From: Paenibacillus faecis
GTDB lineage: Bacteria; Bacillota; Bacilli; Paenibacillales; Paenibacillaceae
Direction: 5' to 3'
NCBI RefSeq assembly: GCF_008084145.1
Contig: NZ_VSDO01000006.1
Coordinates: 219,190 to 283,189, forward strand
Length of the DNA: 64,000 nt
The number at the start of each line of letters is the position of its first letter. Within the stretch, counting starts at the first letter, position 1. The position numbers and the translations under genes are program-made. This document shows, piece after piece, positions 1-64,000 of the stretch. Under the pieces are notes generated by a model. That model was not told the DNA's origin and searched no databases. It worked only from the letters and a program-made list of their open reading frames with translations.

Positions 1-1
1 T

Positions 2-163
2 TTGCAAGGAGAAGGCCGGGTAATCCAGCCGGGTGGCACAGAGCTTAACCTGCCTGGAAACGCATTTCTGATCCCGGTAGAAAATATAATGCAGGCTCGG
101 ATAGACGGCCAGACCATTACGGTTGAGACGGGGCGTGCCCGTTACGATATTACCGAGTCCTAA
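2..163 (+). CDS. C-terminal end of an unidentified protein (5' truncated by window edge)
   Basis: An open frame enters from the left edge and ends at TAA 161-163, giving about 53 residues. The tail is rich in Gly, Thr and Ile with alternating hydrophobic residues (for example LNLPGNAFLIPVENI), which looks like a beta-sandwich end of an extracellular or copper-amine-oxidase-type stalk domain. The family cannot be identified from this fragment. No terminator is evident directly after the stop. Confidence 0.45.
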   Translation: MQGEGRVIQPGGTELNLPGNAFLIPVENIMQARIDGQTITVETGRARYDITES

Positions 164-357
164 AAGGGATTCGTGCTCTCCCCAAATCATTTCCAAATAG
201 CTCGCCTCTTCCCCCCCATTCGATAAATAACTGCCTGATAAATGGATATTAGATAGATTTTTTGTATCAAAAAATGGTATATTTTTGGGGAGCTAATCGC
301 ACAGGTGTTCGATTAATGCAGTCAGGCTCAAGCTATATTTTTTGGGGAGGGCACGAT

Positions 358-1170
358 ATGGACAAGCATGCTGTTCATAGAACAAACGTAATAGGTGCTG
401 GAGAGGTTGGAAACGCTGTCACGGTCAGCCTGGATAAAGACTCCATTCATCAAACGAACATCCACTTTTGGGACACCAAAGGAAATGAAATTTTAGGAGC
501 AACCGCGCTCCCTCTTTATGGAGCTTTTGTCTCGGAAGAACAATGCCAACTTTTTGGCGATGTTTCAGGATCAAAAATGTTGGAGATCGGCTGCGGGACC
601 GGTCATTCTTTGCAATATCACGGAGAGCGCAATGCATCTGAATTATGGGCTCTGGATATATCGGACAAACAAATCGAAAAGGCAAAGCAACATTTGACGG
701 CATGCGGCCTTTCGGCAAATTTTATATGCTCTCCCATGGAAGAAGAATGCGGCATACCCACGGATTATTTTAACTATGTTTATTCGGTTTATGCCATAGG
801 CTGGACCACCGACCTTGAGGGTACATTCCGCCGAATCGCTTCTTACCTAAAAAAAGACGGCGTGTTTATTTTCAGTTGGTCTCACCCCATACACAAATGT
901 GTTGTTGCGGAAGACGACATGCTTGTTTTTAAAAAATGTTATTTCGACGAATCTTGGTATGCGGTAACCCTGGACGAAGGCACGCTATCCTTATCGGACC
1001 GCAAACTATCAACCTATGTGAATACGCTCTCAAAAGCGGGATTCGTCATTGAGCAGATGGTTGAGCAATCGGATCAAGAGTTGATGGATTTGCGGGACGT
1101 TAACGACGATTTTGCAAAAAAAGCAAAGATGCTTCCCGTAACTTTTGTAATCAAAGCAAGAAAACTGTAG
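358..1170 (+). CDS. Class I SAM-dependent methyltransferase
   Basis: A 270-residue cytosolic methyltransferase. The SAM-binding motif I is seen as MLEIGCGTGHS, followed by an acidic motif II at LWALDIS and a motif near YVYSVYAIGW. The N-terminal segment FWDTKGNEILGATALP and the region YGAFVSEEQCQLFG match a methyltransferase subfamily common in Bacillales; the substrate is unknown. An in-frame ATG exists at 262 but has no ribosome binding site, whereas the ATG at 358 is preceded by GGGGAGG at 344-350, so 358 is chosen. It is a monocistronic gene; the following gene has its own RBS after about 150 bp. Confidence 0.85.
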   Translation: MDKHAVHRTNVIGAGEVGNAVTVSLDKDSIHQTNIHFWDTKGNEILGATALPLYGAFVSEEQCQLFGDVSGSKMLEIGCGTGHSLQYHGERNASELWALDISDKQIEKAKQHLTACGLSANFICSPMEEECGIPTDYFNYVYSVYAIGWTTDLEGTFRRIASYLKKDGVFIFSWSHPIHKCVVAEDDMLVFKKCYFDESWYAVTLDEGTLSLSDRKLSTYVNTLSKAGFVIEQMVEQSDQELMDLRDVNDDFAKKAKMLPVTFVIKARKL

Positions 1171-1183
1171 GCGATCGAAACGA

Positions 1184-1211
1184 AAAAAGGCTGCTTCCTT
1201 GTGAAGCAGCC
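1184..1211 (-). terminator. Hairpin with A-run, terminator-like in the leftward direction
   Basis: GGCTGCTTC (1189-1197) pairs perfectly with GAAGCAGCC (1203-1211) around a 5-base loop. The A-run at 1184-1188 becomes a U-run only for leftward transcription. There is no leftward gene to its right, so it may simply act as a stem after the methyltransferase. Its role is uncertain. Confidence 0.45.
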
Positions 1212-1318
1212 GCTGACCATACTGTTTGGGTTGACAGCCTCGGCTTGCCGTACTTGGGTGCTATGGAAAGACATTATGGTGTATTTCGTAATATAAAGTC
1301 TTGTTTGAGGAGCGATTG

Positions 1319-2062
1319 ATGATGAATTACGAACTTAAAGTACGGAGGGAAATCGCAGACTGGGAAGAAAAAATGTTCAAATCGCCGGGATGGCTGGAAA
1401 AAACCTCGAAGACCATCGGTAATCGAATAAACCAGCTGATCCCCCCAAAGGTACAGAGCGTGATGACCACCACCATACGTTCGATCGTGCGGACGGCCTT
1501 GTTTGGTGCGGAATATACGCCTAGCCGTTCGGTAAAAAGTAATCCGGAACTGGAGTCTTCCGATCAAGAAGCGAAAGAATTGTTCACCTTGTATCAAAAA
1601 ATCGCCGTTGCCGAAGGAGCCGGAACCGGGGCTGGCGGCTTTATGCTCGGATTGGTGGACTTTCCGGCGTTAATTGCGATCAAGATGAAGTTTTTGTTCG
1701 AGCTGGCGCATGTTTATGGTTATGATACCAAACACTTTTCCGAGCGGGTCTTCATTCTCAAAGTATTTCAAATGACGTTTTCGGGGCCGGAAAATCGTGC
1801 CAGGCTGCTCTCTTCCATCAAAAATTGGCATATTGAAAAAGAACAGTGGCGCTCCGACGCCGAATACTCCCGGAATATGGACTGGGAAACGTTTCAGATC
1901 GAGTATCGCGACGCTATCGACTTCCGGAAAATGCTGCAGATGATGCCCGGGATCGGCGCACTCGCAGGCGCATGGGCCAATTACACCATCCTTGAGGATC
2001 TGCGTGAATTCGCCATGAACGCGTACCGCCTGCGAATATTTAATGATGATTTGTCGCCATAA
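1319..2062 (+). CDS. EcsC family protein
   Basis: About 247 residues. The central stretch AVAEGAGTGAGGFMLGLVDF followed by PALIAIKMKFLFELAHVYGYD is the hallmark of the EcsC family, named after the third gene of the Bacillus ecs locus; members are membrane-associated and their biochemical role is unsettled. A TTG at 1301 is in frame, but GAGGAG at 1307-1312 lies 6 bases before ATG 1319, which is the better start. The C-terminal MLQMMPGIGALAGAWANYTILEDL is also typical. It stands alone between unrelated genes. Confidence 0.82.
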   Translation: MMNYELKVRREIADWEEKMFKSPGWLEKTSKTIGNRINQLIPPKVQSVMTTTIRSIVRTALFGAEYTPSRSVKSNPELESSDQEAKELFTLYQKIAVAEGAGTGAGGFMLGLVDFPALIAIKMKFLFELAHVYGYDTKHFSERVFILKVFQMTFSGPENRARLLSSIKNWHIEKEQWRSDAEYSRNMDWETFQIEYRDAIDFRKMLQMMPGIGALAGAWANYTILEDLREFAMNAYRLRIFNDDLSP

Positions 2063-2096
2063 GACTCATTATTATACGTGCTGCCGGGTTTGCCGA

Positions 2097-2474
2097 TTAC
2101 GCTTGCTCAAAATTTTCAATCCGATCGTTCATATAGAAAATCGCTACATGAAACGCCTCTATCCTTCTCGAAATGTAGGTCCGCTGCCCACTTCCCTCTT
2201 TCGCCTTCTCAAAATAGGAAGGAAGGGTCGACAGCAAGTCCTCTAGCACCTTTTTTGCTTCAATTAAATCGGTTCTGCCGACGTCAAATTTCTGGCCTTC
2301 CCATTGTGCAAGGAGCATATTAAGGCCAATCCGAGCTGCATTTAGTCGCTTCTCAAGCAACTTCGTCTGGGGCGCATCTGCTTTCAAATGAGCCAGCGCC
2401 TTTTCCGATTTGCGAATAATCGAATGAAACGCTTCAATGGACTGCTGCTTTTCTTCCGCAGTCAAGTTTTTCAT
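2097..2474 (-). CDS. Small helical protein of unknown function
   Basis: 125 residues, starting MKNLTAEEKQQSIEAFHSII. Predicted to be almost entirely helical, with heptad-like stretches (KLLEKRLNAARIGLNMLLAQWEG), no signal peptide and no membrane segment. No catalytic motif is recognisable. It resembles conserved small hypothetical proteins of Paenibacillus, but no function can be assigned. It is convergent with the EcsC gene (35 bp between the stop codons) and stands apart from the mannanase gene upstream, which ends in its own terminator. Confidence 0.7.
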   Translation of the reverse strand: MKNLTAEEKQQSIEAFHSIIRKSEKALAHLKADAPQTKLLEKRLNAARIGLNMLLAQWEGQKFDVGRTDLIEAKKVLEDLLSTLPSYFEKAKEGSGQRTYISRRIEAFHVAIFYMNDRIENFEQA

Positions 2475-2544
2475 GAGCCAATCACCGCACTTTCCATAGA
2501 TAAAAGACTAATTTTAATCATACCCTTCTTACCTTCCCTAACTC

Positions 2545-2580
2545 AAAAAAGTTGGGGCTGGATTTAACTCCCGCCCCAAC
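2545..2580 (-). terminator. Intrinsic terminator after the mannanase gene
   Basis: On the minus strand GTTGGGGC pairs with GCCCCAAC (arms 2573-2580 and 2551-2558) and the stem is followed by six T. It lies directly downstream of the mannanase stop at 2594. Confidence 0.75.
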
Positions 2581-2593
2581 CCGTACATCCTCT

Positions 2594-4814
2594 TTACGGT
2601 TCTATCCCCCATACGAGCTGACCGTTCAAGTACCCGGTAACCTGTGTATGGTTTTCGAACTGGCTGCCGGAGGCCTTAAACGAGTAATCGTCAGTCTGGT
2701 TGTAATTGGACCAGTCGGCTTTGGAGAACCGGGCTTGAATTTCTGCGCTTTGGCCGGGATCAAGCGTTCCCGCCGAGCTCGCAAAGCCAATCTCCATAGC
2801 ATAATCGGCTCCGGCAACCGGAGTCGCCAGTTCTACGAAATGGCCGGTGACATTCGCATTCCCTATACTGGCCCAGTCGCACCAGAAACTCTGTGAATTT
2901 TCTCCGTCTACCGTATAGTAGTACCGGAGTTTTACATCACTTAACCGAATTGCCGAATCACCGGTGTTGATCACTTTGAACTTGGGTGAAATTCCGTTGG
3001 TGGAGTCACTCGTATTGCCGTTAAAGGCTTGGATCGTCAAGTTTCCCGCCGGTACGGACACACGCCCGGCCAGAAATTCTTTTTTCAACAGCAGCGTATT
3101 GCCGCTTACCGTATAGTCCTGTATCTCGGTCAATGGTGTGGTACCCGCTCGAAGACCGGTTAAGGCGTTCCCGTTAGCATTTATGGTTATGGCCTTATCG
3201 CTTTGGCCCGGCGTGAATTTGTCAAATTCGACGGTTGTAGGGGTGATGGACGCGTTTTGTGTCGGATTCCCACCCGTTAAATCGGGCAGTTCATCCAACG
3301 TGATGACATAATCGCTTTGGTAAAGCGTCGTCAGCGTGGCCGGATAATTAAAGGCGGAACTCATAAGATGCTCGCCATACCAAGGACAGAAATAGAGCCA
3401 CCCCGCTTTTTCCTCGGTCAGATTCTGCACGCTTGGCACCGTATCGTTCTCTGTCATCGCTACCATTTTCGTGCCGTCGGTTAAATCCACAAGCTGATAG
3501 AAAATCGAACTGATGGCATCCTCATTGGGTACGCCGGACAGACCGTCATAACGGTTGTAGATGGTGTTGTATTTATCATAGCCGACAATATCCACCTGAT
3601 CGTTGCCGGGATACCAGGCGGGGGAAGTACTGTACACGTAGCTGTTGTAGGTCCAGATCAAATTGTGCAGCCCGTACGTCTCCGTAAGTTCGGTATAGAG
3701 TTGGTCCCACAGCTGCTTATACACTTCCGCGCCAGCCGAAGCCCACCAGAACCAAGCGCCTTCCCCATTCAATCCGCCGTTGCCCTCCGCCTCATGATAG
3801 GGGCGGAAAATCACCGGCACATGGTTTTCCTGAAGAATCAGCAGCTGTTCCGCCAAATCCTCAATGGTCATCATGACGTATTGATATTCTTTCGTACCGG
3901 GAACCACCGCATTGGCCGTATTAAAATTTGTTTCCGTCGGCTTGTAGGTGGCGTTCTTCCAATCCACAAACTCCCCGAGCTGATAGGAAGTAAAATCTCG
4001 GGGCACATTGATATGCCAGGAGGCCGTCGCGATCCCGCCCCGGTTATTCACCCAATCGATCATCCGGTCGGTTGTGCCGTCCTCCCAGCCGTAGAGCGGA
4101 TTATAGTTCATAAGGTCGAAGCCGCGAATAGCCGGGTACTTGCCGGTTAAGTTGTAGATCCATTCAAACTCCAGCTCGGAATTGCCGTCATTTCCGCCTC
4201 CATAAATCTCCTGCTGGCCGGAAATAATATGGTTGCCGTAGACCTCCGTTAAGTAATTCATCAAAAGCTGAGTTTCCGGCGTGGCTTCAGGATCGCTGAG
4301 AACGGGCTGCACATCCAGGGGATCCAGATCCGCAACATCCACCGTGAAGGTATCAAAATAAGCGAATCCCCAACCGGCTTTCAATTGAATCGTGTTGCTT
4401 CCTTCCTTCAGTTTATGGAAAGCCAAAATCGAAATTCGACCACTCGGTCGTGTAGGGCAGCATATACGACCCCTTGGTGACCCCGTTTACGGCTAAATAT
4501 TGCAGCCTGCCGTCCGGACTGAGCTCTTGCATGTACCGGGTGGAGATCTCATACAAACCGGTTTCCGGAACGGTCACAGTAAAAGTGATTGTGCCGGAAT
4601 TCTGCATCCAGACAAATCCGCTCCCGGAGAAACCAGGCTTGGGTTGTCCGTATATCTCGGTCGCCACTTGAAGATCGGAAGTAAGCTGTGCGTCTTCGCC
4701 TTCAATCGTAAAAAGTGCGGTGTCTGCATTAACGGTCGCTGTCATCCATCCAAACAGAAGTGCAAATGCCAACATGATTGCGCTTGCCTTTTTGAGCCAA
4801 TTGTTCATTTCCAT
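2594..4814 (-). pseudogene. Secreted GH26 endo-beta-1,4-mannanase with carbohydrate-binding modules, interrupted by one frameshift
   Basis: One gene in two frames. The upstream part (4814 to about 4424) encodes a signal peptide (MNNWLKKASAIMLAFALLFG) and the first part of a CBM35/CBM6-like module. The frame then breaks at the GGCTTTCCATAAA stretch near 4420-4430: removing one T joins ...FDFG to FHKLKEGSNTI and restores the module. The downstream part has the GH26 barrel with acid/base Glu in RPYHEAEG (about residue 212 of this part) and nucleophile Glu in AMTEND (about 326), an X2-type module (SITPTTVEFDKFTPG) and a C-terminal CBM3 cellulose-binding domain ending LVWGIEP. The family hydrolyses mannan in plant cell walls outside the cell. 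Start: ATG 4814 or 4808 behind GGAAAGGAAAG. The shift may be decay or a sequencing error. Confidence 0.88.
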
Positions 4815-4965
4815 CTTTCCTTTCCATGTAAAAGATGATAAATAATCGCTCAATTGTTCAAATCATGGATGCGCTTTCAAAGTTAACATATCATAGGTTA
4901 CAAAATATGTAAATCTATTAAAATTAAAAATAAAATTTATATTTTTTTGACCGGTGAATTCGTAT

Positions 4966-6204
4966 TTAGATGACCTCTTTTCGCTTATACAAATGCACAT
5001 ATAAAATAAGTCCGGTTATTGCGCATAATGCCGCACATAATCCAATGAAGCCGTACCCGGCTTGAAGTCCGCGAAGCAGACTTGTGGACGAATCCTCCCC
5101 CGCCATACGTTTGACGAGCTCGGTGACTCCTCCTATGAGGTAATTGCCTATGACACTGCCTAATCCCATCAAAGTGACCGTGAGCGTAATCGCCGCATCG
5201 CTCCCCTTCGGATATCTCTTCGCAATGAAAGCCATCACTGTGGGATAAATCATCGCAATACCTATACCGGAAGCCGCAAACAGAAACGCGACGCTCTCAC
5301 CGCCGAATATTGCAATAAACGTACATAGTGCCGAGGCCCCTGAAAAGATAATGAGGGATACTACAAAGCCTATTCGATCTGTAAGCGGGCCAAGGAATAG
5401 CCGGGCCAGTGCAAAGCATAAGAAGAAAACGGATAACATCCCGGAAGCATTAACGGTATTCCATCCATAGGCTTTTTCCAGAAAATTGACGAGCCAACCG
5501 CCGACGGCCAATTCGGACACCACCCCAAACGTGAGCACCAGCACCATCAACCAAATTACGCGATCTTTCAGCAGTTCCTTGAACGGGATACGGTCTTCGT
5601 GCGGGATATCATCTCCTGGGAACGTACTGAACAAAGCAATCACAACCGGGATAACGGACAGGAGCAGCACCACCATGTACATCCCGCGCCAATCCAGCGT
5701 ATGGCCGCCGATCGTCACCTGCATCAAGCCGGTTGCAAGCAGCGGAGCAACCGTTGAACTTAAGCCGTAGAACCCATGCGTCATATTCATCATCATTCCC
5801 GTGTTTTTCACGAAAATCCGCGCACTCAGAATGGCCAGGCCGATTTCCAGCATCCCGTTGCCGATATACATCAAGAAATACGAAGCCGAGAACATCGGGT
5901 AATAATGGGAGAAGAAAATGAGGATACCGGAAACCGCCATCGAGACGAACGCGGTAACGGTGACCCACTTGATCCCCCATATTTTCGTCAAATAAGCGGT
6001 AAAAGAACAAGCTAACAAATAACCCAAGGCGTTCAGGGATAACAAAGTACCCAGTTGCGCTTCACTAAGCATAAAATCAAATTGAATGCGCGGGATGGCC
6101 GGTCCCTTAATGTTTTCCGAGAATCCGAAAATGATGAATCCGATAAAAATGGTCGCCAGTTGCATGGCGTATATTTTATTGAACTTGCTTTTTCTGTTTT
6201 CCAC
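4966..6204 (-). CDS. Major facilitator superfamily transporter
   Basis: 412 residues with about 12 hydrophobic helices, beginning with an N-terminal helix FIGFIIFGFSENIKGPAIPRI. The pattern (MLSEAQLGTLLSLNALGYLLA, then LDWRGMYMVVL and a central cytoplasmic loop around residues 205-220) resembles the FucP/YfkF-like sugar or drug MFS branch; the substrate is not predictable. The start is GTG 6204 with TAGGAG nine bases upstream. The AraC regulator gene lies 70 bp upstream in the same direction, so cotranscription with it is plausible. The C-terminus is a short basic cytoplasmic tail (YKRKEVI). Confidence 0.85.
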   Translation of the reverse strand: MENRKSKFNKIYAMQLATIFIGFIIFGFSENIKGPAIPRIQFDFMLSEAQLGTLLSLNALGYLLACSFTAYLTKIWGIKWVTVTAFVSMAVSGILIFFSHYYPMFSASYFLMYIGNGMLEIGLAILSARIFVKNTGMMMNMTHGFYGLSSTVAPLLATGLMQVTIGGHTLDWRGMYMVVLLLSVIPVVIALFSTFPGDDIPHEDRIPFKELLKDRVIWLMVLVLTFGVVSELAVGGWLVNFLEKAYGWNTVNASGMLSVFFLCFALARLFLGPLTDRIGFVVSLIIFSGASALCTFIAIFGGESVAFLFAASGIGIAMIYPTVMAFIAKRYPKGSDAAITLTVTLMGLGSVIGNYLIGGVTELVKRMAGEDSSTSLLRGLQAGYGFIGLCAALCAITGLILYVHLYKRKEVI

Positions 6205-6274
6205 GCTTTAATGCTCCTAACATGTGATTTTTCCAGAGCTTTGAAGGCTAAGGCAGGTCCAGTTTGCGATGCGA

Positions 6275-7201
6275 TTAGTTCGCATGACTCGTTAGATCTT
6301 CAATAAGGGAGCTGCGCAAACGACGGACATCTTTGACCGGTGGCAGCCCAAACATCCGCGCATATTCCCGGCTAAAATGCGACGGGCTCTCGTATCCCAC
6401 CTGAAACGCAGCTTCGGCCGCATCAACGGAACCGGAGAGAAGCAGTCGGCGTGCTTCTTGCAAGCGAATCTGCTTTTGAAATTGAATTGGACTCATCCCC
6501 GTAACTTCCTTGAAATAATCGTACAAAGACGATGCGCTCATCCGAGCCTCCGCCGCCAATTCGTCGACGCGCAAGGGCCGGGCAAAATCGCGGTTAAGCT
6601 TTTCGATCACCCCTGCAATTCGCTGCGCATGACTTCCCATCACGGCAAATTGCTTCAGGGACTTGTTGTTCTCGTGCTGAAGCACCCGGTAAAGGATCTC
6701 CCGGATAACATAGGGGGCGAGCACCGGGATATCGCGGGGCGTTTCGAGCAATTTGACAAGCCGCAGCACCGCATCCAGAAGCGTATCGTTCAGCCGGCTT
6801 ATCTTCAAGCCCCGACGGGTCTCTCTTTTGACTTCTGCGGCTTCCCCGGATACCTGAAGGATCTCAAGAATTTGAGTCATATCGAATAGAATTTGCAGAC
6901 TTAAATACGGCGTTTCTTCCGAAGCCTCCCTCACTTGTCCCGTAATCGGCAAATGCACCGAAGCGGTGAGAAAGCTGCTTGGATCATATTGGTACACCTC
7001 TTCCCCCAGCATGACGATCTTGGATCCTTGGGCCACGACGCAAAGAGAGGGTTCATAGACCGAGTAAACCGGTTCGGATATCCGGGAAGCTCGAATCAAA
7101 CGCAACCCGGGAACCTGGGTATCATGCGTCCCATCTTCCTCTGCGAATTTCTCAAGGATCCGCAGCAGTTCTCTCTTTTGTTGATCGAACCATCCATCCA
7201 C
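6275..7201 (-). CDS. AraC family transcriptional regulator with N-terminal cupin domain
   Basis: 308 residues from GTG 7201, which sits 8 bases after GGGAGG; longer in-frame starts run into the upstream regulatory region. The N-terminal half (PGLRLIRASRISEPVYSVYE through the VVAQGSKIVMLG segment) is the AraC_N domain seen in YqhC-like regulators. The C-terminal half has two helix-turn-helix motifs: RVDELAAEARMSASSLYDYF and AAFQVGYESPSHFSREYARM. It is divergent from the Atu4866/SDR pair, the usual arrangement for this regulator type, and likely controls that pair. The effector is unknown. Confidence 0.87.
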   Translation of the reverse strand: MDGWFDQQKRELLRILEKFAEEDGTHDTQVPGLRLIRASRISEPVYSVYEPSLCVVAQGSKIVMLGEEVYQYDPSSFLTASVHLPITGQVREASEETPYLSLQILFDMTQILEILQVSGEAAEVKRETRRGLKISRLNDTLLDAVLRLVKLLETPRDIPVLAPYVIREILYRVLQHENNKSLKQFAVMGSHAQRIAGVIEKLNRDFARPLRVDELAAEARMSASSLYDYFKEVTGMSPIQFQKQIRLQEARRLLLSGSVDAAEAAFQVGYESPSHFSREYARMFGLPPVKDVRRLRSSLIEDLTSHAN

Positions 7202-7406
7202 CCTCTTCACCTCCCTTTTTTTCCATAAGGTTAACTTTCTTAACTTTATCCTTTCCTGGAGGATTAGGCAATCATTATGTATGATCCGGCTACCGCCTGG
7301 TCTCCCGAAGAAACGATAATGGACATATAACAAACAGGTTTCAAGGTTGTATAAACGCCGGGCAGGCTGGCATGGTCCTTGATCCGCAATGAAAGGAGAA
7401 AACTCA

Positions 7407-7661
7407 ATGAGTACTCAAAACAATCAGCCCCATCCCTATGTCGGGATGTGGGTGACGAAGGACGGTTACATCCGGCATGAGCTGCTGCAGAACGGCCGAT
7501 ATGACGAGGCGCGCGGAGATCGGAAGAGCGCTTACCAAGGCAAATATACTATAGTTGGCGACCACATCGAATACTTGGACGATACGGGATTTACGGCGGA
7601 CGGCGATTTCCGCGATTCGGTGCTTTATCACGCCGGAATGGTTCTTTATCGAGAAAAATAG
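7407..7661 (+). CDS. Atu4866-domain protein
   Basis: 84 residues starting MSTQNNQPHPYVGMWVTKDG. The motifs YVGMWVTKDGYIRHELL and GRYDEARG belong to the small Atu4866 family, predicted to be a compact beta-barrel of lipocalin-like shape with unknown ligand. The start ATG 7407 follows AAAGGAG at 7393-7399. The family is often found next to short-chain dehydrogenases and AraC regulators, as here. First gene of a probable two-gene operon; 75 bp to the next start. Confidence 0.8.
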   Translation: MSTQNNQPHPYVGMWVTKDGYIRHELLQNGRYDEARGDRKSAYQGKYTIVGDHIEYLDDTGFTADGDFRDSVLYHAGMVLYREK

Positions 7662-7736
7662 TGAGTCATGCACTTTTTTATGACGTTAATTTAATGAGGC
7701 CAACTGTTATGAATCAATTAAAAGGAGAAATGTTCA

Positions 7737-8474
7737 ATGTGCGAAATCGGTGGAAAAGTAGTTGTCATTACAGGAGCGAGCAGTGGAATCGGCGAAGCGA
7801 CGGCCAAGCTTCTTGCCGGCCGGGGCGCTCATGTCGTCCTGGGGGCCAGACGCCTGGAAAGATTGGAAGCTCTGGCATCCCTTATTGAGGCGGAAGGAGG
7901 CTCCGTTGCTTATCAGCAGTTGGATGTGACGGATATCGATCAGATGCAAGCGATCATCCGACTGGCCAAGACCCGGTTCGGCCGCATTGATGTGATCGTA
8001 AACAATGCCGGCGTGATGCCTCTCTCTCCTTTGGAAGCGGTGAAAGTCGACGAATGGAACCGGATGATCGACGTCAATATCCGCGGGGTTCTGCATGGCA
8101 TTGCCGCGGGAATTCCCCCTATGAAGCAGCAGCAATCCGGCCATATTATCAACGTGGCTTCCATCGGGGCCTATGAGGTATCGCCGACGGCCGCGGTATA
8201 CTGTGCGACCAAGTACGCCGTGCGCGCCCTTACGGAAGGTTTACGGCAGGAGGTCGGTAAAGACATTCGGGTAACGCTCGTGTCTCCCGGCGTAACGGAG
8301 TCCGAGCTCGCTGAGAGTATTTCGGATGAAGAGGCCAGGGAGCTGATGAAAACGTATCGGCGCAATGCCCTCCCCGCTTCCGCCATCGCACGAGCCATCG
8401 CTTATGCGATCGAGCAGCCGGCCGACGTGGACGTTAACGAGCTGGTGGTACGGCCGAAAGCCAAGCTCGCGTAA
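7737..8474 (+). CDS. SDR family NAD(P)-dependent oxidoreductase
   Basis: 245 residues, classical short-chain dehydrogenase. The cofactor motif is TGASSGIGEATAKLLA near residue 14, the NNAG motif is VNNAGVMPLS, the catalytic Ser lies in INVASIGAYEV, and YCATKYAVRALTEGLR carries the catalytic Tyr-X3-Lys. The Arg-rich GARRLERLEAL after the second strand suggests NADP(H) preference. AAAGGAG at 7721-7727 precedes the ATG. Downstream of the Atu4866 gene and divergent from the AraC gene, so probably an inducible reductase of an unidentified carbonyl compound. Confidence 0.9.
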   Translation: MCEIGGKVVVITGASSGIGEATAKLLAGRGAHVVLGARRLERLEALASLIEAEGGSVAYQQLDVTDIDQMQAIIRLAKTRFGRIDVIVNNAGVMPLSPLEAVKVDEWNRMIDVNIRGVLHGIAAGIPPMKQQQSGHIINVASIGAYEVSPTAAVYCATKYAVRALTEGLRQEVGKDIRVTLVSPGVTESELAESISDEEARELMKTYRRNALPASAIARAIAYAIEQPADVDVNELVVRPKAKLA

Positions 8475-8483
8475 TATATAATA

Positions 8484-8519
8484 AAGGCAGCCGATCGGCA
8501 AAACGATCCGGCTGCCTTG
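8484..8519. terminator. Bidirectional terminator between convergent SDR and rph genes
   Basis: AAGGCAGCC-GATCG pairs with CGATCCGGCTGCCTT with one bulged base, followed by TGTTGTTT on the plus strand and preceded by A/T-rich sequence for the minus strand. Confidence 0.8.
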
Positions 8520-8523
8520 TTGT

Positions 8524-11136
<2,613 letters not shown>

Positions 11137-11163
11137 CTAACCATCGATTTGAGAAAAAAACAG

Positions 11164-11192
11164 TTGACACGAGTTTGCCGGCATGATACTAT
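11164..11192 (+). promoter_or_regulatory. Strong sigma-A-like promoter pointing away from rph
   Basis: TTGACA (11164-11169), a 17-base spacer and TACTAT (11187-11192) lie within the rph leader on the opposite strand. The predicted start is near 11199. No protein gene follows before the terminator at 11281. The spacer contains the palindrome TGCCGGCA (11176-11183). Confidence 0.65.
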
Positions 11193-11198
11193 TAAGAT

Positions 11199-11310
11199 GT
11201 AAGATGCGATACTTATGACAATAAGACATAAAAAACTTGCGATCTGATTATAACATCGAGTTTTCTTATATGCAATCCACAAACCTGATAAACCATCAGG
11301 TTTTTTTATT
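11199..11310 (+). ncRNA. Candidate antisense small RNA over the rph leader (about 110 nt)
   Basis: Bounded by a TTGACA-N17-TACTAT promoter and a perfect 9-bp intrinsic terminator. It contains no ORF with a ribosome binding site (only a 10-codon ATG frame). Its first 40 nt would be complementary to the start of the rph 5' leader predicted from the opposing promoter at 11247-11275, so the two promoters face each other. This is a prediction from sequence signals only; no conservation could be tested. Confidence 0.45.
11247..11275 (-). promoter_or_regulatory. Predicted rph promoter
   Basis: On the minus strand TTGCAT (11275-11270), 17 bases, TATAAT (11252-11247). The predicted start near 11240 gives rph a leader of about 115 nt. 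Confidence 0.65.
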
Positions 11311-11311
11311 T
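11281..11311 (+). terminator. Intrinsic terminator of the candidate small RNA
   Basis: AAACCTGAT and ATCAGGTTT form a perfect 9-bp stem with a 5-base loop, followed by a T-rich tract (TTTTATTTT). It works only rightward; no protein gene ends here in that direction. Confidence 0.75.
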
Positions 11312-11694
11312 TCCACTCCCCTATCTCTTTATTTGATCTCCCCTACCTTTTCTAAGTGCATCCGATCTTGACCGATGGCCGCCGCTATGCCTGCGATTCG
11401 ACTGTTTCGATGACGGCGCCAGATATGCAAGCTCTAGTAAGAAATGCCTGCAGATTTGCATCTTTTTAGGAGTTAGAAGAGTCGGAAAATGCGCCAGGCC
11501 TTTGATCTCCGAATGGTTCAATATAATTTTTCTCCTACTACGATGTCTGAAGGGGCACTAGTCCCTCCCCCTCCCTTTGCGAACTCTTCACCGCCTCTTT
11601 TTCCATCAAATTTGAAACAAAGACGGAACATTTAGTTTGCTTAAACATACTATAATTTTTTTCAGTTACGGTTTACATAAAAGGGGAGTGTTAA
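11312..11694. other. Intergenic region with one dispersed-repeat copy
   Basis: About 380 bp between the small-RNA terminator and the SLH gene. Open frames here are short and lack ribosome binding sites. It contains a single copy of the repeat described at 11447. The final 50 bp hold an A/T-rich stretch and the AAGGGGAG site of the next gene. Confidence 0.6.
11447..11479. repeat. Dispersed repeat, solitary copy
   Basis: A 21-bp core beginning CCTGCAGATTTGCATC is identical to copies at 54088 and 54139. The following 11 bases (AGGAGTTAGAAG) also match the 54139 copy with one base change and one extra A, so the shared block is about 32 bp. The core is a near-palindrome around TGCA/GATTTGCA. Confidence 0.75.
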
Positions 11695-14600
11695 ATGAAG
11701 AGACGCAAATCAACGATGGCAATCCTGCTTGCCGGCCTCATCCTCTTAGGACAGATAGGGCTATACGGCGTACCTGCTCTTGCCGGTTCCCATGCGGACC
11801 CCCAAGGGGCTGTACCGCCGATGGAGAACGGCTGGGTGCTGCTGTCCGCACCGGAGCAGCTGGCCTATATTAACCGCAATCAAGAGCAATATCTGGACAA
11901 GCAAATCCGCCTGGTCAACGACATCGACCTAACCGGAGTGACCTGGGTTCCGTTCGGCGGCAATGACTTTGCTCCATTCAGCGGAATCTTCGATGGGCAG
12001 GGTCATACGATTACGGGTCTGAACATTGAGGGCGATACCCGGCTTAACGTCGGTTTCTTCGGGGAAGCCAACGGCAGCATTCGCAACCTTAGTCTCAAGG
12101 TGAACATAACCGGCGGCTCCATTACAGGCGGAGTGGCGGGTTACCTGTCGGGTGGCAGTATCGTGGGAGCGTATACGGAAGGTAATGTGACCAGCCTTGT
12201 ACCCCGCGACCCAAATAAAGTGACCTCTACTGGCGGGATCACCGGGATATTGGGACATGCAAGGATCGAGCGTTCCTCTTCGTCCGCTTCCATCACCGCC
12301 AGCTGGGGTTTTAACATGTATGGCGGGGGCATTTCCGGCTACGTTTTTGGCGCCTCCATCCTTGACTCCTTTTTTACAGGACAGATCCGCAACGTGGCCA
12401 ACGCTAGTAACTCTCATGTATTCACGTCCGGAATAGGCGCCTATTTTTCCGGCACTCCCGGAAATGAGAATACCGTCAGGAATACATATTCCCGCGGACG
12501 GATTCATCCGGAGAATCCGGGCTGGTATACAGGCAGGTCCGCGATCGCAGGCTATACGAACACAACCGGCATATACAGTTCTTACTTCGATAAAGAAACT
12601 TCAATGGTTAGTGTAGGCGTGGACAGCACTTATAATTCTGGTCCGCTCGAAGCCGCAGGGTTGACGACCGCCGAGATGAAGCAGCGGGTTAATTATACCG
12701 GTTGGGATTTCGAACACACCTGGAATATCCATGCCAACGTCAACGACGGTTATCCGTATTTGCGGCCTCGGGTACTAACCGAGGAGATCCCTTTTGCGGT
12801 GCAGGGCGAGCCTTACTCATTGATGCTGGCTGGCTTCGACGGAACGCACGCCGGTTTGACCTGGAGCGCCACAGGCCTTCCCGATGGCCTGAATCTTAAC
12901 CCCTCGGGAGAGATCCACGGTACGCCGACTTCCGCTCTTTCCGGCAACTCGAGTTATGATGTTATCATTACAGCGACCGATGAAGGCGGAGCAACAGTAG
13001 TGCGTTCATTTCAGCTTGATCTAAAAACGATGGCTCCCCCGCTCGAAAACGTCTCGGTGCAGCCTGGTGCGGAGATCGGTACGACGGCTATCACGGTAAC
13101 ACCGCTGCAAACCGGCGCTACCTTGGCCTTTGTTCTGGACCGGACGGACGCGGAACCTCCGTTGTACGAAGATACGTTACCGCCGGACGCCGTATATTAT
13201 GTACCCGGTTCGGATATTCCCGGTGTGCAACCGGGGCAAACCGTTGACTTGTACGAAATAGATGCCCGACAGCGCATTAAGGCCTGGCATCGCTTGATCC
13301 TTGAGGCGGACCATATCCGACAGTTTATCCCGGTCAACGGCATTTGGGTTGAACCGTCGGATCTCACGCTCATGGTTGGTGATGAACCGGTCAAGCTTAA
13401 CCTGATCCTGGAGCCGGAGACAGCCACCAATAAAGAAGTAACATGGGTGTCCGCCGATCCGGCCGTAGCCGAGGTTAATAATCTGAACGGCGAAGTGCTG
13501 CCTGTAAAACCTGGGCAAACCGTTATTACAGCCACTGCTTCGAGCGGCTTGACGGCAAAAGCCGCCATTACGGTCCAACCCGCTACGGGAAGCGTAACAG
13601 GTGCCGTGTACAGCACCGTGAGCAGTTCTGTCTATGACAAAGAGCTGATCCCGCTGGCGGGGGCATCGGTATCCATAGGCGGGGGCAGCGTATTAACAAA
13701 TATTCAAGGTGACTTCAAACTTGATGAGGTTCCCGTTGGACCGCAGACATTGACCATAGAGGCTTCGGGGTTTGCTCCTTTTGTGCAGCGTTTGGATGTT
13801 CAGGCTAATCAAATTTTGGATACGGGGATCATTGTGCTTGCTGCCGACAAGACCCCCGAGCCTGAACCACAGCCTGACCCGGAACCGCACGAGCCTTCCC
13901 CATCATCTCCTCCGGAGCCGGGGACCAATGCTGCTTCGGGTCGTTCCGCACCCGCCGCTGAGAGCAACGCCCGTTCGTCATTAGCGCAGTTAACCATCAA
14001 CCATTCCAAGGTCTGGGTTGCCGCGTCGCGGGAGACTACAACCGACGGACAGACCGCTATTCGTCTAAAGCCGGACGCCTCTGCACTGGCTCGGGTTTTC
14101 ACGGCGAATCATGAAGTGCTTATGGAATATCAGGCCGACGATACGCCCGCCGTATATCTTGACCTGCCGGGGAAATTTTTGGTGGATATGCTGAAACGGG
14201 CGGATACAATTGAATCCGGTTATTCCATCACGTTCAAAGTGAACGGTACCGGCTTTCAACTGCCATTACATTGGCTAAACGGGAGCAGGCCCGCGTTAGA
14301 TCCCGACAGCGTAGTCACCATCGGGGTCCGTCAACCCGCACCAACTATAGTAGGCAATCTAAGTGCCGTGCTTGCCCAGCGGGGAGCGAAGCTAATAGAA
14401 AGTCCCGTCGCTTTCTCGGTTGAAATCAATGGGCAGCCGACAGAAGAAAGTATCCCAAACGGACAAGCGAACAGGTATTGGAATAAGACGATCGCCCTCC
14501 CCGCTTCAGCGGATCCGGTAAAGTCTACAGTTGTATGGGTGGACGGCCAGGGCGGGATGCATTTTACTCCATCGGTATTCCACAATGATCCGAGTGAAGC

Positions 14601-15216
14601 GACGATTTATTCGCAGCAATATGGCCTGTTTGCAGTTATTTCGTCCCAGCACACCTTTGAGGATATCGCAGGACATTGGGCCAAAGACGAGATTGAACTG
14701 ATGGCTAATAAATGGATCGTACAAGGCAGAAGCGACGGTTTCTTCTCTCCGGATGCCCATATGACACGTGCCGAATTGGCTGCGCTGCTGGTACGCTCGC
14801 TGGGTCTGACGGATTCCGTGGCAAAGAAAGGCAGCCCGTTTGCCGACATTTCCCCCGATGCCTGGTATGCCGGAGCTGTTCGCACGGCCCTGGAAAGAGG
14901 CCTCTTTACCGGGGATCACGACGGGATGTTCAGGCCGGATGCGTGGATCACACGCGAGGAGTTGGCGGTCGTCGTCGCCCGTGCGCTGAGCTTCAATGCA
15001 AGGGCACCGCAACCGAATTCTGCGGCACTGGGAGCCTTTTCCGATGCAAACACCATTTCCGCTTGGGCTGCCGAGCCCGTGGCGAAGCTTACGGAGTCCG
15101 GTCTCCTTCAAGGTACCTCAGCAGCTTGCTTTTCACCAAGGAAGTATGCAACCCGCGCGGAGAGTGCCGTCATGCTAAAACGGATGCTGCAATATTTGAA
15201 GTTCATCAACAGCTAG
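11695..15216 (+). CDS. Secreted SLH-anchored surface protein with GLUG, Ig-like and BIG2 domains
   Basis: 1173 residues. Residues 1-31 form a signal peptide. About 35-350 carries GLUG-type beta-helix repeats (GVTWVPFGGNDFAPFSGIFD, GGVAGYLSGGSIVGAYTEG). About 365-450 is a putative-Ig (He_PIG) domain (GLPDGLNLNPSGEIHGTP), about 545-630 a BIG2 domain (VKPGQTVITATA), about 632-715 a carboxypeptidase-regulatory-like domain. A Pro/Glu-rich linker follows (EPEPQPDPEPHEPSP). Three SLH repeats from about 985 (IAGHWAKDEIELM, ISPDAWYAGAVRTA, ISAWAAEPVAKL) would bind pyruvylated cell-wall polymer. The start ATG follows AAGGGGAG. It may be an adhesin or an enzyme platform; no catalytic domain is seen. Confidence 0.88.
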   Translation: MKRRKSTMAILLAGLILLGQIGLYGVPALAGSHADPQGAVPPMENGWVLLSAPEQLAYINRNQEQYLDKQIRLVNDIDLTGVTWVPFGGNDFAPFSGIFDGQGHTITGLNIEGDTRLNVGFFGEANGSIRNLSLKVNITGGSITGGVAGYLSGGSIVGAYTEGNVTSLVPRDPNKVTSTGGITGILGHARIERSSSSASITASWGFNMYGGGISGYVFGASILDSFFTGQIRNVANASNSHVFTSGIGAYFSGTPGNENTVRNTYSRGRIHPENPGWYTGRSAIAGYTNTTGIYSSYFDKETSMVSVGVDSTYNSGPLEAAGLTTAEMKQRVNYTGWDFEHTWNIHANVNDGYPYLRPRVLTEEIPFAVQGEPYSLMLAGFDGTHAGLTWSATGLPDGLNLNPSGEIHGTPTSALSGNSSYDVIITATDEGGATVVRSFQLDLKTMAPPLENVSVQPGAEIGTTAITVTPLQTGATLAFVLDRTDAEPPLYEDTLPPDAVYYVPGSDIPGVQPGQTVDLYEIDARQRIKAWHRLILEADHIRQFIPVNGIWVEPSDLTLMVGDEPVKLNLILEPETATNKEVTWVSADPAVAEVNNLNGEVLPVKPGQTVITATASSGLTAKAAITVQPATGSVTGAVYSTVSSSVYDKELIPLAGASVSIGGGSVLTNIQGDFKLDEVPVGPQTLTIEASGFAPFVQRLDVQANQILDTGIIVLAADKTPEPEPQPDPEPHEPSPSSPPEPGTNAASGRSAPAAESNARSSLAQLTINHSKVWVAASRETTTDGQTAIRLKPDASALARVFTANHEVLMEYQADDTPAVYLDLPGKFLVDMLKRADTIESGYSITFKVNGTGFQLPLHWLNGSRPALDPDSVVTIGVRQPAPTIVGNLSAVLAQRGAKLIESPVAFSVEINGQPTEESIPNGQANRYWNKTIALPASADPVKSTVVWVDGQGGMHFTPSVFHNDPSEATIYSQQYGLFAVISSQHTFEDIAGHWAKDEIELMANKWIVQGRSDGFFSPDAHMTRAELAALLVRSLGLTDSVAKKGSPFADISPDAWYAGAVRTALERGLFTGDHDGMFRPDAWITREELAVVVARALSFNARAPQPNSAALGAFSDANTISAWAAEPVAKLTESGLLQGTSAACFSPRKYATRAESAVMLKRMLQYLKFINS

Positions 15217-15243
15217 TCGAATAAAGTACAGGTTTATAAAAAA

Positions 15244-15283
15244 TGACGCATCGGATCGGTCGATTCGATGCGTTCTATTTTTT
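15244..15283 (+). terminator. Terminator after the SLH protein gene
   Basis: ACGCATCGGATCG and CGATTCGATGCGT form a long imperfect stem around GT, followed by TCTATTTTTT. Confidence 0.75.
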
Positions 15284-15360
15284 GCAATAATTTCATATCC
15301 CTTTCCGTCGAAATATGCAATATAATAATAGGATACAAAATTTAAACTGGGGGAAGCTTT

Positions 15361-16710
15361 ATGACATCATCGCAACACAACCCAGTAGAGGGAAAAAACG
15401 ATCGTTTTTCCTCATCTGGGTTCATATTGGCCGCCATCGGAAGTTCCGTAGGTTTGGGCAATATGTGGAAATTTCCTTATATTACGGGTGAGAACGGAGG
15501 TGCCGCGTTCTTTCTGCTGTTCATCGTCTGCTTGATCCTGATCGGCCTGCCTCTGCTTTTGGCCGAACTGGCTATTGGACGTTCCGGAAGAGGCAGTGCG
15601 GCTACGTCCTTCGTAAAAGCCGGCGGCTCCAAAGTATTCGGTCGCCTCGGTCTGCTGCAGGTCATTGCGCCTTTCCTGATTCTGACCTTTTACGTGATCG
15701 TTGCCGGCTGGACGCTTCATTATGCCGTGCAATCTTTCAGCGGTGCCCTTTACAGCAACTCCGACTATAGCGGACAATTCGGCGCGTTTACCCAAGGCTA
15801 CATGCCGATCGTTTGGCAGGCAGTGGCGATTCTGATCACCGGATGGGTTGTCGGCAAAGGCATTTCCGGAGGTATCGAAAAATTCAACAAAGTACTGATT
15901 CCCGGTATGATCATCCTTCTGATCGTATTGATGATCCGTGCCGTTACCTTGCCGGGAGCCGGAGCTGGCGTATCCTTTTTTCTCCAGCCCGATTTCTCGA
16001 AATTAAGCCCGAATGCGGCATTGGTAGCCCTGGGACATGCCTTCTTCTCCCTGTCGCTCGGGATGGGTATTCTGCTTACCTATGGAGCTTACGTGGACAA
16101 GCGTCAGTCCCTTGGAGCGGCTACGCTTGCGATCGGAGCCGGGGACTTGATATATGCGTTCATCGCGGGGCTTATCATATTCCCGACAACCGCTTCTTTC
16201 GGCATTCAGCCCGACGCGGGTCCGTCCCTCGTCTTCATGGCGCTCCCCGCCGCATTCTCGGCGATGCCGCTGGGGGCTTTCTTCGGGGGACTGTTCTTCG
16301 TACTATTGGCGATAGCGGCCTTAACTTCTGCAGTATCGCTGCTTGAAGTACCGGTGTCCTTCGCCATGGATCGTTGGGGCTGGGGACGGGTGAAGTCGGT
16401 AGTGCTGATCAGCGTCTTGGTGCTGCTGGTCGGACTCCCATCGGCCTTCTCCTTTGGAATCGTGCCGGCTCTAACGGATATGGGCGGGAAAAGCTTCTTT
16501 GACTGGCTTGATTTCATCACATCGAATATTCTGCTGCCGGTAGGCGGGCTCATAACGACCGTGTTTGTGGGATATTTCTGGAAGAACGCTGCGGAAGCCG
16601 CAGGGCTTAAAGCGGGCTGGTTCCGGGTGTGGCTGTTCATGGTCCGGTATATCGCTCCGGTACTCGTGTTCCTGGTGCTGCTGCACACCACCGGAATTCT
16701 TAAATTATAG
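15361..16710 (+). CDS. Sodium-dependent transporter, neurotransmitter:sodium symporter (SNF) family
   Basis: 449 residues with 11-12 membrane helices. The first helix has the diagnostic GSSVGLGNMWKFPYITGENG, whose unwound Gly-rich segment binds Na+ and substrate in LeuT-type carriers. The second conserved segment is PLLLAELAIGRSGRGS. Substrates of bacterial members are usually amino acids such as tryptophan, tyrosine or leucine; which one applies here cannot be told. GGGGGAAG precedes the ATG. The gene stands alone between two terminators. Confidence 0.9.
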   Translation: MTSSQHNPVEGKNDRFSSSGFILAAIGSSVGLGNMWKFPYITGENGGAAFFLLFIVCLILIGLPLLLAELAIGRSGRGSAATSFVKAGGSKVFGRLGLLQVIAPFLILTFYVIVAGWTLHYAVQSFSGALYSNSDYSGQFGAFTQGYMPIVWQAVAILITGWVVGKGISGGIEKFNKVLIPGMIILLIVLMIRAVTLPGAGAGVSFFLQPDFSKLSPNAALVALGHAFFSLSLGMGILLTYGAYVDKRQSLGAATLAIGAGDLIYAFIAGLIIFPTTASFGIQPDAGPSLVFMALPAAFSAMPLGAFFGGLFFVLLAIAALTSAVSLLEVPVSFAMDRWGWGRVKSVVLISVLVLLVGLPSAFSFGIVPALTDMGGKSFFDWLDFITSNILLPVGGLITTVFVGYFWKNAAEAAGLKAGWFRVWLFMVRYIAPVLVFLVLLHTTGILKL

Positions 16711-16717
16711 GAAAGTA

Positions 16718-16760
16718 AAGGCAATCTTCAGGTTACCCATAACCGTGAAGATTGCCTTTT
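16718..16760 (+). terminator. Strong terminator after the sodium symporter gene
   Basis: AAGGCAATCTTCA pairs with TGAAGATTGCCTT with extended pairing of GGTTA/TAACC, followed by a T-run. Confidence 0.85.
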
Positions 16761-16885
16761 TTCATTTTACCTTTTTCCCCCAAGAAACAGCGCATAAATA
16801 AATTCCTTTTGTGGCAAACTTTGGTTGTCGATGATGCGGAATTCAAACAGCGCTTATGAGCCGGGTTAACGGGGGAAGATCCAGG

Positions 16886-18421
16886 ATGTCCAATAAAGAA
16901 GCCGCCATACCGACGGGGAAACTCGTCCTCGAATTGGATCGCAACGTTCAAACGCTGCAGGACGTATTCACCGATTGTGCCGATGTGATCTTTCGGCAAC
17001 TAACCTTGGTGAACGGAACGAAAGCGTGCCTTATCTATATCGGCGGATTAGTGGAAACGAAGGAATTGAGTGACAATGCCCTTCGCCCGTTCATTGAAGC
17101 CTCCACCGCTCTCGGGGACGAGTCGTCTCCGGCGAAGCTTCTGAGTGAAAGTCTTCTCTCTGTTCCGTCCTCCACCACCTTCACGCGGTTGGCCGATATC
17201 GTCAGCGAGCTAACGGAAGGCAGCGCCGTTCTGTTGATGGATCAATGCGCCGAAGCGGTTATCGTTCGCGTCAAGGGTGGCTCGAGACGATCTGTCGAGC
17301 AGTCGACGACGGAAGTAAGCATCCGCGGTCCGAAAGAAGCGTTTACGGAGGATATTCAAAAAAATACCGCCCTCCTCCGCTTCAAAATGAAAACGCCTCA
17401 GCTAAAGATGGTATCGGCCCTCGTTGGGGAGCAAACCAAAACGACGGTGTATGTCGCTTATTTAAAAGATGTGGCCGATGAGCAAATCGTTCAAAAAGTG
17501 TTGGAGCGCATTCGGGCCATTCAAATCGACGGCGTCCTTGAAAGCGGGTATATCGAAGAGTTTATCGAAGATCATCCCTTTTCCCCCTTTCCGCAGCTTC
17601 AGTACACGGAACGGCCGGATACCGCCGCGGCGATGCTGCTGGAAGGACGCGTGATCGTTCTGGTCGACGGTACACCGTTTGTCCTGTCGGGGCCAATCAC
17701 CTTTTGGCAGTTGATGCATTCTAGCGAAGATTACTATGAACGTTATTTTATCGGGAATTTGTTGCGATGGCTTCGTTACAGTTTCTTATTCGTTGCGCTG
17801 TATTTGCCCGCTCTGTATATTGCCGTGACGACGTTCCATCAAGACATGTTGCCTACCAGCTTAGTGTTCAGCATCGCAGCGGCACGGGAAGCGATTCCTT
17901 TCCCCGCCCTGATCGAGGCGCTGATTATGGAAATTTCGTTCGAAGCGCTGCGGGAAGCGGGCATTCGGTTACCGAAAGTCATCGGACAAGCAGTCAGCAT
18001 ATTAGGAGCATTGGTGATCGGACAATCCGCCGTGGAAGCGGGAATCGTGTCCGCGCCGGTGGTGATCGTCGTTTCTTTAACGGGTATCGCTTCGTTTACG
18101 ATTCCTAGGTTCAATTTGGCGATTACTGTACGGATGCTTCGATTTCCGTTGATGCTGCTTGCCAGCATGTTTGGAGTTTATGGCGTCGTCATGGGGACGG
18201 TTTGGACGGTGATCCATCTGTGCGGACTGACCTCTCTTGGTGTACCGTACCTCACCGGGGTCGCACCATTCCGCAAGGGAGATCAGAAAGATATTCTCAT
18301 TCGCGCCCCTTGGTGGGCAATGAGCCGGCGTCCGTCCTTTTCGTCGCGTAACCGTAATCGGATGAAGAACGGAAGGCTCTCGCAAGGCGGTGATTCAAAG
18401 GATGGTGGAAAGTCTCCATGA
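16886..18421 (+). CDS. Spore germinant receptor subunit A (GerA/GerXA family)
   Basis: 511 residues from ATG 16886, 10 bases after GGGGGAAG; the upstream in-frame ATG at 16856 has no ribosome binding site. The N-terminal soluble region (about 1-280) contains the family motifs VQKVLERIRAIQIDGVLESG and FIEDHPFSPFPQLQYTERPD. The C-terminal part has 5-6 membrane helices, with SIAAAREAIPFPALIEALIM as signature. The subunit sits in the inner spore membrane and, with B and C, forms the nutrient-gated receptor. The stop overlaps the start of the C subunit (ATGA), indicating translational coupling. Confidence 0.92.
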   Translation: MSNKEAAIPTGKLVLELDRNVQTLQDVFTDCADVIFRQLTLVNGTKACLIYIGGLVETKELSDNALRPFIEASTALGDESSPAKLLSESLLSVPSSTTFTRLADIVSELTEGSAVLLMDQCAEAVIVRVKGGSRRSVEQSTTEVSIRGPKEAFTEDIQKNTALLRFKMKTPQLKMVSALVGEQTKTTVYVAYLKDVADEQIVQKVLERIRAIQIDGVLESGYIEEFIEDHPFSPFPQLQYTERPDTAAAMLLEGRVIVLVDGTPFVLSGPITFWQLMHSSEDYYERYFIGNLLRWLRYSFLFVALYLPALYIAVTTFHQDMLPTSLVFSIAAAREAIPFPALIEALIMEISFEALREAGIRLPKVIGQAVSILGALVIGQSAVEAGIVSAPVVIVVSLTGIASFTIPRFNLAITVRMLRFPLMLLASMFGVYGVVMGTVWTVIHLCGLTSLGVPYLTGVAPFRKGDQKDILIRAPWWAMSRRPSFSSRNRNRMKNGRLSQGGDSKDGGKSP

Positions 18422-19602
18422 AAAAAATAGGTATCTCGATCGTTTGTCTGGTGCTGCTGGCCGGTTGTTGGGATCGGAAAGAAATCAACGACGTTGCCTT
18501 TATCGTTGGCTCCGCCATCGATATGGAAGATGGAGGCTATCGCAGTACGATGCAGATTGCAGCGGTCGGACAAATGGGAGGTCCGCAGGGCGGCGGCGGA
18601 AGTTCGGGTTCGAAAGCATGGCACGTAGAATCCGCCTTTGGCCGGACGATCCACACCACAAGGGAGGCGGAACAGAAGCATCTTTCGCGGATTCTCCACT
18701 TCTCCCACCGCCGGGTGCTGATCGTCAGTGATTCGCTTGCTCGGCAAGGCGTCATTCCTCTATTCGATTCGATTTTCCGGTTTCCCCAAAACCGGTTGAG
18801 TTCGTTCCCGCTCATTGCGATGGGCGAAGCCAAGGAAGTGCTCACCGCGGAAGCTCCGCTCGAGAGAACCCCTGCGGAAATGATTCGTGAACTTGCTCAA
18901 ATGGCCACGCTTGAACCGATCAACATGCGAATCTTTGTGTATTCCCTGTTGACCGAAGGGATTGACCCGATCGCTCCGGCGATCCGTAAAATTCCGGCGG
19001 CGGCGAATTTGAAAAAGGACCAAAAGACTACCGTTGAGTTGGCGGGCATTGCTGTATTCAAACACGATAAATTAGCGACCATACTGGAGGACCGCTTAGC
19101 TACCGGTTTATTGCTGGCGATGGGTCAAGCGCGGAATCCGGCGATCGAAGTAATGGTTCCAGGAGAGGAACGAAATAGAAGAGCGATTGTTCTTCAGATT
19201 AGTAAGTCCGAGTCGCAAATTAGACCTAAGCTCAAGAACGGCCGGATCGAAATGGACCTTTCGTTGACCATGACGGCGAACCTTGCCGAAAATACGTCCG
19301 ATTATGATTCGACCGACTACCGTTGGCGCGCCTTGTTGGAGCGTGCGGCGGAGCAACGGGTAACGCGGTTGGTCGAAGACGCCGTCGCCGCCTTGCAAAA
19401 GCATAAATCGGATGCTTTAGGCTTCGGAGACGCTGTGCACCGGCGTTACCGAAGCCACTGGGCCCGCCTGCGCGATCGCTGGGAGGAATCCGAATTTCCC
19501 CAAATCAAAGTTACAGTCAAGTCTGACGTTAATATGGAGAATGACGGAGCGTTGATTCGATCGCTCGACCGAAAATCAAAGGAGTTGAAGCCTTCCTCAT
19601 GA
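18418..19602 (+). CDS. Spore germinant receptor lipoprotein subunit C (Ger(x)C family)
   Basis: 394 residues. The lipobox LLAGC lies at about residues 13-17 of the signal peptide and is followed by the family motif WDRKEINDVAFIVGSAID. Conserved features of GerAC proteins are present: HTTREAEQKHLSRILHFSHRR, and the C-terminal block LGFGDAVHRRYRSHW. It should be lipid-anchored to the outer face of the inner spore membrane. It overlaps the A subunit by 4 bases upstream and the small membrane protein by 4 bases downstream. Confidence 0.92.
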   Translation: MKKIGISIVCLVLLAGCWDRKEINDVAFIVGSAIDMEDGGYRSTMQIAAVGQMGGPQGGGGSSGSKAWHVESAFGRTIHTTREAEQKHLSRILHFSHRRVLIVSDSLARQGVIPLFDSIFRFPQNRLSSFPLIAMGEAKEVLTAEAPLERTPAEMIRELAQMATLEPINMRIFVYSLLTEGIDPIAPAIRKIPAAANLKKDQKTTVELAGIAVFKHDKLATILEDRLATGLLLAMGQARNPAIEVMVPGEERNRRAIVLQISKSESQIRPKLKNGRIEMDLSLTMTANLAENTSDYDSTDYRWRALLERAAEQRVTRLVEDAVAALQKHKSDALGFGDAVHRRYRSHWARLRDRWEESEFPQIKVTVKSDVNMENDGALIRSLDRKSKELKPSS

Positions 19603-19796
19603 AAGATTTTGCCCCGGTCGTCGTCTTGATTGTCCTTGCTCTCGTTTCGGAGTGGAAAGGATATAAATCCGCCGTCGCGGCGAACCGGTGGTTTGCCGCG
19701 GCTCTATATACAGCAAGCATTCTAATCTGGGTATGGATGACGAGCCGCCCCGATCTCCCGCGACCGGGGAATTGGATAGACGGTATCTTTCGTTAG
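19599..19796 (+). CDS. Small two-helix membrane protein of the germination operon
   Basis: 65 residues: two hydrophobic segments (VVVLIVLALVSEW and WFAAALYTASILIWVWM) joined by a short basic loop. The start overlaps the C-subunit stop (ATGA) and the B subunit begins 12 bases after its stop, so it is firmly in the operon. Small two-TM proteins (GerD-like accessory or 'GerXD' subunits) are known in some Bacillales ger operons and modulate receptor function; equivalence here is inferred from size and position. Confidence 0.8.
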   Translation: MKDFAPVVVLIVLALVSEWKGYKSAVAANRWFAAALYTASILIWVWMTSRPDLPRPGNWIDGIFR

Positions 19797-19807
19797 GGGG
19801 TTGCCGG

Positions 19808-20890
19808 ATGCAACAAAACGTTTCCAAGCTGCAAACGAATATGATCGCCGTGCTCTTTATGGTGTCCATTGGGATCAAACATCCGCCTGTTCCGATGATT
19901 CTTGCGGCACGGCAGGATGCCTGGATGGGATACATTGTAGCGGGAATCGCCGTCCTCCTTCCCCTGTGGCTGATGGACGCTGTGCAGCGGCGTTTCCCGG
20001 ATGTTTCGCTGGTTGAAGCCATGATTTCACGGCGGCCTTGGGTCGGTAAAGGCGTTCTTCTCCTTTACGGATTTGTTTTTTTCTTTACCATTTCGCACGA
20101 CATCCGTTTTCTGGTCAGTTTGCTTAGTGTTTACCTGCTCCCGATGACCCCCTTGTTCGTCCTTGCCGGTACCGCCGTTTTTACGGCCGTGCTTTTTGTC
20201 AAAAGCGGCATCGTCGTAACGGCTAGAGCGAGCGTTATTCTGGGGCCCCCATTCGTGGTTATGGTGTTTTTCCTTCCGGCGCTTTTGACGGGGCAAGCCC
20301 GCTTGGCTTTTTTAAGCCCCGTGCTGGAGCGGCCGCTCGGCGTCGCGGAAGCGTCCTTATATGCTTTCGGTCATTTTGCCGAGTTGATGCTGATCCCGTT
20401 GTTATTCGGACAACGGACCTTCCGCCTTGCCGAAATATTGCCTGGCATCGCCGTCGGAATCGCCGTCACGACCATTATGATTTTAGGTGAATTGGTGCTG
20501 TTCGGACCCGACCTCACGACGATGTTTTGGGATCCGCCGTATGAACTGATCCGGCAACTCCGGGTTACCGATTTCCTGGATCGGCTCGATATGGTGATCG
20601 CAGCGGCGTGGATGCCTACGGCGCTGCTTAAAATCGGGATCACCCTTTATTTTTTGTGCCAAGTCGCATGCTTAATCGTACCGAATTTGAACGCTAAGCT
20701 GGCCGCTGCTCCCGTCGGCATATTGGCTCTCGTTTGTTCCATGTGGTTCTTCGATTCGGCCGTGCAGTTGGGCGAGTTAACGGAGAGCCGTCCTATCCTG
20801 TTCGGGGTCTTCGCACTATTCGTACCGCTACTGCTATTCGTGGTGCTCCGGCCCAAGAAAACGAAGAACAAAGTACTGCACAGAAAGTAA
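19808..20890 (+). CDS. Spore germinant receptor subunit B, endospore germination permease
   Basis: 360 residues from ATG 19808, preceded by GGGGG; longer in-frame starts overlap the small upstream gene. About 10 membrane helices; the opening MQQNVSKLQTNMIAVLFMVS and the segment LVEAMISRRPWVGKGVLLLYG are typical of the GerAB/amino acid-polyamine-organocation superfamily, which binds the germinant within the membrane. Last gene of the gerA-C-D-B operon; no clear terminator before the convergent TerC gene 14 bp on. Confidence 0.92.
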   Translation: MQQNVSKLQTNMIAVLFMVSIGIKHPPVPMILAARQDAWMGYIVAGIAVLLPLWLMDAVQRRFPDVSLVEAMISRRPWVGKGVLLLYGFVFFFTISHDIRFLVSLLSVYLLPMTPLFVLAGTAVFTAVLFVKSGIVVTARASVILGPPFVVMVFFLPALLTGQARLAFLSPVLERPLGVAEASLYAFGHFAELMLIPLLFGQRTFRLAEILPGIAVGIAVTTIMILGELVLFGPDLTTMFWDPPYELIRQLRVTDFLDRLDMVIAAAWMPTALLKIGITLYFLCQVACLIVPNLNAKLAAAPVGILALVCSMWFFDSAVQLGELTESRPILFGVFALFVPLLLFVVLRPKKTKNKVLHRK

Positions 20891-20903
20891 TCCGCGACTT
20901 TTA

Positions 20904-21668
20904 TTAATATTTCGACTTTTTACTGAACGGAGCAAACCACCCAAGAAGTGCAATCAGAACCAAAACCCCATAGAAAATAAGTGTCCAAGATGTACTGTGC
21001 GGGAAATGCGGATCCAATATTCCAATATCTTCATGGGCGAGAGTAATTACGGTAAGCTTGACCCCCACCCAGGCAACGATGGCATAGGCTGTCGTCTCCA
21101 GAGAGGGGCGCTGCTCCAGCAATTTCACAAACCATGTAGCCGCAAACTTGATCAGAATTAATCCGGCAATGCCGCCAAGGACGATCACAATGAACTGTCC
21201 TCCGTCCATTCCTCCAAACTCCCCCAGTGGAGAGTCCGGCAGCCCCAAGGCGAGTGCTACCGCCGCGAGAATGGAGTCGATGGCAAAGGCCAGATCCGCA
21301 AAGGCGATCTTCCCGACAGTAGGCCAAAAACCTTTGCTGGCGGGTGGTTCTGCCGCTTCAGCATGCAGCGGCTCCGCATCTTTACTTTTGCGCGCTTTAA
21401 TGATGTGTTTTAACCCGAGATATAAAAGATAAATTGCCCCTATCGCTTGTACTTGCCAAACATTGGCTATAAAGGAAATGGCAAAAAGAGCGGCGAACCT
21501 AAAAACAAACGCCATAAGGATTCCGTAATTTATCGCTCTTTTTCTTTGTTCAACCGATAAGTGTTTTGCAATAACCGCCAATACAAGCGCATTATCCGCC
21601 GACAACAAACCTTCCAACCCAATCAGAATAAGTAAAGCCCACACATATTGCAGCCAAAATGTGTCCAA
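20904..21668 (-). CDS. TerC family membrane protein
   Basis: 254 residues with 7 hydrophobic helices. The motifs EGLLSADNALVLAVIAKHL and IAFADLAFAIDSILAAVALAL carry the paired Asp residues diagnostic of TerC/YkoY-type proteins, implicated in metal-ion (notably Mn2+) export to exported metalloenzymes. The start is TTG 21668 with AAAGGAG nine bases upstream. Homologues in Bacillus often have a yybP-ykoY manganese riboswitch in the leader; the conserved elements of that riboswitch were not found in the 190 bp upstream. Confidence 0.87.
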   Translation of the reverse strand: MDTFWLQYVWALLILIGLEGLLSADNALVLAVIAKHLSVEQRKRAINYGILMAFVFRFAALFAISFIANVWQVQAIGAIYLLYLGLKHIIKARKSKDAEPLHAEAAEPPASKGFWPTVGKIAFADLAFAIDSILAAVALALGLPDSPLGEFGGMDGGQFIVIVLGGIAGLILIKFAATWFVKLLEQRPSLETTAYAIVAWVGVKLTVITLAHEDIGILDPHFPHSTSWTLIFYGVLVLIALLGWFAPFSKKSKY

Positions 21669-21857
21669 TCACCAGCGCTCCTTTCGTTCGCCTGCTCCCT
21701 TCGCCAACTATAGGCTTAAGGAAAAGATGTGTGATGCTCCTAATCGTCATTTATTATTTGATATTGCTCTTCGCATTATCACACAAAATTGAAAAAGGGT
21801 CCCCGGGGACACCAGAGACCGGAAAACGGTTATTTCATTCGGTATCGTACGTTTGAT

Positions 21858-23489
21858 TTAATACGGGTCAGCTTTATGGCTTTGCTTGACTGCTTCCTCC
21901 GCCGCCTTGGTCGCCGCACGTGGCCCTTGGCCAAATTTCGATTGACCCGCTTCTCGACCGGGAACTTGGTGCTCTCTCTTCATTTCTTCAGTTATCTTAG
22001 CGATACCCTCCTTCACCCGACGACCATAATCTTCATCGGCTTGGGTAAAGTGATGGATCATCGCCTCCTGAATTCGTTGATCGCAAACCGCAAGGGCTTC
22101 CGATAAGTTTTTAATCAATTCATTACGTTCCCAATCTTCAAAACTGCGATAGGTATGACCGGCTTGGCCGTAGTTGTTGGGACGGTCGATCGGAGCGCTC
22201 ATGACCGCCGCGTGATACATCGGTTGATGCGGTATCCGATCTTCTTTGCTCGCCTCTTGATATCCTCCCACCATGGAAGGCTCATAGTTGATATGCGGGT
22301 TTTCACCGGACTCCTTAGGGTCCCGAATATCCATTTGCCCGCGATGCTGGTTCGTGCGTACAGGTACTTTCGGCGCATTTACCGGCAGCTTCAGGTAGTT
22401 TGCGCCAATACGGTAACGCTGCGTATCGGAGTATGAGAAGGTGCGCCCCTGCAGCATTTTATCGTCCGAAAAATCCATCCCGTCGACAAGAACCCCCGTA
22501 CCGAAAGCGGCTTGCTCAATCTCCGCGTGAAAATCGACAGGATTCCGGTTCAACACCATACGACCCACCGGCAACCAGGGGAACTTGTCCTCCGGCCACA
22601 GTTTGGTATCGTCAAGAGGATCAAAATCCAGCTCAGAATGGTAATCATCTTCCATTATCTGGACAAAAAGCTCCCATTCCGGATATTCTCCCCGCTCAAT
22701 GGCCTCATATAAATCTTGCGTCGCATGCCCCACGTTCTTGGCTTGAATGCTTGCGGCCTCTTCTTGCGTTAAATTGCGAATTCCCTGTTTGGGCTCCCAG
22801 TGATACTTCACCAACACCGCGTCGCCCTTGTCATTTACCCATTTGTAGGTGTTAACGCCAGAACCTTGCATGTGCCGGTATGTTGCCGGGATCCCCCAAG
22901 GTGAGAAAAGAAAAGTGATCATATGCGTGGCTTCAGGCGTACGGGAAACGAAATCAAACATACGCTGGGGGTTGGGCACATTCGAAGCCGGATCCGCTTT
23001 AAACGCGTGAATCATATCCGGGAATTTCATCGCATCGCGAATAAAGAAAATCTTCAGATTGTTTCCAACGAGATCCCAGTTCCCGTCTTCCGTATACATT
23101 TTCACGGCAAACCCCCGTGGGTCCCGCGCGGTTTCCGGGGAGTCCTTCGCTCCTGCGACGGTGGAAAACCGGACCATGAGAGGCGTCCTCTTCCCTGCGC
23201 CCGAAAAAACTTTGGCACGCGTATATTTCTCGACCGGTTCATCCCCTACTTTTCCGTAAGTTTCGAAATATCCAAACGCCCCGGTTCCGCGGGCATGTAC
23301 CACACGCTCGGGGATCTCCTCCCGATCAAAATGGGAGATTTTTTCTATGAAGTGGTAATTTTCAAGTGTGGCGGGACCGCGATTCCCGACAGTACGAATA
23401 TTTTGGTTATCCGTCACGGGATGACCCTGCCGAGTTGTTAATGTTTCGCGTTTTACATCTTGCTCATTTGAAGAATTTCCTTCAGCCAA
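21858..23489 (-). CDS. Heme catalase
   Basis: 543 residues from TTG 23489, seven bases after GGGAGGA; upstream in-frame codons lack an RBS. The catalytic His lies in [15 protein letters not shown], the Asn site region is [20 protein letters not shown], and the proximal heme Tyr is in [17 protein letters not shown]. It belongs to the clade of small-subunit or KatA-type monofunctional catalases, decomposing hydrogen peroxide in the cytosol. No PerR box could be seen in the 100 bp upstream. The C-terminal extension is Lys/Gln rich. Confidence 0.93.
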
Positions 23490-23634
23490 TGTAAATTCCT
23501 CCCTATAAGGTGTTTTACCTATTTTGCCCAATAAGCAGCGTCATCATAAGTACACCATCGGCAGCGCTCCCGATCAAAAGAAACGCGACAACCGGGGAAT
23601 GGCTGGTGCTCTTCTTTTTTACATTTTAAGTATA

Positions 23635-24783
23635 TCAGTTAATAATGACCTTCACTTTGCCATTAACGAATGCGACGGTATCGAAATTGGCGTATACCCA
23701 GGTTTCGATGGTTTTGCCGTCCGCCTGAGTCGCACTTTTACCAGCGGGCTCTCCCCAGGAAAGGAGCACCTGCTCTTTCGTCATGCCTAGAGCGATATGC
23801 CCTGCTTTAATTTGGTTCCAGACGGAAGAGGACCATTGATACTTCTTATAGGGATCAAAATTAAAGAAGGCCGTTCTGTTACTGAGCAACTCCGCTACAT
23901 GACCAGAGGTCATAGAGTAGCTTTTCAGCGTTTTGCCGGTTGCGGTTTTAAATACGATGACGAAACTTCCTGTATCATCGGGCAGAATATCCGTAACCGT
24001 TACTTTCATAATACGGTCCCACCCTTGGAAATAATTAACCCAATAGCTTTTCCCGACATAATTAGCCAAACTGCCCTGCATCGCTTTCTTGACCAAAGCG
24101 GCCGTTTCTGTCGATACAACCGTCATATTGGCAGACCCAATAAAGGGGATCGGTTTGCCGTTGTCATCAAAATCGAAAGTATGATAAAGTACTACCTTGC
24201 CGTTGTTATAGAGCAGTGCAGCGCGTCCATCATAAACGGCAATGGCCGTCACGGCTGACGGATCGGGTACCGTTCCGACCTTGTGGAACACGTACGCTTG
24301 GTATGAATCTTGAAAGTAAAGTTCCCCACTCGACGACAAAGCCGCAAAAAAACGATCTCCGTAACCGATATGCTCGATATTCTCGAGGCCTTTCATTTTG
24401 CCCTTGCTGGTCCAGACCGTTCCATCCTCTTTTAGCCAATAATAGCCCGCGACCTGCTTTAGTCCCGTTTGACCTTCCACCGCGCGTGGACTGAGGCCCA
24501 TATCCCATTCGATCAGCTTACCGTCCCGGGTAACCCCCAAACCGGCATACCTGGAAGTCTCGGAAATCGAAGCGACATTACCGGGGGTCAGCACCTTCCC
24601 TTTTCCATCAATCATCAAAGTCCACATGCTGCCATCATCCATCAGAATGGCATTGTCGTATGCAATATCTTTGATTCGCTGCCCTCCTTCAGTTGCCGCA
24701 TCGGCCATATCCGGTCCCCAGATGCTCTGCCCTAAAACCAGCATTAAGCCGATCGTCAGGATAACATGTAATGCTTTTCTCAT
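23635..24783 (-). CDS. Secreted protein with RCC1-like repeats and a BamE/SmpA-like end
   Basis: 382 residues. The signal peptide is MRKALHVILTIGLMLVLGQS. About residues 40-215 contain degenerate beta-propeller-like units built on 'DGSMWTL / DGKLIEW / DGTVWTS / SGELYFQ' motifs resembling RCC1 or SBBP repeats. The last 60 residues (IALGMTKEQVLLSWGEPAG and ETWVYANFDTVAFVNGKV) match the small-outer-membrane-protein-A-like fold found in many Bacillota secreted proteins. No function is known. Start ATG 24783 after GAGAGAGGG; upstream ATG 24801 is less well placed. Confidence 0.7.
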   Translation of the reverse strand: MRKALHVILTIGLMLVLGQSIWGPDMADAATEGGQRIKDIAYDNAILMDDGSMWTLMIDGKGKVLTPGNVASISETSRYAGLGVTRDGKLIEWDMGLSPRAVEGQTGLKQVAGYYWLKEDGTVWTSKGKMKGLENIEHIGYGDRFFAALSSSGELYFQDSYQAYVFHKVGTVPDPSAVTAIAVYDGRAALLYNNGKVVLYHTFDFDDNGKPIPFIGSANMTVVSTETAALVKKAMQGSLANYVGKSYWVNYFQGWDRIMKVTVTDILPDDTGSFVIVFKTATGKTLKSYSMTSGHVAELLSNRTAFFNFDPYKKYQWSSSVWNQIKAGHIALGMTKEQVLLSWGEPAGKSATQADGKTIETWVYANFDTVAFVNGKVKVIIN

Positions 24784-24930
24784 CTTTTGTCCCTCTCTCA
24801 ATTGAACTTTTCACGGCCTTATAGATTCCCCCAAAAATAGACATAATTCCTTCTCTGTCGGGTAAGGAAAATTGGTCGGATAAATGCCATCAACCCTAAG
24901 CCCGATTCGAAATCTGACGCTAAAGAAAAA

Positions 24931-24955
24931 AGCCGCGTTTCCGCGACTTTGCTAG
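24931..24955 (-). terminator. Leftward intrinsic terminator
   Basis: On the minus strand AGTCGCG and CGCGGCT pair (one G-U) around AAA, followed by six T. It probably served the DinB gene or its former neighbour before the transposase fragment was inserted between them. Confidence 0.55.
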
Positions 24956-24974
24956 GGTGTGATCGAATGCTTTT

Positions 24975-25240
24975 TTAATAAAATGGCTTTGCTAAACTTT
25001 GTTGTTGATATTCGATAGCGCATGTCACCTTGTTTTATTGGCGGCATAAGATTCTCTCTGCTTTAAAGCAGATTCCAACCGATGCGTTTCAAGATACTGT
25101 TGAAATGGACGTGACTTATTTCTTGTTCTCTGAAAAAGGTAGACGTAACATCACCGAACGCAAGCCAAGTAACGTGGAGGTAAAGCTAATTATCGTGGTA
25201 TAAGCCACGATCAAGTGTGCGTACTGGTTACCAAACTTCG
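24975..25240 (+). pseudogene. IS1595-family (ISXO2-like) transposase remnant
   Basis: Not open in one frame, but joining frames gives HVTLFYWRHKILSALKQIP, then VEMDVTYFLFSEKGRRNITE, and after a one-base loss near 25170, RGGKANYRGISHDQVCVLV. FYWRHKIL, the EMDxTYF segment carrying the first Asp of the DDE triad, and RGISxDQVCVLV are diagnostic of the IS1595 family. The Glu usually following that Asp is Val here. The zinc-ribbon N-terminus and the C-terminal third are gone, and no terminal inverted repeats were recognised. An inactive relic. Confidence 0.82.
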
Positions 25241-25274
25241 GATTTCTGCTTATTCTTGGTAAGCTAACTGGCAG

Positions 25275-25721
25275 TTATGTACTAAAAATTTGTTCGAGAT
25301 GGTGTTCCAAGTGCTCAACATAGTCTTTTATAAGCCACTCTAACGTAACAAGTTTTTCTTCACCAATGTCGCATAAATACAGCAACTTGTCTTCAGGAAT
25401 GTTTGCAATGACTTCAGCCACTTGCTTATTCAACATAACCCATAGAGCCAAAATATGATCAATACTTAGGTTTTGGTAGTTCATGAGTTCCACCCAATGA
25501 TTCTGGGCGTATTTTAACACTGAGTAAGGTTGAGATTCATATTGAGAACGCACAAATCGTTGTAAATTAGTAAGTGCGGAGTCACACAGATGCCCTAATA
25601 TTTCCTTTTTTGACCAACTGTTTGGTCGGGTTCGAATAGAAAAATCGAGTTCAGAATAAGTATGGATTCTGGATGGAACATCCGTAATCCTAAAATTAAG
25701 ATGTTGTAAGATAGCTTCCAT
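25275..25721 (-). CDS. DinB family protein
   Basis: 148 residues from ATG 25721, preceded by GGAGGAAAT. The four-helix-bundle DinB/YfiT fold is indicated by WSKKEILGHLCDSALTNLQRF (first metal His region) and the C-terminal IKDYVEHLEHHLEQIF, which supplies further metal-binding His. Family members include metal-dependent thiol S-transferases (bacillithiol, mycothiol); the present substrate is unknown. It is flanked by relics on both sides, in a degraded neighbourhood. Confidence 0.83.
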   Translation of the reverse strand: MEAILQHLNFRITDVPSRIHTYSELDFSIRTRPNSWSKKEILGHLCDSALTNLQRFVRSQYESQPYSVLKYAQNHWVELMNYQNLSIDHILALWVMLNKQVAEVIANIPEDKLLYLCDIGEEKLVTLEWLIKDYVEHLEHHLEQIFST

Positions 25722-25794
25722 GGTATTTCCTCCAATTTGTTTTATAGATTGTACCAACACTGATTAAGCTTGCTTTCAGGTTCTTCACCGTTTT

Positions 25795-26257
25795 TTATAT
25801 GGTTCTGTTTTTTAAAGCAGCTATTAAGTCATTTTCATTGACAATCCCGCCACGAGCCGTATTGATAAAAAGTGCGGTATTCTTCATCTTTTTGAATACT
25901 TCTTGATCAATCAGCTGTTTGGTTTGCGGATTCAGTGACGCATGTACAGTGACTACATCTGATGCACTTACAAGATTATCGAAATCCGTCATTTGAACAT
26001 AGCTGTCAGGTTGTACACCGGCTTGTCTAGCATGAACCAGCACATTCATATCAAAAACCATGAAACTATCCAGGTAGGGTATGTTTTTATAATAAGACAA
26101 CATCAGCGCCATCACATGCTCGGCCACTGCCTGCGCATTCACTCCTGCAGCATTGGCTGCCCAAATACCGAGTTGCGTGCATGCATCAATATCTACTTTA
26201 TCATACCCTGCACCCGTTTGTAATTGGTGTAAAATGGCCTACTATAAGAATTTTCAT
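25795..26257 (-). pseudogene. D-2-hydroxyacid dehydrogenase (SerA-like) with internal and 3' deletions
   Basis: A good start remains: GGGAGGTGG followed by ATG 26257, encoding MKILIVGHF. Then, after a deletion that also shifts frame, LQTGAGYDKVDIDACTQLGI resumes, followed by NAAGVNAQAVAEHVMALML and the catalytic-domain Arg region FINTARGGIVNENDLIAALK, and the frame stops at 25795. Roughly 60 codons are missing near the N-terminus and about a third at the C-terminus, including the Glu and His of the active site. It cannot be functional. Confidence 0.8.
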
Positions 26258-26285
26258 GATGAAGCCACCTCCCATTTCTTTGCTC

Positions 26286-27209
26286 TTACTCCCAGAAATA
26301 TTTCATCTCTTTATAGCCGATATCCCACACTTTTTCATTTCCCTCCACGGTGATCTTAAGCTCGTCCGCCTGTTCGAAAAACCATTCGAAACGATTCGGC
26401 GCATGGCCTTGAATATCTGCGGAATTGGACAGGATTTGCTGACCGTCTACCACGACGCTTATACTTCCTTTAAAATTGCCTTGATCGGGAATTCCGTACT
26501 GCATAGAAAAATAAAGCTCCTTATTCTTCAACTTATAGGTGTAGGTTTTCGCTTCTTCTCCTTCGGCGCTGTATACATTGAATTGAGGCGTAATCTCTTG
26601 ACCGCCTATTTTAAAATGATAGGGTTTTGTGTTCTTCGCCGCATGACCGAGGCTATCGTCCAATTCGCTCAACGCCACAAACGGACCTTCTTGTTTGGTG
26701 AGAACCGAATCGATGGCGCTGCCGATTCCCCACACTCCGATCAGGAGGATGACGGTGGAAAGGCCTGTCACGGCAATTTTCCGCCACATGCCGGTTGCGC
26801 GTCTTCCCAATGCGTAAGCTCCGAACCCGATCGCCGCGCCGGATGAATTTTGCAAGACATCGTTAATATCGAAGCTGCCGAGCAAAGTAAACGCCTGTAT
26901 GGTTTCGATGACGAGAATCGACAGGATAAACCCGGCAAGGAATCGAACGAATCTAATCGGATAGAGCAAGGGAACCAGGATGCCGAAAGGGATGAATGCT
27001 GCGGTATTTCCAATACTTACAAGATCCATCAGGGTAGGGTGTAGGAGATCTGACGGATTCGGCAGCTTTAAGAAATTTTCGGGCAAAAAAATAAAAGTGT
27101 AGCTCGTCGCTTCGGAACTTGCCCGGTCGAACGCGAAAAACATACAATAAAGAACAAAACAGGTATAGAGTAGAGTTGCGGCTAAAATCGCCTTGCGTTG
27201 TTTCAACAA
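26286..27209 (-). CDS. VanZ family membrane protein with C-terminal extracytoplasmic domain
   Basis: 307 residues. The first 175 residues form a five-helix VanZ-like domain (NTAAFIPFGILVPLL, ETIQAFTLLGSFDINDVLQNSSGAAIGF). The remaining 130 residues are a soluble beta-rich domain (GGQEITPQFNVYS, SISVVVDGQQILSNSADIQ) that should lie outside the cell. VanZ is associated with teicoplanin resistance in enterococci, but most homologues have unknown roles. The start is TTG 27209 six bases after AGGAG. A small membrane-protein gene lies 24 bp upstream. Confidence 0.85.
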   Translation of the reverse strand: MLKQRKAILAATLLYTCFVLYCMFFAFDRASSEATSYTFIFLPENFLKLPNPSDLLHPTLMDLVSIGNTAAFIPFGILVPLLYPIRFVRFLAGFILSILVIETIQAFTLLGSFDINDVLQNSSGAAIGFGAYALGRRATGMWRKIAVTGLSTVILLIGVWGIGSAIDSVLTKQEGPFVALSELDDSLGHAAKNTKPYHFKIGGQEITPQFNVYSAEGEEAKTYTYKLKNKELYFSMQYGIPDQGNFKGSISVVVDGQQILSNSADIQGHAPNRFEWFFEQADELKITVEGNEKVWDIGYKEMKYFWE

Positions 27210-27233
27210 AATCAGCTCCTATTTTTTTCCCAC

Positions 27234-27365
27234 TCAGCTTCCTATAATCCGTCCAAAATAAGACACGGCCCATATCACTGCATAAAGTAACATAATCATC
27301 CAAGTCGCAAAGCTGATCCCTCGAATAAGTTTTTCATGCTTTGTTTTGTTATCTCTATCTTCCAT
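27234..27365 (-). CDS. Small single-helix membrane protein upstream of the VanZ gene
   Basis: 43 residues, beginning MEDRDNKTKHEKLIRG with one hydrophobic helix (FATWMIMLLYAVIWAVSYFG). ATG 27365 has GGAG about 12 bases upstream. It ends 24 bases before the VanZ start in the same direction, suggesting an operon. Charged N-terminus inside, helix in the membrane. Too short to identify; could be an accessory subunit. Confidence 0.55.
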   Translation of the reverse strand: MEDRDNKTKHEKLIRGISFATWMIMLLYAVIWAVSYFGRIIGS

Positions 27366-27448
27366 AAGACGTCAAGACTCCATTCATTATTAGCTTCGTT
27401 TTTTCTATAATATCCCTTCCCTGGGTATTCGTCTATCTTACAGAAGAA

Positions 27449-27484
27449 AGCCAACCGGTATTGGGTATACTGGTTGGCTTTTGT
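27449..27484 (-). terminator. Terminator after the 1760-residue SLH protein gene
   Basis: AAGCCAACC(A/G)GTAT arms form a stem of about 13 bp, with T-rich sequence on both sides; on the minus strand it follows the SLH gene stop by 23 bp. Confidence 0.75.
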
Positions 27485-27506
27485 TTAGCTTCTTACTGGC
27501 TATTTA

Positions 27507-30500
27507 CTACTCGTCCTCGGCAGCGATCTCCACGGTAACGTTCTTATGCACTCGCAGGTTCCGGGAGGCCGATTCGATATCGGGCGCAGCCCAGCTCGCT
27601 GGATGGACATCGGACCATCCGGACTCGCCGATCTCTTGGCGATCCAACAGCGGGCGCCCGAAGAGCCGGTTCAGTACAGCGATGGCTTCCGCGCGCGACA
27701 TCGTCTGGTTCGGACGGAATGAACCATCCTCGTATCCGAGCATGTACCCCGCCTCACGTACCGCGTAAATGGCGCCGGCCGCCCAATGACCTTGGGTATC
27801 GGTAAACGCCGCGTTTGTATTTGCAAGTTCAAGCCCTTGCAGTCTGGACGCAATGACCGCCATTTCCGCGCGGGTTACTCCAGCCTCCGGGCGGAACCGC
27901 CCCTCCAGATCGCCGGAAAGAATGCCCGCCCCGGTCAGTTGGAGAACCGCTTTCGCGGCCCAATGCGACGCCGCCAGATCGGAGTACGGATTTACGGCGC
28001 CTTCGCTGAATTCCGTTTGGACGGCGATCAACCTGGCCATCTCGGCGCGCGTCACGGATTCGGTAGGGTGGAATTTCCCGTCCGGATAACCGGAGATATA
28101 CCGTAAATAAGTTTTGTAGTCCGCTTCCGTAGAAATAATCGTGAATGTGCTAAATTTCCGGACGTCGATTTCAATGCCGATCGGATGCCCTGTTTCATCG
28201 TAAACCGGCTGTCCGAACTCGAGCTCTTTCTCCCCGTCGCTGTGATCGATGAACACCGCCAAACCGTTTAAGAAGTTCTTACGATCCTGGGCATCCTCGG
28301 GAAGATCAATACCTGTCAGCGGAAACATGACTTTCGTGGCCCGATTTGTGTAATTCGTTTCGATCGTCATCGGTTGACCGACGGCACGCGCGTTCCGGCC
28401 CCTGGCGTACTCCCGGAACTCCTGTGCCGACTCTACCCGATCTTGAACCGTTTCGGTTTCGGACGTTTTACGAATCGGGACGACCCGGAAATAAAGGTCT
28501 TTTCCATCATCGTTCAGTTGGCCTAACGTATCTAAAGGCAAACTGATCTTGGCACCGCCCGCCTCGATGGCTAGCCCCAATCTCCCTTCTTTAAGCTTCA
28601 AAAGAGCTTCCTTGGAAATGCTGACATTGACTTCATCGGCAGGCTGGCCGGGAATGTCGTCGACGACGATTCTTGCCGTGCCGGCGCCGGAGGCTGCGGC
28701 TTTTGCCACGATTTCGTCAGCCTTTGATTTTCCGAATGTCACCGAGTCTACAGCAACCCCGTTCTTCAGGGTACGGGTAATTTCGACCCGCGCAACATTC
28801 TCTTCACTCTCCCCTGCTACTACCTTGGCCTGACGGATTACCGGAGAGGGACTTGCCGGAGTAAGTTCATCCGGGGGATTGGAATTTGAGTTCGAATTTG
28901 AGTTCGAATTTGAGTTCGAATCCGAGGACGGATTCGAACCGGAACCGGAATCAGGCCTTGGTCCCGGCGTCGGAACCGGATCCGGTTTCGTGTCTGGAAT
29001 CGGCTCCGGCTTGTTTGGCATGGCCGCTCGCGTAATATCCACGTCATACATTTTAATAGCTCCGCCTGGGGCTGTGACGATGATGGTCACATAATTAACG
29101 CCGTCGGCCAGGGACAAGTTTCTCGAAGTTCCCGCCAGTCCGTTAATCGTTACCGTTGCCGCCGGATCTTCCAGGTAGGCCGAAACAGTGATGGAGCTTG
29201 TTTCACCTGGAACTTCCGCGGAGTAAGACGTTACGCCGGGTTCGAACAAAGGGGTCAGGGCTGCGGAACCGATCGACAAATCCACCAACTCGTCGGAAAT
29301 GACCTGGACCGTCCTGGTGGCTTCTGGGGCTGCATTTCCGCTGTCATCCTTTAAGTTGTATCGTAGAATATAAGATCCTATTACGCCGGAGTAAACATCC
29401 CCCGTTACGGTAACCCGATCCGTCAAATCACCGTCGACTTCGTCTTCAGCGGAATAGCCGGGTTCTACATATGGCTCACCCTTCAACAGATACATTAACG
29501 ATTCACCGGCTAAGGTAATAAAAGGCTGATCTTCATCCAATATATAAAAACTGGCTTCCGCCGTATACGTTTTCGGATCGTCATTTTCGCCGGTTCGGCC
29601 GTTATCGCTGACCGTATAATTGAATTTGGCCAGGCCGGAGAACCGGTCCGACGGTCTGAACTCGACGCGGCCGTTGGCCAGTTCGACCGATCCTCCTTCC
29701 ACCGCTTGAACGTCGGTAATCGTCAAGGACTGCCACTGCGTTTCATCAAGCGGGCCTGCCTCATCGTTAGCCGTAAGTTCGTTAAAGGTGAAATTGACTT
29801 GCTCGGTCCCTTTCTTGACCTTGCCTAATCGGTCGTCTTTTGCCACCGGCGCGTCATTGACTTCGGTTACATGGACGACCGCTTCCGCTGCATCGCTCAG
29901 CAATGCCCCGTTCCCATCCGCCGCCGCCTGGACCATGAAGCCGAATCCCGAGCTTCCATGGGCGTTTTCATTAGGCATAAACTTCAAGCCGTCGGCACCT
30001 TCCGAAACCGAGATGAACCCCCCGTCTTGGATCGGTGTTGAACCGTTATGCTGAAACAGCCTACCCCCGGTGATCCCGCTGATTTTGAAATGCGTTGCCG
30101 GCGATCCGCCGCCATTCGTCGGAATCATCACGAGACCGGTTGAATTCATGGTATCCTCTGCCGTCTCTGCCCCGGTAACTTGCGGACGATCGGTGAGCGG
30201 AGCTACGGTGATGAACGTAAGGGCCTGGCTTTCCAACCCGCCGTCATCCGCTACCCGATAACGGAACGAGGCAATATCCCGAAAACCCGGTTCAGGCGTG
30301 AACACCACATTGCCCGAGTCATCAAGACGCACATCTCCGCCGCGAACCTTTTCCACCGAAGTAATCCGCAGCGTTTGTCCAAACTCATTATCCGCTCCTT
30401 TGCTGTCGTTTTTGAGCAGTTCGGACGCAAGGATCGTATAGTCGCCCGAATTTTCCGGCACCGCTTCCAGATGATCGTCATCGACCGCCACCGGAGCGTC

Positions 30501-32789
30501 GTTAACGGCATGAACTATAATCGTCACCATCGCGGGGGCGCTCAGCCCCCTGCCGTCTTGATCGATCGCGGCCTGTACCTGAAACGAAAAAACATCTCCG
30601 GCCGGACTGTTGGCGTTAGGGTTTGGCGAAAACTTCAATCCGAGCGAACCTTCGCTCATGGCTACGTAACTGTTCGCCGGAATCGGGGTAGTTCCGTCAT
30701 TTTTGTACAACGTGCCTCCCTGAATATCGGTGATCTTCAAATACTGAATATCCACTCCGTCAAAAGCGTTTCGTCCAATCTGCAAGCCTTCGGAGGTTTG
30801 CGTGTCTTCCTCCGTGACGCCATCAGTTACGACGGGGACGTCCGCCATCGAGCGGATCGTGAACGAAACGGTTCCTTCCGTCTCTTCCGGCGACACCTCA
30901 CCATGGGTCGTCCCGTTATCCGTCAATTTATATTTGAAGCTCGCCGCACCGTTATAGTTCGGCTTTGGCGTAAAGACCAGGTCGCCGTTATCCAACCTTA
31001 CGGTTCCGCTCTCCGAATCGTTAACCGGCGTAATCGTCAAGGTCTGGTCGTTCTCGTTTATGGCGCCGGCGGAGTCGTTTTGCAGCAAATGAGAAATCGG
31101 GATACGCACGGGATCGGCGTCTTCGTCAATATCGTCCCACGTATCGTTGAGGGCGACGGGAGGATCGTTGACTTCGGTTACCGTAATTTGAGCGTGCACC
31201 TTTTCGCTTAATTTTTTGCCATCTGTCTCCGGAGCAGCTTGCACAGAAAACCCGAATCCGGAAGTGCCATGCGCATTCGGACTCGGCGTGAATTTCAACC
31301 CTGCAAGGCCTTCGGACACCGTAATGAAGGAACCTTCGGGGATCGGGGTTGTTCCATTGGTTTTAAACAAGGTTCCCCCGGCGATTTCGGAAATTTTATA
31401 GTAGTTGGTTGGCGCTCCGATCACTGAGTTTGCCGTAATGACAAGACCGTTTTGGGTCTGCTGGTCTTCGGCCGTCGCGGCGTTGGTCACGCTTGGGGTG
31501 TCGGCGACAGCTTCGATCTGGAAGGTGACTATAGCTTCATTTTCACTGGTCTTCGGGTCGGGATTTCCCCCGGTTAATCCGTTATCTTGAACCTTATAAG
31601 TAAAAGAGGTCGGTCCTGCGTAATTGTGCGCGGGCGTGAAAATAACGCTATTTCCGTCTTGGGAGATCTTTGCCGTGCCGACACTCGGGTCAGCGGAGAC
31701 CGAAGCGATCCGCAGCGTATCGTTCTCGTTCACCGCGCCCGAATCGTCATTCGCGAGCAATTCCGGGGCGGAGATCATGTAATCGCCCGAATTTTGTTCG
31801 ATCGACGGAAGCGCGTCGTCATGCGCGATCGGGGCGTCGTTTACCGCGGCGACAGTAATGCGCGCCTCAGCCGTGCCGCTCAAACCTTTACCGGCGGCGT
31901 CCTGCGCCGCTTGCATCAGGAAAGAGAAGGTTCCATCGACGCTGTTGGCGTTTGGATTCGGAACGAATTTCAACCCGGCCGAACCTTCCGCCGAAGTGAT
32001 GAATTCTCCATCGTGGATGGCGACCGTATCATTAAAGCGGTACAATTTACCTCCCGTAATGCTTGTGATCTTGAAGTGCGTCACATCCGAGGTATCTCCC
32101 GGAACCTTGGCAACGACGAGCCCTTCGGCCACAGCATCTTCCTGAACGGTCCCGTAGATCGCGCCTGGCGGTTGGGAAGGCGTAACGGGCGGAGCCGCAT
32201 CTTCCGTTACCAACACAAGCTCCGGTTGATCGAAGGGGGCATCATCGGAATTATAGAATATTTCCAGATAGTCCATGTTTCCGCCAAATGTCTCATTCGC
32301 AAGCAAGGCAAAAGAAACGATCCCGTCCGTTTGCCGCGATACAAAATCGGTGACATCATATTCAAGCCAACCCGGCCGTAGATCGCCCCCCGTTTTCGTT
32401 TCCAACGCTTGGTCCGTATCATTCAGGGGAAAGGAATCCCCCCAGGTATCGAACGTGGATCCATAGAGCGTCAAAAAAGGAATCAGTTCAGCATCACTTT
32501 TTTCAATAGCTTCGACTTTAATGCGCAGTTTAGCCGAGGTAACCGACTGCCCGGTGAGATCGGGCAGCTGGAACTGGAGTGCCGACCGATAATACGCTAT
32601 TACGGCATCCGCCGATTTTCCCACAAGGTTCTGCTCTATATCCATGATAACGTTGGGCGGCTTTCCCCAAGTTCCGTCCTGCAGCAATGTCGGCTGCATC
32701 GGGCTTGCCTTGGCCTGCCCATAGAAAGCATGTTGCGGAGTCAAAGCGATAAGCGATGATACCGCGAGGATGGCGATCTTTTTTTTCAT
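27507..32789 (-). CDS. Giant SLH surface protein with tandem cadherin-like repeats
   Basis: 1760 residues. Signal peptide 1-28. About 30-200 is a DNRLRE-like beta-sandwich. About 205-1085 holds roughly four pairs of alternating modules: one with NDAPxAxDD...LLxNDxxGAxNE...FTPxxxYxG (tandem-95/cadherin-like) and one with xGGTLFxxNGTTPIPxGSFIxVSEGxxGLKF. A DUF5011 domain lies at about 1085-1165 and a cadherin-like beta-sandwich at about 1168-1255. A Pro- and Ser-Asn-repeat linker (about 1260-1310) and a mixed domain follow; SLH repeats occupy about 1558-1730 (SGYPDGKFHPTESVTRAEMA and others). It should be exported and held on the cell wall as a long rod-like adhesin. Confidence 0.88.
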   Translation of the reverse strand: MKKKIAILAVSSLIALTPQHAFYGQAKASPMQPTLLQDGTWGKPPNVIMDIEQNLVGKSADAVIAYYRSALQFQLPDLTGQSVTSAKLRIKVEAIEKSDAELIPFLTLYGSTFDTWGDSFPLNDTDQALETKTGGDLRPGWLEYDVTDFVSRQTDGIVSFALLANETFGGNMDYLEIFYNSDDAPFDQPELVLVTEDAAPPVTPSQPPGAIYGTVQEDAVAEGLVVAKVPGDTSDVTHFKITSITGGKLYRFNDTVAIHDGEFITSAEGSAGLKFVPNPNANSVDGTFSFLMQAAQDAAGKGLSGTAEARITVAAVNDAPIAHDDALPSIEQNSGDYMISAPELLANDDSGAVNENDTLRIASVSADPSVGTAKISQDGNSVIFTPAHNYAGPTSFTYKVQDNGLTGGNPDPKTSENEAIVTFQIEAVADTPSVTNAATAEDQQTQNGLVITANSVIGAPTNYYKISEIAGGTLFKTNGTTPIPEGSFITVSEGLAGLKFTPSPNAHGTSGFGFSVQAAPETDGKKLSEKVHAQITVTEVNDPPVALNDTWDDIDEDADPVRIPISHLLQNDSAGAINENDQTLTITPVNDSESGTVRLDNGDLVFTPKPNYNGAASFKYKLTDNGTTHGEVSPEETEGTVSFTIRSMADVPVVTDGVTEEDTQTSEGLQIGRNAFDGVDIQYLKITDIQGGTLYKNDGTTPIPANSYVAMSEGSLGLKFSPNPNANSPAGDVFSFQVQAAIDQDGRGLSAPAMVTIIVHAVNDAPVAVDDDHLEAVPENSGDYTILASELLKNDSKGADNEFGQTLRITSVEKVRGGDVRLDDSGNVVFTPEPGFRDIASFRYRVADDGGLESQALTFITVAPLTDRPQVTGAETAEDTMNSTGLVMIPTNGGGSPATHFKISGITGGRLFQHNGSTPIQDGGFISVSEGADGLKFMPNENAHGSSGFGFMVQAAADGNGALLSDAAEAVVHVTEVNDAPVAKDDRLGKVKKGTEQVNFTFNELTANDEAGPLDETQWQSLTITDVQAVEGGSVELANGRVEFRPSDRFSGLAKFNYTVSDNGRTGENDDPKTYTAEASFYILDEDQPFITLAGESLMYLLKGEPYVEPGYSAEDEVDGDLTDRVTVTGDVYSGVIGSYILRYNLKDDSGNAAPEATRTVQVISDELVDLSIGSAALTPLFEPGVTSYSAEVPGETSSITVSAYLEDPAATVTINGLAGTSRNLSLADGVNYVTIIVTAPGGAIKMYDVDITRAAMPNKPEPIPDTKPDPVPTPGPRPDSGSGSNPSSDSNSNSNSNSNSNSNPPDELTPASPSPVIRQAKVVAGESEENVARVEITRTLKNGVAVDSVTFGKSKADEIVAKAAASGAGTARIVVDDIPGQPADEVNVSISKEALLKLKEGRLGLAIEAGGAKISLPLDTLGQLNDDGKDLYFRVVPIRKTSETETVQDRVESAQEFREYARGRNARAVGQPMTIETNYTNRATKVMFPLTGIDLPEDAQDRKNFLNGLAVFIDHSDGEKELEFGQPVYDETGHPIGIEIDVRKFSTFTIISTEADYKTYLRYISGYPDGKFHPTESVTRAEMARLIAVQTEFSEGAVNPYSDLAASHWAAKAVLQLTGAGILSGDLEGRFRPEAGVTRAEMAVIASRLQGLELANTNAAFTDTQGHWAAGAIYAVREAGYMLGYEDGSFRPNQTMSRAEAIAVLNRLFGRPLLDRQEIGESGWSDVHPASWAAPDIESASRNLRVHKNVTVEIAAEDE
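28879..28926. repeat. 12-bp tandem repeat encoding the Ser-Asn linker
   Basis: GAATTTGAGTTC is repeated about 3.5 times, encoding the (Ser-Asn)n stretch of the linker on the minus strand. Such short in-frame repeats can vary in copy number by slippage without shifting the frame. Confidence 0.8.
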
Positions 32790-32956
32790 CTAAAAAACTC
32801 CCCCAAAAACTCAAAATGTTGAGCAAAGACCGCACAGTGTTCTGCTATTTCGTAACGGTATGTGAGAATCATTGTATAGAAACATTCGACAAAAGTCGAC
32901 ATATTTTTACCACTCCGACCTGGTTTCACCAGCATCTATTTTGCCGACGCAGAAAA

Positions 32957-32978
32957 TAAAAAAAGCGCCATTGGCGCT
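32957..32978 (-). terminator. Terminator after the Cys-rich/Rossmann protein gene
   Basis: Minus strand AGCGCCAATGGCGCT hairpin followed by seven T, directly downstream of the 33005 stop. Confidence 0.8.
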
Positions 32979-33004
32979 ATGAAAATTTCATTTTCTGACA
33001 GAAC

Positions 33005-33898
33005 CTAACCCAACTTATGTTGGAGTATAACCGCCAGTTCTTCTACGCTCTCCCAAACCATGGGACGAATCTCTTCGATTCCGGGAAGTTGTATATGGGC
33101 CCCACTGCTGTGCACCGTCCAAATGATCGGGATATTCAAACCGAACGCATAACCGGCCGCAAAATAAACTTCGGAAGATTGCCCCGTTAAATCGGCGATC
33201 ATCAGTTTACTCTCCGAGATTCTTTCCAAAGAGAATTCCTCTTCCCCGTTTCTCGCACCCGAAAGCGTAACAACGCGAGGCAGGTAGCCGTACTTCTCGA
33301 TTTTTGGCAGCAGTCCGCCGAGCCACTCCGATCGCAGCTCTTCCTGATCAGGAAGGAGCACGGAGCACGGGGTCCGTTTTTTTCCTCCGCCGATAGCGGC
33401 TGCTTCGCTCCATCCCTTTTCGGTAAGCTGAAAACTGATTCCCTCTCGGACGAGCAGATGCTCGTTCCTCAACGTATCGATAATGTACACCAGTTCTTGT
33501 AGATTGGGAGAATACGTCAGGTTATAGTTGCTGGAGAGCGGATGAATGACGACCGATTCCCCCGGATTGCCGGCGTGTCTGTATAAGTACTGAAGTAAAC
33601 GATGTCCTTTGTCCTCAAGGGTCAGGGGAATTTCAGGCGAGTTTGCGATGGATTCCAAATCGTTGACGGTTAGCGTAACCTTATCATCAGAGTCCGTCCG
33701 CTCCCGGATATAAGCGGATATTAAATGAAACATCTCTCTCTTCTTTTGGTGCGTGAACGACTGGATAGCTTCATAGCTGTCTGACCGCAGGCTGTAGTAT
33801 CCGCCGGGAGAACAGGAGCAGCCTATATATCTGTCATAATTGCTTTCCGATTTAGTAGGGACAATCTCATCGCAAAATAAACAGCGTTTTTTCATCAT
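33005..33898 (-). CDS. Cys-rich protein with C-terminal nucleoside-deoxyribosyltransferase/TIR-like Rossmann domain
   Basis: 297 residues, apparently cytosolic. Residues 5-30 contain CLFC...GCSC, a probable zinc-binding knuckle. The middle (about 45-175) is helical and ends in a winged-helix-like segment (LVYIIDTLRNEHLLVREGIS then LTEKGWSEAA). About 180-297 resembles the nucleotide-binding domain of nucleoside 2-deoxyribosyltransferase or TIR-like proteins: ISESKLMIADLTGQSSEVYF, then AAGYAFGLNIPIIWTV. In the transferases the tract usually reads NVYYELGYA; here the Glu position is Ala. The family cannot be named securely. Own terminator; GAGGTG precedes the start. Confidence 0.72.
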   Translation of the reverse strand: MMKKRCLFCDEIVPTKSESNYDRYIGCSCSPGGYYSLRSDSYEAIQSFTHQKKREMFHLISAYIRERTDSDDKVTLTVNDLESIANSPEIPLTLEDKGHRLLQYLYRHAGNPGESVVIHPLSSNYNLTYSPNLQELVYIIDTLRNEHLLVREGISFQLTEKGWSEAAAIGGGKKRTPCSVLLPDQEELRSEWLGGLLPKIEKYGYLPRVVTLSGARNGEEEFSLERISESKLMIADLTGQSSEVYFAAGYAFGLNIPIIWTVHSSGAHIQLPGIEEIRPMVWESVEELAVILQHKLG

Positions 33899-34015
33899 GT
33901 TAGCGTATCACCTCTTCATGGTTTGCTCCCCCTCCTACCTTACCAAGATTTTTTCGAAAAATAGACAAGAAAAATTTCCCTGAACCCAGTCAATAGGGAA
34001 CCCAAGTCGTGTGCA

Positions 34016-35221
34016 TCAAGCCGCTTTTCCCTTTCTTTCCGTAAGGAAATACACCAAGGCCAGGACGGGAAAAAGAACGCCAAGCCACATCGCCGCTTTC
34101 CATCCGCCCGTCGCGTAAGCCCATCCCCCGACTGCGGAGCCTATGGCCCCACCGGCAAAAAAGATCGCCATATACAAACCGTTCAGCCGGCTTCGCACCT
34201 CAGCTCCCAAAGCGAAGATCGCCCGCTGCCCCAATACCAGGTTGGCGGAAACGCCCATATCCAGCAAAATAGCGGCAAGCACCAGGACAACGACGGAGAG
34301 CAACGAACCTCCGGCAAACACAATCGGCAAAATGCCGGAAAGAATCACCAGCGCGATGGATATAACGGTCGCCGGACGGATCAGGCCCCGATCGGCAAAG
34401 CGGCCCGCTATAGGCGCGGCTGCCGCTCCGGATACCCCCGCCAAAGCGAACAAGGCGACACCGGTGGACGAAAAATGGAACAACGGACTCGTCAAAACGA
34501 GGGGAACGGTCGTCCAAAACAGACTGAACATGGCGAACAGGCAGGCGTGATAAAGGGCCCGGCGCCGTAAAATCGGCGTCGTCTTCAACAGCTGCAGCAT
34601 GGATGAGAGGATTTCCGGGTAGTTGAGCGTGATTTGCGGCCGTCTTGCCGGAAGCAATTTGGCCAAAACAAGAGCCAGCACCAGAAGCAGAACAGAAGAA
34701 AGAATAAAGATCGCACTCCAGCCGAAGTAATTTTCCACCAAACTCGAAACCGGACGGGCCAGCATAATGCCGAGTAACAAACCGCTCATTACGTTGCCGA
34801 CATTGCGTCCTCTTGTCTCATCGGGGGACAGATGGGCCGCATAGGGAACCAGAACCTGAGCCGCTACGGACCCAACACCTATAAACAACGAGGCGGCAAG
34901 AAACCATGCCGCGCTCCGGACCTCGGCAGCGACGATCAATACACCGGCCGTGAGAATCAACAGCGTCACCACCAGCTTGCGATTCTCCAGCAAATCTCCC
35001 AAGGGGACGATAAATAATAAGCCGATTCCGTAGCCGATTTGGGTGAGTGTGACGATTAAACCGGCAGCTCCCGAAGACAAACCAACCGCCGCACTGATCG
35101 ATTCCACCAGCGGCTGGGTATAGTACAGATTTGCCGCGATGAGACCGCACGCCACAGCAAGAATCAGCATGATCCCAGACGAAACGGCACTTTCCACTTT
35201 TTTCTTCACGATGGTAGTCAT
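34016..35221 (-). CDS. MFS efflux transporter
   Basis: 401 residues with 12 membrane helices. [31 protein letters not shown] contains the loop 2-3 motif A equivalent, and [22 protein letters not shown] the helix 4-5 region of the drug:H+ antiporter-1 (YnfM/AraJ-like) group. Likely exports a small toxic compound. AAAGGAG precedes the ATG. The TetR regulator lies upstream on the same strand, and the two palindromic operators in between suggest TetR repression of this gene. Confidence 0.88.
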
Positions 35222-35261
35222 CCAAAAACATCTCCTTTAATGGGATACTTCTTCCTAATAT

Positions 35262-35277
35262 CGGAACGATCGTTCCG
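35262..35277. promoter_or_regulatory. Palindromic TetR operator, MFS-proximal
   Basis: CGGAACGATCGTTCCG is a perfect 16-bp palindrome 40 bp before the MFS start. A second near-copy lies at 35327. Such dyads are typical TetR-family sites. Confidence 0.75.
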
Positions 35278-35326
35278 TTTTGGATACACTCGACCTGCCT
35301 TCTTCGCTTCGAACAGAAGGTTTTTT

Positions 35327-35342
35327 TGGAACGATTGTTCCA
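35327..35342. promoter_or_regulatory. Palindromic TetR operator, second copy
   Basis: TGGAACGATTGTTCCA matches the first operator at GGAACGATYGTTCC with imperfect centre. It sits 18 bp beyond the TetR stop; centre-to-centre distance to the other site is 65 bp. Confidence 0.7.
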
Positions 35343-35360
35343 TTTTGTTTAAAAAAAATA

Positions 35361-35945
35361 TTACAGCATCTCTAAGACCGCATTCATCATGGCGCGGACT
35401 TTTTGAATATCGCCTTGGCTCCTGGCGATCACATTGATGCCGTGGTTCAGATTCAGCAGCAGGTAAGAGAACATTTTAATATCTTTATCCGGAGCGATTT
35501 CCCCCGTCTCTTGCCCTTTCTTCAACTTCTCATAGAACAGCCGTTCCAACTCCGTAAATCTTTCGCGAATCGCCTCCCGCAACGGCTCATCTACCTCATC
35601 CAGACCGATCGATGCATTCGTGATCAGACATCCTTTAGGGAAAGCTTCGCCATGCGCGGCAAAAGCGTTCGTGATATGTACCTCAAAATACTGGCGGATG
35701 CCCTCGATAGCGGTAGGAGCTTGGATCAGCAGATCGCGTTTTTTTTGCGACATTTTCTTGTAATATTGAATAGCTTCTAAATAAAGCGTCTGTTTATCCT
35801 GAAATGTTTCATACAAACTGGATCTGCTTAACCCCATGGAATCCAACAAATCCGGTATGCTGGTCGCCGCATATCCCTTTTCCCAAAAAACGACCATCGC
35901 TTGACGTAGCACGTGCTCCCGGTCAAACTCTTTGGTCCGTCCCAT
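35361..35945 (-). CDS. TetR/AcrR family transcriptional repressor
   Basis: 194 residues from ATG 35945, preceded by GGAGGAGG. N-terminal DNA-binding domain: MGRTKEFDREHVLRQAMVVF, then GYAATSIPDLLDSMGLSRSSLYETF, the helix-turn-helix. The C-terminal ligand domain has the YafH/TetR_C-like layout (HGEAFPKGCLITNASIGLDE), a subgroup that often senses reactive or lipophilic compounds. The adjacent MFS gene and twin operators indicate local control of efflux. Confidence 0.88.
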   Translation of the reverse strand: MGRTKEFDREHVLRQAMVVFWEKGYAATSIPDLLDSMGLSRSSLYETFQDKQTLYLEAIQYYKKMSQKKRDLLIQAPTAIEGIRQYFEVHITNAFAAHGEAFPKGCLITNASIGLDEVDEPLREAIRERFTELERLFYEKLKKGQETGEIAPDKDIKMFSYLLLNLNHGINVIARSQGDIQKVRAMMNAVLEML

Positions 35946-36152
35946 ACTACCTCCTCCTTTCGAGTTCAAGTATAATCCAACTGGAATGAATAGTCCAGTA
36001 TTTTTTTCATTTCCGTTACAGGCGGGTAAAGGCAACTTAAGCCCCCTTTTTCTACCATTTTAAAAAAAAGGAATTGCCGGTTGTATCCTTGTCCCTATTA
36101 TTGCCTATATAAGTGAAAGCATGTTGATCCTCATTTTGAAAGGAGTAGAAAT

Positions 36153-37859
36153 ATGAAGAAGATCTTATACGTACCGTTAGATGACCGGCCGGTCAATTTG
36201 GATGATGTCATTCGGCAAGGGCAATCCGCAGGGCTGCAGCTCATTACGCCAAGAAGGTCCGATATCCGGAATCGGCTTGATTCCGTAGCGGACACTTGTG
36301 ACGATCAGCTTCTCGGCACATCATCACCTCGCTTCGGCCGCACGGCTAATATCCGTGAATTTATCTTGGAACACGCCGCATCGGTCGACGGCTTTATCAT
36401 TTCCATCGATATGCTTGTTTATGGCGGGCTTATCGGCAGCAGGCGTCTGCGGACGAGAGGAGGCGGCATGTACCCGGAATATGATGCCGATGCGACTCAT
36501 CTGCTCGATGTGATTCGGAAGGTGAAGCGGCAATACCCTCGCAAGCCGGTTTATGTGCTGGATACGATCATGCGGCTGGCCACAAACACGTTTGTCGAGA
36601 ATCTAAATTTTGACGCCTATACGGAAGCCCGGAACCATATGGGTCAGCCTAGGCAGCCGTTCACTGAATTCAACGAGATTATAAATGGATACGACCTATC
36701 GATTGACGGCACTCCTTACGGGGACACTATCTATTTTAATAAGAATCACTACTACCATGCGCGCCAACATAAATTTAAAACTAACCTGTACGTTTTGGAC
36801 CAGCTTGTCAAGCCCGGATATATTGATTTTCTGGCCGTTGGTGTGGACGATGCGAAGACGGAAGGAGTTCAGATCAATGAAATCCGTTTCGTGGAAAATT
36901 ATATTAACCAGGCTTTAGGCGGCAGCGGCGCGCAAAATCCGGACCGAGCGATTATCCTGCCGGATGCGGACGGTTTGGGACATTCCCTCTTGGCCCGCAT
37001 GGCGAACCAGTTGCATAGGGAAGGTGCCAAAACGAAGGTCAGCATTCAATATTACGGTCCTCATGGTTCCACAATCATTAATCCGTATGAATACATGAAT
37101 TTGCATGAAAACCTTCTGCGGCATATCGATATCATCGGCGGTCAGTTTGTTTCGGAAGATCCGGATATGGAGGTGATCGCCGTCACCGCAGCGGACCGGG
37201 CTTCCGAAGCCGCTAACAGAGTAGCAAGCAACGGAAGCGATCATCAGGCTACCGTGGTGGTTGATTTTGTAGGAGGGGGAGCCTCCGATTCCGCTGTAAC
37301 GGAAGCGTTGTTGGCAAGTTCCTGCACCGGGCGTATCCTGGGTTACAGCGCGTGGAACACCGCGGGGAATAAAATCGGAATTTCCCTCGGCATGGGACAA
37401 GCCCGCTATGCGTTTCTGGTTACGGAGAAGCATCCCGCCGCGCTTGGCAAGGCGGTTAATGCCCACGGTTCCCTCCTGTTCAAGCGTTTTCTGAAAGACT
37501 ACTATTATAAAACGATGGCCATAGCCGAAGTCCGGAATTATTCAAGAAGCCACATGAAATATACGAACCTGCCGCAAAGTGTAGCCGATCAAAATATGCT
37601 CATTTTCAATACGCCGTCCGATTTTCAACATTTGACCGAACTGCTTCAGGATCAGATGCAAACCTATATGGACCTGCTTCGTGCCAAACCCGCTTTTCTG
37701 AGGGGTGACACGTCCAAAGCGTATAATGTTCGGCAAATTCAAGGTTCTAACTGGTCGTTGGCGGAATACAGGAGAGCCGAACTGGATCGTGACAATCCGC
37801 AGTATATTTGGGGACGCGCCTTTGAAATAACGCTTAATCCAACGGTTGTTCTTCACTGA
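36153..37859 (+). CDS. DUF4127 family protein
   Basis: 568 residues. The opening KKILYVPLDDRPVNLDDV is the hallmark of DUF4127; further conserved blocks are IISIDMLVYGGLIGSRRL, FLAVGVDDAKTEGVQINEI and ILGYSAWNTAGNKIGISLGMG. No signal peptide is seen, and the reaction is unknown; the family occurs widely in Paenibacillus, sometimes near carbohydrate genes. GAAAGGAGTAG precedes the ATG. Single gene ended by a long hairpin shared with the convergent monooxygenase gene. Confidence 0.88.
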   Translation: MKKILYVPLDDRPVNLDDVIRQGQSAGLQLITPRRSDIRNRLDSVADTCDDQLLGTSSPRFGRTANIREFILEHAASVDGFIISIDMLVYGGLIGSRRLRTRGGGMYPEYDADATHLLDVIRKVKRQYPRKPVYVLDTIMRLATNTFVENLNFDAYTEARNHMGQPRQPFTEFNEIINGYDLSIDGTPYGDTIYFNKNHYYHARQHKFKTNLYVLDQLVKPGYIDFLAVGVDDAKTEGVQINEIRFVENYINQALGGSGAQNPDRAIILPDADGLGHSLLARMANQLHREGAKTKVSIQYYGPHGSTIINPYEYMNLHENLLRHIDIIGGQFVSEDPDMEVIAVTAADRASEAANRVASNGSDHQATVVVDFVGGGASDSAVTEALLASSCTGRILGYSAWNTAGNKIGISLGMGQARYAFLVTEKHPAALGKAVNAHGSLLFKRFLKDYYYKTMAIAEVRNYSRSHMKYTNLPQSVADQNMLIFNTPSDFQHLTELLQDQMQTYMDLLRAKPAFLRGDTSKAYNVRQIQGSNWSLAEYRRAELDRDNPQYIWGRAFEITLNPTVVLH

Positions 37860-37876
37860 TCAAACCATAAAAAGGC

Positions 37877-37935
37877 TGAACAGCGACCTGATCCCGGATC
37901 AAACCGAAGACTCCGGGATCGGCCGCTGTTCTTTC
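37877..37935. terminator. Long bidirectional hairpin between convergent genes
   Basis: GAACAGCG pairs with CGCTGTTC, and the inner GATCCCGG with CCGGGATC. T-rich tails follow on both sides (TTTCGTTT rightward, CCTTTTTATGG leftward). Confidence 0.75.
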
Positions 37936-37954
37936 GTTTAAGGCCTCGTGCTTT

Positions 37955-39301
37955 TTAGGTCGGCGTAACGAGGGCTTTTTGTTTTGTGTAACGGTTTTCG
38001 GGCACCGGCAATCCCAAATTGCCGCGCAATGTATCACTCTCGTACTCGGTCCGGTATAACCCTCTTTCCTGCAGAATCGGCACCACGTACTCCACGAAGT
38101 CCTCAAGCCCTCTCGGTACGCCCGCGGAAATCATAAAGCCGTCCGCGGCGTCCCCTTCAAACCATTGCTGAATTCGGTCGGCCACCTGCTCCGGCGTCCC
38201 GATGAAATCGCCGCGCGGAGTCGCCGCCTGCAGCGCCACTTCCCGAAGGGTAAGCCCTTTCTCCCTGGCATCCTTCTTGATTTTATCCGTGCCGCTCCGG
38301 AAGCTGTTCTTTCCGAGATCGCCCAGGTCGGGGAACGGCTCATCCAGCGGATATTGCGAGAAGTCGTGATGCTCGAAGAAGCGGCCAAGATAATCGAGCG
38401 CATTCTCGATCGTCACAAGGCTCGCCACTTCCCGGTATTTCAGCTCCGCCTCCTCCGGGGTGCGCCCGATAATCGGACTGATCCCCGGAAAGATCAGCAC
38501 TTCGTCCGGCCGGCGTCCGTACGAGACCGCGCGGGACTTCACGTCCTTATAAAAAGCTGCGGCATCCTCCAAGCGTTCATGACCGGTGAAGACGGCATCG
38601 GCTTCCTTCGAGGCGTAATTCTTCCCGACTTCGGACGCTCCCGCCTGGAAAATGACCGGCTGCCCCTGCTTCGAACGGGCGATATTAAGCGGCCCCTTCA
38701 CCGTGAAGAACTCTCCCTCATGATTCAGCGTGTGCAACTTGGCGGGATCGAAGAACACTCCCGTCTCCTTGTTTCGCACGAAAGCGTCGTCCTCCCACGA
38801 ATCCCAGAGGCCGCGGGTGACCTCCAAAAATTCCGTAGCGATCCGGTACCGTTTGTCATGCTCGGGATGTTCCGTCTTTCCGTTCCTGCCGTAGTTTAAC
38901 GCTGAGCCTTCGAGCGGAGAAGTCACCACGTTCCATCCGGCGCGGCCGCCGCTGAGTTGATCCAGGGACGCGAACTGGCGCGCCACGGTAAAAGGGTCGC
39001 TGTACGAAGTGGAAAGCGTGCCGACGAGTCCGATATGCCGGCTGACCGACGCCAAGGCGCTCAAGAGGGTGATGGGCTCGAACCGATTCAGGAAATGGGG
39101 AATGGATTTCTCGGTAATATATAGGCCATCGGCAATAAAAATCAGATCAAACTTCCCCTCCTCGGCCTTTCGTATCCAGTTCTTGTAGAGCCCGAAATTT
39201 ACGCTGGCGTCAGGCTGTGCATCGGGATGCCGCCACATCGACGTTCCTCCTCCCACACCGTGAAGAAGCGCGCCTAGCTTCAATTGCTTCTGCTTTGCCA
39301 T
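37955..39301 (-). CDS. FMN-dependent monooxygenase, NtaA/SnaA/DszA/SoxA class of the LLM family
   Basis: 448 residues from ATG 39301 behind GGGAGG (the ATG nine bases upstream is too close to that site). Family blocks: [49 protein letters not shown]-type [20 protein letters not shown]. These enzymes use FMNH2 from a separate reductase to cleave C-N or C-S bonds. In Bacillus, YtnJ (CmoJ) and YxeK of the S-substituted-cysteine pathways belong here. Last gene of the sulfur-type cluster, 95 bp after the DinB stop. No flavin reductase is in the window. Confidence 0.88.
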
Positions 39302-39396
39302 ATTTCCCATTCCTCCCTTATGAATGATGCTACGGACTTCGGCGCTTCGCTTTCGTCCTGCGTCTTGCGGCCCCTAAGCGCACTGTCCCGCGCAGC

Positions 39397-39864
39397 TCAA
39401 ACCGGCGCGGCCGCCTGCTTGATGCGCTCGATCTGGCCCAGATGGTTCTCCACATGCCGGATGAATCCACGGACGATATCCGCCACACTGACGATCTCCC
39501 CCTTCGCGTTGACGGCGGTTTGGTCGAAATCCGCTCGCTTCAGCCGCCTTAGAAGCTGCGCATTATAATGCAGCAGGGCCGTGAACGTCTCCAAAATATC
39601 GGACACGGCGCCTTCGTTGGCATATTGCCCGCTGATCCAAGCGTCTTGGTTGAATAAGGGCAGCCGCTCCTCCGTTCCCGCCAAAATATCGCGAAGGCGA
39701 AACGAGGTGATTATACTGTGATCAACCAGATGGGCTAACACTTCCTGCACGCTCCACACCTTCGGCGCCTGCTTCCACTGCAGCTGTTCCGCGCTTAGTC
39801 CTTCAATGGCGTCTAGCAGCCGCTGACGGGTATTTAAAAAGGTTTCGATGAAATCGCCGCTCAT
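39397..39864 (-). CDS. DinB family protein of the sulfur cluster
   Basis: 155 residues from ATG 39864, after GGAGGAGAGGG; the start overlaps the M20 stop (ATGA), so the two are translationally coupled. The DinB four-helix fold shows as RQRLLDAIEGLSAEQLQWKQ, VWSVQEVLAHLVDHSIITSF (first metal His), and GFIRHVENHLGQIERI (two further His). DinB-fold enzymes include metal-dependent thiol S-transferases; coupling to an amidohydrolase of a thiol-salvage operon makes such a role attractive, but that is inference. Confidence 0.85.
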   Translation of the reverse strand: MSGDFIETFLNTRQRLLDAIEGLSAEQLQWKQAPKVWSVQEVLAHLVDHSIITSFRLRDILAGTEERLPLFNQDAWISGQYANEGAVSDILETFTALLHYNAQLLRRLKRADFDQTAVNAKGEIVSVADIVRGFIRHVENHLGQIERIKQAAAPV

Positions 39865-41039
39865 ACCCTCTCCTCCATTCGACTTACTTTCCATGTCTCA
39901 AGCGCCTTTTCCGCCAGTTTCGTAAAAAAATCCACGCTGACCGGAACGGCCTTCTCATCCAGATCGAATGCCGGATGATGCCATTCGTGGGGGCCTGCGG
40001 TCCCCATGAACACGAACAGGCCGGGTATTTCCCGTTGATATACGGCAAAATCTTCGCCGGCGGGCGACGGCGCGGGAACCACCGCCTCGTAGCCAAGTTC
40101 GGCTGCCGTTTCCCGGCCGATCTCGGCCAGGGCGGCGTCATTGATTACGGGAGGCGGGCCCCCGATCCAGCGGACGGCCGCCGTTGTATCGAAGGCGGCG
40201 GCGACGCCCGCTACAACCCGGCTGAATCGTTCCAGCACCCGTCGCCTTACGTTCTCGTCAAAGGTGCGGATCGTCCCTTCCAGCACCGCTCTGTCCGGGA
40301 TGACGTTCCAGGTCGTCCCGCCATGCAGCTTCGTCACGCTGACGACCACGCTCTCCAGAGGACTCACACTCCGGCTGACGATCGACTGCAGCGCCGTCAC
40401 GATGTGGGACGCCGTCACGATCGGGTCCAGCCCCGCCTCGGGAACGGCGGCATGCGAGCCTCGGCCGGCCACCTCCACGATGAATCCGTCGGCCGCCGCC
40501 ATCAGCGGGCCTTCTTTGATGCCGATCGTGCCGACAGGCAGGTCCGGCTTATTGTGCATCCCGAATATCGCCCGGACCCCCTCCAGCGCCCCGCTGTCGA
40601 TAACCTGACGGGCGCCCTTGGCCTTCTCTTCGGCCGGCTGGAAGATCAGGCGGACCGTCCCCGGAAGGTCGTGTTCCCTCTCTTTTAGAGCATGGGCCGT
40701 GCCGATCAGCGCCGCGGTATGAAAATCGTGCCCGCAAGCATGCATCCGGCCCGGTATCTCCGAAGCGAAAGGCAATCCGGTCTCCTCCTGGACGGGAAGC
40801 GCGTCGATGTCCGCGCGCAGGGCGATGACCGGCCCCTCCCGATACCCGCCCACTTCGGCGACAACGCCGGTCGCTAGCGGAACGTCCAGGATGCGAATGC
40901 CGGCTTCCCCCAGCCATTCCCGGATGCGGCGAGTCGTCTCGAACTCCTCGCCCGACAGCTCCGGGTAACGGTGGAGCCGGCGCCGGATTTCAATGAAGCG
41001 GTCGGCTTTGGCTTCGCCGATTGTTGTTGGATATGGCAT
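39861..41039 (-). CDS. M20 family amidohydrolase/deacylase
   Basis: 392 residues. Metal-binding motifs: ALRADIDALPVQEETGLPFAS, HACGHDFHTAALIGTA and PAEEKAKGARQVIDSG, with IFGMHNKPDLPVGTIGIKEG and the C-terminal PSPAGEDFAVYQREIPG. This is the HipO/SndA/YxeP branch, dinuclear metal enzymes that remove N-acyl groups from amino acids. In the Bacillus sulfur pathways the homologue deacetylates N-acetyl-cysteine derivatives, matching its neighbours here. Start ATG 41039 after AGGTGA. Confidence 0.9.
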   Translation of the reverse strand: MPYPTTIGEAKADRFIEIRRRLHRYPELSGEEFETTRRIREWLGEAGIRILDVPLATGVVAEVGGYREGPVIALRADIDALPVQEETGLPFASEIPGRMHACGHDFHTAALIGTAHALKEREHDLPGTVRLIFQPAEEKAKGARQVIDSGALEGVRAIFGMHNKPDLPVGTIGIKEGPLMAAADGFIVEVAGRGSHAAVPEAGLDPIVTASHIVTALQSIVSRSVSPLESVVVSVTKLHGGTTWNVIPDRAVLEGTIRTFDENVRRRVLERFSRVVAGVAAAFDTTAAVRWIGGPPPVINDAALAEIGRETAAELGYEAVVPAPSPAGEDFAVYQREIPGLFVFMGTAGPHEWHHPAFDLDEKAVPVSVDFFTKLAEKALETWKVSRMEERV

Positions 41040-41068
41040 AAGACTCACCTGCCTCCTTGTCGTCGCTC

Positions 41069-42118
41069 TTATTCGTTTATGCCTCCTCCGGCAACGGTTT
41101 GAAAGGCCGCCGTGGAGCTTTCCGCCACCGCGGCATACAGCAGTTCGAACGAGCGAACCCGTTTGTCGAAAGACTCGATAGGACTCGTCACGATGAATTC
41201 GTCGATGCCGGATGCCCGCTGCAGCTCCAGGAGCTTGGCGCGGACGGTCTCCTTCGTCCCTTTCGTCACCGCGGGCTCCAGCTCTTCGATCGAATACGGC
41301 TCGCCGGATTGCCGCCCGAATTCCTCCGCTTGCTTCAACGTTCCGAGCGTCAGCGACCTGCCGCCGGCCAGATGGATCCGGACAAGCGTCCGCGCCGCGG
41401 CCAGCCTCTCCGCCTCCGCCTCGGTATCGGCCACGACGACCGAGAGCGCCAGCAAGACCTGCGGTTCCGTCCCGTGGGAGCCGTTAAAACCCCGGCGATA
41501 GCTCCGAATCGCCTCCAGCGCCGCGCCCTCGTCCCCATTGATGAAGAGGGAAAAGACATAAGGGAGGCCGAGCTCGGCCGCAATCTCGGCGCTGGCGGTG
41601 CTTGCGCCGAGGACATACAGCTCCGGCGCCGTCTCCGGCAGCGGAGCGGCACGCAGTCCGGCGAGCGGATGATCTTCGTCCAGCTTGTTGTGGACGAAAT
41701 TCCGGAGCTCGACGATTTTCTCCGTCAGCGACGCCGGGTCTGGCCCGCCGCGCTGGAGCGCCCGCGTACTGCGGGGCAAGCCTCCCGGCGCGCGGCCGAT
41801 GCCGAGATCCACGCGGCCGGGGGCGAGCGACGCCAGGACGTTAAAGTTTTCGGCCACTTTGTACGGGCTGTAATGCTGGAGCATAACGCCGCCCGAGCCG
41901 ACGCGGATGCGCTTGGTCTCCGCCAGCAGATAGGCGATGAGCACTTCCGGCGAAGAACCGGCCACTTGGTCCGAATCATGATGCTCGGATACCCAGAATC
42001 GCCGGAATCCGAGCTCTTCGGCCTTGCGGGCCAGCGCCACGGTATGCGCGAACGCTTCCTCCGCCGTTTCTCCCGGATAGATCGGACTTTGGTCCAGCAC
42101 GCTAATCGTTAATCCCAT
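41069..42118 (-). CDS. LLM class flavin-dependent oxidoreductase (YtmO-like)
   Basis: 349 residues. The opening LTISVLDQSPIYPGETAEEAF and the block GFRRFWVSEHHDSDQVAGSS followed by RIRVGSGGVMLQHYSPYKVA are those of the luciferase-like group 1 (MsnO8/YtmO). A second FMN-dependent oxidase distinct from the NtaA-like enzyme downstream. B. subtilis ytmO is likewise encoded next to the tcy importer and ytnJ. 12 bp after the ABC ATPase stop; same operon. Confidence 0.88.
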   Translation of the reverse strand: MGLTISVLDQSPIYPGETAEEAFAHTVALARKAEELGFRRFWVSEHHDSDQVAGSSPEVLIAYLLAETKRIRVGSGGVMLQHYSPYKVAENFNVLASLAPGRVDLGIGRAPGGLPRSTRALQRGGPDPASLTEKIVELRNFVHNKLDEDHPLAGLRAAPLPETAPELYVLGASTASAEIAAELGLPYVFSLFINGDEGAALEAIRSYRRGFNGSHGTEPQVLLALSVVVADTEAEAERLAAARTLVRIHLAGGRSLTLGTLKQAEEFGRQSGEPYSIEELEPAVTKGTKETVRAKLLELQRASGIDEFIVTSPIESFDKRVRSFELLYAAVAESSTAAFQTVAGGGINE

Positions 42119-42130
42119 GTCTTTCGCCTC

Positions 42131-42883
42131 CTAAATACTATAATTCGGCACCGGCGCGATCCGCTTAAGGAATTGCCGGGTCCGTTCTTCCCGGGGATTC
42201 TGGAACAGCTCCGCAGGCGTTCCCTCCTCCACAATGACGCCGCCGTCCATAAACACGACGCGGTTGGCCACGTCCCTGGCGAATCCCATTTCATGGGTCA
42301 CTACGATCATGGTGATGCCCTCCTTGGCGATTCGGCGAATCACTTCAAGCACTTCCCCCACCAGTTCGGGATCGAGCGCCGAGGTCGGCTCGTCGAACAG
42401 GATGACTTCCGGCTCGAGGGCCAGCGCTCTGGCAATCCCCACCCGCTGCTGCTGCCCGCCCGAGAGCTGGCTCGGATAAGCGTCCAGCTTGCCGGCAAGC
42501 CCCACCTTTTCCAGCAGGGCCGCGCTCTTCTCCCTCGCCTTGGCCTTCGGCCATTTTTGGACGACAATCAACCCTTCCATCACATTTTCCAGCGCCGTCT
42601 TATGCCGGAACAGATTATACTGCTGGAAGACCATGGCCGATCGCTGCCGAAGCTCGTGGATCTCTTTCTTGGAAGCGCGCCTGCAGCGAAGCGAGAAGCT
42701 GCCGATTGCTATTTCCCCGCCGCTTGGCTGCTCAAGATAGTTCATGCACCGCAGCAGCGTCGTTTTGCCGGAACCGCTTGGTCCGAGAATCACGACCACT
42801 TCGCCCGTGTTCACCGTCAAGTCGATTGACTTCAGCACCTGTTGCCTGCCGAACGATTTGGATAGATTCGTCAGCTTGATCAT
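42131..42883 (-). CDS. Polar amino acid ABC transporter ATP-binding protein (TcyN-like)
   Basis: 250 residues. Walker [16 protein letters not shown], signature [16 protein letters not shown], Walker [21 protein letters not shown], switch His in VVTHEMGFA. Length and sequence match the PAAT-type ATPases of cystine and glutamine importers. It overlaps the upstream permease by 4 bases. Supplies energy for uptake of the cluster's substrate, probably a cystine-like or S-substituted cysteine compound. Confidence 0.92.
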
Positions 42884-43589
42884 GTGATACCTCCCCTGTT
42901 ATACAATGTGATACGCTTTTCGATGACAGCGCTCAGCCGTTCGAGGAGGAGGGTTAATCCCCAGAAAATCCCCGCTGCGGCCAGATAGGATTCGAAAAAT
43001 TTCCAATTGGTCGAAGCAACGATCTGCGCCTTTGCGTTGATGTCCACCACGGACACCGTAAAAGCGAGCGAGGAGCCGTGCAGCATGCCGATGACCGAGT
43101 TGGACAGGTTCGGCAAGCTTGCCGCCAGTGCCTGGGGGAGGATAATCCGTTTTAAGGCTTGCGGCGTGGTCATACCGACGGAATACGCCGCTTCGAATTG
43201 CCCCCGGTCCACCGCCAGCAGGCCCGAGCGAATGACCTCCGACATATAGGCTCTGCCGTAATCGAAAAGGAAACGAAGGCAAAACCGATCATCGGAATCG
43301 CGGCCGGATCAAACTTCCATCCCATCCCGGCTGCCAGTACCTCCAGCAGCATCGGAAGTCCAAAGTAGATCAGCAGCAAATGGGTCAGCATGGGAGTTCC
43401 CCGAATGAAGGTCACATAGCCGGCGGAGAGTTGGCTCAGCACGGGAACCTGATACAAACGGGCAAATGCCGTAAGCAGACCGATGACAAAGCCTGCCGTA
43501 ACGGAGACAACCGTAATCAGCAGCGTAGTCGGAACGGCGGACAGGAGGTTGAGGAACGCGGTCCAGATAAACGAGGGATCGATGTTCAA
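42880..43589 (-). pseudogene. Amino acid ABC transporter permease (TcyM-like) broken by a frameshift
   Basis: The first part (43589 to about 43260) encodes MNIDPSFIWTAFLNLLSAVP...MIGFAFVSFSI, then the frame is lost. The second part (to 42880), in another frame, continues YGRAYMSEVIRSGLLAVDRG and the EAA loop (EAAYSVGMTTPQALKRIILP). One gained T, or four bases lost from an ATTA repeat near 43255-43262, would explain the break (the region normally reads like SFSINYGRAYMSEVI). Either a sequencing error or loss of function. The other permease of the pair (43586-44371) is intact and this type often works as a heterodimer. Confidence 0.85.
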
Positions 43590-44371
43590 AGCTTCACGCC
43601 TCCTTTCCCGGTTTCCAATCCGGCGGCGAATCGCCGGCGGAGTCCCTTTCTCCGCAGCCCAAACGGCTGCTTCGTCGGCGCCTCCGGAGCCTCATGCTTC
43701 CTCAGCCGAAGTTCGGCTCTGAGCAGCAGTTTCTGCAGCGTCATACTGACGGCCAGATAGATGGCGGCCAGCGCCAGGTACGCCTCGACAAAATGCTGGG
43801 TAATGCTTCCGAGGGTCTGCGCCTTCCCTGTCATCTCCATGAGCCCGAGGGTAAAAGCCAATGAAGTGTCTTTCAGCAGGGCAATAACCGTGTTGGAAAA
43901 AACAGGTAGCGCGATGCCGAGCGCCTGGGGCAGGATGATCCTGCTAAAGGCCTGATGACGCTTCATCCCGATCGCATAGGCGGCTTCAACCTGGCCCCGG
44001 TCCACGGCCATGACCGAGGCTCTGATCATCTCCGACATGGATGCGCCCGTGTGAAGACCGTACGTCAGGATAACGAATAGCAGCACTGGTGTCCGGGACA
44101 AGTCGACGTCAACCAGCTTCAGGATTTCGGGCAAACCGTAATAAAACAGGAACAATTGGATCAAGATCGGCGTTCCCCGGAAAAAGGACACATATACCTT
44201 GGAGAACGTCCCGACTAAGGGGACGTTGTACAAGCGGGGCAGCGCGATCAGGAAGCCGACCACGATCCCGAGCAATAAAGATCCGGCGACAATAAGAAGC
44301 GTAATGCCGAGCGTGGCCGCCAGCTTGGGCAGGAAATCAAGCACATACGAGAAATCGAAAGGCGCACCCAT
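43586..44371 (-). CDS. Amino acid ABC transporter permease (TcyL-like)
   Basis: 261 residues with five to six membrane helices. FFRGTPILIQLFLFYYGLPE is the conserved segment of PAAT permeases; the EAA loop EAAYAIGMKRHQAFSRIILPQALG contacts the ATPase. The basic C-terminal tail (PFGLRRKGLRRRF) is longer than usual. Start ATG 44371 after GGGAGAAGGGG. Its stop overlaps the start of the second permease (ATGA). Confidence 0.9.
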   Translation of the reverse strand: MGAPFDFSYVLDFLPKLAATLGITLLIVAGSLLLGIVVGFLIALPRLYNVPLVGTFSKVYVSFFRGTPILIQLFLFYYGLPEILKLVDVDLSRTPVLLFVILTYGLHTGASMSEMIRASVMAVDRGQVEAAYAIGMKRHQAFSRIILPQALGIALPVFSNTVIALLKDTSLAFTLGLMEMTGKAQTLGSITQHFVEAYLALAAIYLAVSMTLQKLLLRAELRLRKHEAPEAPTKQPFGLRRKGLRRRFAAGLETGKGGVKL

Positions 44372-44403
44372 TAACTCCCCTTCTCCCTATTTTGGTGATC
44401 GCA

Positions 44404-45237
44404 TCATTGGCTAAAGTCGTCTCCCAACCACTCCCGGCTAAGTTTAGAGAGTGTCCCGTCGGATTTCAATTCCCGAATCGCCTTGTCTATGGCGTCCGAT
44501 AGTTTCTGGCTTTCCGGATCATTCTTGCGGAAGACGAATAGAATGTCCCCTTCGGAGAGCGGTTCACCCGTCGTCTTCAGCTTTCCTTCCGGATCGATCA
44601 GCGGCAGCGTGAAGTCCGCCCCGATCGTGGCTTCCACCCGCCCTGTCGTGATCTGGCTAACCGTGTCATTCGCCGCGCCGTTCTGATAGACGATATCGAT
44701 CGCATTACCGTTCTCCTTGTTGTAAATCTCCAGGATTTGGGCGGCTGCGCTGGTGGCGCCCGTCAGCACTTTTTTTCCCTTCAGGTCGTCCAGAGTTTGG
44801 ATACTGTCGTCATGATCTTTGGCTACGATGATTCTGTTCCGCCAGTGCGCATACGGCTCCTTATTGAACAAGTATTTTTCCGTACGCTCCGGGTTCTTCT
44901 CCATTTCATGGGCAACGAAGTCGATTTTCCTCGTCTCCAGACTAAGCAGCAGGTTCGCGAATTCCTGGGTTTGAAACTCGAATTCGTACTCCGGCAGCCG
45001 CTTGTCGATCTCCCGAACCAATTCGACGTCATACCCGGTCAGTTTCCCGTTTTCATCGATAAAGCAGATGCGAGGAAAAGACGTGCCCGTGCCGACGATA
45101 ATCTTCGTCCTATTCTCCCCTGCGGCTTGTACCTGGCCCTCCTTCTGCACTCCGTTGCTTTGTGAGCCGCCGCCGCATCCCGCGATCACCCCAGCAAGCA
45201 GAATGACAATCACGGCTCCTAATGAAGATGGTTTCAT
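44404..45237 (-). CDS. Amino acid ABC transporter substrate-binding lipoprotein (TcyJ/K-like)
   Basis: 277 residues. Lipoprotein signal MKPSSLGAVIVILLAGVIAGC, then the SBP_bac_3 domain: GTGTSFPRICFIDENGKLTG, YDVELVREIDKRLPEYEFEF, and near the end DAIDKAIRELKSDGTLSKLS. Binds a polar amino-acid-type ligand outside the membrane and hands it to the two permeases. First gene of the operon; 33 bp to the permease gene. GGGGGAAAAGG precedes the start. Confidence 0.92.
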   Translation of the reverse strand: MKPSSLGAVIVILLAGVIAGCGGGSQSNGVQKEGQVQAAGENRTKIIVGTGTSFPRICFIDENGKLTGYDVELVREIDKRLPEYEFEFQTQEFANLLLSLETRKIDFVAHEMEKNPERTEKYLFNKEPYAHWRNRIIVAKDHDDSIQTLDDLKGKKVLTGATSAAAQILEIYNKENGNAIDIVYQNGAANDTVSQITTGRVEATIGADFTLPLIDPEGKLKTTGEPLSEGDILFVFRKNDPESQKLSDAIDKAIRELKSDGTLSKLSREWLGDDFSQ

Positions 45238-45292
45238 CGCCTTTTCCCCCTTCCAACACGTTCAAACATTAACCAATAAATCTCATGTGTTT

Positions 45293-45321
45293 AGTATGAT
45301 TTGGTTTGACACTTACTTTAA
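45293..45321 (-). promoter_or_regulatory. Predicted promoter of the sulfur-type ABC operon
   Basis: Minus strand TTAAAG (45321-45316), 17-base spacer, CATACT (45298-45293). A weak -35 and -10, consistent with a promoter that needs an activator. The start would be near 45286. Confidence 0.5.
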
Positions 45322-45343
45322 CGCGATTTAAAGGGCGCGTCTA

Positions 45344-45358
45344 ATAGAGTTTTTCTAT
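45344..45358. promoter_or_regulatory. LysR-type regulator box at about -65 of the ABC operon promoter
   Basis: ATAGA-N5-TCTAT is a perfect dyad with the T-N11-A pattern of LysR-type sites. Its centre (45351) is 65 bases upstream of the predicted start, the classic recognition-site position. The LysR gene ends 14 bp away. Confidence 0.6.
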
Positions 45359-45371
45359 GCATCCATCCAAA

Positions 45372-46253
45372 TCATCGATAAGACCAAGGAACGCCCCACT
45401 CCAGCAAGGCGTCCAAAAACACGGTGTTTTGGCCTGTCAAGGCGACGAGATGGGTTTGTAGGGAGATCCCCGCGGTTTCGGTGATTTCCACCGGGATCAG
45501 CAATCCTTCCATCTCCTCGTGCCTGGCGCATAATCCCGGAAGGAAACAGATGCCCGCTCCTCCAAGGACGAGCTTCTTGGCCGTCTCGGCATTGTCCACC
45601 TGGAAAACGATATTCGGCGGCTGCTCCAAGCTTTCGAATACCCTGTGAATTCTTAGCCAGTCAAGGGATCCGCACTCGAAGAAGACGAGCGGCTCATGCC
45701 GTAGATCCCGGATCGAGGCTTTTCCCGCTGCCGCCAGGGGATGGTCGCGATATACATACAAACGGATCGGATCCTCGAATAAAGGATAAGATTGGAAGGC
45801 CGGGTTCATCTGCTTTCGGACGAAGGCCACATCGATTTCCTTGGCCGTCAGCCTGCCGGCGAGTTCATCCGTTCCAGCTGTAGTCAGTTTAAAGTGAATG
45901 CCCGGAAACCGGCGGCTCAGCGCCGTCAATAGATCCGGCATGAGATAATTGGATACCGACACGGTGCTGCCGATTCTCAGCTCGTTGGGAAGGGTGTGTT
46001 TGGATTGCAGATGATGCTTTCCTTTTTGGAAGGTGTGCAGGATCTCTTGGGCATAGGGTAAAAACTGTTTGCCTTTGTCGGTAAGAAGGATTTGTTTCCC
46101 GAGCCGGTCGAACAGCCTGCAATCCAGTTCCCGTTCCAGCGACTGAATCCGCGCCGTCACCGTCGGCTGTGACAAATAAAGCACGTCGGCCGCCTTGTTA
46201 AAGCTCCCGTAATGATTAATGTAGACAAAAGCTTCGATATTCTCGATATTCAA
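45372..46253 (-). CDS. LysR family transcriptional regulator (YtlI/CcpC-like)
   Basis: 293 residues. Winged helix at the N-terminus: NIENIEAFVYINHYGSFNKA and SQPTVTARIQSLERELDCRL. The ligand domain follows (LRIGSTVSVSNYLMPDLLTAL, then VVxNAETAKKLVLGGAGICFLPG). Placed directly upstream of the ABC operon in the same direction, like ytlI, the activator of the B. subtilis ytmI operon, so it most likely activates this operon, perhaps in response to a cysteine precursor. Identification as YtlI-like rests on context. Confidence 0.88.
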   Translation of the reverse strand: MNIENIEAFVYINHYGSFNKAADVLYLSQPTVTARIQSLERELDCRLFDRLGKQILLTDKGKQFLPYAQEILHTFQKGKHHLQSKHTLPNELRIGSTVSVSNYLMPDLLTALSRRFPGIHFKLTTAGTDELAGRLTAKEIDVAFVRKQMNPAFQSYPLFEDPIRLYVYRDHPLAAAGKASIRDLRHEPLVFFECGSLDWLRIHRVFESLEQPPNIVFQVDNAETAKKLVLGGAGICFLPGLCARHEEMEGLLIPVEITETAGISLQTHLVALTGQNTVFLDALLEWGVPWSYR

Positions 46254-46522
46254 GGTAATCCCCCCAGTTCACTATAATTCCTATTTATCCAATTAGTTTA
46301 GGTGGTTTATATGCAAGAAATGGTGAATAATTATCCTTATCTTAGGCAGATGACAATTTTATGTCAATCTTATTGGAGTTCAATGTCTTATAGAATTTAT
46401 TAATCAATGTATTAATATTAATAATTTCCTATGTGATTAATTGGTTTAAATTGATATACTATGCACAGTCTTTTGGGGCATCCAGCCCTTAAGTATCCAA
46501 TAAATGAGTAAGGAGTGGTCGG
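46254..46522. other. LysR/GNAT divergent intergenic region
   Basis: About 270 bp, very A/T rich. It holds multiple T-N11-A patterns and the AATTAATTGGTT area near 46436, but no clear canonical promoter pair could be assigned. No ORF with RBS. Confidence 0.45.
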
Positions 46523-47074
46523 ATGAAAACCGTTCAGGAAGTGACGATTCGGGATGCGCGGGACGGGGAGCGCGAAGCCATTGCCAACCTGATGCTGGAA
46601 GCCTATCAACAGTACGCGTATGATCTGCCCGGGACCCGGTGGGAGGAGTACTCCCAATCCATACGCGACTCTGTTTACGGCGATGTCCCCTATGCCCGCA
46701 TCGTGGCAGAGTTGGAAGGAAGCATCGTGGGAAGCGTCCAGCTCTTCCTCTCCTCTCAAGAGGCGTATGGCAAGCCGGAAATGGGCATTTCTTCTCCGAT
46801 TATTCGACTTCTCGCCGTATCTCCGGCTGCGCGAGGACGCGGCATCGCCACGCAGCTGATTCGCGAAGCGGCGGTGAGATCTCTTCGACTCGGTGCCTCG
46901 ACGTTGCATTTGCATACGTCGGACATGATGGCGTCCGCCGTCCGGCTGTACGAGCGGCTCGGCTTTGAACGCGCTTATGAGACGGATATCTACAACGGCG
47001 AAACGCTGGTCAAGGGGTATCGGCTTTGCCTTTCCGATTCCTCGCTTCTTCCGTCGTCAACCCCGTCCATTTAA
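46523..47074 (+). CDS. GNAT family N-acetyltransferase
   Basis: 183 residues. VTIRDARDGEREAIANLMLE opens the GNAT fold, and IIRLLAVSPAARGRGIATQL with LIREAAVR gives the acetyl-CoA-binding loop (R/Q-x-x-G-x-G/A as ARGRGIA). The substrate cannot be told. It is divergent from the LysR gene; in Bacillus sulfur operons an N-acetyltransferase (SnaA, YxeL) catalyses the first step, so this gene could fill that role. AAGGAG precedes the ATG. Confidence 0.85.
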   Translation: MKTVQEVTIRDARDGEREAIANLMLEAYQQYAYDLPGTRWEEYSQSIRDSVYGDVPYARIVAELEGSIVGSVQLFLSSQEAYGKPEMGISSPIIRLLAVSPAARGRGIATQLIREAAVRSLRLGASTLHLHTSDMMASAVRLYERLGFERAYETDIYNGETLVKGYRLCLSDSSLLPSSTPSI

Positions 47075-47118
47075 AGCAAGCCTTATTTTTTCTAAAAGTA
47101 GGGTAACTAAAAAAAGCA

Positions 47119-47159
47119 TACCTCCTGTGCCGATAGGGTAACTACGGCCTAGGAGGTAT
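47119..47159. terminator. Bidirectional terminator between GNAT and glutamate racemase genes
   Basis: ATACCTCCT and AGGAGGTAT, with the inner GCCG and CGGC, form a long stem flanked by A-run and T-run, serving both convergent genes. Confidence 0.85.
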
Positions 47160-47175
47160 TTTTCGTGTTGCATCT

Positions 47176-47964
47176 TTAATTTAATTTCTCCAGATCATCC
47201 AACATCTCAAAAAGCCCTTTATATTTTGACAATGTGTCTTTGTCCTCAACTTTGGTTCCCGACTTATAGAATTCGATGTCCCCTGTTCCCTCGTTAATTT
47301 GATTCTTATCTTCGAGGATACGTTTCAGGTGATTTGCCGTTCCGATGCTTCCGGAAATCAAGTCAACTTCATTGGGGAAAAATTTACGAAGAGCCTTTAC
47401 GAAGTAGGGAAAATGAGTACATCCGAGTACCACGGTTCCATACTGACCCAAATCCAAAGCGGATAGCTCGTTTTCTAAATAAGGAATCACGCTGTCCTCG
47501 TCGAATTCAAATTTCTCAGCCAATTCCACAAGTCCCGGTAGAGGCAAGCTGTCAACGATATCTCCGTGAGCTACCTTGCTGATCAGATCATGATACTTCT
47601 TCTCTTTTAAGGTTAAATTGGTGGCTAACACCAGGACTTTTTTGCGTTTCCCTTCCCATCTCTCTACCGCCGGTTTGACCGCCGGCTCAATCCCCAGAAT
47701 CGGAAACTCATACCGCCGCCGAAGTTCTTCAATGACAATGCTCGTGGCGGTATTGCAAGCGATGACCAGTGCTTTTACATTTTGTTGCGCGATAAATTCA
47801 ACCGCGTCAAGGATATATTTCCGTACTTCTTCTTTCGATTTTTCTCCATAGGGAACATGGGCCGTGTCGGCATAAAAGATGTAATCCTCTTTCGGTAAGA
47901 GTCGGATCGCTTGATGGAGTACGGTTAATCCGCCGATTCCGGAATCAAAAAAGCCGATCTTCAT
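47176..47964 (-). CDS. murI: Glutamate racemase
   Basis: 262 residues. Catalytic Cys pair: VIACNTATS (about residue 70) and VLGCTHFPYF (about 180), with the opening IGFFDSGIGGLTVLHQ. Converts L- to D-glutamate for peptidoglycan. The start is ATG 47964, eight bases after GAAGAG; the in-frame GTG three codons earlier is too close to that site. Monocistronic with its own terminator. Compared with B. subtilis the gene could equally be named racE or yrpC; the reaction is the same. Confidence 0.92.
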   Translation of the reverse strand: MKIGFFDSGIGGLTVLHQAIRLLPKEDYIFYADTAHVPYGEKSKEEVRKYILDAVEFIAQQNVKALVIACNTATSIVIEELRRRYEFPILGIEPAVKPAVERWEGKRKKVLVLATNLTLKEKKYHDLISKVAHGDIVDSLPLPGLVELAEKFEFDEDSVIPYLENELSALDLGQYGTVVLGCTHFPYFVKALRKFFPNEVDLISGSIGTANHLKRILEDKNQINEGTGDIEFYKSGTKVEDKDTLSKYKGLFEMLDDLEKLN

Positions 47965-48174
47965 GTTTTTCACTCTTCTCTTTGTTAGTTAATTCTGTGC
48001 AACTCTTGAGACATCGATTGAACCTGTCTCCTCTGTGGTTTGGTTTGAAAGAACAATCCGAAAAAATTGTACCATATCCTAAGGAATCGACGATAAAAAA
48101 TCAACAAAAACTTATGATTTTCCAGATATTAACCGATGTAATTATAGAATAAGTTTATTTAGAGGTGATATTGT

Positions 48175-48735
48175 ATGAAAATTGGCGGCAATTTCGCTAA
48201 CAATCCGTTGTATAACGGAAAAATCCAAGCAATTGATCCGAATGGCAAGGACATCCTCGCGGTCAAGAACCGGGTGGCGCATAGCCTTGATAACCAGGAG
48301 AAGGCAAAGGAAAATCTAACGCGGGAGGAGCTGCAGACCACTCCGCAAGAGAAACCAAGCGCTTTGCTAGACAGGGGCAAGTCACAGGAAAATTTAATCA
48401 ACAAAGGTCTTGGTGTAATGGACGGAATCGAAGAAGCCTATCAGAGCTCGTTATCCCAAAGTCTCGATCCACTGCGCGCCCAGTTGGAAGAAGTAGACAC
48501 ATCGAATTTAGATCAGGAGAAAAAAGACGCCATGAAATCCGCCATTCAACAGGAAATGCAGCGGACGGAGCGGGCGCTTAAGCATTTTTACGGAAGTTTC
48601 CAACAGGCCATCACCAAGCTTTATGACAAGCTGACAGGAGGAGGCTTTCAACGGGTATTGGATGATCAGGGCGGCCCTCCTTCTGAAGTATTTTTCTACG
48701 TTGGCGTGAATATCCGGCCGGTACCACTTTGTTAG
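48175..48735 (+). CDS. Helical protein of unknown function, C-terminus probably fused to antisense sequence
   Basis: 186 residues. Residues 1-165 look like a real protein: MKIGGNFANNPLYNGKIQAI, then long charged helices (LDQEKKDAMKSAIQQEMQRT, FQQAITKLYDKLTGGGF). No signal peptide or membrane segment. After about 48675 the sequence (PSEVFFYVGVNIRPVPLC) is the reverse complement of a genuine part of the convergent radical SAM gene, so the original 3' end was likely lost. AGAGGTGAT precedes the ATG. Not identified. Confidence 0.65.
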   Translation: MKIGGNFANNPLYNGKIQAIDPNGKDILAVKNRVAHSLDNQEKAKENLTREELQTTPQEKPSALLDRGKSQENLINKGLGVMDGIEEAYQSSLSQSLDPLRAQLEEVDTSNLDQEKKDAMKSAIQQEMQRTERALKHFYGSFQQAITKLYDKLTGGGFQRVLDDQGGPPSEVFFYVGVNIRPVPLC

Positions 48736-49458
48736 GTCATGGGCTTCAAATAGTTCAGGCATTCCTAGGCGTTTGGACCGCCGGCCGTTCATTCCGTCTC
48801 CTATATTCAACGTGTCGATCCAAATCCGATCCACCGCCCCATCCATCATTTTAGGAAAATCAGGGGTAAAGGGCAGTACCGGAGAAACGGAAGCTTGAGT
48901 AGATACGCCCGCATCATGTATCGTTTTCAATGCCTTTAACCGCAATGGAATTCCGGGGGCATACGGCGCAAAGATCCGTCGAATATCGTCCCGGTCCGTT
49001 TCGATCGTCATGGATACGAGGACTTCACATTTATTCTTTAAGGCGACCAAAAGATCAAGGTCTCGGGTAACGATCGGGCTCCTTGTTTGGATTTGCAGGA
49101 AATCGGGCGGATGCTCGATCATTTCTTGAAGGACTTTTCTTGTGATTTCCGCTTTCCGTTCGATCGGTTGATACGGGTCCGTTGCCGAGGACATGAAAAT
49201 ATGGATGGGCTTGTTTTTTCGACGTAGCCCGATGACTTCACGCCGATAATTATCCGCCGCGTTGATTTTGATGTCCACCCATTCGCCCCAAGACATTTCC
49301 TTAAACTGTTGAATCGGCATTTCTCTGACGTAGCAATAATGACAGGAAAAGGCGCAGCCGCTGTATGGATTCAAGGAATGAGTAAATCCTACATTTAAAT
49401 ATCCACTGGCCTCACTCAGAATTTTCTTCGATATGATCTCTTTCATATCAATGGGCAT
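48508..49458 (-). CDS. Radical SAM protein (SPL/Rv2578c-like), C-terminus altered
   Basis: 316 residues. The cluster motif is SGCAFSCHYCYVR (CX3CX2C), preceded by SLNPYSGC, with IHIFMSSATDPYQPIERKAE and IVTRDLDLLVALK; this belongs to the spore photoproduct lyase-related radical SAM group of unknown substrate. It reads normally until KWYRPDIHANVEKYF (about 48686), where homologues end shortly. The last 58 residues are the antisense of the convergent helical-protein gene and begin RRRAALI. The enzyme core is complete, so activity may persist. Confidence 0.85.
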   Translation of the reverse strand: MPIDMKEIISKKILSEASGYLNVGFTHSLNPYSGCAFSCHYCYVREMPIQQFKEMSWGEWVDIKINAADNYRREVIGLRRKNKPIHIFMSSATDPYQPIERKAEITRKVLQEMIEHPPDFLQIQTRSPIVTRDLDLLVALKNKCEVLVSMTIETDRDDIRRIFAPYAPGIPLRLKALKTIHDAGVSTQASVSPVLPFTPDFPKMMDGAVDRIWIDTLNIGDGMNGRRSKRLGMPELFEAHDLTKWYRPDIHANVEKYFRRRAALIIQYPLKASSCQLVIKLGDGLLETSVKMLKRPLRPLHFLLNGGFHGVFFLLI

Positions 49459-49547
49459 GAGATTATCCCCTATCCCGCCTATATCAGGCTTAATAATCCT
49501 CTATATTTATACTATCTCATTATACAAAACATATGTTCTGTTACCAA

Positions 49548-49573
49548 CAAAAAAAGCCGTGGGTTCCCACGAC
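49548..49573 (-). terminator. Terminator after the L,D-transpeptidase gene
   Basis: Minus strand AGTCGTGGG pairs with CCCACGGCT around AAC, with a seven-T run after the stem. Confidence 0.8.
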
Positions 49574-49607
49574 TTCTGGCGTGCATATTCAGTCCGCTCC
49601 CCATATC

Positions 49608-50279
49608 TCATTCGATCAAACCCATTTGTTCATAAACCTGACGAGAAACAACCCCATTTGGAATCAGGTGATGGTCTCTCTGATATTTTTTCAGGGCCTC
49701 GGTTGTACTCGCTTTGAATCTCCCGTTACAAATCCCGTGAAAATATCCGGCGCTCCTTAAACGGGATTGTATAAGCTGTACGTCTCCCCCTGCATCCCCT
49801 TCAGCCAGATCCCTGGGATTATGGTTCAGGTCGCCAAGCACATGCCCGTATATTCTTACCGGAGTACCGACGGGAATCCAGTCGTATAATTCAACCACAT
49901 CCTTGTTAAACATCCGGACGCATCCATGGCTGAGGTGCTGGCCTATCGAATACGGTTTATTCGTGCCGTGAATTCCGAAATGTCCCCAGGGAACGTTTAA
50001 GCCGATCCACCGTGGACCGAAAGAAGGACCCCAATTCGTACCTTTATAGATGACTTTAAAATCCCCGACAGGTGTCGGAGTCGACGGATTCCCTACGGCA
50101 ACGGAATAGGTCTTGACAACTTGACCATGATCAAGAACAAGCAATTTATGCCGCATGGGGTAGATTTCAATTTCAAGACGATGGGGTTCTTTTTTTGCCG
50201 ATATGGCGGAAGCTGATGAATCCAGCACGCTTAATACAACCAGTGCGATAAGAACAATCTTACGATTCAATGTGAGCAT
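49608..50279 (-). CDS. Secreted L,D-transpeptidase with C-terminal peptidoglycan-binding domain
   Basis: 223 residues. Signal peptide MLTLNRKIVLIALVVLSVLD. YkuD catalytic domain at about 35-150: YKGTNWGPSFGPRWIGLN and HGTNKPYSIGQHLSHGCVRM with the active Cys in SHGCVRM. A PG_binding_1 domain ends the protein (VQLIQSRLRSAGYFHG, TTEALKKYQRDHHL). Forms 3-3 cross-links or modifies spore/cell-wall peptidoglycan. Single gene with terminator. Confidence 0.9.
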   Translation of the reverse strand: MLTLNRKIVLIALVVLSVLDSSASAISAKKEPHRLEIEIYPMRHKLLVLDHGQVVKTYSVAVGNPSTPTPVGDFKVIYKGTNWGPSFGPRWIGLNVPWGHFGIHGTNKPYSIGQHLSHGCVRMFNKDVVELYDWIPVGTPVRIYGHVLGDLNHNPRDLAEGDAGGDVQLIQSRLRSAGYFHGICNGRFKASTTEALKKYQRDHHLIPNGVVSRQVYEQMGLIE

Positions 50280-50506
50280 TCTGGACCACCCGTTTTCATT
50301 TCATTTTTTTCGTACAATTATATATTCTTATTCCTTTTCTTTTTTTATTCAGTATTTTTAGCCGATTCTAGACCTTCCTTTGGTCCTTATCGTAGGTTCC
50401 CCCTTACCGCTGTGACGGCTGGGAAAGTTAATTTTCCCCTGGAACAAATGAATAATTTTCCTCCTTTGGCAAACAATACGAGAAATCAAAAGGAGGCTGA
50501 AGCTTA

Positions 50507-51181
50507 ATGTGTCAACGTTTTTCCATGGCGGCCGAGCTGCCTGAGGTTCAAGAGCACTTCGAGATCGAGCGCGTGATGGTTTATTATAGAAACCGTTATA
50601 ATATCAGGCCGACACAACCCATGTCTGTCGTACTTCAGCAAAACGGGGAGCGGATTCTGGATGAGTTTCGCTGGGGGTTCATCCCCTATTGGGGAAAAGA
50701 TGCGGTCAATGCGGATCTAAGAAATGTGCATCGGAATCCGACCTATCGCAAATTGGTGGACAAGCAGCGGTGCATTATTCCCTGCAACGGCTTTTACTAT
50801 TGGAAACAAGAAGGGAAGCGGGCTTACCCGGTGCGGGTCGTCATGAAAAACCGCGGGATGTTCGGAGTGGCCGGTCTTTACGAGATTTGGCGGGATACAA
50901 GAGGAGAACCGCTCCGTACTTGCACCTTGGTCATGACGGAAGCCAATTCGCTGATCGGGGAATTTGAGAGCCGGATGCCGGCGATTTTGTCCAAGGAGGA
51001 CATAAGCCGGTGGCTCGATGAAGAGACTTACGACTTGGAGGCGCTGAATCCGATTCTGCGTCCCTATTCGTCGGAAGAGATGATTTCGTATGCGGTGACA
51101 CCGCTGATTGATATTCACGGAAACGACTCGGATGAATGTATTCGGGAGATGGATCTCAAACGGGCGTGGGTTAAGCGTTAA
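50507..51181 (+). CDS. SRAP (YedK/HMCES) family protein with altered active site
   Basis: 224 residues. Cys2 after the initiator Met is kept (MCQRFSMAA), as is Asn68 in VNADLRN, and the domain blocks FRWGFIPYW, RCIIPCNGFYYWK and RMPAIL are clear. However, the NAR-x-E motif reads NADLR, the Glu of GFYEW is Tyr98, and the His before RMP is Glu154. In typical SRAP proteins Cys2 forms a thiazolidine bond to abasic sites in single-stranded DNA, with Glu and His assisting. This member may bind abasic sites with changed chemistry, or do something else. AAAGGAGG lies before ATG. Confidence 0.85.
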   Translation: MCQRFSMAAELPEVQEHFEIERVMVYYRNRYNIRPTQPMSVVLQQNGERILDEFRWGFIPYWGKDAVNADLRNVHRNPTYRKLVDKQRCIIPCNGFYYWKQEGKRAYPVRVVMKNRGMFGVAGLYEIWRDTRGEPLRTCTLVMTEANSLIGEFESRMPAILSKEDISRWLDEETYDLEALNPILRPYSSEEMISYAVTPLIDIHGNDSDECIREMDLKRAWVKR

Positions 51182-51276
51182 TTCCCCCACGCCCCACCCT
51201 CCCGTTGTATCTAAATCACAGCAAAATATATCAAGTCTAGTATCTTAAGATGTTGTAAGATAGTCGGTGTCAGGAG

Positions 51277-52164
51277 GTGGTTTCCATATACGAGGAAATG
51301 ATTCAGCGTAGTCTATCCTATGTTGAGCAGCATTTATACGAGAATCCCAGCCTTGATGACTTGGCAAGAGAAACGGGTTTTTCCAAATACCATTTTCACA
51401 GGATGTTTAAAAAGTATGTAGGTAAAAATATCTCACAATACATCCGTTCTCGAAAAATGGCCTGCGCGGTAGACCTGCTGCTATATACCGATGAAAGGGT
51501 TCTCGATATCGCTTTATTAACAGGTTTTGAAAGCCATGAAGCCTTTACCAGAGCATTCGGTAAAATCTATGGCTTGACCCCATCAAAATACAGAGAGCAG
51601 ATGAGGGTATTTATTAAACAAAAGGGAGATGAGAAATTGAACAAAATAAAAGGATGGTTGTTTACAGGTACCACACCGGAGAAATATAGTTGCGAACTGG
51701 ACAAGAAAGTTTTTATAAACAGTAACTGCTCCGTTACCCTACGCGCAAATGAAGGGGAAACCTTTCATGACAATGATTTCGGTACCCTTATGCAGCAATT
51801 TCAGGCGGCCGATTTTCTGGGGAAAAGAGTGCGCTTCTCGGGTTTTGTAAAGTCGGAGAACATCACCGGCTGGAGCGGTCTATGGATGCGTATCGATGAT
51901 AAATCAGAGAATATTCTGGGCTTTGACAACATGGAGCCCCGATGTATTAAAGGGACGACAGAATGGAATCATTATGCTTGCGTCCTGGATGTCCCAGAGG
52001 AAGCCAACCGGATTAATATCGGCGTTCTTCTATCCGGTTATGGGCAGGTGTGGTTAAGTTCTTGCAGCTTTGAAGAAGTGGGGAAAGATATACCGGTAAC
52101 CGATTCACTGGCTGCTGCAGATAAATACCCCCGCCAACCTCAAAATCTGAATTTCTCAGACTAG
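51277..52164 (+). CDS. AraC family regulator with C-terminal beta-sandwich domain
   Basis: 295 residues. The N-terminal 105 residues form the DNA-binding domain: SLDDLARETGFSKYHFHRMF and VLDIALLTGFESHEAFTRAFG. Then a linker and a beta-rich domain (FLGKRVRFSGFVKSENITGW, GLWMRIDDKS) resembling carbohydrate-binding jelly rolls. The start is uncertain: GTG 51277 directly abuts AGGAG; a slightly downstream alternative initiation cannot be excluded. It is 14 bp upstream of a membrane protein gene, and may control it. Confidence 0.82.
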   Translation: MVSIYEEMIQRSLSYVEQHLYENPSLDDLARETGFSKYHFHRMFKKYVGKNISQYIRSRKMACAVDLLLYTDERVLDIALLTGFESHEAFTRAFGKIYGLTPSKYREQMRVFIKQKGDEKLNKIKGWLFTGTTPEKYSCELDKKVFINSNCSVTLRANEGETFHDNDFGTLMQQFQAADFLGKRVRFSGFVKSENITGWSGLWMRIDDKSENILGFDNMEPRCIKGTTEWNHYACVLDVPEEANRINIGVLLSGYGQVWLSSCSFEEVGKDIPVTDSLAAADKYPRQPQNLNFSD

Positions 52165-52178
52165 TTACGGGGGATCGG

Positions 52179-52745
52179 ATGTTTTCACTACTTAAAACCA
52201 TCTTGGGGCAAGGGATTGAACTGATGTCCGGTTTTTTCTCCGGCAACTTGCCTGTTATTTTCTATTACTGGTGTCTGGTACTGTTATTCATCGTAATCTT
52301 TCAAGTGATTAGAGAGAAAAAAATCGGCATTGAAAAAAGTAGTTACTTGAATAGGTTTGTCCTTGAATTTCTGCTGTTTTTCCTATTTTGGACAATGGGT
52401 ATTGTACTATCCGAGTTTATTAAGGATATCATTTCAAACGGTGTGACCTCTCCACAGAAATATACCTTTACTTATATCGGGTTGATACCGACTACATCCA
52501 TATATCTTTCGGCTCCATTGTTGCTGTCGTTAAGAAACTGCCGATTTAAAGAAGACACCTTCCGAATGATCGCTTTTATTACCGGATTTTTAACCGCTTT
52601 TATCCAGTTTAAAGCCATCGACAAGTATATCTTGCATATGGAAAAATTATCGCTTAGTTATCTGATCACTCTCTCTGTCGTCACGGGTATAACAGCCCTT
52701 CTGATCAGACTGGCATATAAAATAAGTTTTGAAAAAGACGTATAG
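52179..52745 (+). CDS. Membrane protein of unknown function (partner of the AraC gene)
   Basis: 188 residues with about five hydrophobic helices: LPVIFYYWCLVLLFIVIFQV, LEFLLFFLFWTMGIVLSEF, TYIGLIPTTSIYLSAPLLLS, MIAFITGFLTAFIQF and SYLITLSVVTGITALLIRLA. No known motif is seen. In an operon with the upstream regulator (14 bp gap), ended by a clear terminator. Confidence 0.72.
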   Translation: MFSLLKTILGQGIELMSGFFSGNLPVIFYYWCLVLLFIVIFQVIREKKIGIEKSSYLNRFVLEFLLFFLFWTMGIVLSEFIKDIISNGVTSPQKYTFTYIGLIPTTSIYLSAPLLLSLRNCRFKEDTFRMIAFITGFLTAFIQFKAIDKYILHMEKLSLSYLITLSVVTGITALLIRLAYKISFEKDV

Positions 52746-52756
52746 CTATAGAGCAA

Positions 52757-52785
52757 ACCACCCGATTAAAGGGTGGTTTTGTTTT
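52757..52785. terminator. Terminator shared by convergent genes
   Basis: AAACCACCC and GGGTGGTTT form a perfect 9-bp stem around GATTAAA, followed by TGTTTTTTT rightward. Confidence 0.85.
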
Positions 52786-52786
52786 T

Positions 52787-53722
52787 TTACTGACCCAGCT
52801 TCAACTCGTAGGTTAATTCAAGCAAAGGCTTCCCCCAGTCGTTGCTTGGATGCTCCGCCACTTTGACAAACCCCGCCTTCGTATACATGCCGATCGCCTG
52901 CTGTTGATCTTCCGTGGTCTCCAGGTACACGGTCCGATATTTCTTCGCCCGGCAATAGTCTACTGCTTCATTCAAAAGCCTGCTGCCGAGTCCGGTACCG
53001 CGGTATTGGGGGTGCACGAGAAACCACCTCAGTTGCGCTTTGCTCGGTGAATGCTCCACGATGGAAATCGCGCCGATCATGTTCCCCTCGGTTTCCGCAA
53101 ACCAGAACCGGTCCTTCCCCGGACGGTAGTGCTCAAAAAAATCGTAAAATGTTTTGCACACGTAACCTTCAAAACGGTGATTGTAGCCACGCTCCTGGTA
53201 AATCCAGCCGTGCAGATGGATCAGGTACCCCGCATCCCCGGGCCGCAGTTCATTGCGGATGCTGATCGGGTCCGAGGCAACTACCGGTTTGCCCGACAAA
53301 GCCGCTTCGATCGAGGTCATCCCGGCTACGAGCTGCTGCTGATCCTGCATCGGCAGGCCGCTGATGAGCTGATGAATCTGGCCGTCGGACAGCGCGTCCA
53401 AACGGACCAGCGTCTCTTCTCCCTTATCGGTCAGATATAAGTAGAACAGACGCCCATCCTCTTCGGACTGTTCCCTGCGGGTCAGGCCCTTTTTCTCAAA
53501 ACGTTTGATCATCCGACTCAGGTATCCCGGATCAATACTCAGTTCCTCAATCAGCCGTTTGGCAGTACATAACTCCGTATGTCCGATTTCATACAGCACG
53601 CGGGCTTCCGATAAGGAAAATTCGCTGTTCAGCATATGCTGGTCCAGCAAACCGAGGATATTCGTATAAAATCGGTTAAACCTGCGGACGGCATGGATGG
53701 TAGGTTTATAAACGGAATTCAT
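52787..53722 (-). CDS. MarR-type regulator fused to a GNAT acetyltransferase
   Basis: 311 residues from ATG 53722, behind TGGAGGAG. Residues 1-145 are a MarR winged-helix domain (FSLSEARVLYEIGHTELCTA, then YLSRMIKRFEKKGLTRREQS). Residues about 160-311 are GNAT (GDAGYLIHLHGWIYQERGY and LVHPQYRGTGLGSRLLNEAVD). This fusion architecture is widespread in Bacillota and Actinobacteria; it couples acetyltransferase activity to DNA binding, with unknown signals. Confidence 0.88.
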   Translation of the reverse strand: MNSVYKPTIHAVRRFNRFYTNILGLLDQHMLNSEFSLSEARVLYEIGHTELCTAKRLIEELSIDPGYLSRMIKRFEKKGLTRREQSEEDGRLFYLYLTDKGEETLVRLDALSDGQIHQLISGLPMQDQQQLVAGMTSIEAALSGKPVVASDPISIRNELRPGDAGYLIHLHGWIYQERGYNHRFEGYVCKTFYDFFEHYRPGKDRFWFAETEGNMIGAISIVEHSPSKAQLRWFLVHPQYRGTGLGSRLLNEAVDYCRAKKYRTVYLETTEDQQQAIGMYTKAGFVKVAEHPSNDWGKPLLELTYELKLGQ

Positions 53723-53803
53723 AAGTTTCTCCTCCAGAAAAACAACGATAATTTTTCTTAAATGATATTCCATTTACTTGACTTAGTCAACTAATTGAGG
53801 GCT

Positions 53804-53956
53804 TAATCAAAACCACACGTGTGAACGGGTAGTTTGCTCTGCGGCTGAAAGCCTTTATTACCGGCTCGCGTCTAAAGGCGCTAGCTTTCATTTCGTTCAA
53901 GCTACTAAGTTTGCCTACCCTGAAAGGGTGCGTTTATTACTAGTACCCCTTTAGAC
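53804..53956 (-). ncRNA. Structured right-end RNA candidate resembling an omega-RNA scaffold
   Basis: On the minus strand GTCTAAAGG (53956-53948) is the perfect complement of CCTTTAGAC (53878-53870). Between and after them lie hairpins ACCCTTTCAGGGT, GGCT-TTC-AGCC and a terminal AACTACCCG/CGTGTGGTT stem, ending at the element boundary TGATTA. The tnpA element's right end keeps the last two hairpins with different bases. TnpB/IscB guide RNAs have this arrangement (scaffold ending at the right end, guide from flanking DNA). No nuclease gene is present, so identity as omega-RNA is inferred. Confidence 0.45.
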
Positions 53957-53976
53957 AACCTTGATAATACAGAATT

Positions 53977-54170
53977 CCTGCATATCTGCATGCTTTTATC
54001 CTGTTTGGACTCAAAATTTCAAAATTCCTGCAAATCTGCAGGAATTTTTGACGAAACCGGCCCGTTTCTCAAAAATCGCTGGAAATTCCTGCAGATTTGC
54101 ATCTTTTTTCGCAATCCCCTCGGGGATCGGCCTAAATACCTGCAGATTTGCATCTTTTTGGAGTTGGAAG
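53977..54170. repeat. Cluster of four dispersed-repeat units
   Basis: Units at 53977-53997, 54027-54049 (inverted, near-perfect dyad), 54088-54108 and 54139-54159, spaced 50-61 bp, each built on CCTGCA(G/T)AT(T/C)TGCAT. The last two share a 21-bp identical core with each other and with 11447. In the minus reading frame the core would encode KKMQICR, but frames are short and lack RBS. Confidence 0.8.
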
Positions 54171-54327
54171 TTTGGAAGCACTCTAGGCGCCTCTTTGTAT
54201 GTGATAAATCACTTCGATTAGCCATTAACCCCCTTTAGCTTTCGTAATATGAACACTCCTATGATCACGACCCCATTAGCTGGTTTTTTGTTTCACACGC
54301 TTCGCGTGCTCAACTGGCTAAATCCAC

Positions 54328-55081
54328 TAATCATAACCACCCGTCCAACGGGTGGTTTGCTCTTGGGGTATAACCCCCTGTTGCCAAACTGCGCCTAAAG
54401 ACGCTAGCCTGACAATAAAATTGTTCAGGCTCAGTGTTTTTGTCACTTTCACTTACCAGTTAAACTGGTTTACTTCTTTTTGCTACTGTTTCTGCTGAAT
54501 GGATCTTCATACTCTTTTACGCTCAGTTTATCAATTGCTTGGTCATGTGCTTCCTGCTCACGTATATATTTAGCGACGGTGGCCTCATTTAAGCCCACAG
54601 TGCTGACGTAGTACCCCTCCGCCCAAAATTTCCGATTTCCATACTTATACTTCAAGCTGGCATGCTTCTCAAATATCATTAGCGAACTCTTTCCCTTTAG
54701 ATATCCCATAAACGATGATACAGAGATTTTTGGAGGTATCGCCACTAACATGTGTACATGATCTGGCATCATGTGACCTTCTATGATCTCCACTCCCTTG
54801 TATTTACATAACCGCTTGAATATTTCGATTAAGTCTTTCCTCACTTGATTATAGATCTCTTTCCGTCTATACTTCGGGGTGAACACGATGTGGTATTTGC
54901 ACATCCATTTCGTGTGGGCTAGACTATAGCTCTTGTTTGCCATCTAAGACCATTCCTTTCATTATTGAGCCTGAACATCTCAATTTTATGGGAATGGTCT
55001 TGTTGGTCAAACCCTAGATCCCTCCACCCGCATAGCGGGTGGTTTTTTGTTTCGCGCGTTTCACGCACTCAACTGGCTAAA
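54328..55081 (-). mobile_element. IS200/IS605-family element with tnpA (copy 1)
   Basis: About 754 bp, oriented leftward. Left end at 55081: TTTAGCCAGTTGAG, subterminal hairpin GTGCGT-GAA-ACGCGC, and CCACCCG-CTAT-GCGGGTGG. Then tnpA. Right end 54420-54328: hairpins AGCCTGA...TCAGGCT, GGGGT-TAT-ACCCC and AACCACCCG-TTGGA-CGGGTGGTT, ending TGATTA. No terminal inverted repeats and no target duplication, as expected for HUH single-strand transposition. The element abuts copy 2 with 5 bp between. Confidence 0.8.
54470..54943 (-). CDS. tnpA: IS200/IS605 family transposase TnpA
   Basis: 157 residues. HUH motif in MMPDHVHMLVAIPPK, and the catalytic Tyr in VAKYIREQEAHD; the N-terminal KWMCKYHIVFTPKYRRKEIY is canonical. 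Y1 transposase acting as a dimer on single-stranded DNA by recognising subterminal hairpins. Slightly longer than the typical 130-155 residues because of a Ser/Lys-rich tail. No tnpB follows. AAAGGAAT lies ten bases before ATG. Confidence 0.93.
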   Translation of the reverse strand: MANKSYSLAHTKWMCKYHIVFTPKYRRKEIYNQVRKDLIEIFKRLCKYKGVEIIEGHMMPDHVHMLVAIPPKISVSSFMGYLKGKSSLMIFEKHASLKYKYGNRKFWAEGYYVSTVGLNEATVAKYIREQEAHDQAIDKLSVKEYEDPFSRNSSKKK

Positions 55082-55088
55082 GCCGTAA

Positions 55089-55115
55089 TAAAAAAGCCGC
55101 GTCATTTCGCGGCTT
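55089..55115 (-). terminator. Terminator after the nucleotidyltransferase-like gene
   Basis: AAGCCGCG (55094-55101) pairs with CGCGGCTT (55108-55115); on the minus strand six T follow. It begins 2 bp after the stop codon. Confidence 0.8.
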
Positions 55116-55116
55116 C

Positions 55117-55647
55117 TTAAGCGTGTACATCCAGTGATCGAAGTTGCTGACTCAACTCACAGGTCAGGCCTGTGATCTTAAACAGATCACTTAGTAAATT
55201 CGAGTTCACTTTTTGTTTATTCGATTTTAAATAGTTTAGCAGCATATGCGCCTTTGCTTGCCGGCCCATAAGATCATAAGCTATATACCACACTTCGGGA
55301 CTCGATACCCGGATCCCGTCCCAATTTTCCATGGGACTCACGGGCAAATGGACGACACCGGCTTCCGAACGCAAAGCAAAGCAACCTATAAAGTCTATTT
55401 TTAGAGAACGTAAACTTATTCGATACTCGCTGGCAAACAGGCCGTCCCCGCTTGGCTGTTCAATCCATTCATACTCCGAAATAGCCTTAAGCAAAGCTTC
55501 TTTTGGACAATCGACCGTGATGTCCCAGTCATTCACCGAATCCGTCAAGCCGAGAAAATACAGTAATCCGCTGCCGCCTAGCGCATATTTGATCCGATGT
55601 TCCTCTAACTTCTCTACAATTGGGAAAAGCTCTTGGTGGTTTATCAT
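55117..55647 (-). CDS. Nucleotidyltransferase-fold protein
   Basis: 176 residues. LEEHRIKYALGGSGLLYFLG and VNDWDITVDCPKEAL carry the GG/S and D-x-D-type signature (GGSG...DWDITVD) of the MNT/AbiEii-like nucleotidyltransferase fold; a later Asp lies in LKIDFIGCF. The acidic residues appear present (D-I-T-V-D then KIDF). Substrate unknown; may be an antibiotic-type or tRNA-type transferase or an inactive homologue. GGGGGGAT precedes ATG 55647. Confidence 0.72.
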   Translation of the reverse strand: MINHQELFPIVEKLEEHRIKYALGGSGLLYFLGLTDSVNDWDITVDCPKEALLKAISEYEWIEQPSGDGLFASEYRISLRSLKIDFIGCFALRSEAGVVHLPVSPMENWDGIRVSSPEVWYIAYDLMGRQAKAHMLLNYLKSNKQKVNSNLLSDLFKITGLTCELSQQLRSLDVHA

Positions 55648-55707
55648 AAATCCCCCCCATTTATCCCCTGACTCTTCACGTTGGCCCCTCTCCGTTCTAA
55701 CAATACC

Positions 55708-56040
55708 TCAAAAAACAAACTGAATCAAAAACATATACAACACGGTCCCGCTAGCGATCGACAACAGCATGTTTCTTTTCCATAAATGCAGGAAAGCCAC
55801 GATAGCCATGGCCAGGAGTTCAGGAACTCCATGGCTGCCCGCCGTAAAGTTTACGTCTTTAACACTGAAGATGACCAGTAGCCCCAAGGTCGCCGAGGGC
55901 AGCACTTTACCCAGGTACTGTATGTAACGGGGAGTGGGGCGGCCCGGAGGAAAAACGATAAACGGAATATACCGGGTCAGCATCGTTCCGGCCACGATCA
56001 CGCCAATCGTGATTACTTGTTCAACTATACTCATGGTCAT
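55708..56040 (-). CDS. azlD: AzlD-type branched-chain amino acid transport subunit
   Basis: 110 residues with four hydrophobic helices; the opening [20 protein letters not shown] and the block [20 protein letters not shown] are characteristic of AzlD. Works with AzlC, whose stop it overlaps by 4 bases, as an exporter of branched-chain amino acids or analogues. Confidence 0.88.
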
Positions 56041-56750
56041 GCCGTTTCACCCGCTTTCTTTTCCAATGGCTTTCTGGTCAACGTGAGTACGAAAAGAATC
56101 AATGCCATGGCGGGAATAATAAAGTTGCCCTTCCCGAAGAGGATCAGACATACGATGGACGCCGCCAAGCCTATGATAGCGCTGTAATGAACCGGCTCGT
56201 TCTTCCACTGCTCCAAAAAGATGACGATAAAAAGAGCGGTCATTACAAACTCAAGGCCCTCCATATTGATTTGTACGATGGAGCCGAACAGCCCGCCGAT
56301 CGAAGCCCCTATTACCCAGTAGCTGTGATTCAGCAAGGTTACGAAGAACATATACCACCCTTTGTCCACGCCCTGCGGGATCTTAGCCGTGTAGTTGATG
56401 GTAAAGGATTCATCGCACAAACCGAAGATAAGATATAACTTTTTAAGCCCCGTCCCCTTGTACTTTTCGAGCATGGAGATCCCGTAGAAAAGATGGCGCG
56501 CGTTGACCATCAAAGTCAGGAACAAAGCGCCGAGCGGATTAAACCCGCCGAGTAAAAGATTGACCGCCACAAACTCCATCGAACCGGCAAAAATAAGCAG
56601 GCTCATTAAAATCGCGTACACGGGACCAAAACCCGAGACGTTCATAAAAATCCCGTAGGCGATCCCGAGAAATAAAAAACCGGCAAGGATCGGAAGGGTA
56701 ACGGGAAAGGCGGCGCGAAACGCCGTCGCAACCTCGTTTCTGTCGTTCAT
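56037..56750 (-). CDS. azlC: AzlC family amino acid exporter subunit
   Basis: 237 residues, about seven helices: [40 protein letters not shown] and [15 protein letters not shown] are AzlC signatures. Forms an exporter with AzlD. The predicted promoter (TTGATT-N17-TAAAAT) lies in the operator shared with the divergent MocR gene. Start ATG 56750, though the usual SD is weak (AAGGAGT 10 bases upstream). Confidence 0.9.
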
Positions 56751-56788
56751 GGTGCTTGCAACTCCTTGGTAGATGACTTATCCAGGTC

Positions 56789-56817
56789 ATTTTAACAGCT
56801 AAAATCCATACAATCAA
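56789..56817 (-). promoter_or_regulatory. Predicted azlCD promoter
   Basis: Minus strand TTGATT (56817-56812), 17-base spacer, TAAAAT (56794-56789); start near 56782, 32 bp before azlC. Confidence 0.6.
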
Positions 56818-56836
56818 TGTTATAATTGTATGGATT
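56803..56836. promoter_or_regulatory. 12-bp perfect inverted repeat, probable MocR operator
   Basis: AATCCATACAAT (56803-56814) and ATTGTATGGATT (56825-56836) are exact inverse copies separated by 10 bp. The left arm overlaps the azlC -35; a TATAAT at 56821-56826 in the centre and right arm could serve the MocR gene. A single protein bound here could control both genes. Confidence 0.75.
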
Positions 56837-56862
56837 ACAATTTTAAGAGGTGTCTCTATCCT

Positions 56863-58254
56863 ATGCCGATCAATTCATTTACCGATTATCCTATGTCTTG
56901 GAAACCGGAGCGAACAGCGCTTTCACGCCCGCTTTACCTGTCGCTTGCCTCTTTACTGGAACACGATATTACGAACGGCTTGCTGGCCCCAGGCACAAGA
57001 CTCCCGCCCCAAAGGGAACTGGCGGATTTTTTGGACGTCAACTTTACGACGATTACGCGCGCGTACAAACTATGCGAATTGAAAGGTTTAATTTATGCCG
57101 TTACCGGAAGCGGTACGTTTGTCTCCCCCAATGCCGCACGCTCCATCACCATTTCCAAAGAGATGTCACATGAGTGCATCGAATTGGGTTTTGTCGAATC
57201 GTTTGAACTAACCAACAGCTTTGTTGCCGAAGCCGCCAAAAAAGTGATGGAGAAAGGTTATTTGGAGCAGCTTTTCAATTATAATCACCCTACGGGAATG
57301 CCGCACCAAAAAGCGGCCGCGCTGAATTGGATGAAGAGCTTTGGTATGGAGGCGGACATCGAACAGGTGTGCATTGTATCCGGAGCGCAGAACGCTTTGG
57401 CCGTCACGTTGTTGGGTCTGTTTGAACCCGGACAAAGAGTCGCGGTAGACATGTACACCTATGCGAACTTTATCGAAATTTCGAAATCGCTGCGTGTCAA
57501 GCTGGTTCCGATTCCCGGAGATGAGCACGGCATGCTGCCTCACGCCCTGGAATATCAGTGTCAACAATCGGATATCCACGGCGTGTTTGTCATGCCTTCC
57601 TGTAGTAACCCGACAGCGGTTGTGATGCCGGAATACCGGAAGAAGGAATTGGCCGCTTTGATTCGGAAACATCATTTGATCGTGATCGAGGATGATCCCC
57701 ACGCCTTTTTGTCGGTTCAAACTCCCGACCTCTATAGTCCGCCGATCTATCGGCATGTCCCGGAACAAACGATTTATATTTGCAGCACCTCCAAGTCCAT
57801 TTGTTCGGGGCTGAGAGTGGCTTATCTTGTTTTCGGCGATGTTTTTCAAAAGAGGATACACGAGGCGATTTTTAGTATGAATGTTAAAACCTCATCCCTG
57901 GATGCCGAAATCGTGACCGAGCTGATTTTATCCGGAAAGGCCAGCGCCATGGCGGATAAGAAAAAACAGTTGGCTCTATCCGCCAACCGTTTATTCGACG
58001 AGCTGTTCCCCCACTCTCCGCGCACGGGCCACCCGCTAAGTTATTATAGATGGCTGCCCATATCCGACCCTGCAGACGGAAACCGCCTGGAGAGTTTCTT
58101 TTTGAGTAAGGGGATTCGTGTTTATCATTCGGACCGATTTTGGACCGGAGGCAAAACGCAGGGCAGCTATTTAAGAGTCGCGCTTTCTTCGACAACTTCT
58201 CTGGATGAACTTCGGAAAGGTCTGGAAATTTTAAAGGAACATCTCGAAACCTAA
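56863..58254 (+). CDS. MocR/GabR-type regulator (GntR-HTH fused to aminotransferase)
   Basis: 463 residues from ATG 56863, with AAGAGGTG upstream; the frame is open to an ATG at 56830, which lies inside the operator and cannot be the start if transcription begins as predicted. N-terminal GntR wHTH: LLAPGTRLPPQRELADFLDV, TITRAYKLCELKGLIYAVTG. C-terminal PLP domain: FVMPSCSNPTAVVMPEYRKK, VIEDDPHAF, and SKSICSGLRVAYL with the PLP Lys. Divergent from azlCD, so an amino-acid-responsive regulator of export is likely. Confidence 0.88.
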   Translation: MPINSFTDYPMSWKPERTALSRPLYLSLASLLEHDITNGLLAPGTRLPPQRELADFLDVNFTTITRAYKLCELKGLIYAVTGSGTFVSPNAARSITISKEMSHECIELGFVESFELTNSFVAEAAKKVMEKGYLEQLFNYNHPTGMPHQKAAALNWMKSFGMEADIEQVCIVSGAQNALAVTLLGLFEPGQRVAVDMYTYANFIEISKSLRVKLVPIPGDEHGMLPHALEYQCQQSDIHGVFVMPSCSNPTAVVMPEYRKKELAALIRKHHLIVIEDDPHAFLSVQTPDLYSPPIYRHVPEQTIYICSTSKSICSGLRVAYLVFGDVFQKRIHEAIFSMNVKTSSLDAEIVTELILSGKASAMADKKKQLALSANRLFDELFPHSPRTGHPLSYYRWLPISDPADGNRLESFFLSKGIRVYHSDRFWTGGKTQGSYLRVALSSTTSLDELRKGLEILKEHLET

Positions 58255-59079
58255 CCGAAAGCGGCATTCTTCCCGCCTTACACATTTAAAAAATGGTCGG
58301 CACCATCCTCCATCCATGCGGATGGGGGATCCTTTAAAAGCGGAGCTGTAGGGGCTGCAGAGGAACACAGCCAATCTCCCGATTTCCATCGGTTTGATAA
58401 ATCGCTGAAGCTCGGACTGAGGCAGGTTCGCCGCCATAAAACGTTTTTCTTTTTCGGAAAAAGACAGTTCTTCCTCTGGATACGCCCCCTCGATGATTTG
58501 AAGCACTTTCTCGGAGAGGGTGGGTCCCGGCATCAACGTATTGACGGTGACTTCGGTACCTTTTGTCAGCTTCGACAAGCTTTTTGCCAAGGATAGCAGC
58601 ATCGATTTGGTTACCCCGTACTGCGGCATCAGACCGGAAGGCATCACAGCCTCTTCGCTGGCAATAAAGATAATCCGGCCCTCGTTCTTTTTCAACATGG
58701 CAGGCAGATAAAATCGAGATAATCCGTCAGCGGTTAAAAAATTGGTACGGAAATAATTGTTCCATACTTCATCGTCGATATCCCCATACTGCATAATTTT
58801 ATAAATCCCGATATTGTTCACCAGAATATCCACGTGGGGGTATTTTTGAAACAAAGCTTCCCTCTGCCCTCTATCTGTTAAATCGGCTGCTGCATTTTGC
58901 GGTGAGGTAGCCGGATAGGCTGACTTGATTTCACGGACCGTCCGCTCCACCTCTTCATGATCTCGGCCGTTTATTAGTAAATGAACCCCTTCTTTAGCAA
59001 GTTCAATGGCAATGGCTTTGCCGATCCCCTTCGTTGATCCCGTAACCAAAGCTGTTTTCCCGTATAATCCCATGTCCAT
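58231..59079 (-). CDS. SDR family oxidoreductase with frameshifted C-terminus
   Basis: About 282 residues as read. Cofactor motif TGSTKGIGKAIAIELA, NNIG as VNNIGIYKIMQ, catalytic YGVTKSMLLSLAKS. The usual C-terminus SPIRMDGGMVPTIF is altered: the sequence reads IRMDGGWCRPFF and then runs on into 58231, overlapping the MocR gene by 24 bp. Restoring one A at GGAGGA(A)TGG near 58308-58312 gives GGMVPTIF and a stop at 58286-58288. Start ATG 59079 behind AAGGAG; the TTG two codons earlier is too close. Confidence 0.85.
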   Translation of the reverse strand: MDMGLYGKTALVTGSTKGIGKAIAIELAKEGVHLLINGRDHEEVERTVREIKSAYPATSPQNAAADLTDRGQREALFQKYPHVDILVNNIGIYKIMQYGDIDDEVWNNYFRTNFLTADGLSRFYLPAMLKKNEGRIIFIASEEAVMPSGLMPQYGVTKSMLLSLAKSLSKLTKGTEVTVNTLMPGPTLSEKVLQIIEGAYPEEELSFSEKEKRFMAANLPQSELQRFIKPMEIGRLAVFLCSPYSSAFKGSPIRMDGGWCRPFFKCVRREECRFRLGFEMFL

Positions 59080-59194
59080 CTTCAACTTCTCCTTGTCTTT
59101 TACTTATCCGGAACGTGATTATCATACCTTGTCGGGAGAGGTCGGTAACTAGTTTGTTACGCCAAAGTCCTTGCATCCTGCGCCAAATGAAAAT

Positions 59195-60205
59195 TCAATA
59201 CATCCCCCATTGTCGGTTACGCCAGTTCAAAGGCGTCTCCCCTTCCCAGAGGCGGAAGGCCCGATAGAACGAGTTCTGGTCTTCATATCCTACCAAAAGA
59301 GCCACCTCTTTGATCTCGAGTTCCGGATCCGCCAAATAATCGCGCGCCTGCTCATGCCTGGCTTGTACGAGCAATTGCTTGAAATTTGTATTCTCTTCCG
59401 CTAGCCGGCGCTGCAACGTACGTTCGCTCATGTTCAGTTCCTTCGCGATTACACGAATGTCGGGGCGTCCCCCTGTGAGGGAACGTTTCATCATCCGTAT
59501 GACCGTTTCGGTGAAGGAACGGCTGCGCCGGTGTTCAGCCAGGGTGCGGTCCAAGGCGGGGGTGAGGAGTTCCAGCAATTCTTCATTGTAGGTGACAAAG
59601 GGAAGATCCAGATCTTTGCGCTGCAGCGTCATTCGATTGACGCCTGCGCCCACCCGGATAGGGCAGCCAAAATAAGCTTCCAAAGCCCGGATATCGCCCA
59701 TATCGTCCGAAAATTCGACGAGCTTCGCCGTCAAAGGGTGCCCTGTACCCCGGCGTCCAAGCTCGAGAAGAAAGGCCAGCGTGATCCCAATCAGGATCTG
59801 CGGACCGGGTTGCCCGGGTTCTAGCCAGTCCAATTCGATCATACAATGCTCGCCGTCCTCGATGATATGCAGGCATTCGGGAGGACAAAGCGGTTTGTAC
59901 CGCGTCATTCGGTTCAGGGCCTCACGATAATCGCGGGCGTGGTATGTCGCCAAAACGCTTGGCGGGTATTTTGCCGCTTCAAAGGCTGTGGCCAACTGGA
60001 TGATCCCCACCGCCGGGCCGTTCTTAAGCTCGGAATAGGCCTGCCATATCGCGAAATATTGAGCTCTAGTGACGGCGGACTCGGTAATTACCGTAACCGG
60101 CAGTCCCGCTGTTCGAGCTACATCTTGGGCGGCAATCCCCAACCTGTGCATTCCGGCCCAAAATCCCGGCGGAAATTTAATGCGATCTAAGTTCTGTGAC
60201 TTCAT
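59195..60205 (-). CDS. AraC family regulator with arabinose-binding-type (PF12625) domain
   Basis: 336 residues. N-terminal half PPGFWAGMHRLGIAAQDVAR through the GVGIIQLATAFE block matches the OruR/ArgR/PF12625 regulators usually found in Proteobacteria. C-terminal HTH: IRVIAKELNMSERTLQRRLA and VALLVGYEDQNSFYRAFRLW. GGAGGAGAA precedes the ATG. Located between the SDR gene (115 bp downstream) and the two-component genes, with no clear operon partner; target unknown, possibly the SDR. Confidence 0.87.
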   Translation of the reverse strand: MKSQNLDRIKFPPGFWAGMHRLGIAAQDVARTAGLPVTVITESAVTRAQYFAIWQAYSELKNGPAVGIIQLATAFEAAKYPPSVLATYHARDYREALNRMTRYKPLCPPECLHIIEDGEHCMIELDWLEPGQPGPQILIGITLAFLLELGRRGTGHPLTAKLVEFSDDMGDIRALEAYFGCPIRVGAGVNRMTLQRKDLDLPFVTYNEELLELLTPALDRTLAEHRRSRSFTETVIRMMKRSLTGGRPDIRVIAKELNMSERTLQRRLAEENTNFKQLLVQARHEQARDYLADPELEIKEVALLVGYEDQNSFYRAFRLWEGETPLNWRNRQWGMY

Positions 60206-60226
60206 ATAATGTTCTCCTCCAGCGGC

Positions 60227-61582
60227 TTAGGTGTAATTCTCCGGATCATGAGCCACGGCGGACTTTAACCTGATCCAACCTGTGACTATCGCTCCCCCCT
60301 CCGAATGATTGCCGACGGCAAGTTGACCTCCATGCCGCCTAATGATCCTTTGGGAGATGGTTAAGCCTAGACCGCTGCCTCCGGTCGAACGGCTTCTGGA
60401 GGCTTCTCCGCGATAAAGCGGTTCGAAGACGCGCTCCATTTCCTCCGCATTGAAGCCTGCTCCCGTATCGCGGACCGAAAACCTTGCTTGATCGCCCTCT
60501 TTAGTATATTGGACGTTAACTTCACCGCCCGAAGGCGTATATCTGACCGCATTCTCCAAAATATTGTTCATGGCCCGCTCCAACAGGTGGGCATCCCCTG
60601 AAATCATGCACTCGTCCGTGCCGTGCATCGTTATGGAGATCCGCTTTTCACGGGCCAGAGGAGCCAAACTCTCCATCGATTTTCGGAGAACCGCTCCTAA
60701 ATCGATCGTCTCCTCTTGAAGATCCGTCCCCAAATACTCCATCTTCGTATATGTAAACAGATCCTCTACCAGCCGGTCCAATTGTGCCGATTTTTCTTGG
60801 CAAACCGCCAAATATCGGCTTATTTTCTCCGGCGATTGGGCAATGCCCCGCTCCAAACCGTCCAAATACCCCCGCAGGGCGAAGAGCGGAGTTCGCAAAT
60901 CATGCGCAACGGCGGCAATGACGAATCGGCGTTCTTCTTCCAGCTCCAACTGCTTTCGATGGGAGCTTTGAAGCCCCTGTACCATCACTTCAAAGCCGTC
61001 GCGGACCTCGGCAATTTCCGCGATCCCGGACCCGGGCAGCTGCACATTCCAGTCCCCCGAAGCGATTTGCCTGGCTGCTGTACTCATTTTCTCGAGCGGC
61101 TTAAGCAGAAATCTGCGCATGGCAAGCCCGATCATCAACAAAGCCAAGCCAAAACCGAAAATAGCCGACATCAATTGGACCGTATAGGTTTTGGGCAGAT
61201 AAATCACCACTCTCCCAACCAACCGGCCATCCTCCATAATAGAATACCGAACTGTTGACGACAAGGAGCCCCTGAGCTGCGGATTGGACCGGTAAACATC
61301 AACCCCGGAGGAGGACTGGATAGCCGCGTCGATCTTCGCTTTTTGAAGCTCCCCCAGCAATTGGTTTTGCCAAAGGGGATCCGTCCAGCGTTCCGCACCC
61401 GATTCAATCATGCGGAGCGCCGTATCCCATCGGGTTTGCCCGGTTTCATTCCGCAATTGGCTTTTGGTGAAGCTGACGGTTCCTGTCTCCACATAGTGAG
61501 CCGTGACAAAGAAGATCCACGGCAGGAACAAGATAAGAAGAAAGCAAAGCAATGTAAACGTACGGATCCGAAGTGTCCTCAT
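60227..61582 (-). CDS. HAMP-domain sensor histidine kinase
   Basis: 451 residues. Transmembrane helix FTLLCFLLILFLPWIFFVTAHY, an extracytoplasmic sensor of about 100 residues, second helix SAIFGFGLALLMIGLAM, then HAMP. H-box AAVAHDLRTPLFALRG, N-box NNILENAVRYTP, G1 DTGAGF, G2 GGSGLGL. Partner of the response regulator whose stop lies one base before this start; two-gene operon. Confidence 0.92.
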   Translation of the reverse strand: MRTLRIRTFTLLCFLLILFLPWIFFVTAHYVETGTVSFTKSQLRNETGQTRWDTALRMIESGAERWTDPLWQNQLLGELQKAKIDAAIQSSSGVDVYRSNPQLRGSLSSTVRYSIMEDGRLVGRVVIYLPKTYTVQLMSAIFGFGLALLMIGLAMRRFLLKPLEKMSTAARQIASGDWNVQLPGSGIAEIAEVRDGFEVMVQGLQSSHRKQLELEEERRFVIAAVAHDLRTPLFALRGYLDGLERGIAQSPEKISRYLAVCQEKSAQLDRLVEDLFTYTKMEYLGTDLQEETIDLGAVLRKSMESLAPLAREKRISITMHGTDECMISGDAHLLERAMNNILENAVRYTPSGGEVNVQYTKEGDQARFSVRDTGAGFNAEEMERVFEPLYRGEASRSRSTGGSGLGLTISQRIIRRHGGQLAVGNHSEGGAIVTGWIRLKSAVAHDPENYT

Positions 61583-61583
61583 C

Positions 61584-62273
61584 TCAACCTACCTCGAAGC
61601 GATATCCGACGCCCCATACATTGACCAGAACCCGAGGTTGGTCCGGATCGCTTTCGATTTTCTCGCGGAGCCGGCTGAGATGGACCCGGACGGTATGTTT
61701 ATCGCCTACCCCGTCCCAAAATTTTTCAAGTAATTGTTCGTAGGAAAAAACCTGCCTCGGATGCTCGGCAAACAAACGCAATAGATCGTATTCCCGCCGG
61801 GTGAGCTCCACGTTCTTCCCTTCCACGACGACTTTTCGAGCGGATAAATGGATTTGGAAACGGCCATAATCCAAAATTTTTTCCTCGATCGGCTTTGGAC
61901 CGGATGCGGAGCGACGAAGTACCGCTTTGATACGCGCCACAATCTCCCCGGGAGAAGCGGTTTTGACAATGTAGTCATCGCCGCCGAGCGTCAGCCCCCG
62001 AATTTTGTCCACATCATCGCTGCGGGCACTCAAGAACAAAATCGGGACGTCGCTCACCGCCCGGATTCGGCGGCACAGTTCAAAACCGTCTTGTCCAGGC
62101 ATCATAATATCAAGAACGATGCAATGGATGACGCTCTGCTCAAATAAAGCCCATGCTTCAGCGGTGTTATACGCGGTGACAACCCGGAAATGCTCGTACT
62201 CCAAAAAATCTCTCAATAAATCAACGATACTTGGATCATCGTCAACGACAAGTACTGTCTTTAATTCATCCAT
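61584..62273 (-). CDS. OmpR/PhoB-family response regulator
   Basis: 229 residues. Receiver with acidic pocket VDDDPS, phospho-Asp in VLDIMMPGQDG (about residue 55), and Lys in DDYIVKTASPGE. The usual KPF after the conserved Lys reads KTA, unusual but the Lys is kept. C-terminal winged helix ELTRREYDLLRLFAEHPRQ and RVHLSRLREKIE. Probably controls the divergent DJ-1/DUF2306 operon through the phased repeats at 62334. Confidence 0.9.
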   Translation of the reverse strand: MDELKTVLVVDDDPSIVDLLRDFLEYEHFRVVTAYNTAEAWALFEQSVIHCIVLDIMMPGQDGFELCRRIRAVSDVPILFLSARSDDVDKIRGLTLGGDDYIVKTASPGEIVARIKAVLRRSASGPKPIEEKILDYGRFQIHLSARKVVVEGKNVELTRREYDLLRLFAEHPRQVFSYEQLLEKFWDGVGDKHTVRVHLSRLREKIESDPDQPRVLVNVWGVGYRFEVG

Positions 62274-62333
62274 AACAATCCCACCTTCATGCCAAGTTTA
62301 TCATTTTTTCGGCCGGAACAGATGTCCTGGTAT

Positions 62334-62365
62334 GTTTTGTGATGCTTTGTTTATAGTTTTGTGAT
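62334..62365. promoter_or_regulatory. Three 11-bp-phased direct repeats, probable response-regulator site
   Basis: GTTTTGTGAT (62334-62343), CTTTGTTTAT (from 62345) and GTTTTGTGAT (62356-62365): identical outer units 22 bp apart with a degenerate middle unit. OmpR-family regulators bind tandem sites spaced one helical turn. It lies between the divergent regulator and DJ-1 genes. Confidence 0.65.
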
Positions 62366-62460
62366 TTTTTTACCACTTCGTTTGAGATATTTCCTTGTTA
62401 CGATGTTCTTGGAATGAGGACCCATTGATCAAGTAAGAAGGAAAAAAAGGGGATTGATGT

Positions 62461-63504
62461 ATGCTAAACGTACAAATCGTTTTGTTTGATGGCTTCGACC
62501 TGCTGGACGCTATTGCGCCCTATGAGGTTTTCTGCGCGGCCTCTATGTATGCCGAAAACAAGCTGGCCGTCGAACTCGTGACGGCGGAAGGAGCGCGGTC
62601 AGTACCAAGCGGCACAAACGGCTTGGTAATCCAAGCGAGCGGAAGGTTAAACCCGGACAGAGCGGGAATCCTGCTCGTTCCCGGTGCGTCGGGAGACGTC
62701 AAAGACGCCGAGGGGCCTGCTTCCATCCCTGCGATTCTTAGCCGGGCCATGAAAACAGAAATAACGGGTTTGATCGGGAAGGCTCTTGAGCGGGGAGAAA
62801 TTACCGTAGCCACGGTATGCGGAGGCTCTTTGCTGCTTGCCATGGGAGGTTTGCTGGACGGCAGGCCGGCGGTCACGAACCAAATGGGCATGGAATTCCT
62901 CGGCGCGACCGGAGCCGTCCCCATTCACGCCCGTATCGTGGACGACGGCAATCTGGTTTCCGGCGGCGGCGTCACTTCCGGGCTCGATGTAGCGCTGTAT
63001 CTGGTGGAGCGTGAGCTCGGGCCCCGCATCGCACATGCGGTGGAACAGCTCTTCGAATTTGAACGGCGGGGCACGGTCTGGAAAGACAAGGGCTTAGCGC
63101 CTGAGGGTCGGACATTAGGTGATGACGACGAACCCTCCCACTCTCCAGCGGCCCGAATTCCTTTCGAAAACCCTGTTGCTGCCGCTTCCATGTTTGAAGG
63201 GATTTGGGACGCGACCCTCGCCACACCCGTCGGGAAGCTGCAAGTCAGACTAATGATATCCACGAGCGATGGAATGGTCTTCGGCAAGGCTACTCAAGGA
63301 GATGAGACGCTGGATTTTTTAAACCCCGTTTTAAAAGAGGGGACGCTTACTTGGTCGCTCCGAATTACGAAACCGATGCGTTTAAACCTCAAATTTGAAG
63401 TCGTCGCCGATGGAAATCAGATGACCGGAACGGCTAAAGCCGGTATGCTTCCGGCCTCAAAATTAACCGGCAAGCGGCTTTCCCCGTCAGGAGGGATCTC
63501 ATGA
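62461..63504 (+). CDS. DJ-1/PfpI family protein with extra C-terminal domain
   Basis: 347 residues. DJ-1/PfpI/GATase1-like domain at about 1-195: VQIVLFDGFDLLDAIAPYEV and the nucleophile elbow EITVATVCGGSLLLAMGGLL with Cys, as in isonitrile-hydratase and ThiJ proteins. Residues about 240-347 form an additional beta-rich domain (MFEGIWDATLATPVGKLQVR, ...KFEVVADGNQMTGTAKAG) whose fold resembles lipid- or ligand-binding barrels; this fusion is unusual. The stop overlaps the next gene (ATGA). AAGGGG precedes the ATG. Confidence 0.85.
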   Translation: MLNVQIVLFDGFDLLDAIAPYEVFCAASMYAENKLAVELVTAEGARSVPSGTNGLVIQASGRLNPDRAGILLVPGASGDVKDAEGPASIPAILSRAMKTEITGLIGKALERGEITVATVCGGSLLLAMGGLLDGRPAVTNQMGMEFLGATGAVPIHARIVDDGNLVSGGGVTSGLDVALYLVERELGPRIAHAVEQLFEFERRGTVWKDKGLAPEGRTLGDDDEPSHSPAARIPFENPVAAASMFEGIWDATLATPVGKLQVRLMISTSDGMVFGKATQGDETLDFLNPVLKEGTLTWSLRITKPMRLNLKFEVVADGNQMTGTAKAGMLPASKLTGKRLSPSGGIS

Positions 63505-64000
63505 TCAAACGCAATCCCTTTTATGCGCTTTTGGTTGCGGTCACTTTTCTTTTTATCATTCATACTTTGGTAAAAAATTACCTGGTAGATCCCGGCGCGA
63601 CCGATTTCTTAAGCCATAAAACGGGACTTTCGCGCGAGCTCCATCTTCCGGTCTGGTTGAACGTAATGTACGTCCACGTGGCCTTTGCCTGTATCGCCAT
63701 GGCGGCGGGGCTGCTTAATTTCTCCAATCGTATTCTGAAAAACAAACGCATGTTTCATCGCGTAAACGGCTACGTTTACATGGTGTCCGTACTGATTGTC
63801 GTACTGACGTCCGGATATATGGCGCCCTACGCGACGGGAGGAAAAATCAGCGGCATAGGCTTCAACGCGCTAAATTTACTCTGGCTGTTCATCACCATCA
63901 TGGCCTTCGTACAAATTAAAAAGAAAAACGTGTCCAGGCATCGAAACTGGATGATCCGCAGCTATGCCTTTTGCTTTACGAACATGTTCATTCACCTGAT
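63501..64000 (+). CDS. DUF2306 family membrane protein (3' end outside window)
   Basis: At least 166 residues. Membrane helices: FYALLVAVTFLFIIHTLV, VHVAFACIAMAAGLLNFS, VNGYVYMVSVLIVVLTSGY, FNALNLLWLFITIMAFVQI. The block RHRNWMIRSYAFCFTNMFIHL, preceded by MFHRVNGYVYM, is characteristic of DUF2306, a possible heme-related membrane family. Its start overlaps the DJ-1 stop by 4 bases, so it is in that operon. Confidence 0.82.
   Translation, partial: MIKRNPFYALLVAVTFLFIIHTLVKNYLVDPGATDFLSHKTGLSRELHLPVWLNVMYVHVAFACIAMAAGLLNFSNRILKNKRMFHRVNGYVYMVSVLIVVLTSGYMAPYATGGKISGIGFNALNLLWLFITIMAFVQIKKKNVSRHRNWMIRSYAFCFTNMFIHL

Follow-up and report, generated by a model that had tools for sequence, protein, structure and literature searches.

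Tandem IS200-group elements in Paenibacillus faecis and the position of IS200-group insertions behind predicted intrinsic terminators

IS200, the founder of its family, is described in a passage of PMC12594629 as essentially immobile yet conserved. According to passages of PMC5934647, members of the IS200/IS605 family integrate into tetra- or pentanucleotides; in IS608 the guide is AAAG and the target TTAC, and a second left-end hairpin has a minor role in TnpA binding. Group IIC introns insert behind stem-loops, including terminators, at TTGT/T (passage of PMC7923331). The open-licence literature, as distinct from the older subscription papers on IS200, yielded no report of terminator targeting by the IS200 group.

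Here we describe two elements of this kind, copy 2 and copy 1, on the minus strand of a 64-kb stretch of the Paenibacillus faecis genome (the window, i.e., the whole stretch of DNA analysed). We hold with considerable confidence the joint reading that copy 2 is an IS200-group insertion sequence, that copy 1 is a derivative of such an element mobilised in trans, that terminators are targeted by means of a guide and a hairpin, and that the right end is not a TnpB/IscB scaffold.

Two elements with common ends

The two elements lie head-to-tail and have common ends. The first-pass annotation had described tandem elements with shared ends and tnpA in only one of them, and this was borne out: copy 2 encodes a Y1 transposase (PF01797) and copy 1 has no intact gene. 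The extent given there, 53804–55081, was not exact, and the limits have moved slightly to 53805–54328 for copy 1 and 54329–55084 for copy 2.

Copy 2 (54329–55084, minus strand) is a complete IS200-group insertion sequence of 756 bp with tnpA as its sole gene, and its borders were set by means of copies elsewhere and their flanks. Two unlinked copies in the genome, L003 and L004, are 100% identical to it over 756 bp, and further copies are L002 and L005 (98–99%) and L006 (87%). The tnpA gene (54470–54943, minus strand) encodes a Y1 transposase of 157 amino acids which matches Pfam PF01797 (E value 6.2e-40) and the IS200/IS605 model NF033573 of NCBIfam (E value 1.9e-45). The ISHp608 transposase is among the matches of this product to solved relatives (5.6e-20), and its closest relatives are from Paenibacillus. 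Copy 2 has the traits of the IS200 group, both the IS200-type Y1 HUH transposase as only gene and subterminal hairpins at both ends. According to the list of open reading frames, neither copy contains a nuclease ORF and copy 2 has no tnpB ORF, in agreement with the earlier statement that no nuclease is linked to either element.

The main left-end hairpin of copy 2 (55024–55042, minus strand) is preceded in the sense direction by the A-rich stretch ACAAAAAA, a putative guide for a T-run target; AAA or a longer run stands immediately before the main left hairpin in all 13 left ends displayed. The element was apparently inserted behind a predicted intrinsic terminator (55085–55118, minus strand), which consists of a stem at 55094–55115 followed by TTTTTTATTAC and is located behind an ORF at 55117–55647. 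As the annotation had stated, two base pairs of the left-end hairpin (GCACGC/GCGTGT versus GTGCGT/ACGCGC) are changed on both sides, in a compensatory manner. At the right, again in line with the annotation, each element carries GAGCAAAC, then a hairpin and TGATTA, and the hairpin preceding them differs between the two: it is GGGG-TTATA-CCCC in copy 2, whereas copy 1 has GGC-TTTCA-GCC.

Copy 1 (53805–54328, minus strand) is non-autonomous and is located behind the right-end hairpin of copy 2, its left end being recognisable from about 54325. Between its end and the start (53773) of a MarR-GNAT fusion gene (52787–53773) there are 31 bp (53774–53804), and the promoter of that gene may be affected by copy 1. 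Elsewhere in the window, positions 11197–11308 match the Rfam sRNA ncr1015 (72.8 bits).

The consensus of 21 copies of the copy 1 family was compared with a tnpA-bearing insertion sequence of a congener (L288). The left 184 positions share 90.5% and the right 148 positions 93.9% identity with L288, and positions 185 to 432 of the consensus have no match to it. Copy 1 retains the ATG and ten further codons of tnpA (54193–54225, minus strand), encoding MANRSDLSHTK, and the intact tnpA of L288 starts with MANRSDMSHTK. The rest of the gene is replaced by an interior of about 235 bp (53959–54192, minus strand; approximate limits) that includes four copies of a 26-nt repeat (family D1). Because the 5' region and eleven tnpA codons were kept and the rest of tnpA was replaced, copy 1 is a MITE-type derivative of a related insertion sequence after loss of the tnpA body. 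It shows the trait of MITEs and PATEs (palindrome-associated transposable elements), being a non-coding derivative with both ends shared with an autonomous relative. The four repeats (AAATTCCTGCAGATTTGCATCTTTTT and variants) are partly inverted and occupy positions 53972–54159 of the window; the repeat blocks are among the most conserved parts of the 21 aligned copies (up to 0.99 identity).

With copy 1 as query, 40 long matches, itself included, were obtained in the 6.34-Mb genome (the best 40 of 220 candidates). A left-end pattern with up to three mismatches gave 48 matches in the genome and the reversed pattern, as a control, gave none; the right-end model described below gave at least 52 right ends (the best 150 of 1,755 candidates), six of them of copy 2 type and 46 others. 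Eleven of 39 other congeners, with up to 15 candidates scored in each, had matches to copy 1, over the ends only. The copy number and the shared ends suggest that the copy 1 family was mobilised in trans by a resident TnpA.

The structured right end

The right end corresponds to a 103-nt structure of four helices, matched in 65 of the 68 loci given (62 of 65 contig loci, the latter being 65 of 80). The covariance model (R1) is based on 26 right ends from this genome, for which the four helices were drawn by hand. The structured right end of copy 2 (54329–54435, minus strand), with its terminal hairpin at 54337–54355, scores 90.0 bits; that of copy 1 (53805–53907, minus strand) scores 113.4 bits with a model that includes its own sequence. 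Folding of single sequences gave a much higher stability than that of shuffles for the right end of copy 2 (z -4.97) and no difference from shuffles for that of copy 1 (z -0.05).

Among the 26 right ends of the genome itself covariation is slight: three pairs have double changes, a number reached by 219 of 500 shuffles, and the covariation score exceeds that of all 500 shuffles. In an alignment of relatives within the bacterial family (28 distinct rows), double changes occur on 18 of 24 pairs, and none of 500 shuffles reaches as high; 63 distinct rows including Enterococcus, Streptococcus, Peptoniphilus and Collinsella likewise give 18 of 24 pairs and 0 of 500 shuffles. Both alignments of relatives (A3 and A4) were made by fitting the rows to the model, and one weak, probably spurious row is present in each (L086:752 and L204:1768). 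The covariation across homologues that had been called for is present, and the claim of a conserved folded right end stands by way of these relatives rather than of the two copies. RNAalifold, applied unaided to A4, recovered helices 2–4 in part and did not predict helix 1. One pair of helix 2 (A4 columns 49 and 61) is U-G in 37, C-A in 18 and Watson-Crick in six of 61 rows; the exchange of U-G for C-A preserves a similar pair shape. A strand test on the right-end alignment gave 49 G-T and 58 A-C cells.

The right end of E. coli IS200C is a weak match to the model (24.6 bits, E value 4.6e-5 in a 2.2-kb scan). No Rfam 15 family reaches its gathering score over either element, the right-end structure included, and permissive Rfam scans gave only matches far below the gathering scores, with the exception of STnc490 in L078. 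This match lies in a distant relative, in its 5' region (L078:860–971), has 52.3 bits, just below the gathering score of 56, and suggests that the 5' RNA structure of IS200 is also old.

The annotation had further proposed a nuclease-less guide-RNA element, with an omega-RNA-like scaffold at the right end, flanking DNA as the guide, and a TnpB or IscB supplied in trans. The covarying structure does end exactly at the right end, as such a scaffold would, and two TnpB loci (L112 and L113) have very weak matches to the model (10.9 and 10.6 bits). However, TnpB is absent from the genome by both PF01385 (0) and PF07282 (0), models for which controls were positive in 7 of 14 and 6 of 14 genomes, respectively. 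The IscB model PF14239 also gave no match in the genome, in a search whose control was likewise silent everywhere, and the matches listed for the window by the Rfam scans do not include HEARO. Across 148 genomes of the family, with up to 27 candidates scored in each, the right end was found in 21, TnpB in 40 and both in five, approximately the rate expected if they were unlinked; TnpB (E value ≤0.001) occurs in five of 21 genomes with the right end and 35 of 127 without it. When the right-end model was searched against 30 TnpB loci of the same family, one per genome, nothing convincing was obtained (best 14.5 bits, E value 0.15), so that the expected relatives pairing TnpB with these right ends did not appear, and the right ends of the TnpB loci, where readable, look like a different scaffold. 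Moreover, the structure belongs to elements with tnpA only, and their left and right ends share motifs. Membership among TnpB/omega-RNA elements was rejected for want of a TnpB in element or genome and of a homologous scaffold in the 30 TnpB loci. It is unlikely that the folded ends of copies 1 and 2 act as guide RNAs of an absent nuclease, and we regard the borrowing of a nuclease in trans as very improbable. This cautions against reading every structured right end of an IS200/IS605 element as a guide RNA.

The motifs common to both ends favour recognition of the right-end structure by the transposase. Helix 4 is similar to the main left-end hairpin, and in copy 2 the terminal hairpin is nearly identical at the left and right ends. 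The TTATA loop found in helix 3 occurs in a small hairpin upstream of tnpA, no more than 110 nt away, in 35 of 79 loci, or in 29 of the 63 distinct ones, compared with 0.63 of 79 expected from shuffles and two of 75 flanks. The motif is found neither at the left end of copy 2 nor at those of the other Paenibacillus contig loci, and for helices 1 and 2 the left end of E. coli IS200C offers no clear counterpart. Motif-level counterparts of helices 3 and 4 at left ends are expected of DNA recognised by a transposase. The alternative that the annotation had set against its own proposal, a structure made up wholly of TnpA-recognition hairpins, is thus nearly realised through helix 4 and the TTATA loop, though not at the left end of copy 2, where TTATA is absent. 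Most likely, the helices that lie upstream in the right end serve the IS200 group as additional structure for transposase recognition or regulation rather than as a TnpB/IscB scaffold.

A regulatory role could also be exerted in the transcript, as a 3'-untranslated RNA element which controls tnpA through stability, termination or antisense, comparable to the 5' structure of IS200 and art200. In many lineages the structure is located downstream of tnpA in elements with this gene only, and in the 62 matching contig loci, out of 65, the distance from the end of the tnpA match to the start of the structure is 33–103 nt, as for such an element; a passage of PMC12594629 reports RNA-level control of tnpA for IS200. 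On the other hand, the structure is kept at the 46 right ends of other than copy 2 type, a family without intact tnpA in which the ends should count as DNA alone, although these copies are young. We consider regulation from a 3'-untranslated region unlikely, yet less so than a guide RNA; it would not conflict with the targeting of terminators.

Insertion behind terminators

Comparison of the flanking sequences shows that, from Paenibacillus to E. coli, IS200-group elements lie directly behind predicted intrinsic terminators and in the direction of the terminator. An automatic rule, requiring a stem of at least five net pairs, a loop of 3–9 and four T in the next seven nucleotides, detects the terminator at 125 of 136 distinct sites, three sites common to the first and further sets being counted once. 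In the first set, 74 of 81 distinct sites (91%) agree with the rule: 51 of 55 in the genome itself, 13 of 14 in relatives from the family and 10 of 12 in G120. Control windows from the same loci gave 991 of 4,860 (20.4%) when matched for T, a figure which partly reflects real terminators among them, and 202 of 5,000 (4.0%) when random. Not included in this count are left-end hits that begin past query position 12, sites whose last 40 nt contain N, and the site of copy 1 itself, which was dropped as a duplicate of L148 because one and the same right end forms the left flank of both.

In the further sets the rule detected 54 of 58 sites. These comprise E. coli IS200C (12/12, of which about 11 are independent, L271 and L273 sharing a mobile context), Enterococcus asini (6/6), Streptococcus (7/8), Paenibacillus OVF10 (3/3), other Paenibacillus (9/10), the second IS200 of this genome (4/5), Urinicoccus (3/3), Peptoniphilus (3/3), Senegalimassilia (2/2), Lutispora (2/2) and G025 (3/4). 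Repeated flanks were counted once, and L222, L173 and L186, for which no left end was found, were left out. Also left out were three copies with the border inside the element (L258, L268 and L270) and the pairs from Adlercreutzia and Collinsella (borders inside the element) and S. suis (too diverged). The second IS200-type family of the genome (L009–L013), with a transposase of 173 amino acids, stands behind terminators in five of five cases by eye, and its right end has the same layout.

Ten of the 11 undetected sites have, by eye, a stem and T-run that fall outside the rule owing to a long loop or a bulge. The exception is L066, the sole site with a hairpin but no T-run. The ORF adjoining its upstream flank presumably resembles the reverse transcriptase of a group II intron. 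An origin of the elements themselves from group II introns, which the type of target suggested, was rejected on account of the Y1 transposase and the ends.

At the E. coli chromosomal loci a gene in the same direction ends just upstream in seven of 12 (adhE, yeaH, carB, thrC, htpX, icd and tkt); the upstream gene is opposite in two, and none is annotated in three. Empty sites for the IS200C insertions at thrC and tkt read straight through the T-run, indicating clean insertion with an ambiguity of 1–2 nt, and no target duplication was seen at these two sites. The empty thrC site is present in 5,363 of 5,426 genomes at ≥80% cover, and the empty tkt site in 1,695 genomes.

It could be argued that the association is a mere preference for T-runs, or the residue after selection against insertions in genes. 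T-rich tails are present at nearly all sites and an A-rich guide at the left end, as a simple T-run preference would have it. Nevertheless, T-matched windows yield terminators far less often than the sites themselves (20% and 91%), and position and orientation are constant in many genomes. In contrast, TnpB elements from one genome of the same family lack the pattern: only three of 18 copies agree with the rule (two families, 1/10 and 2/8), though tested more leniently, at three offsets, than the IS200 sites, and with the border of L307 inside the element. These families have shared borders beginning with TTTAT or TTCAT. We judge a T-run preference or a residue of selection to be quite improbable, somewhat more so than regulation from the 3'-untranslated region; the requirement for a hairpin beyond the T-run is suggested by correlation.

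The right end itself, a GC hairpin with a T-rich tail, has a layout like that of an intrinsic terminator. Insertions at right ends were found for copy 1 behind copy 2, for L002/L005, for L288 of the congener and for L048 behind another IS200, and the right end therefore appears to be a target like a terminator. The tandem of copies 1 and 2 most likely arose in this way, the right end of the resident copy being itself an insertion target. The earlier remark that the tnpA element is followed, past its right end, by the left end of its neighbour is correct, but the meaning of a guide attached to it gives way to the simpler cause of insertion at a right end. In the case of L048, the copy-1-type element directly follows a member of the second IS200-type family (L013).

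Thus, we propose terminator targeting of the following kind. As in the family at large, the element ends would be DNA sites for single-strand transposition. By analogy with AAAG and TTAC of IS608, the A-rich guide beside the main left-end hairpin would pair with the terminator's T-run while the DNA is single-stranded. The terminator hairpin, with its GC stem and T-rich tail, would take the place of the element's own right-end hairpin, assuming that TnpA makes use of the hairpin, and a resident right end could serve as the next target, giving a tandem. More generally, IS200-group transposases might choose by shape and guide, reading terminators as a stand-in for the right end, and so form a terminator-specific, orientation-locked class with little gene damage and pile-up in tandem; we see the chances of this broader proposal as evenly balanced.

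Comparison with known systems

Copies 1 and 2 belong to an already known group. Like E. coli IS200C and ISSep3, copy 2 has a Y1 transposase alone, subterminal hairpins and the same right-end layout, and IS200C is also located behind terminators. Unlike them, copy 2 has extra outer left-end hairpins and a different main hairpin sequence. Terminator targeting is not stated for the IS200 group in the passages of the literature examined, nor did the open-licence literature yield a report of it, although this does not prove it to be new. If IS200 strictly preferred the space behind terminators, where insertion is harmless, both its spread and its quiet life would be easier to understand, and such targeting may account for spread with little harm.

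The TnpB/omega-RNA (OMEGA) elements of the IS605 and IS1341 groups belong to the same family and have a structured right end that reaches the border. In contrast to these, copies 1 and 2 have no tnpB and no scaffold match, and the TnpB elements use other targets, without a terminator pattern in the 18 copies tested. Copy 1 resembles MITEs and PATEs, by the usual PATE criteria, in being short, in having no intact gene and in sharing the ends of a resident IS type; it differs from them in that 11 codons of tnpA remain and the interior is rich in repeats.

Group IIC introns share the type of target with these IS200-group elements but employ a ribozyme and a reverse transcriptase, have no Y1 transposase and use an unrelated mechanism. 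The preference for terminators would thus be a parallel reached by different chemistry. It points to hairpins as a means of steering a single-strand transposase, a possibility of relevance to the engineering of targets for IS608-type TnpA.
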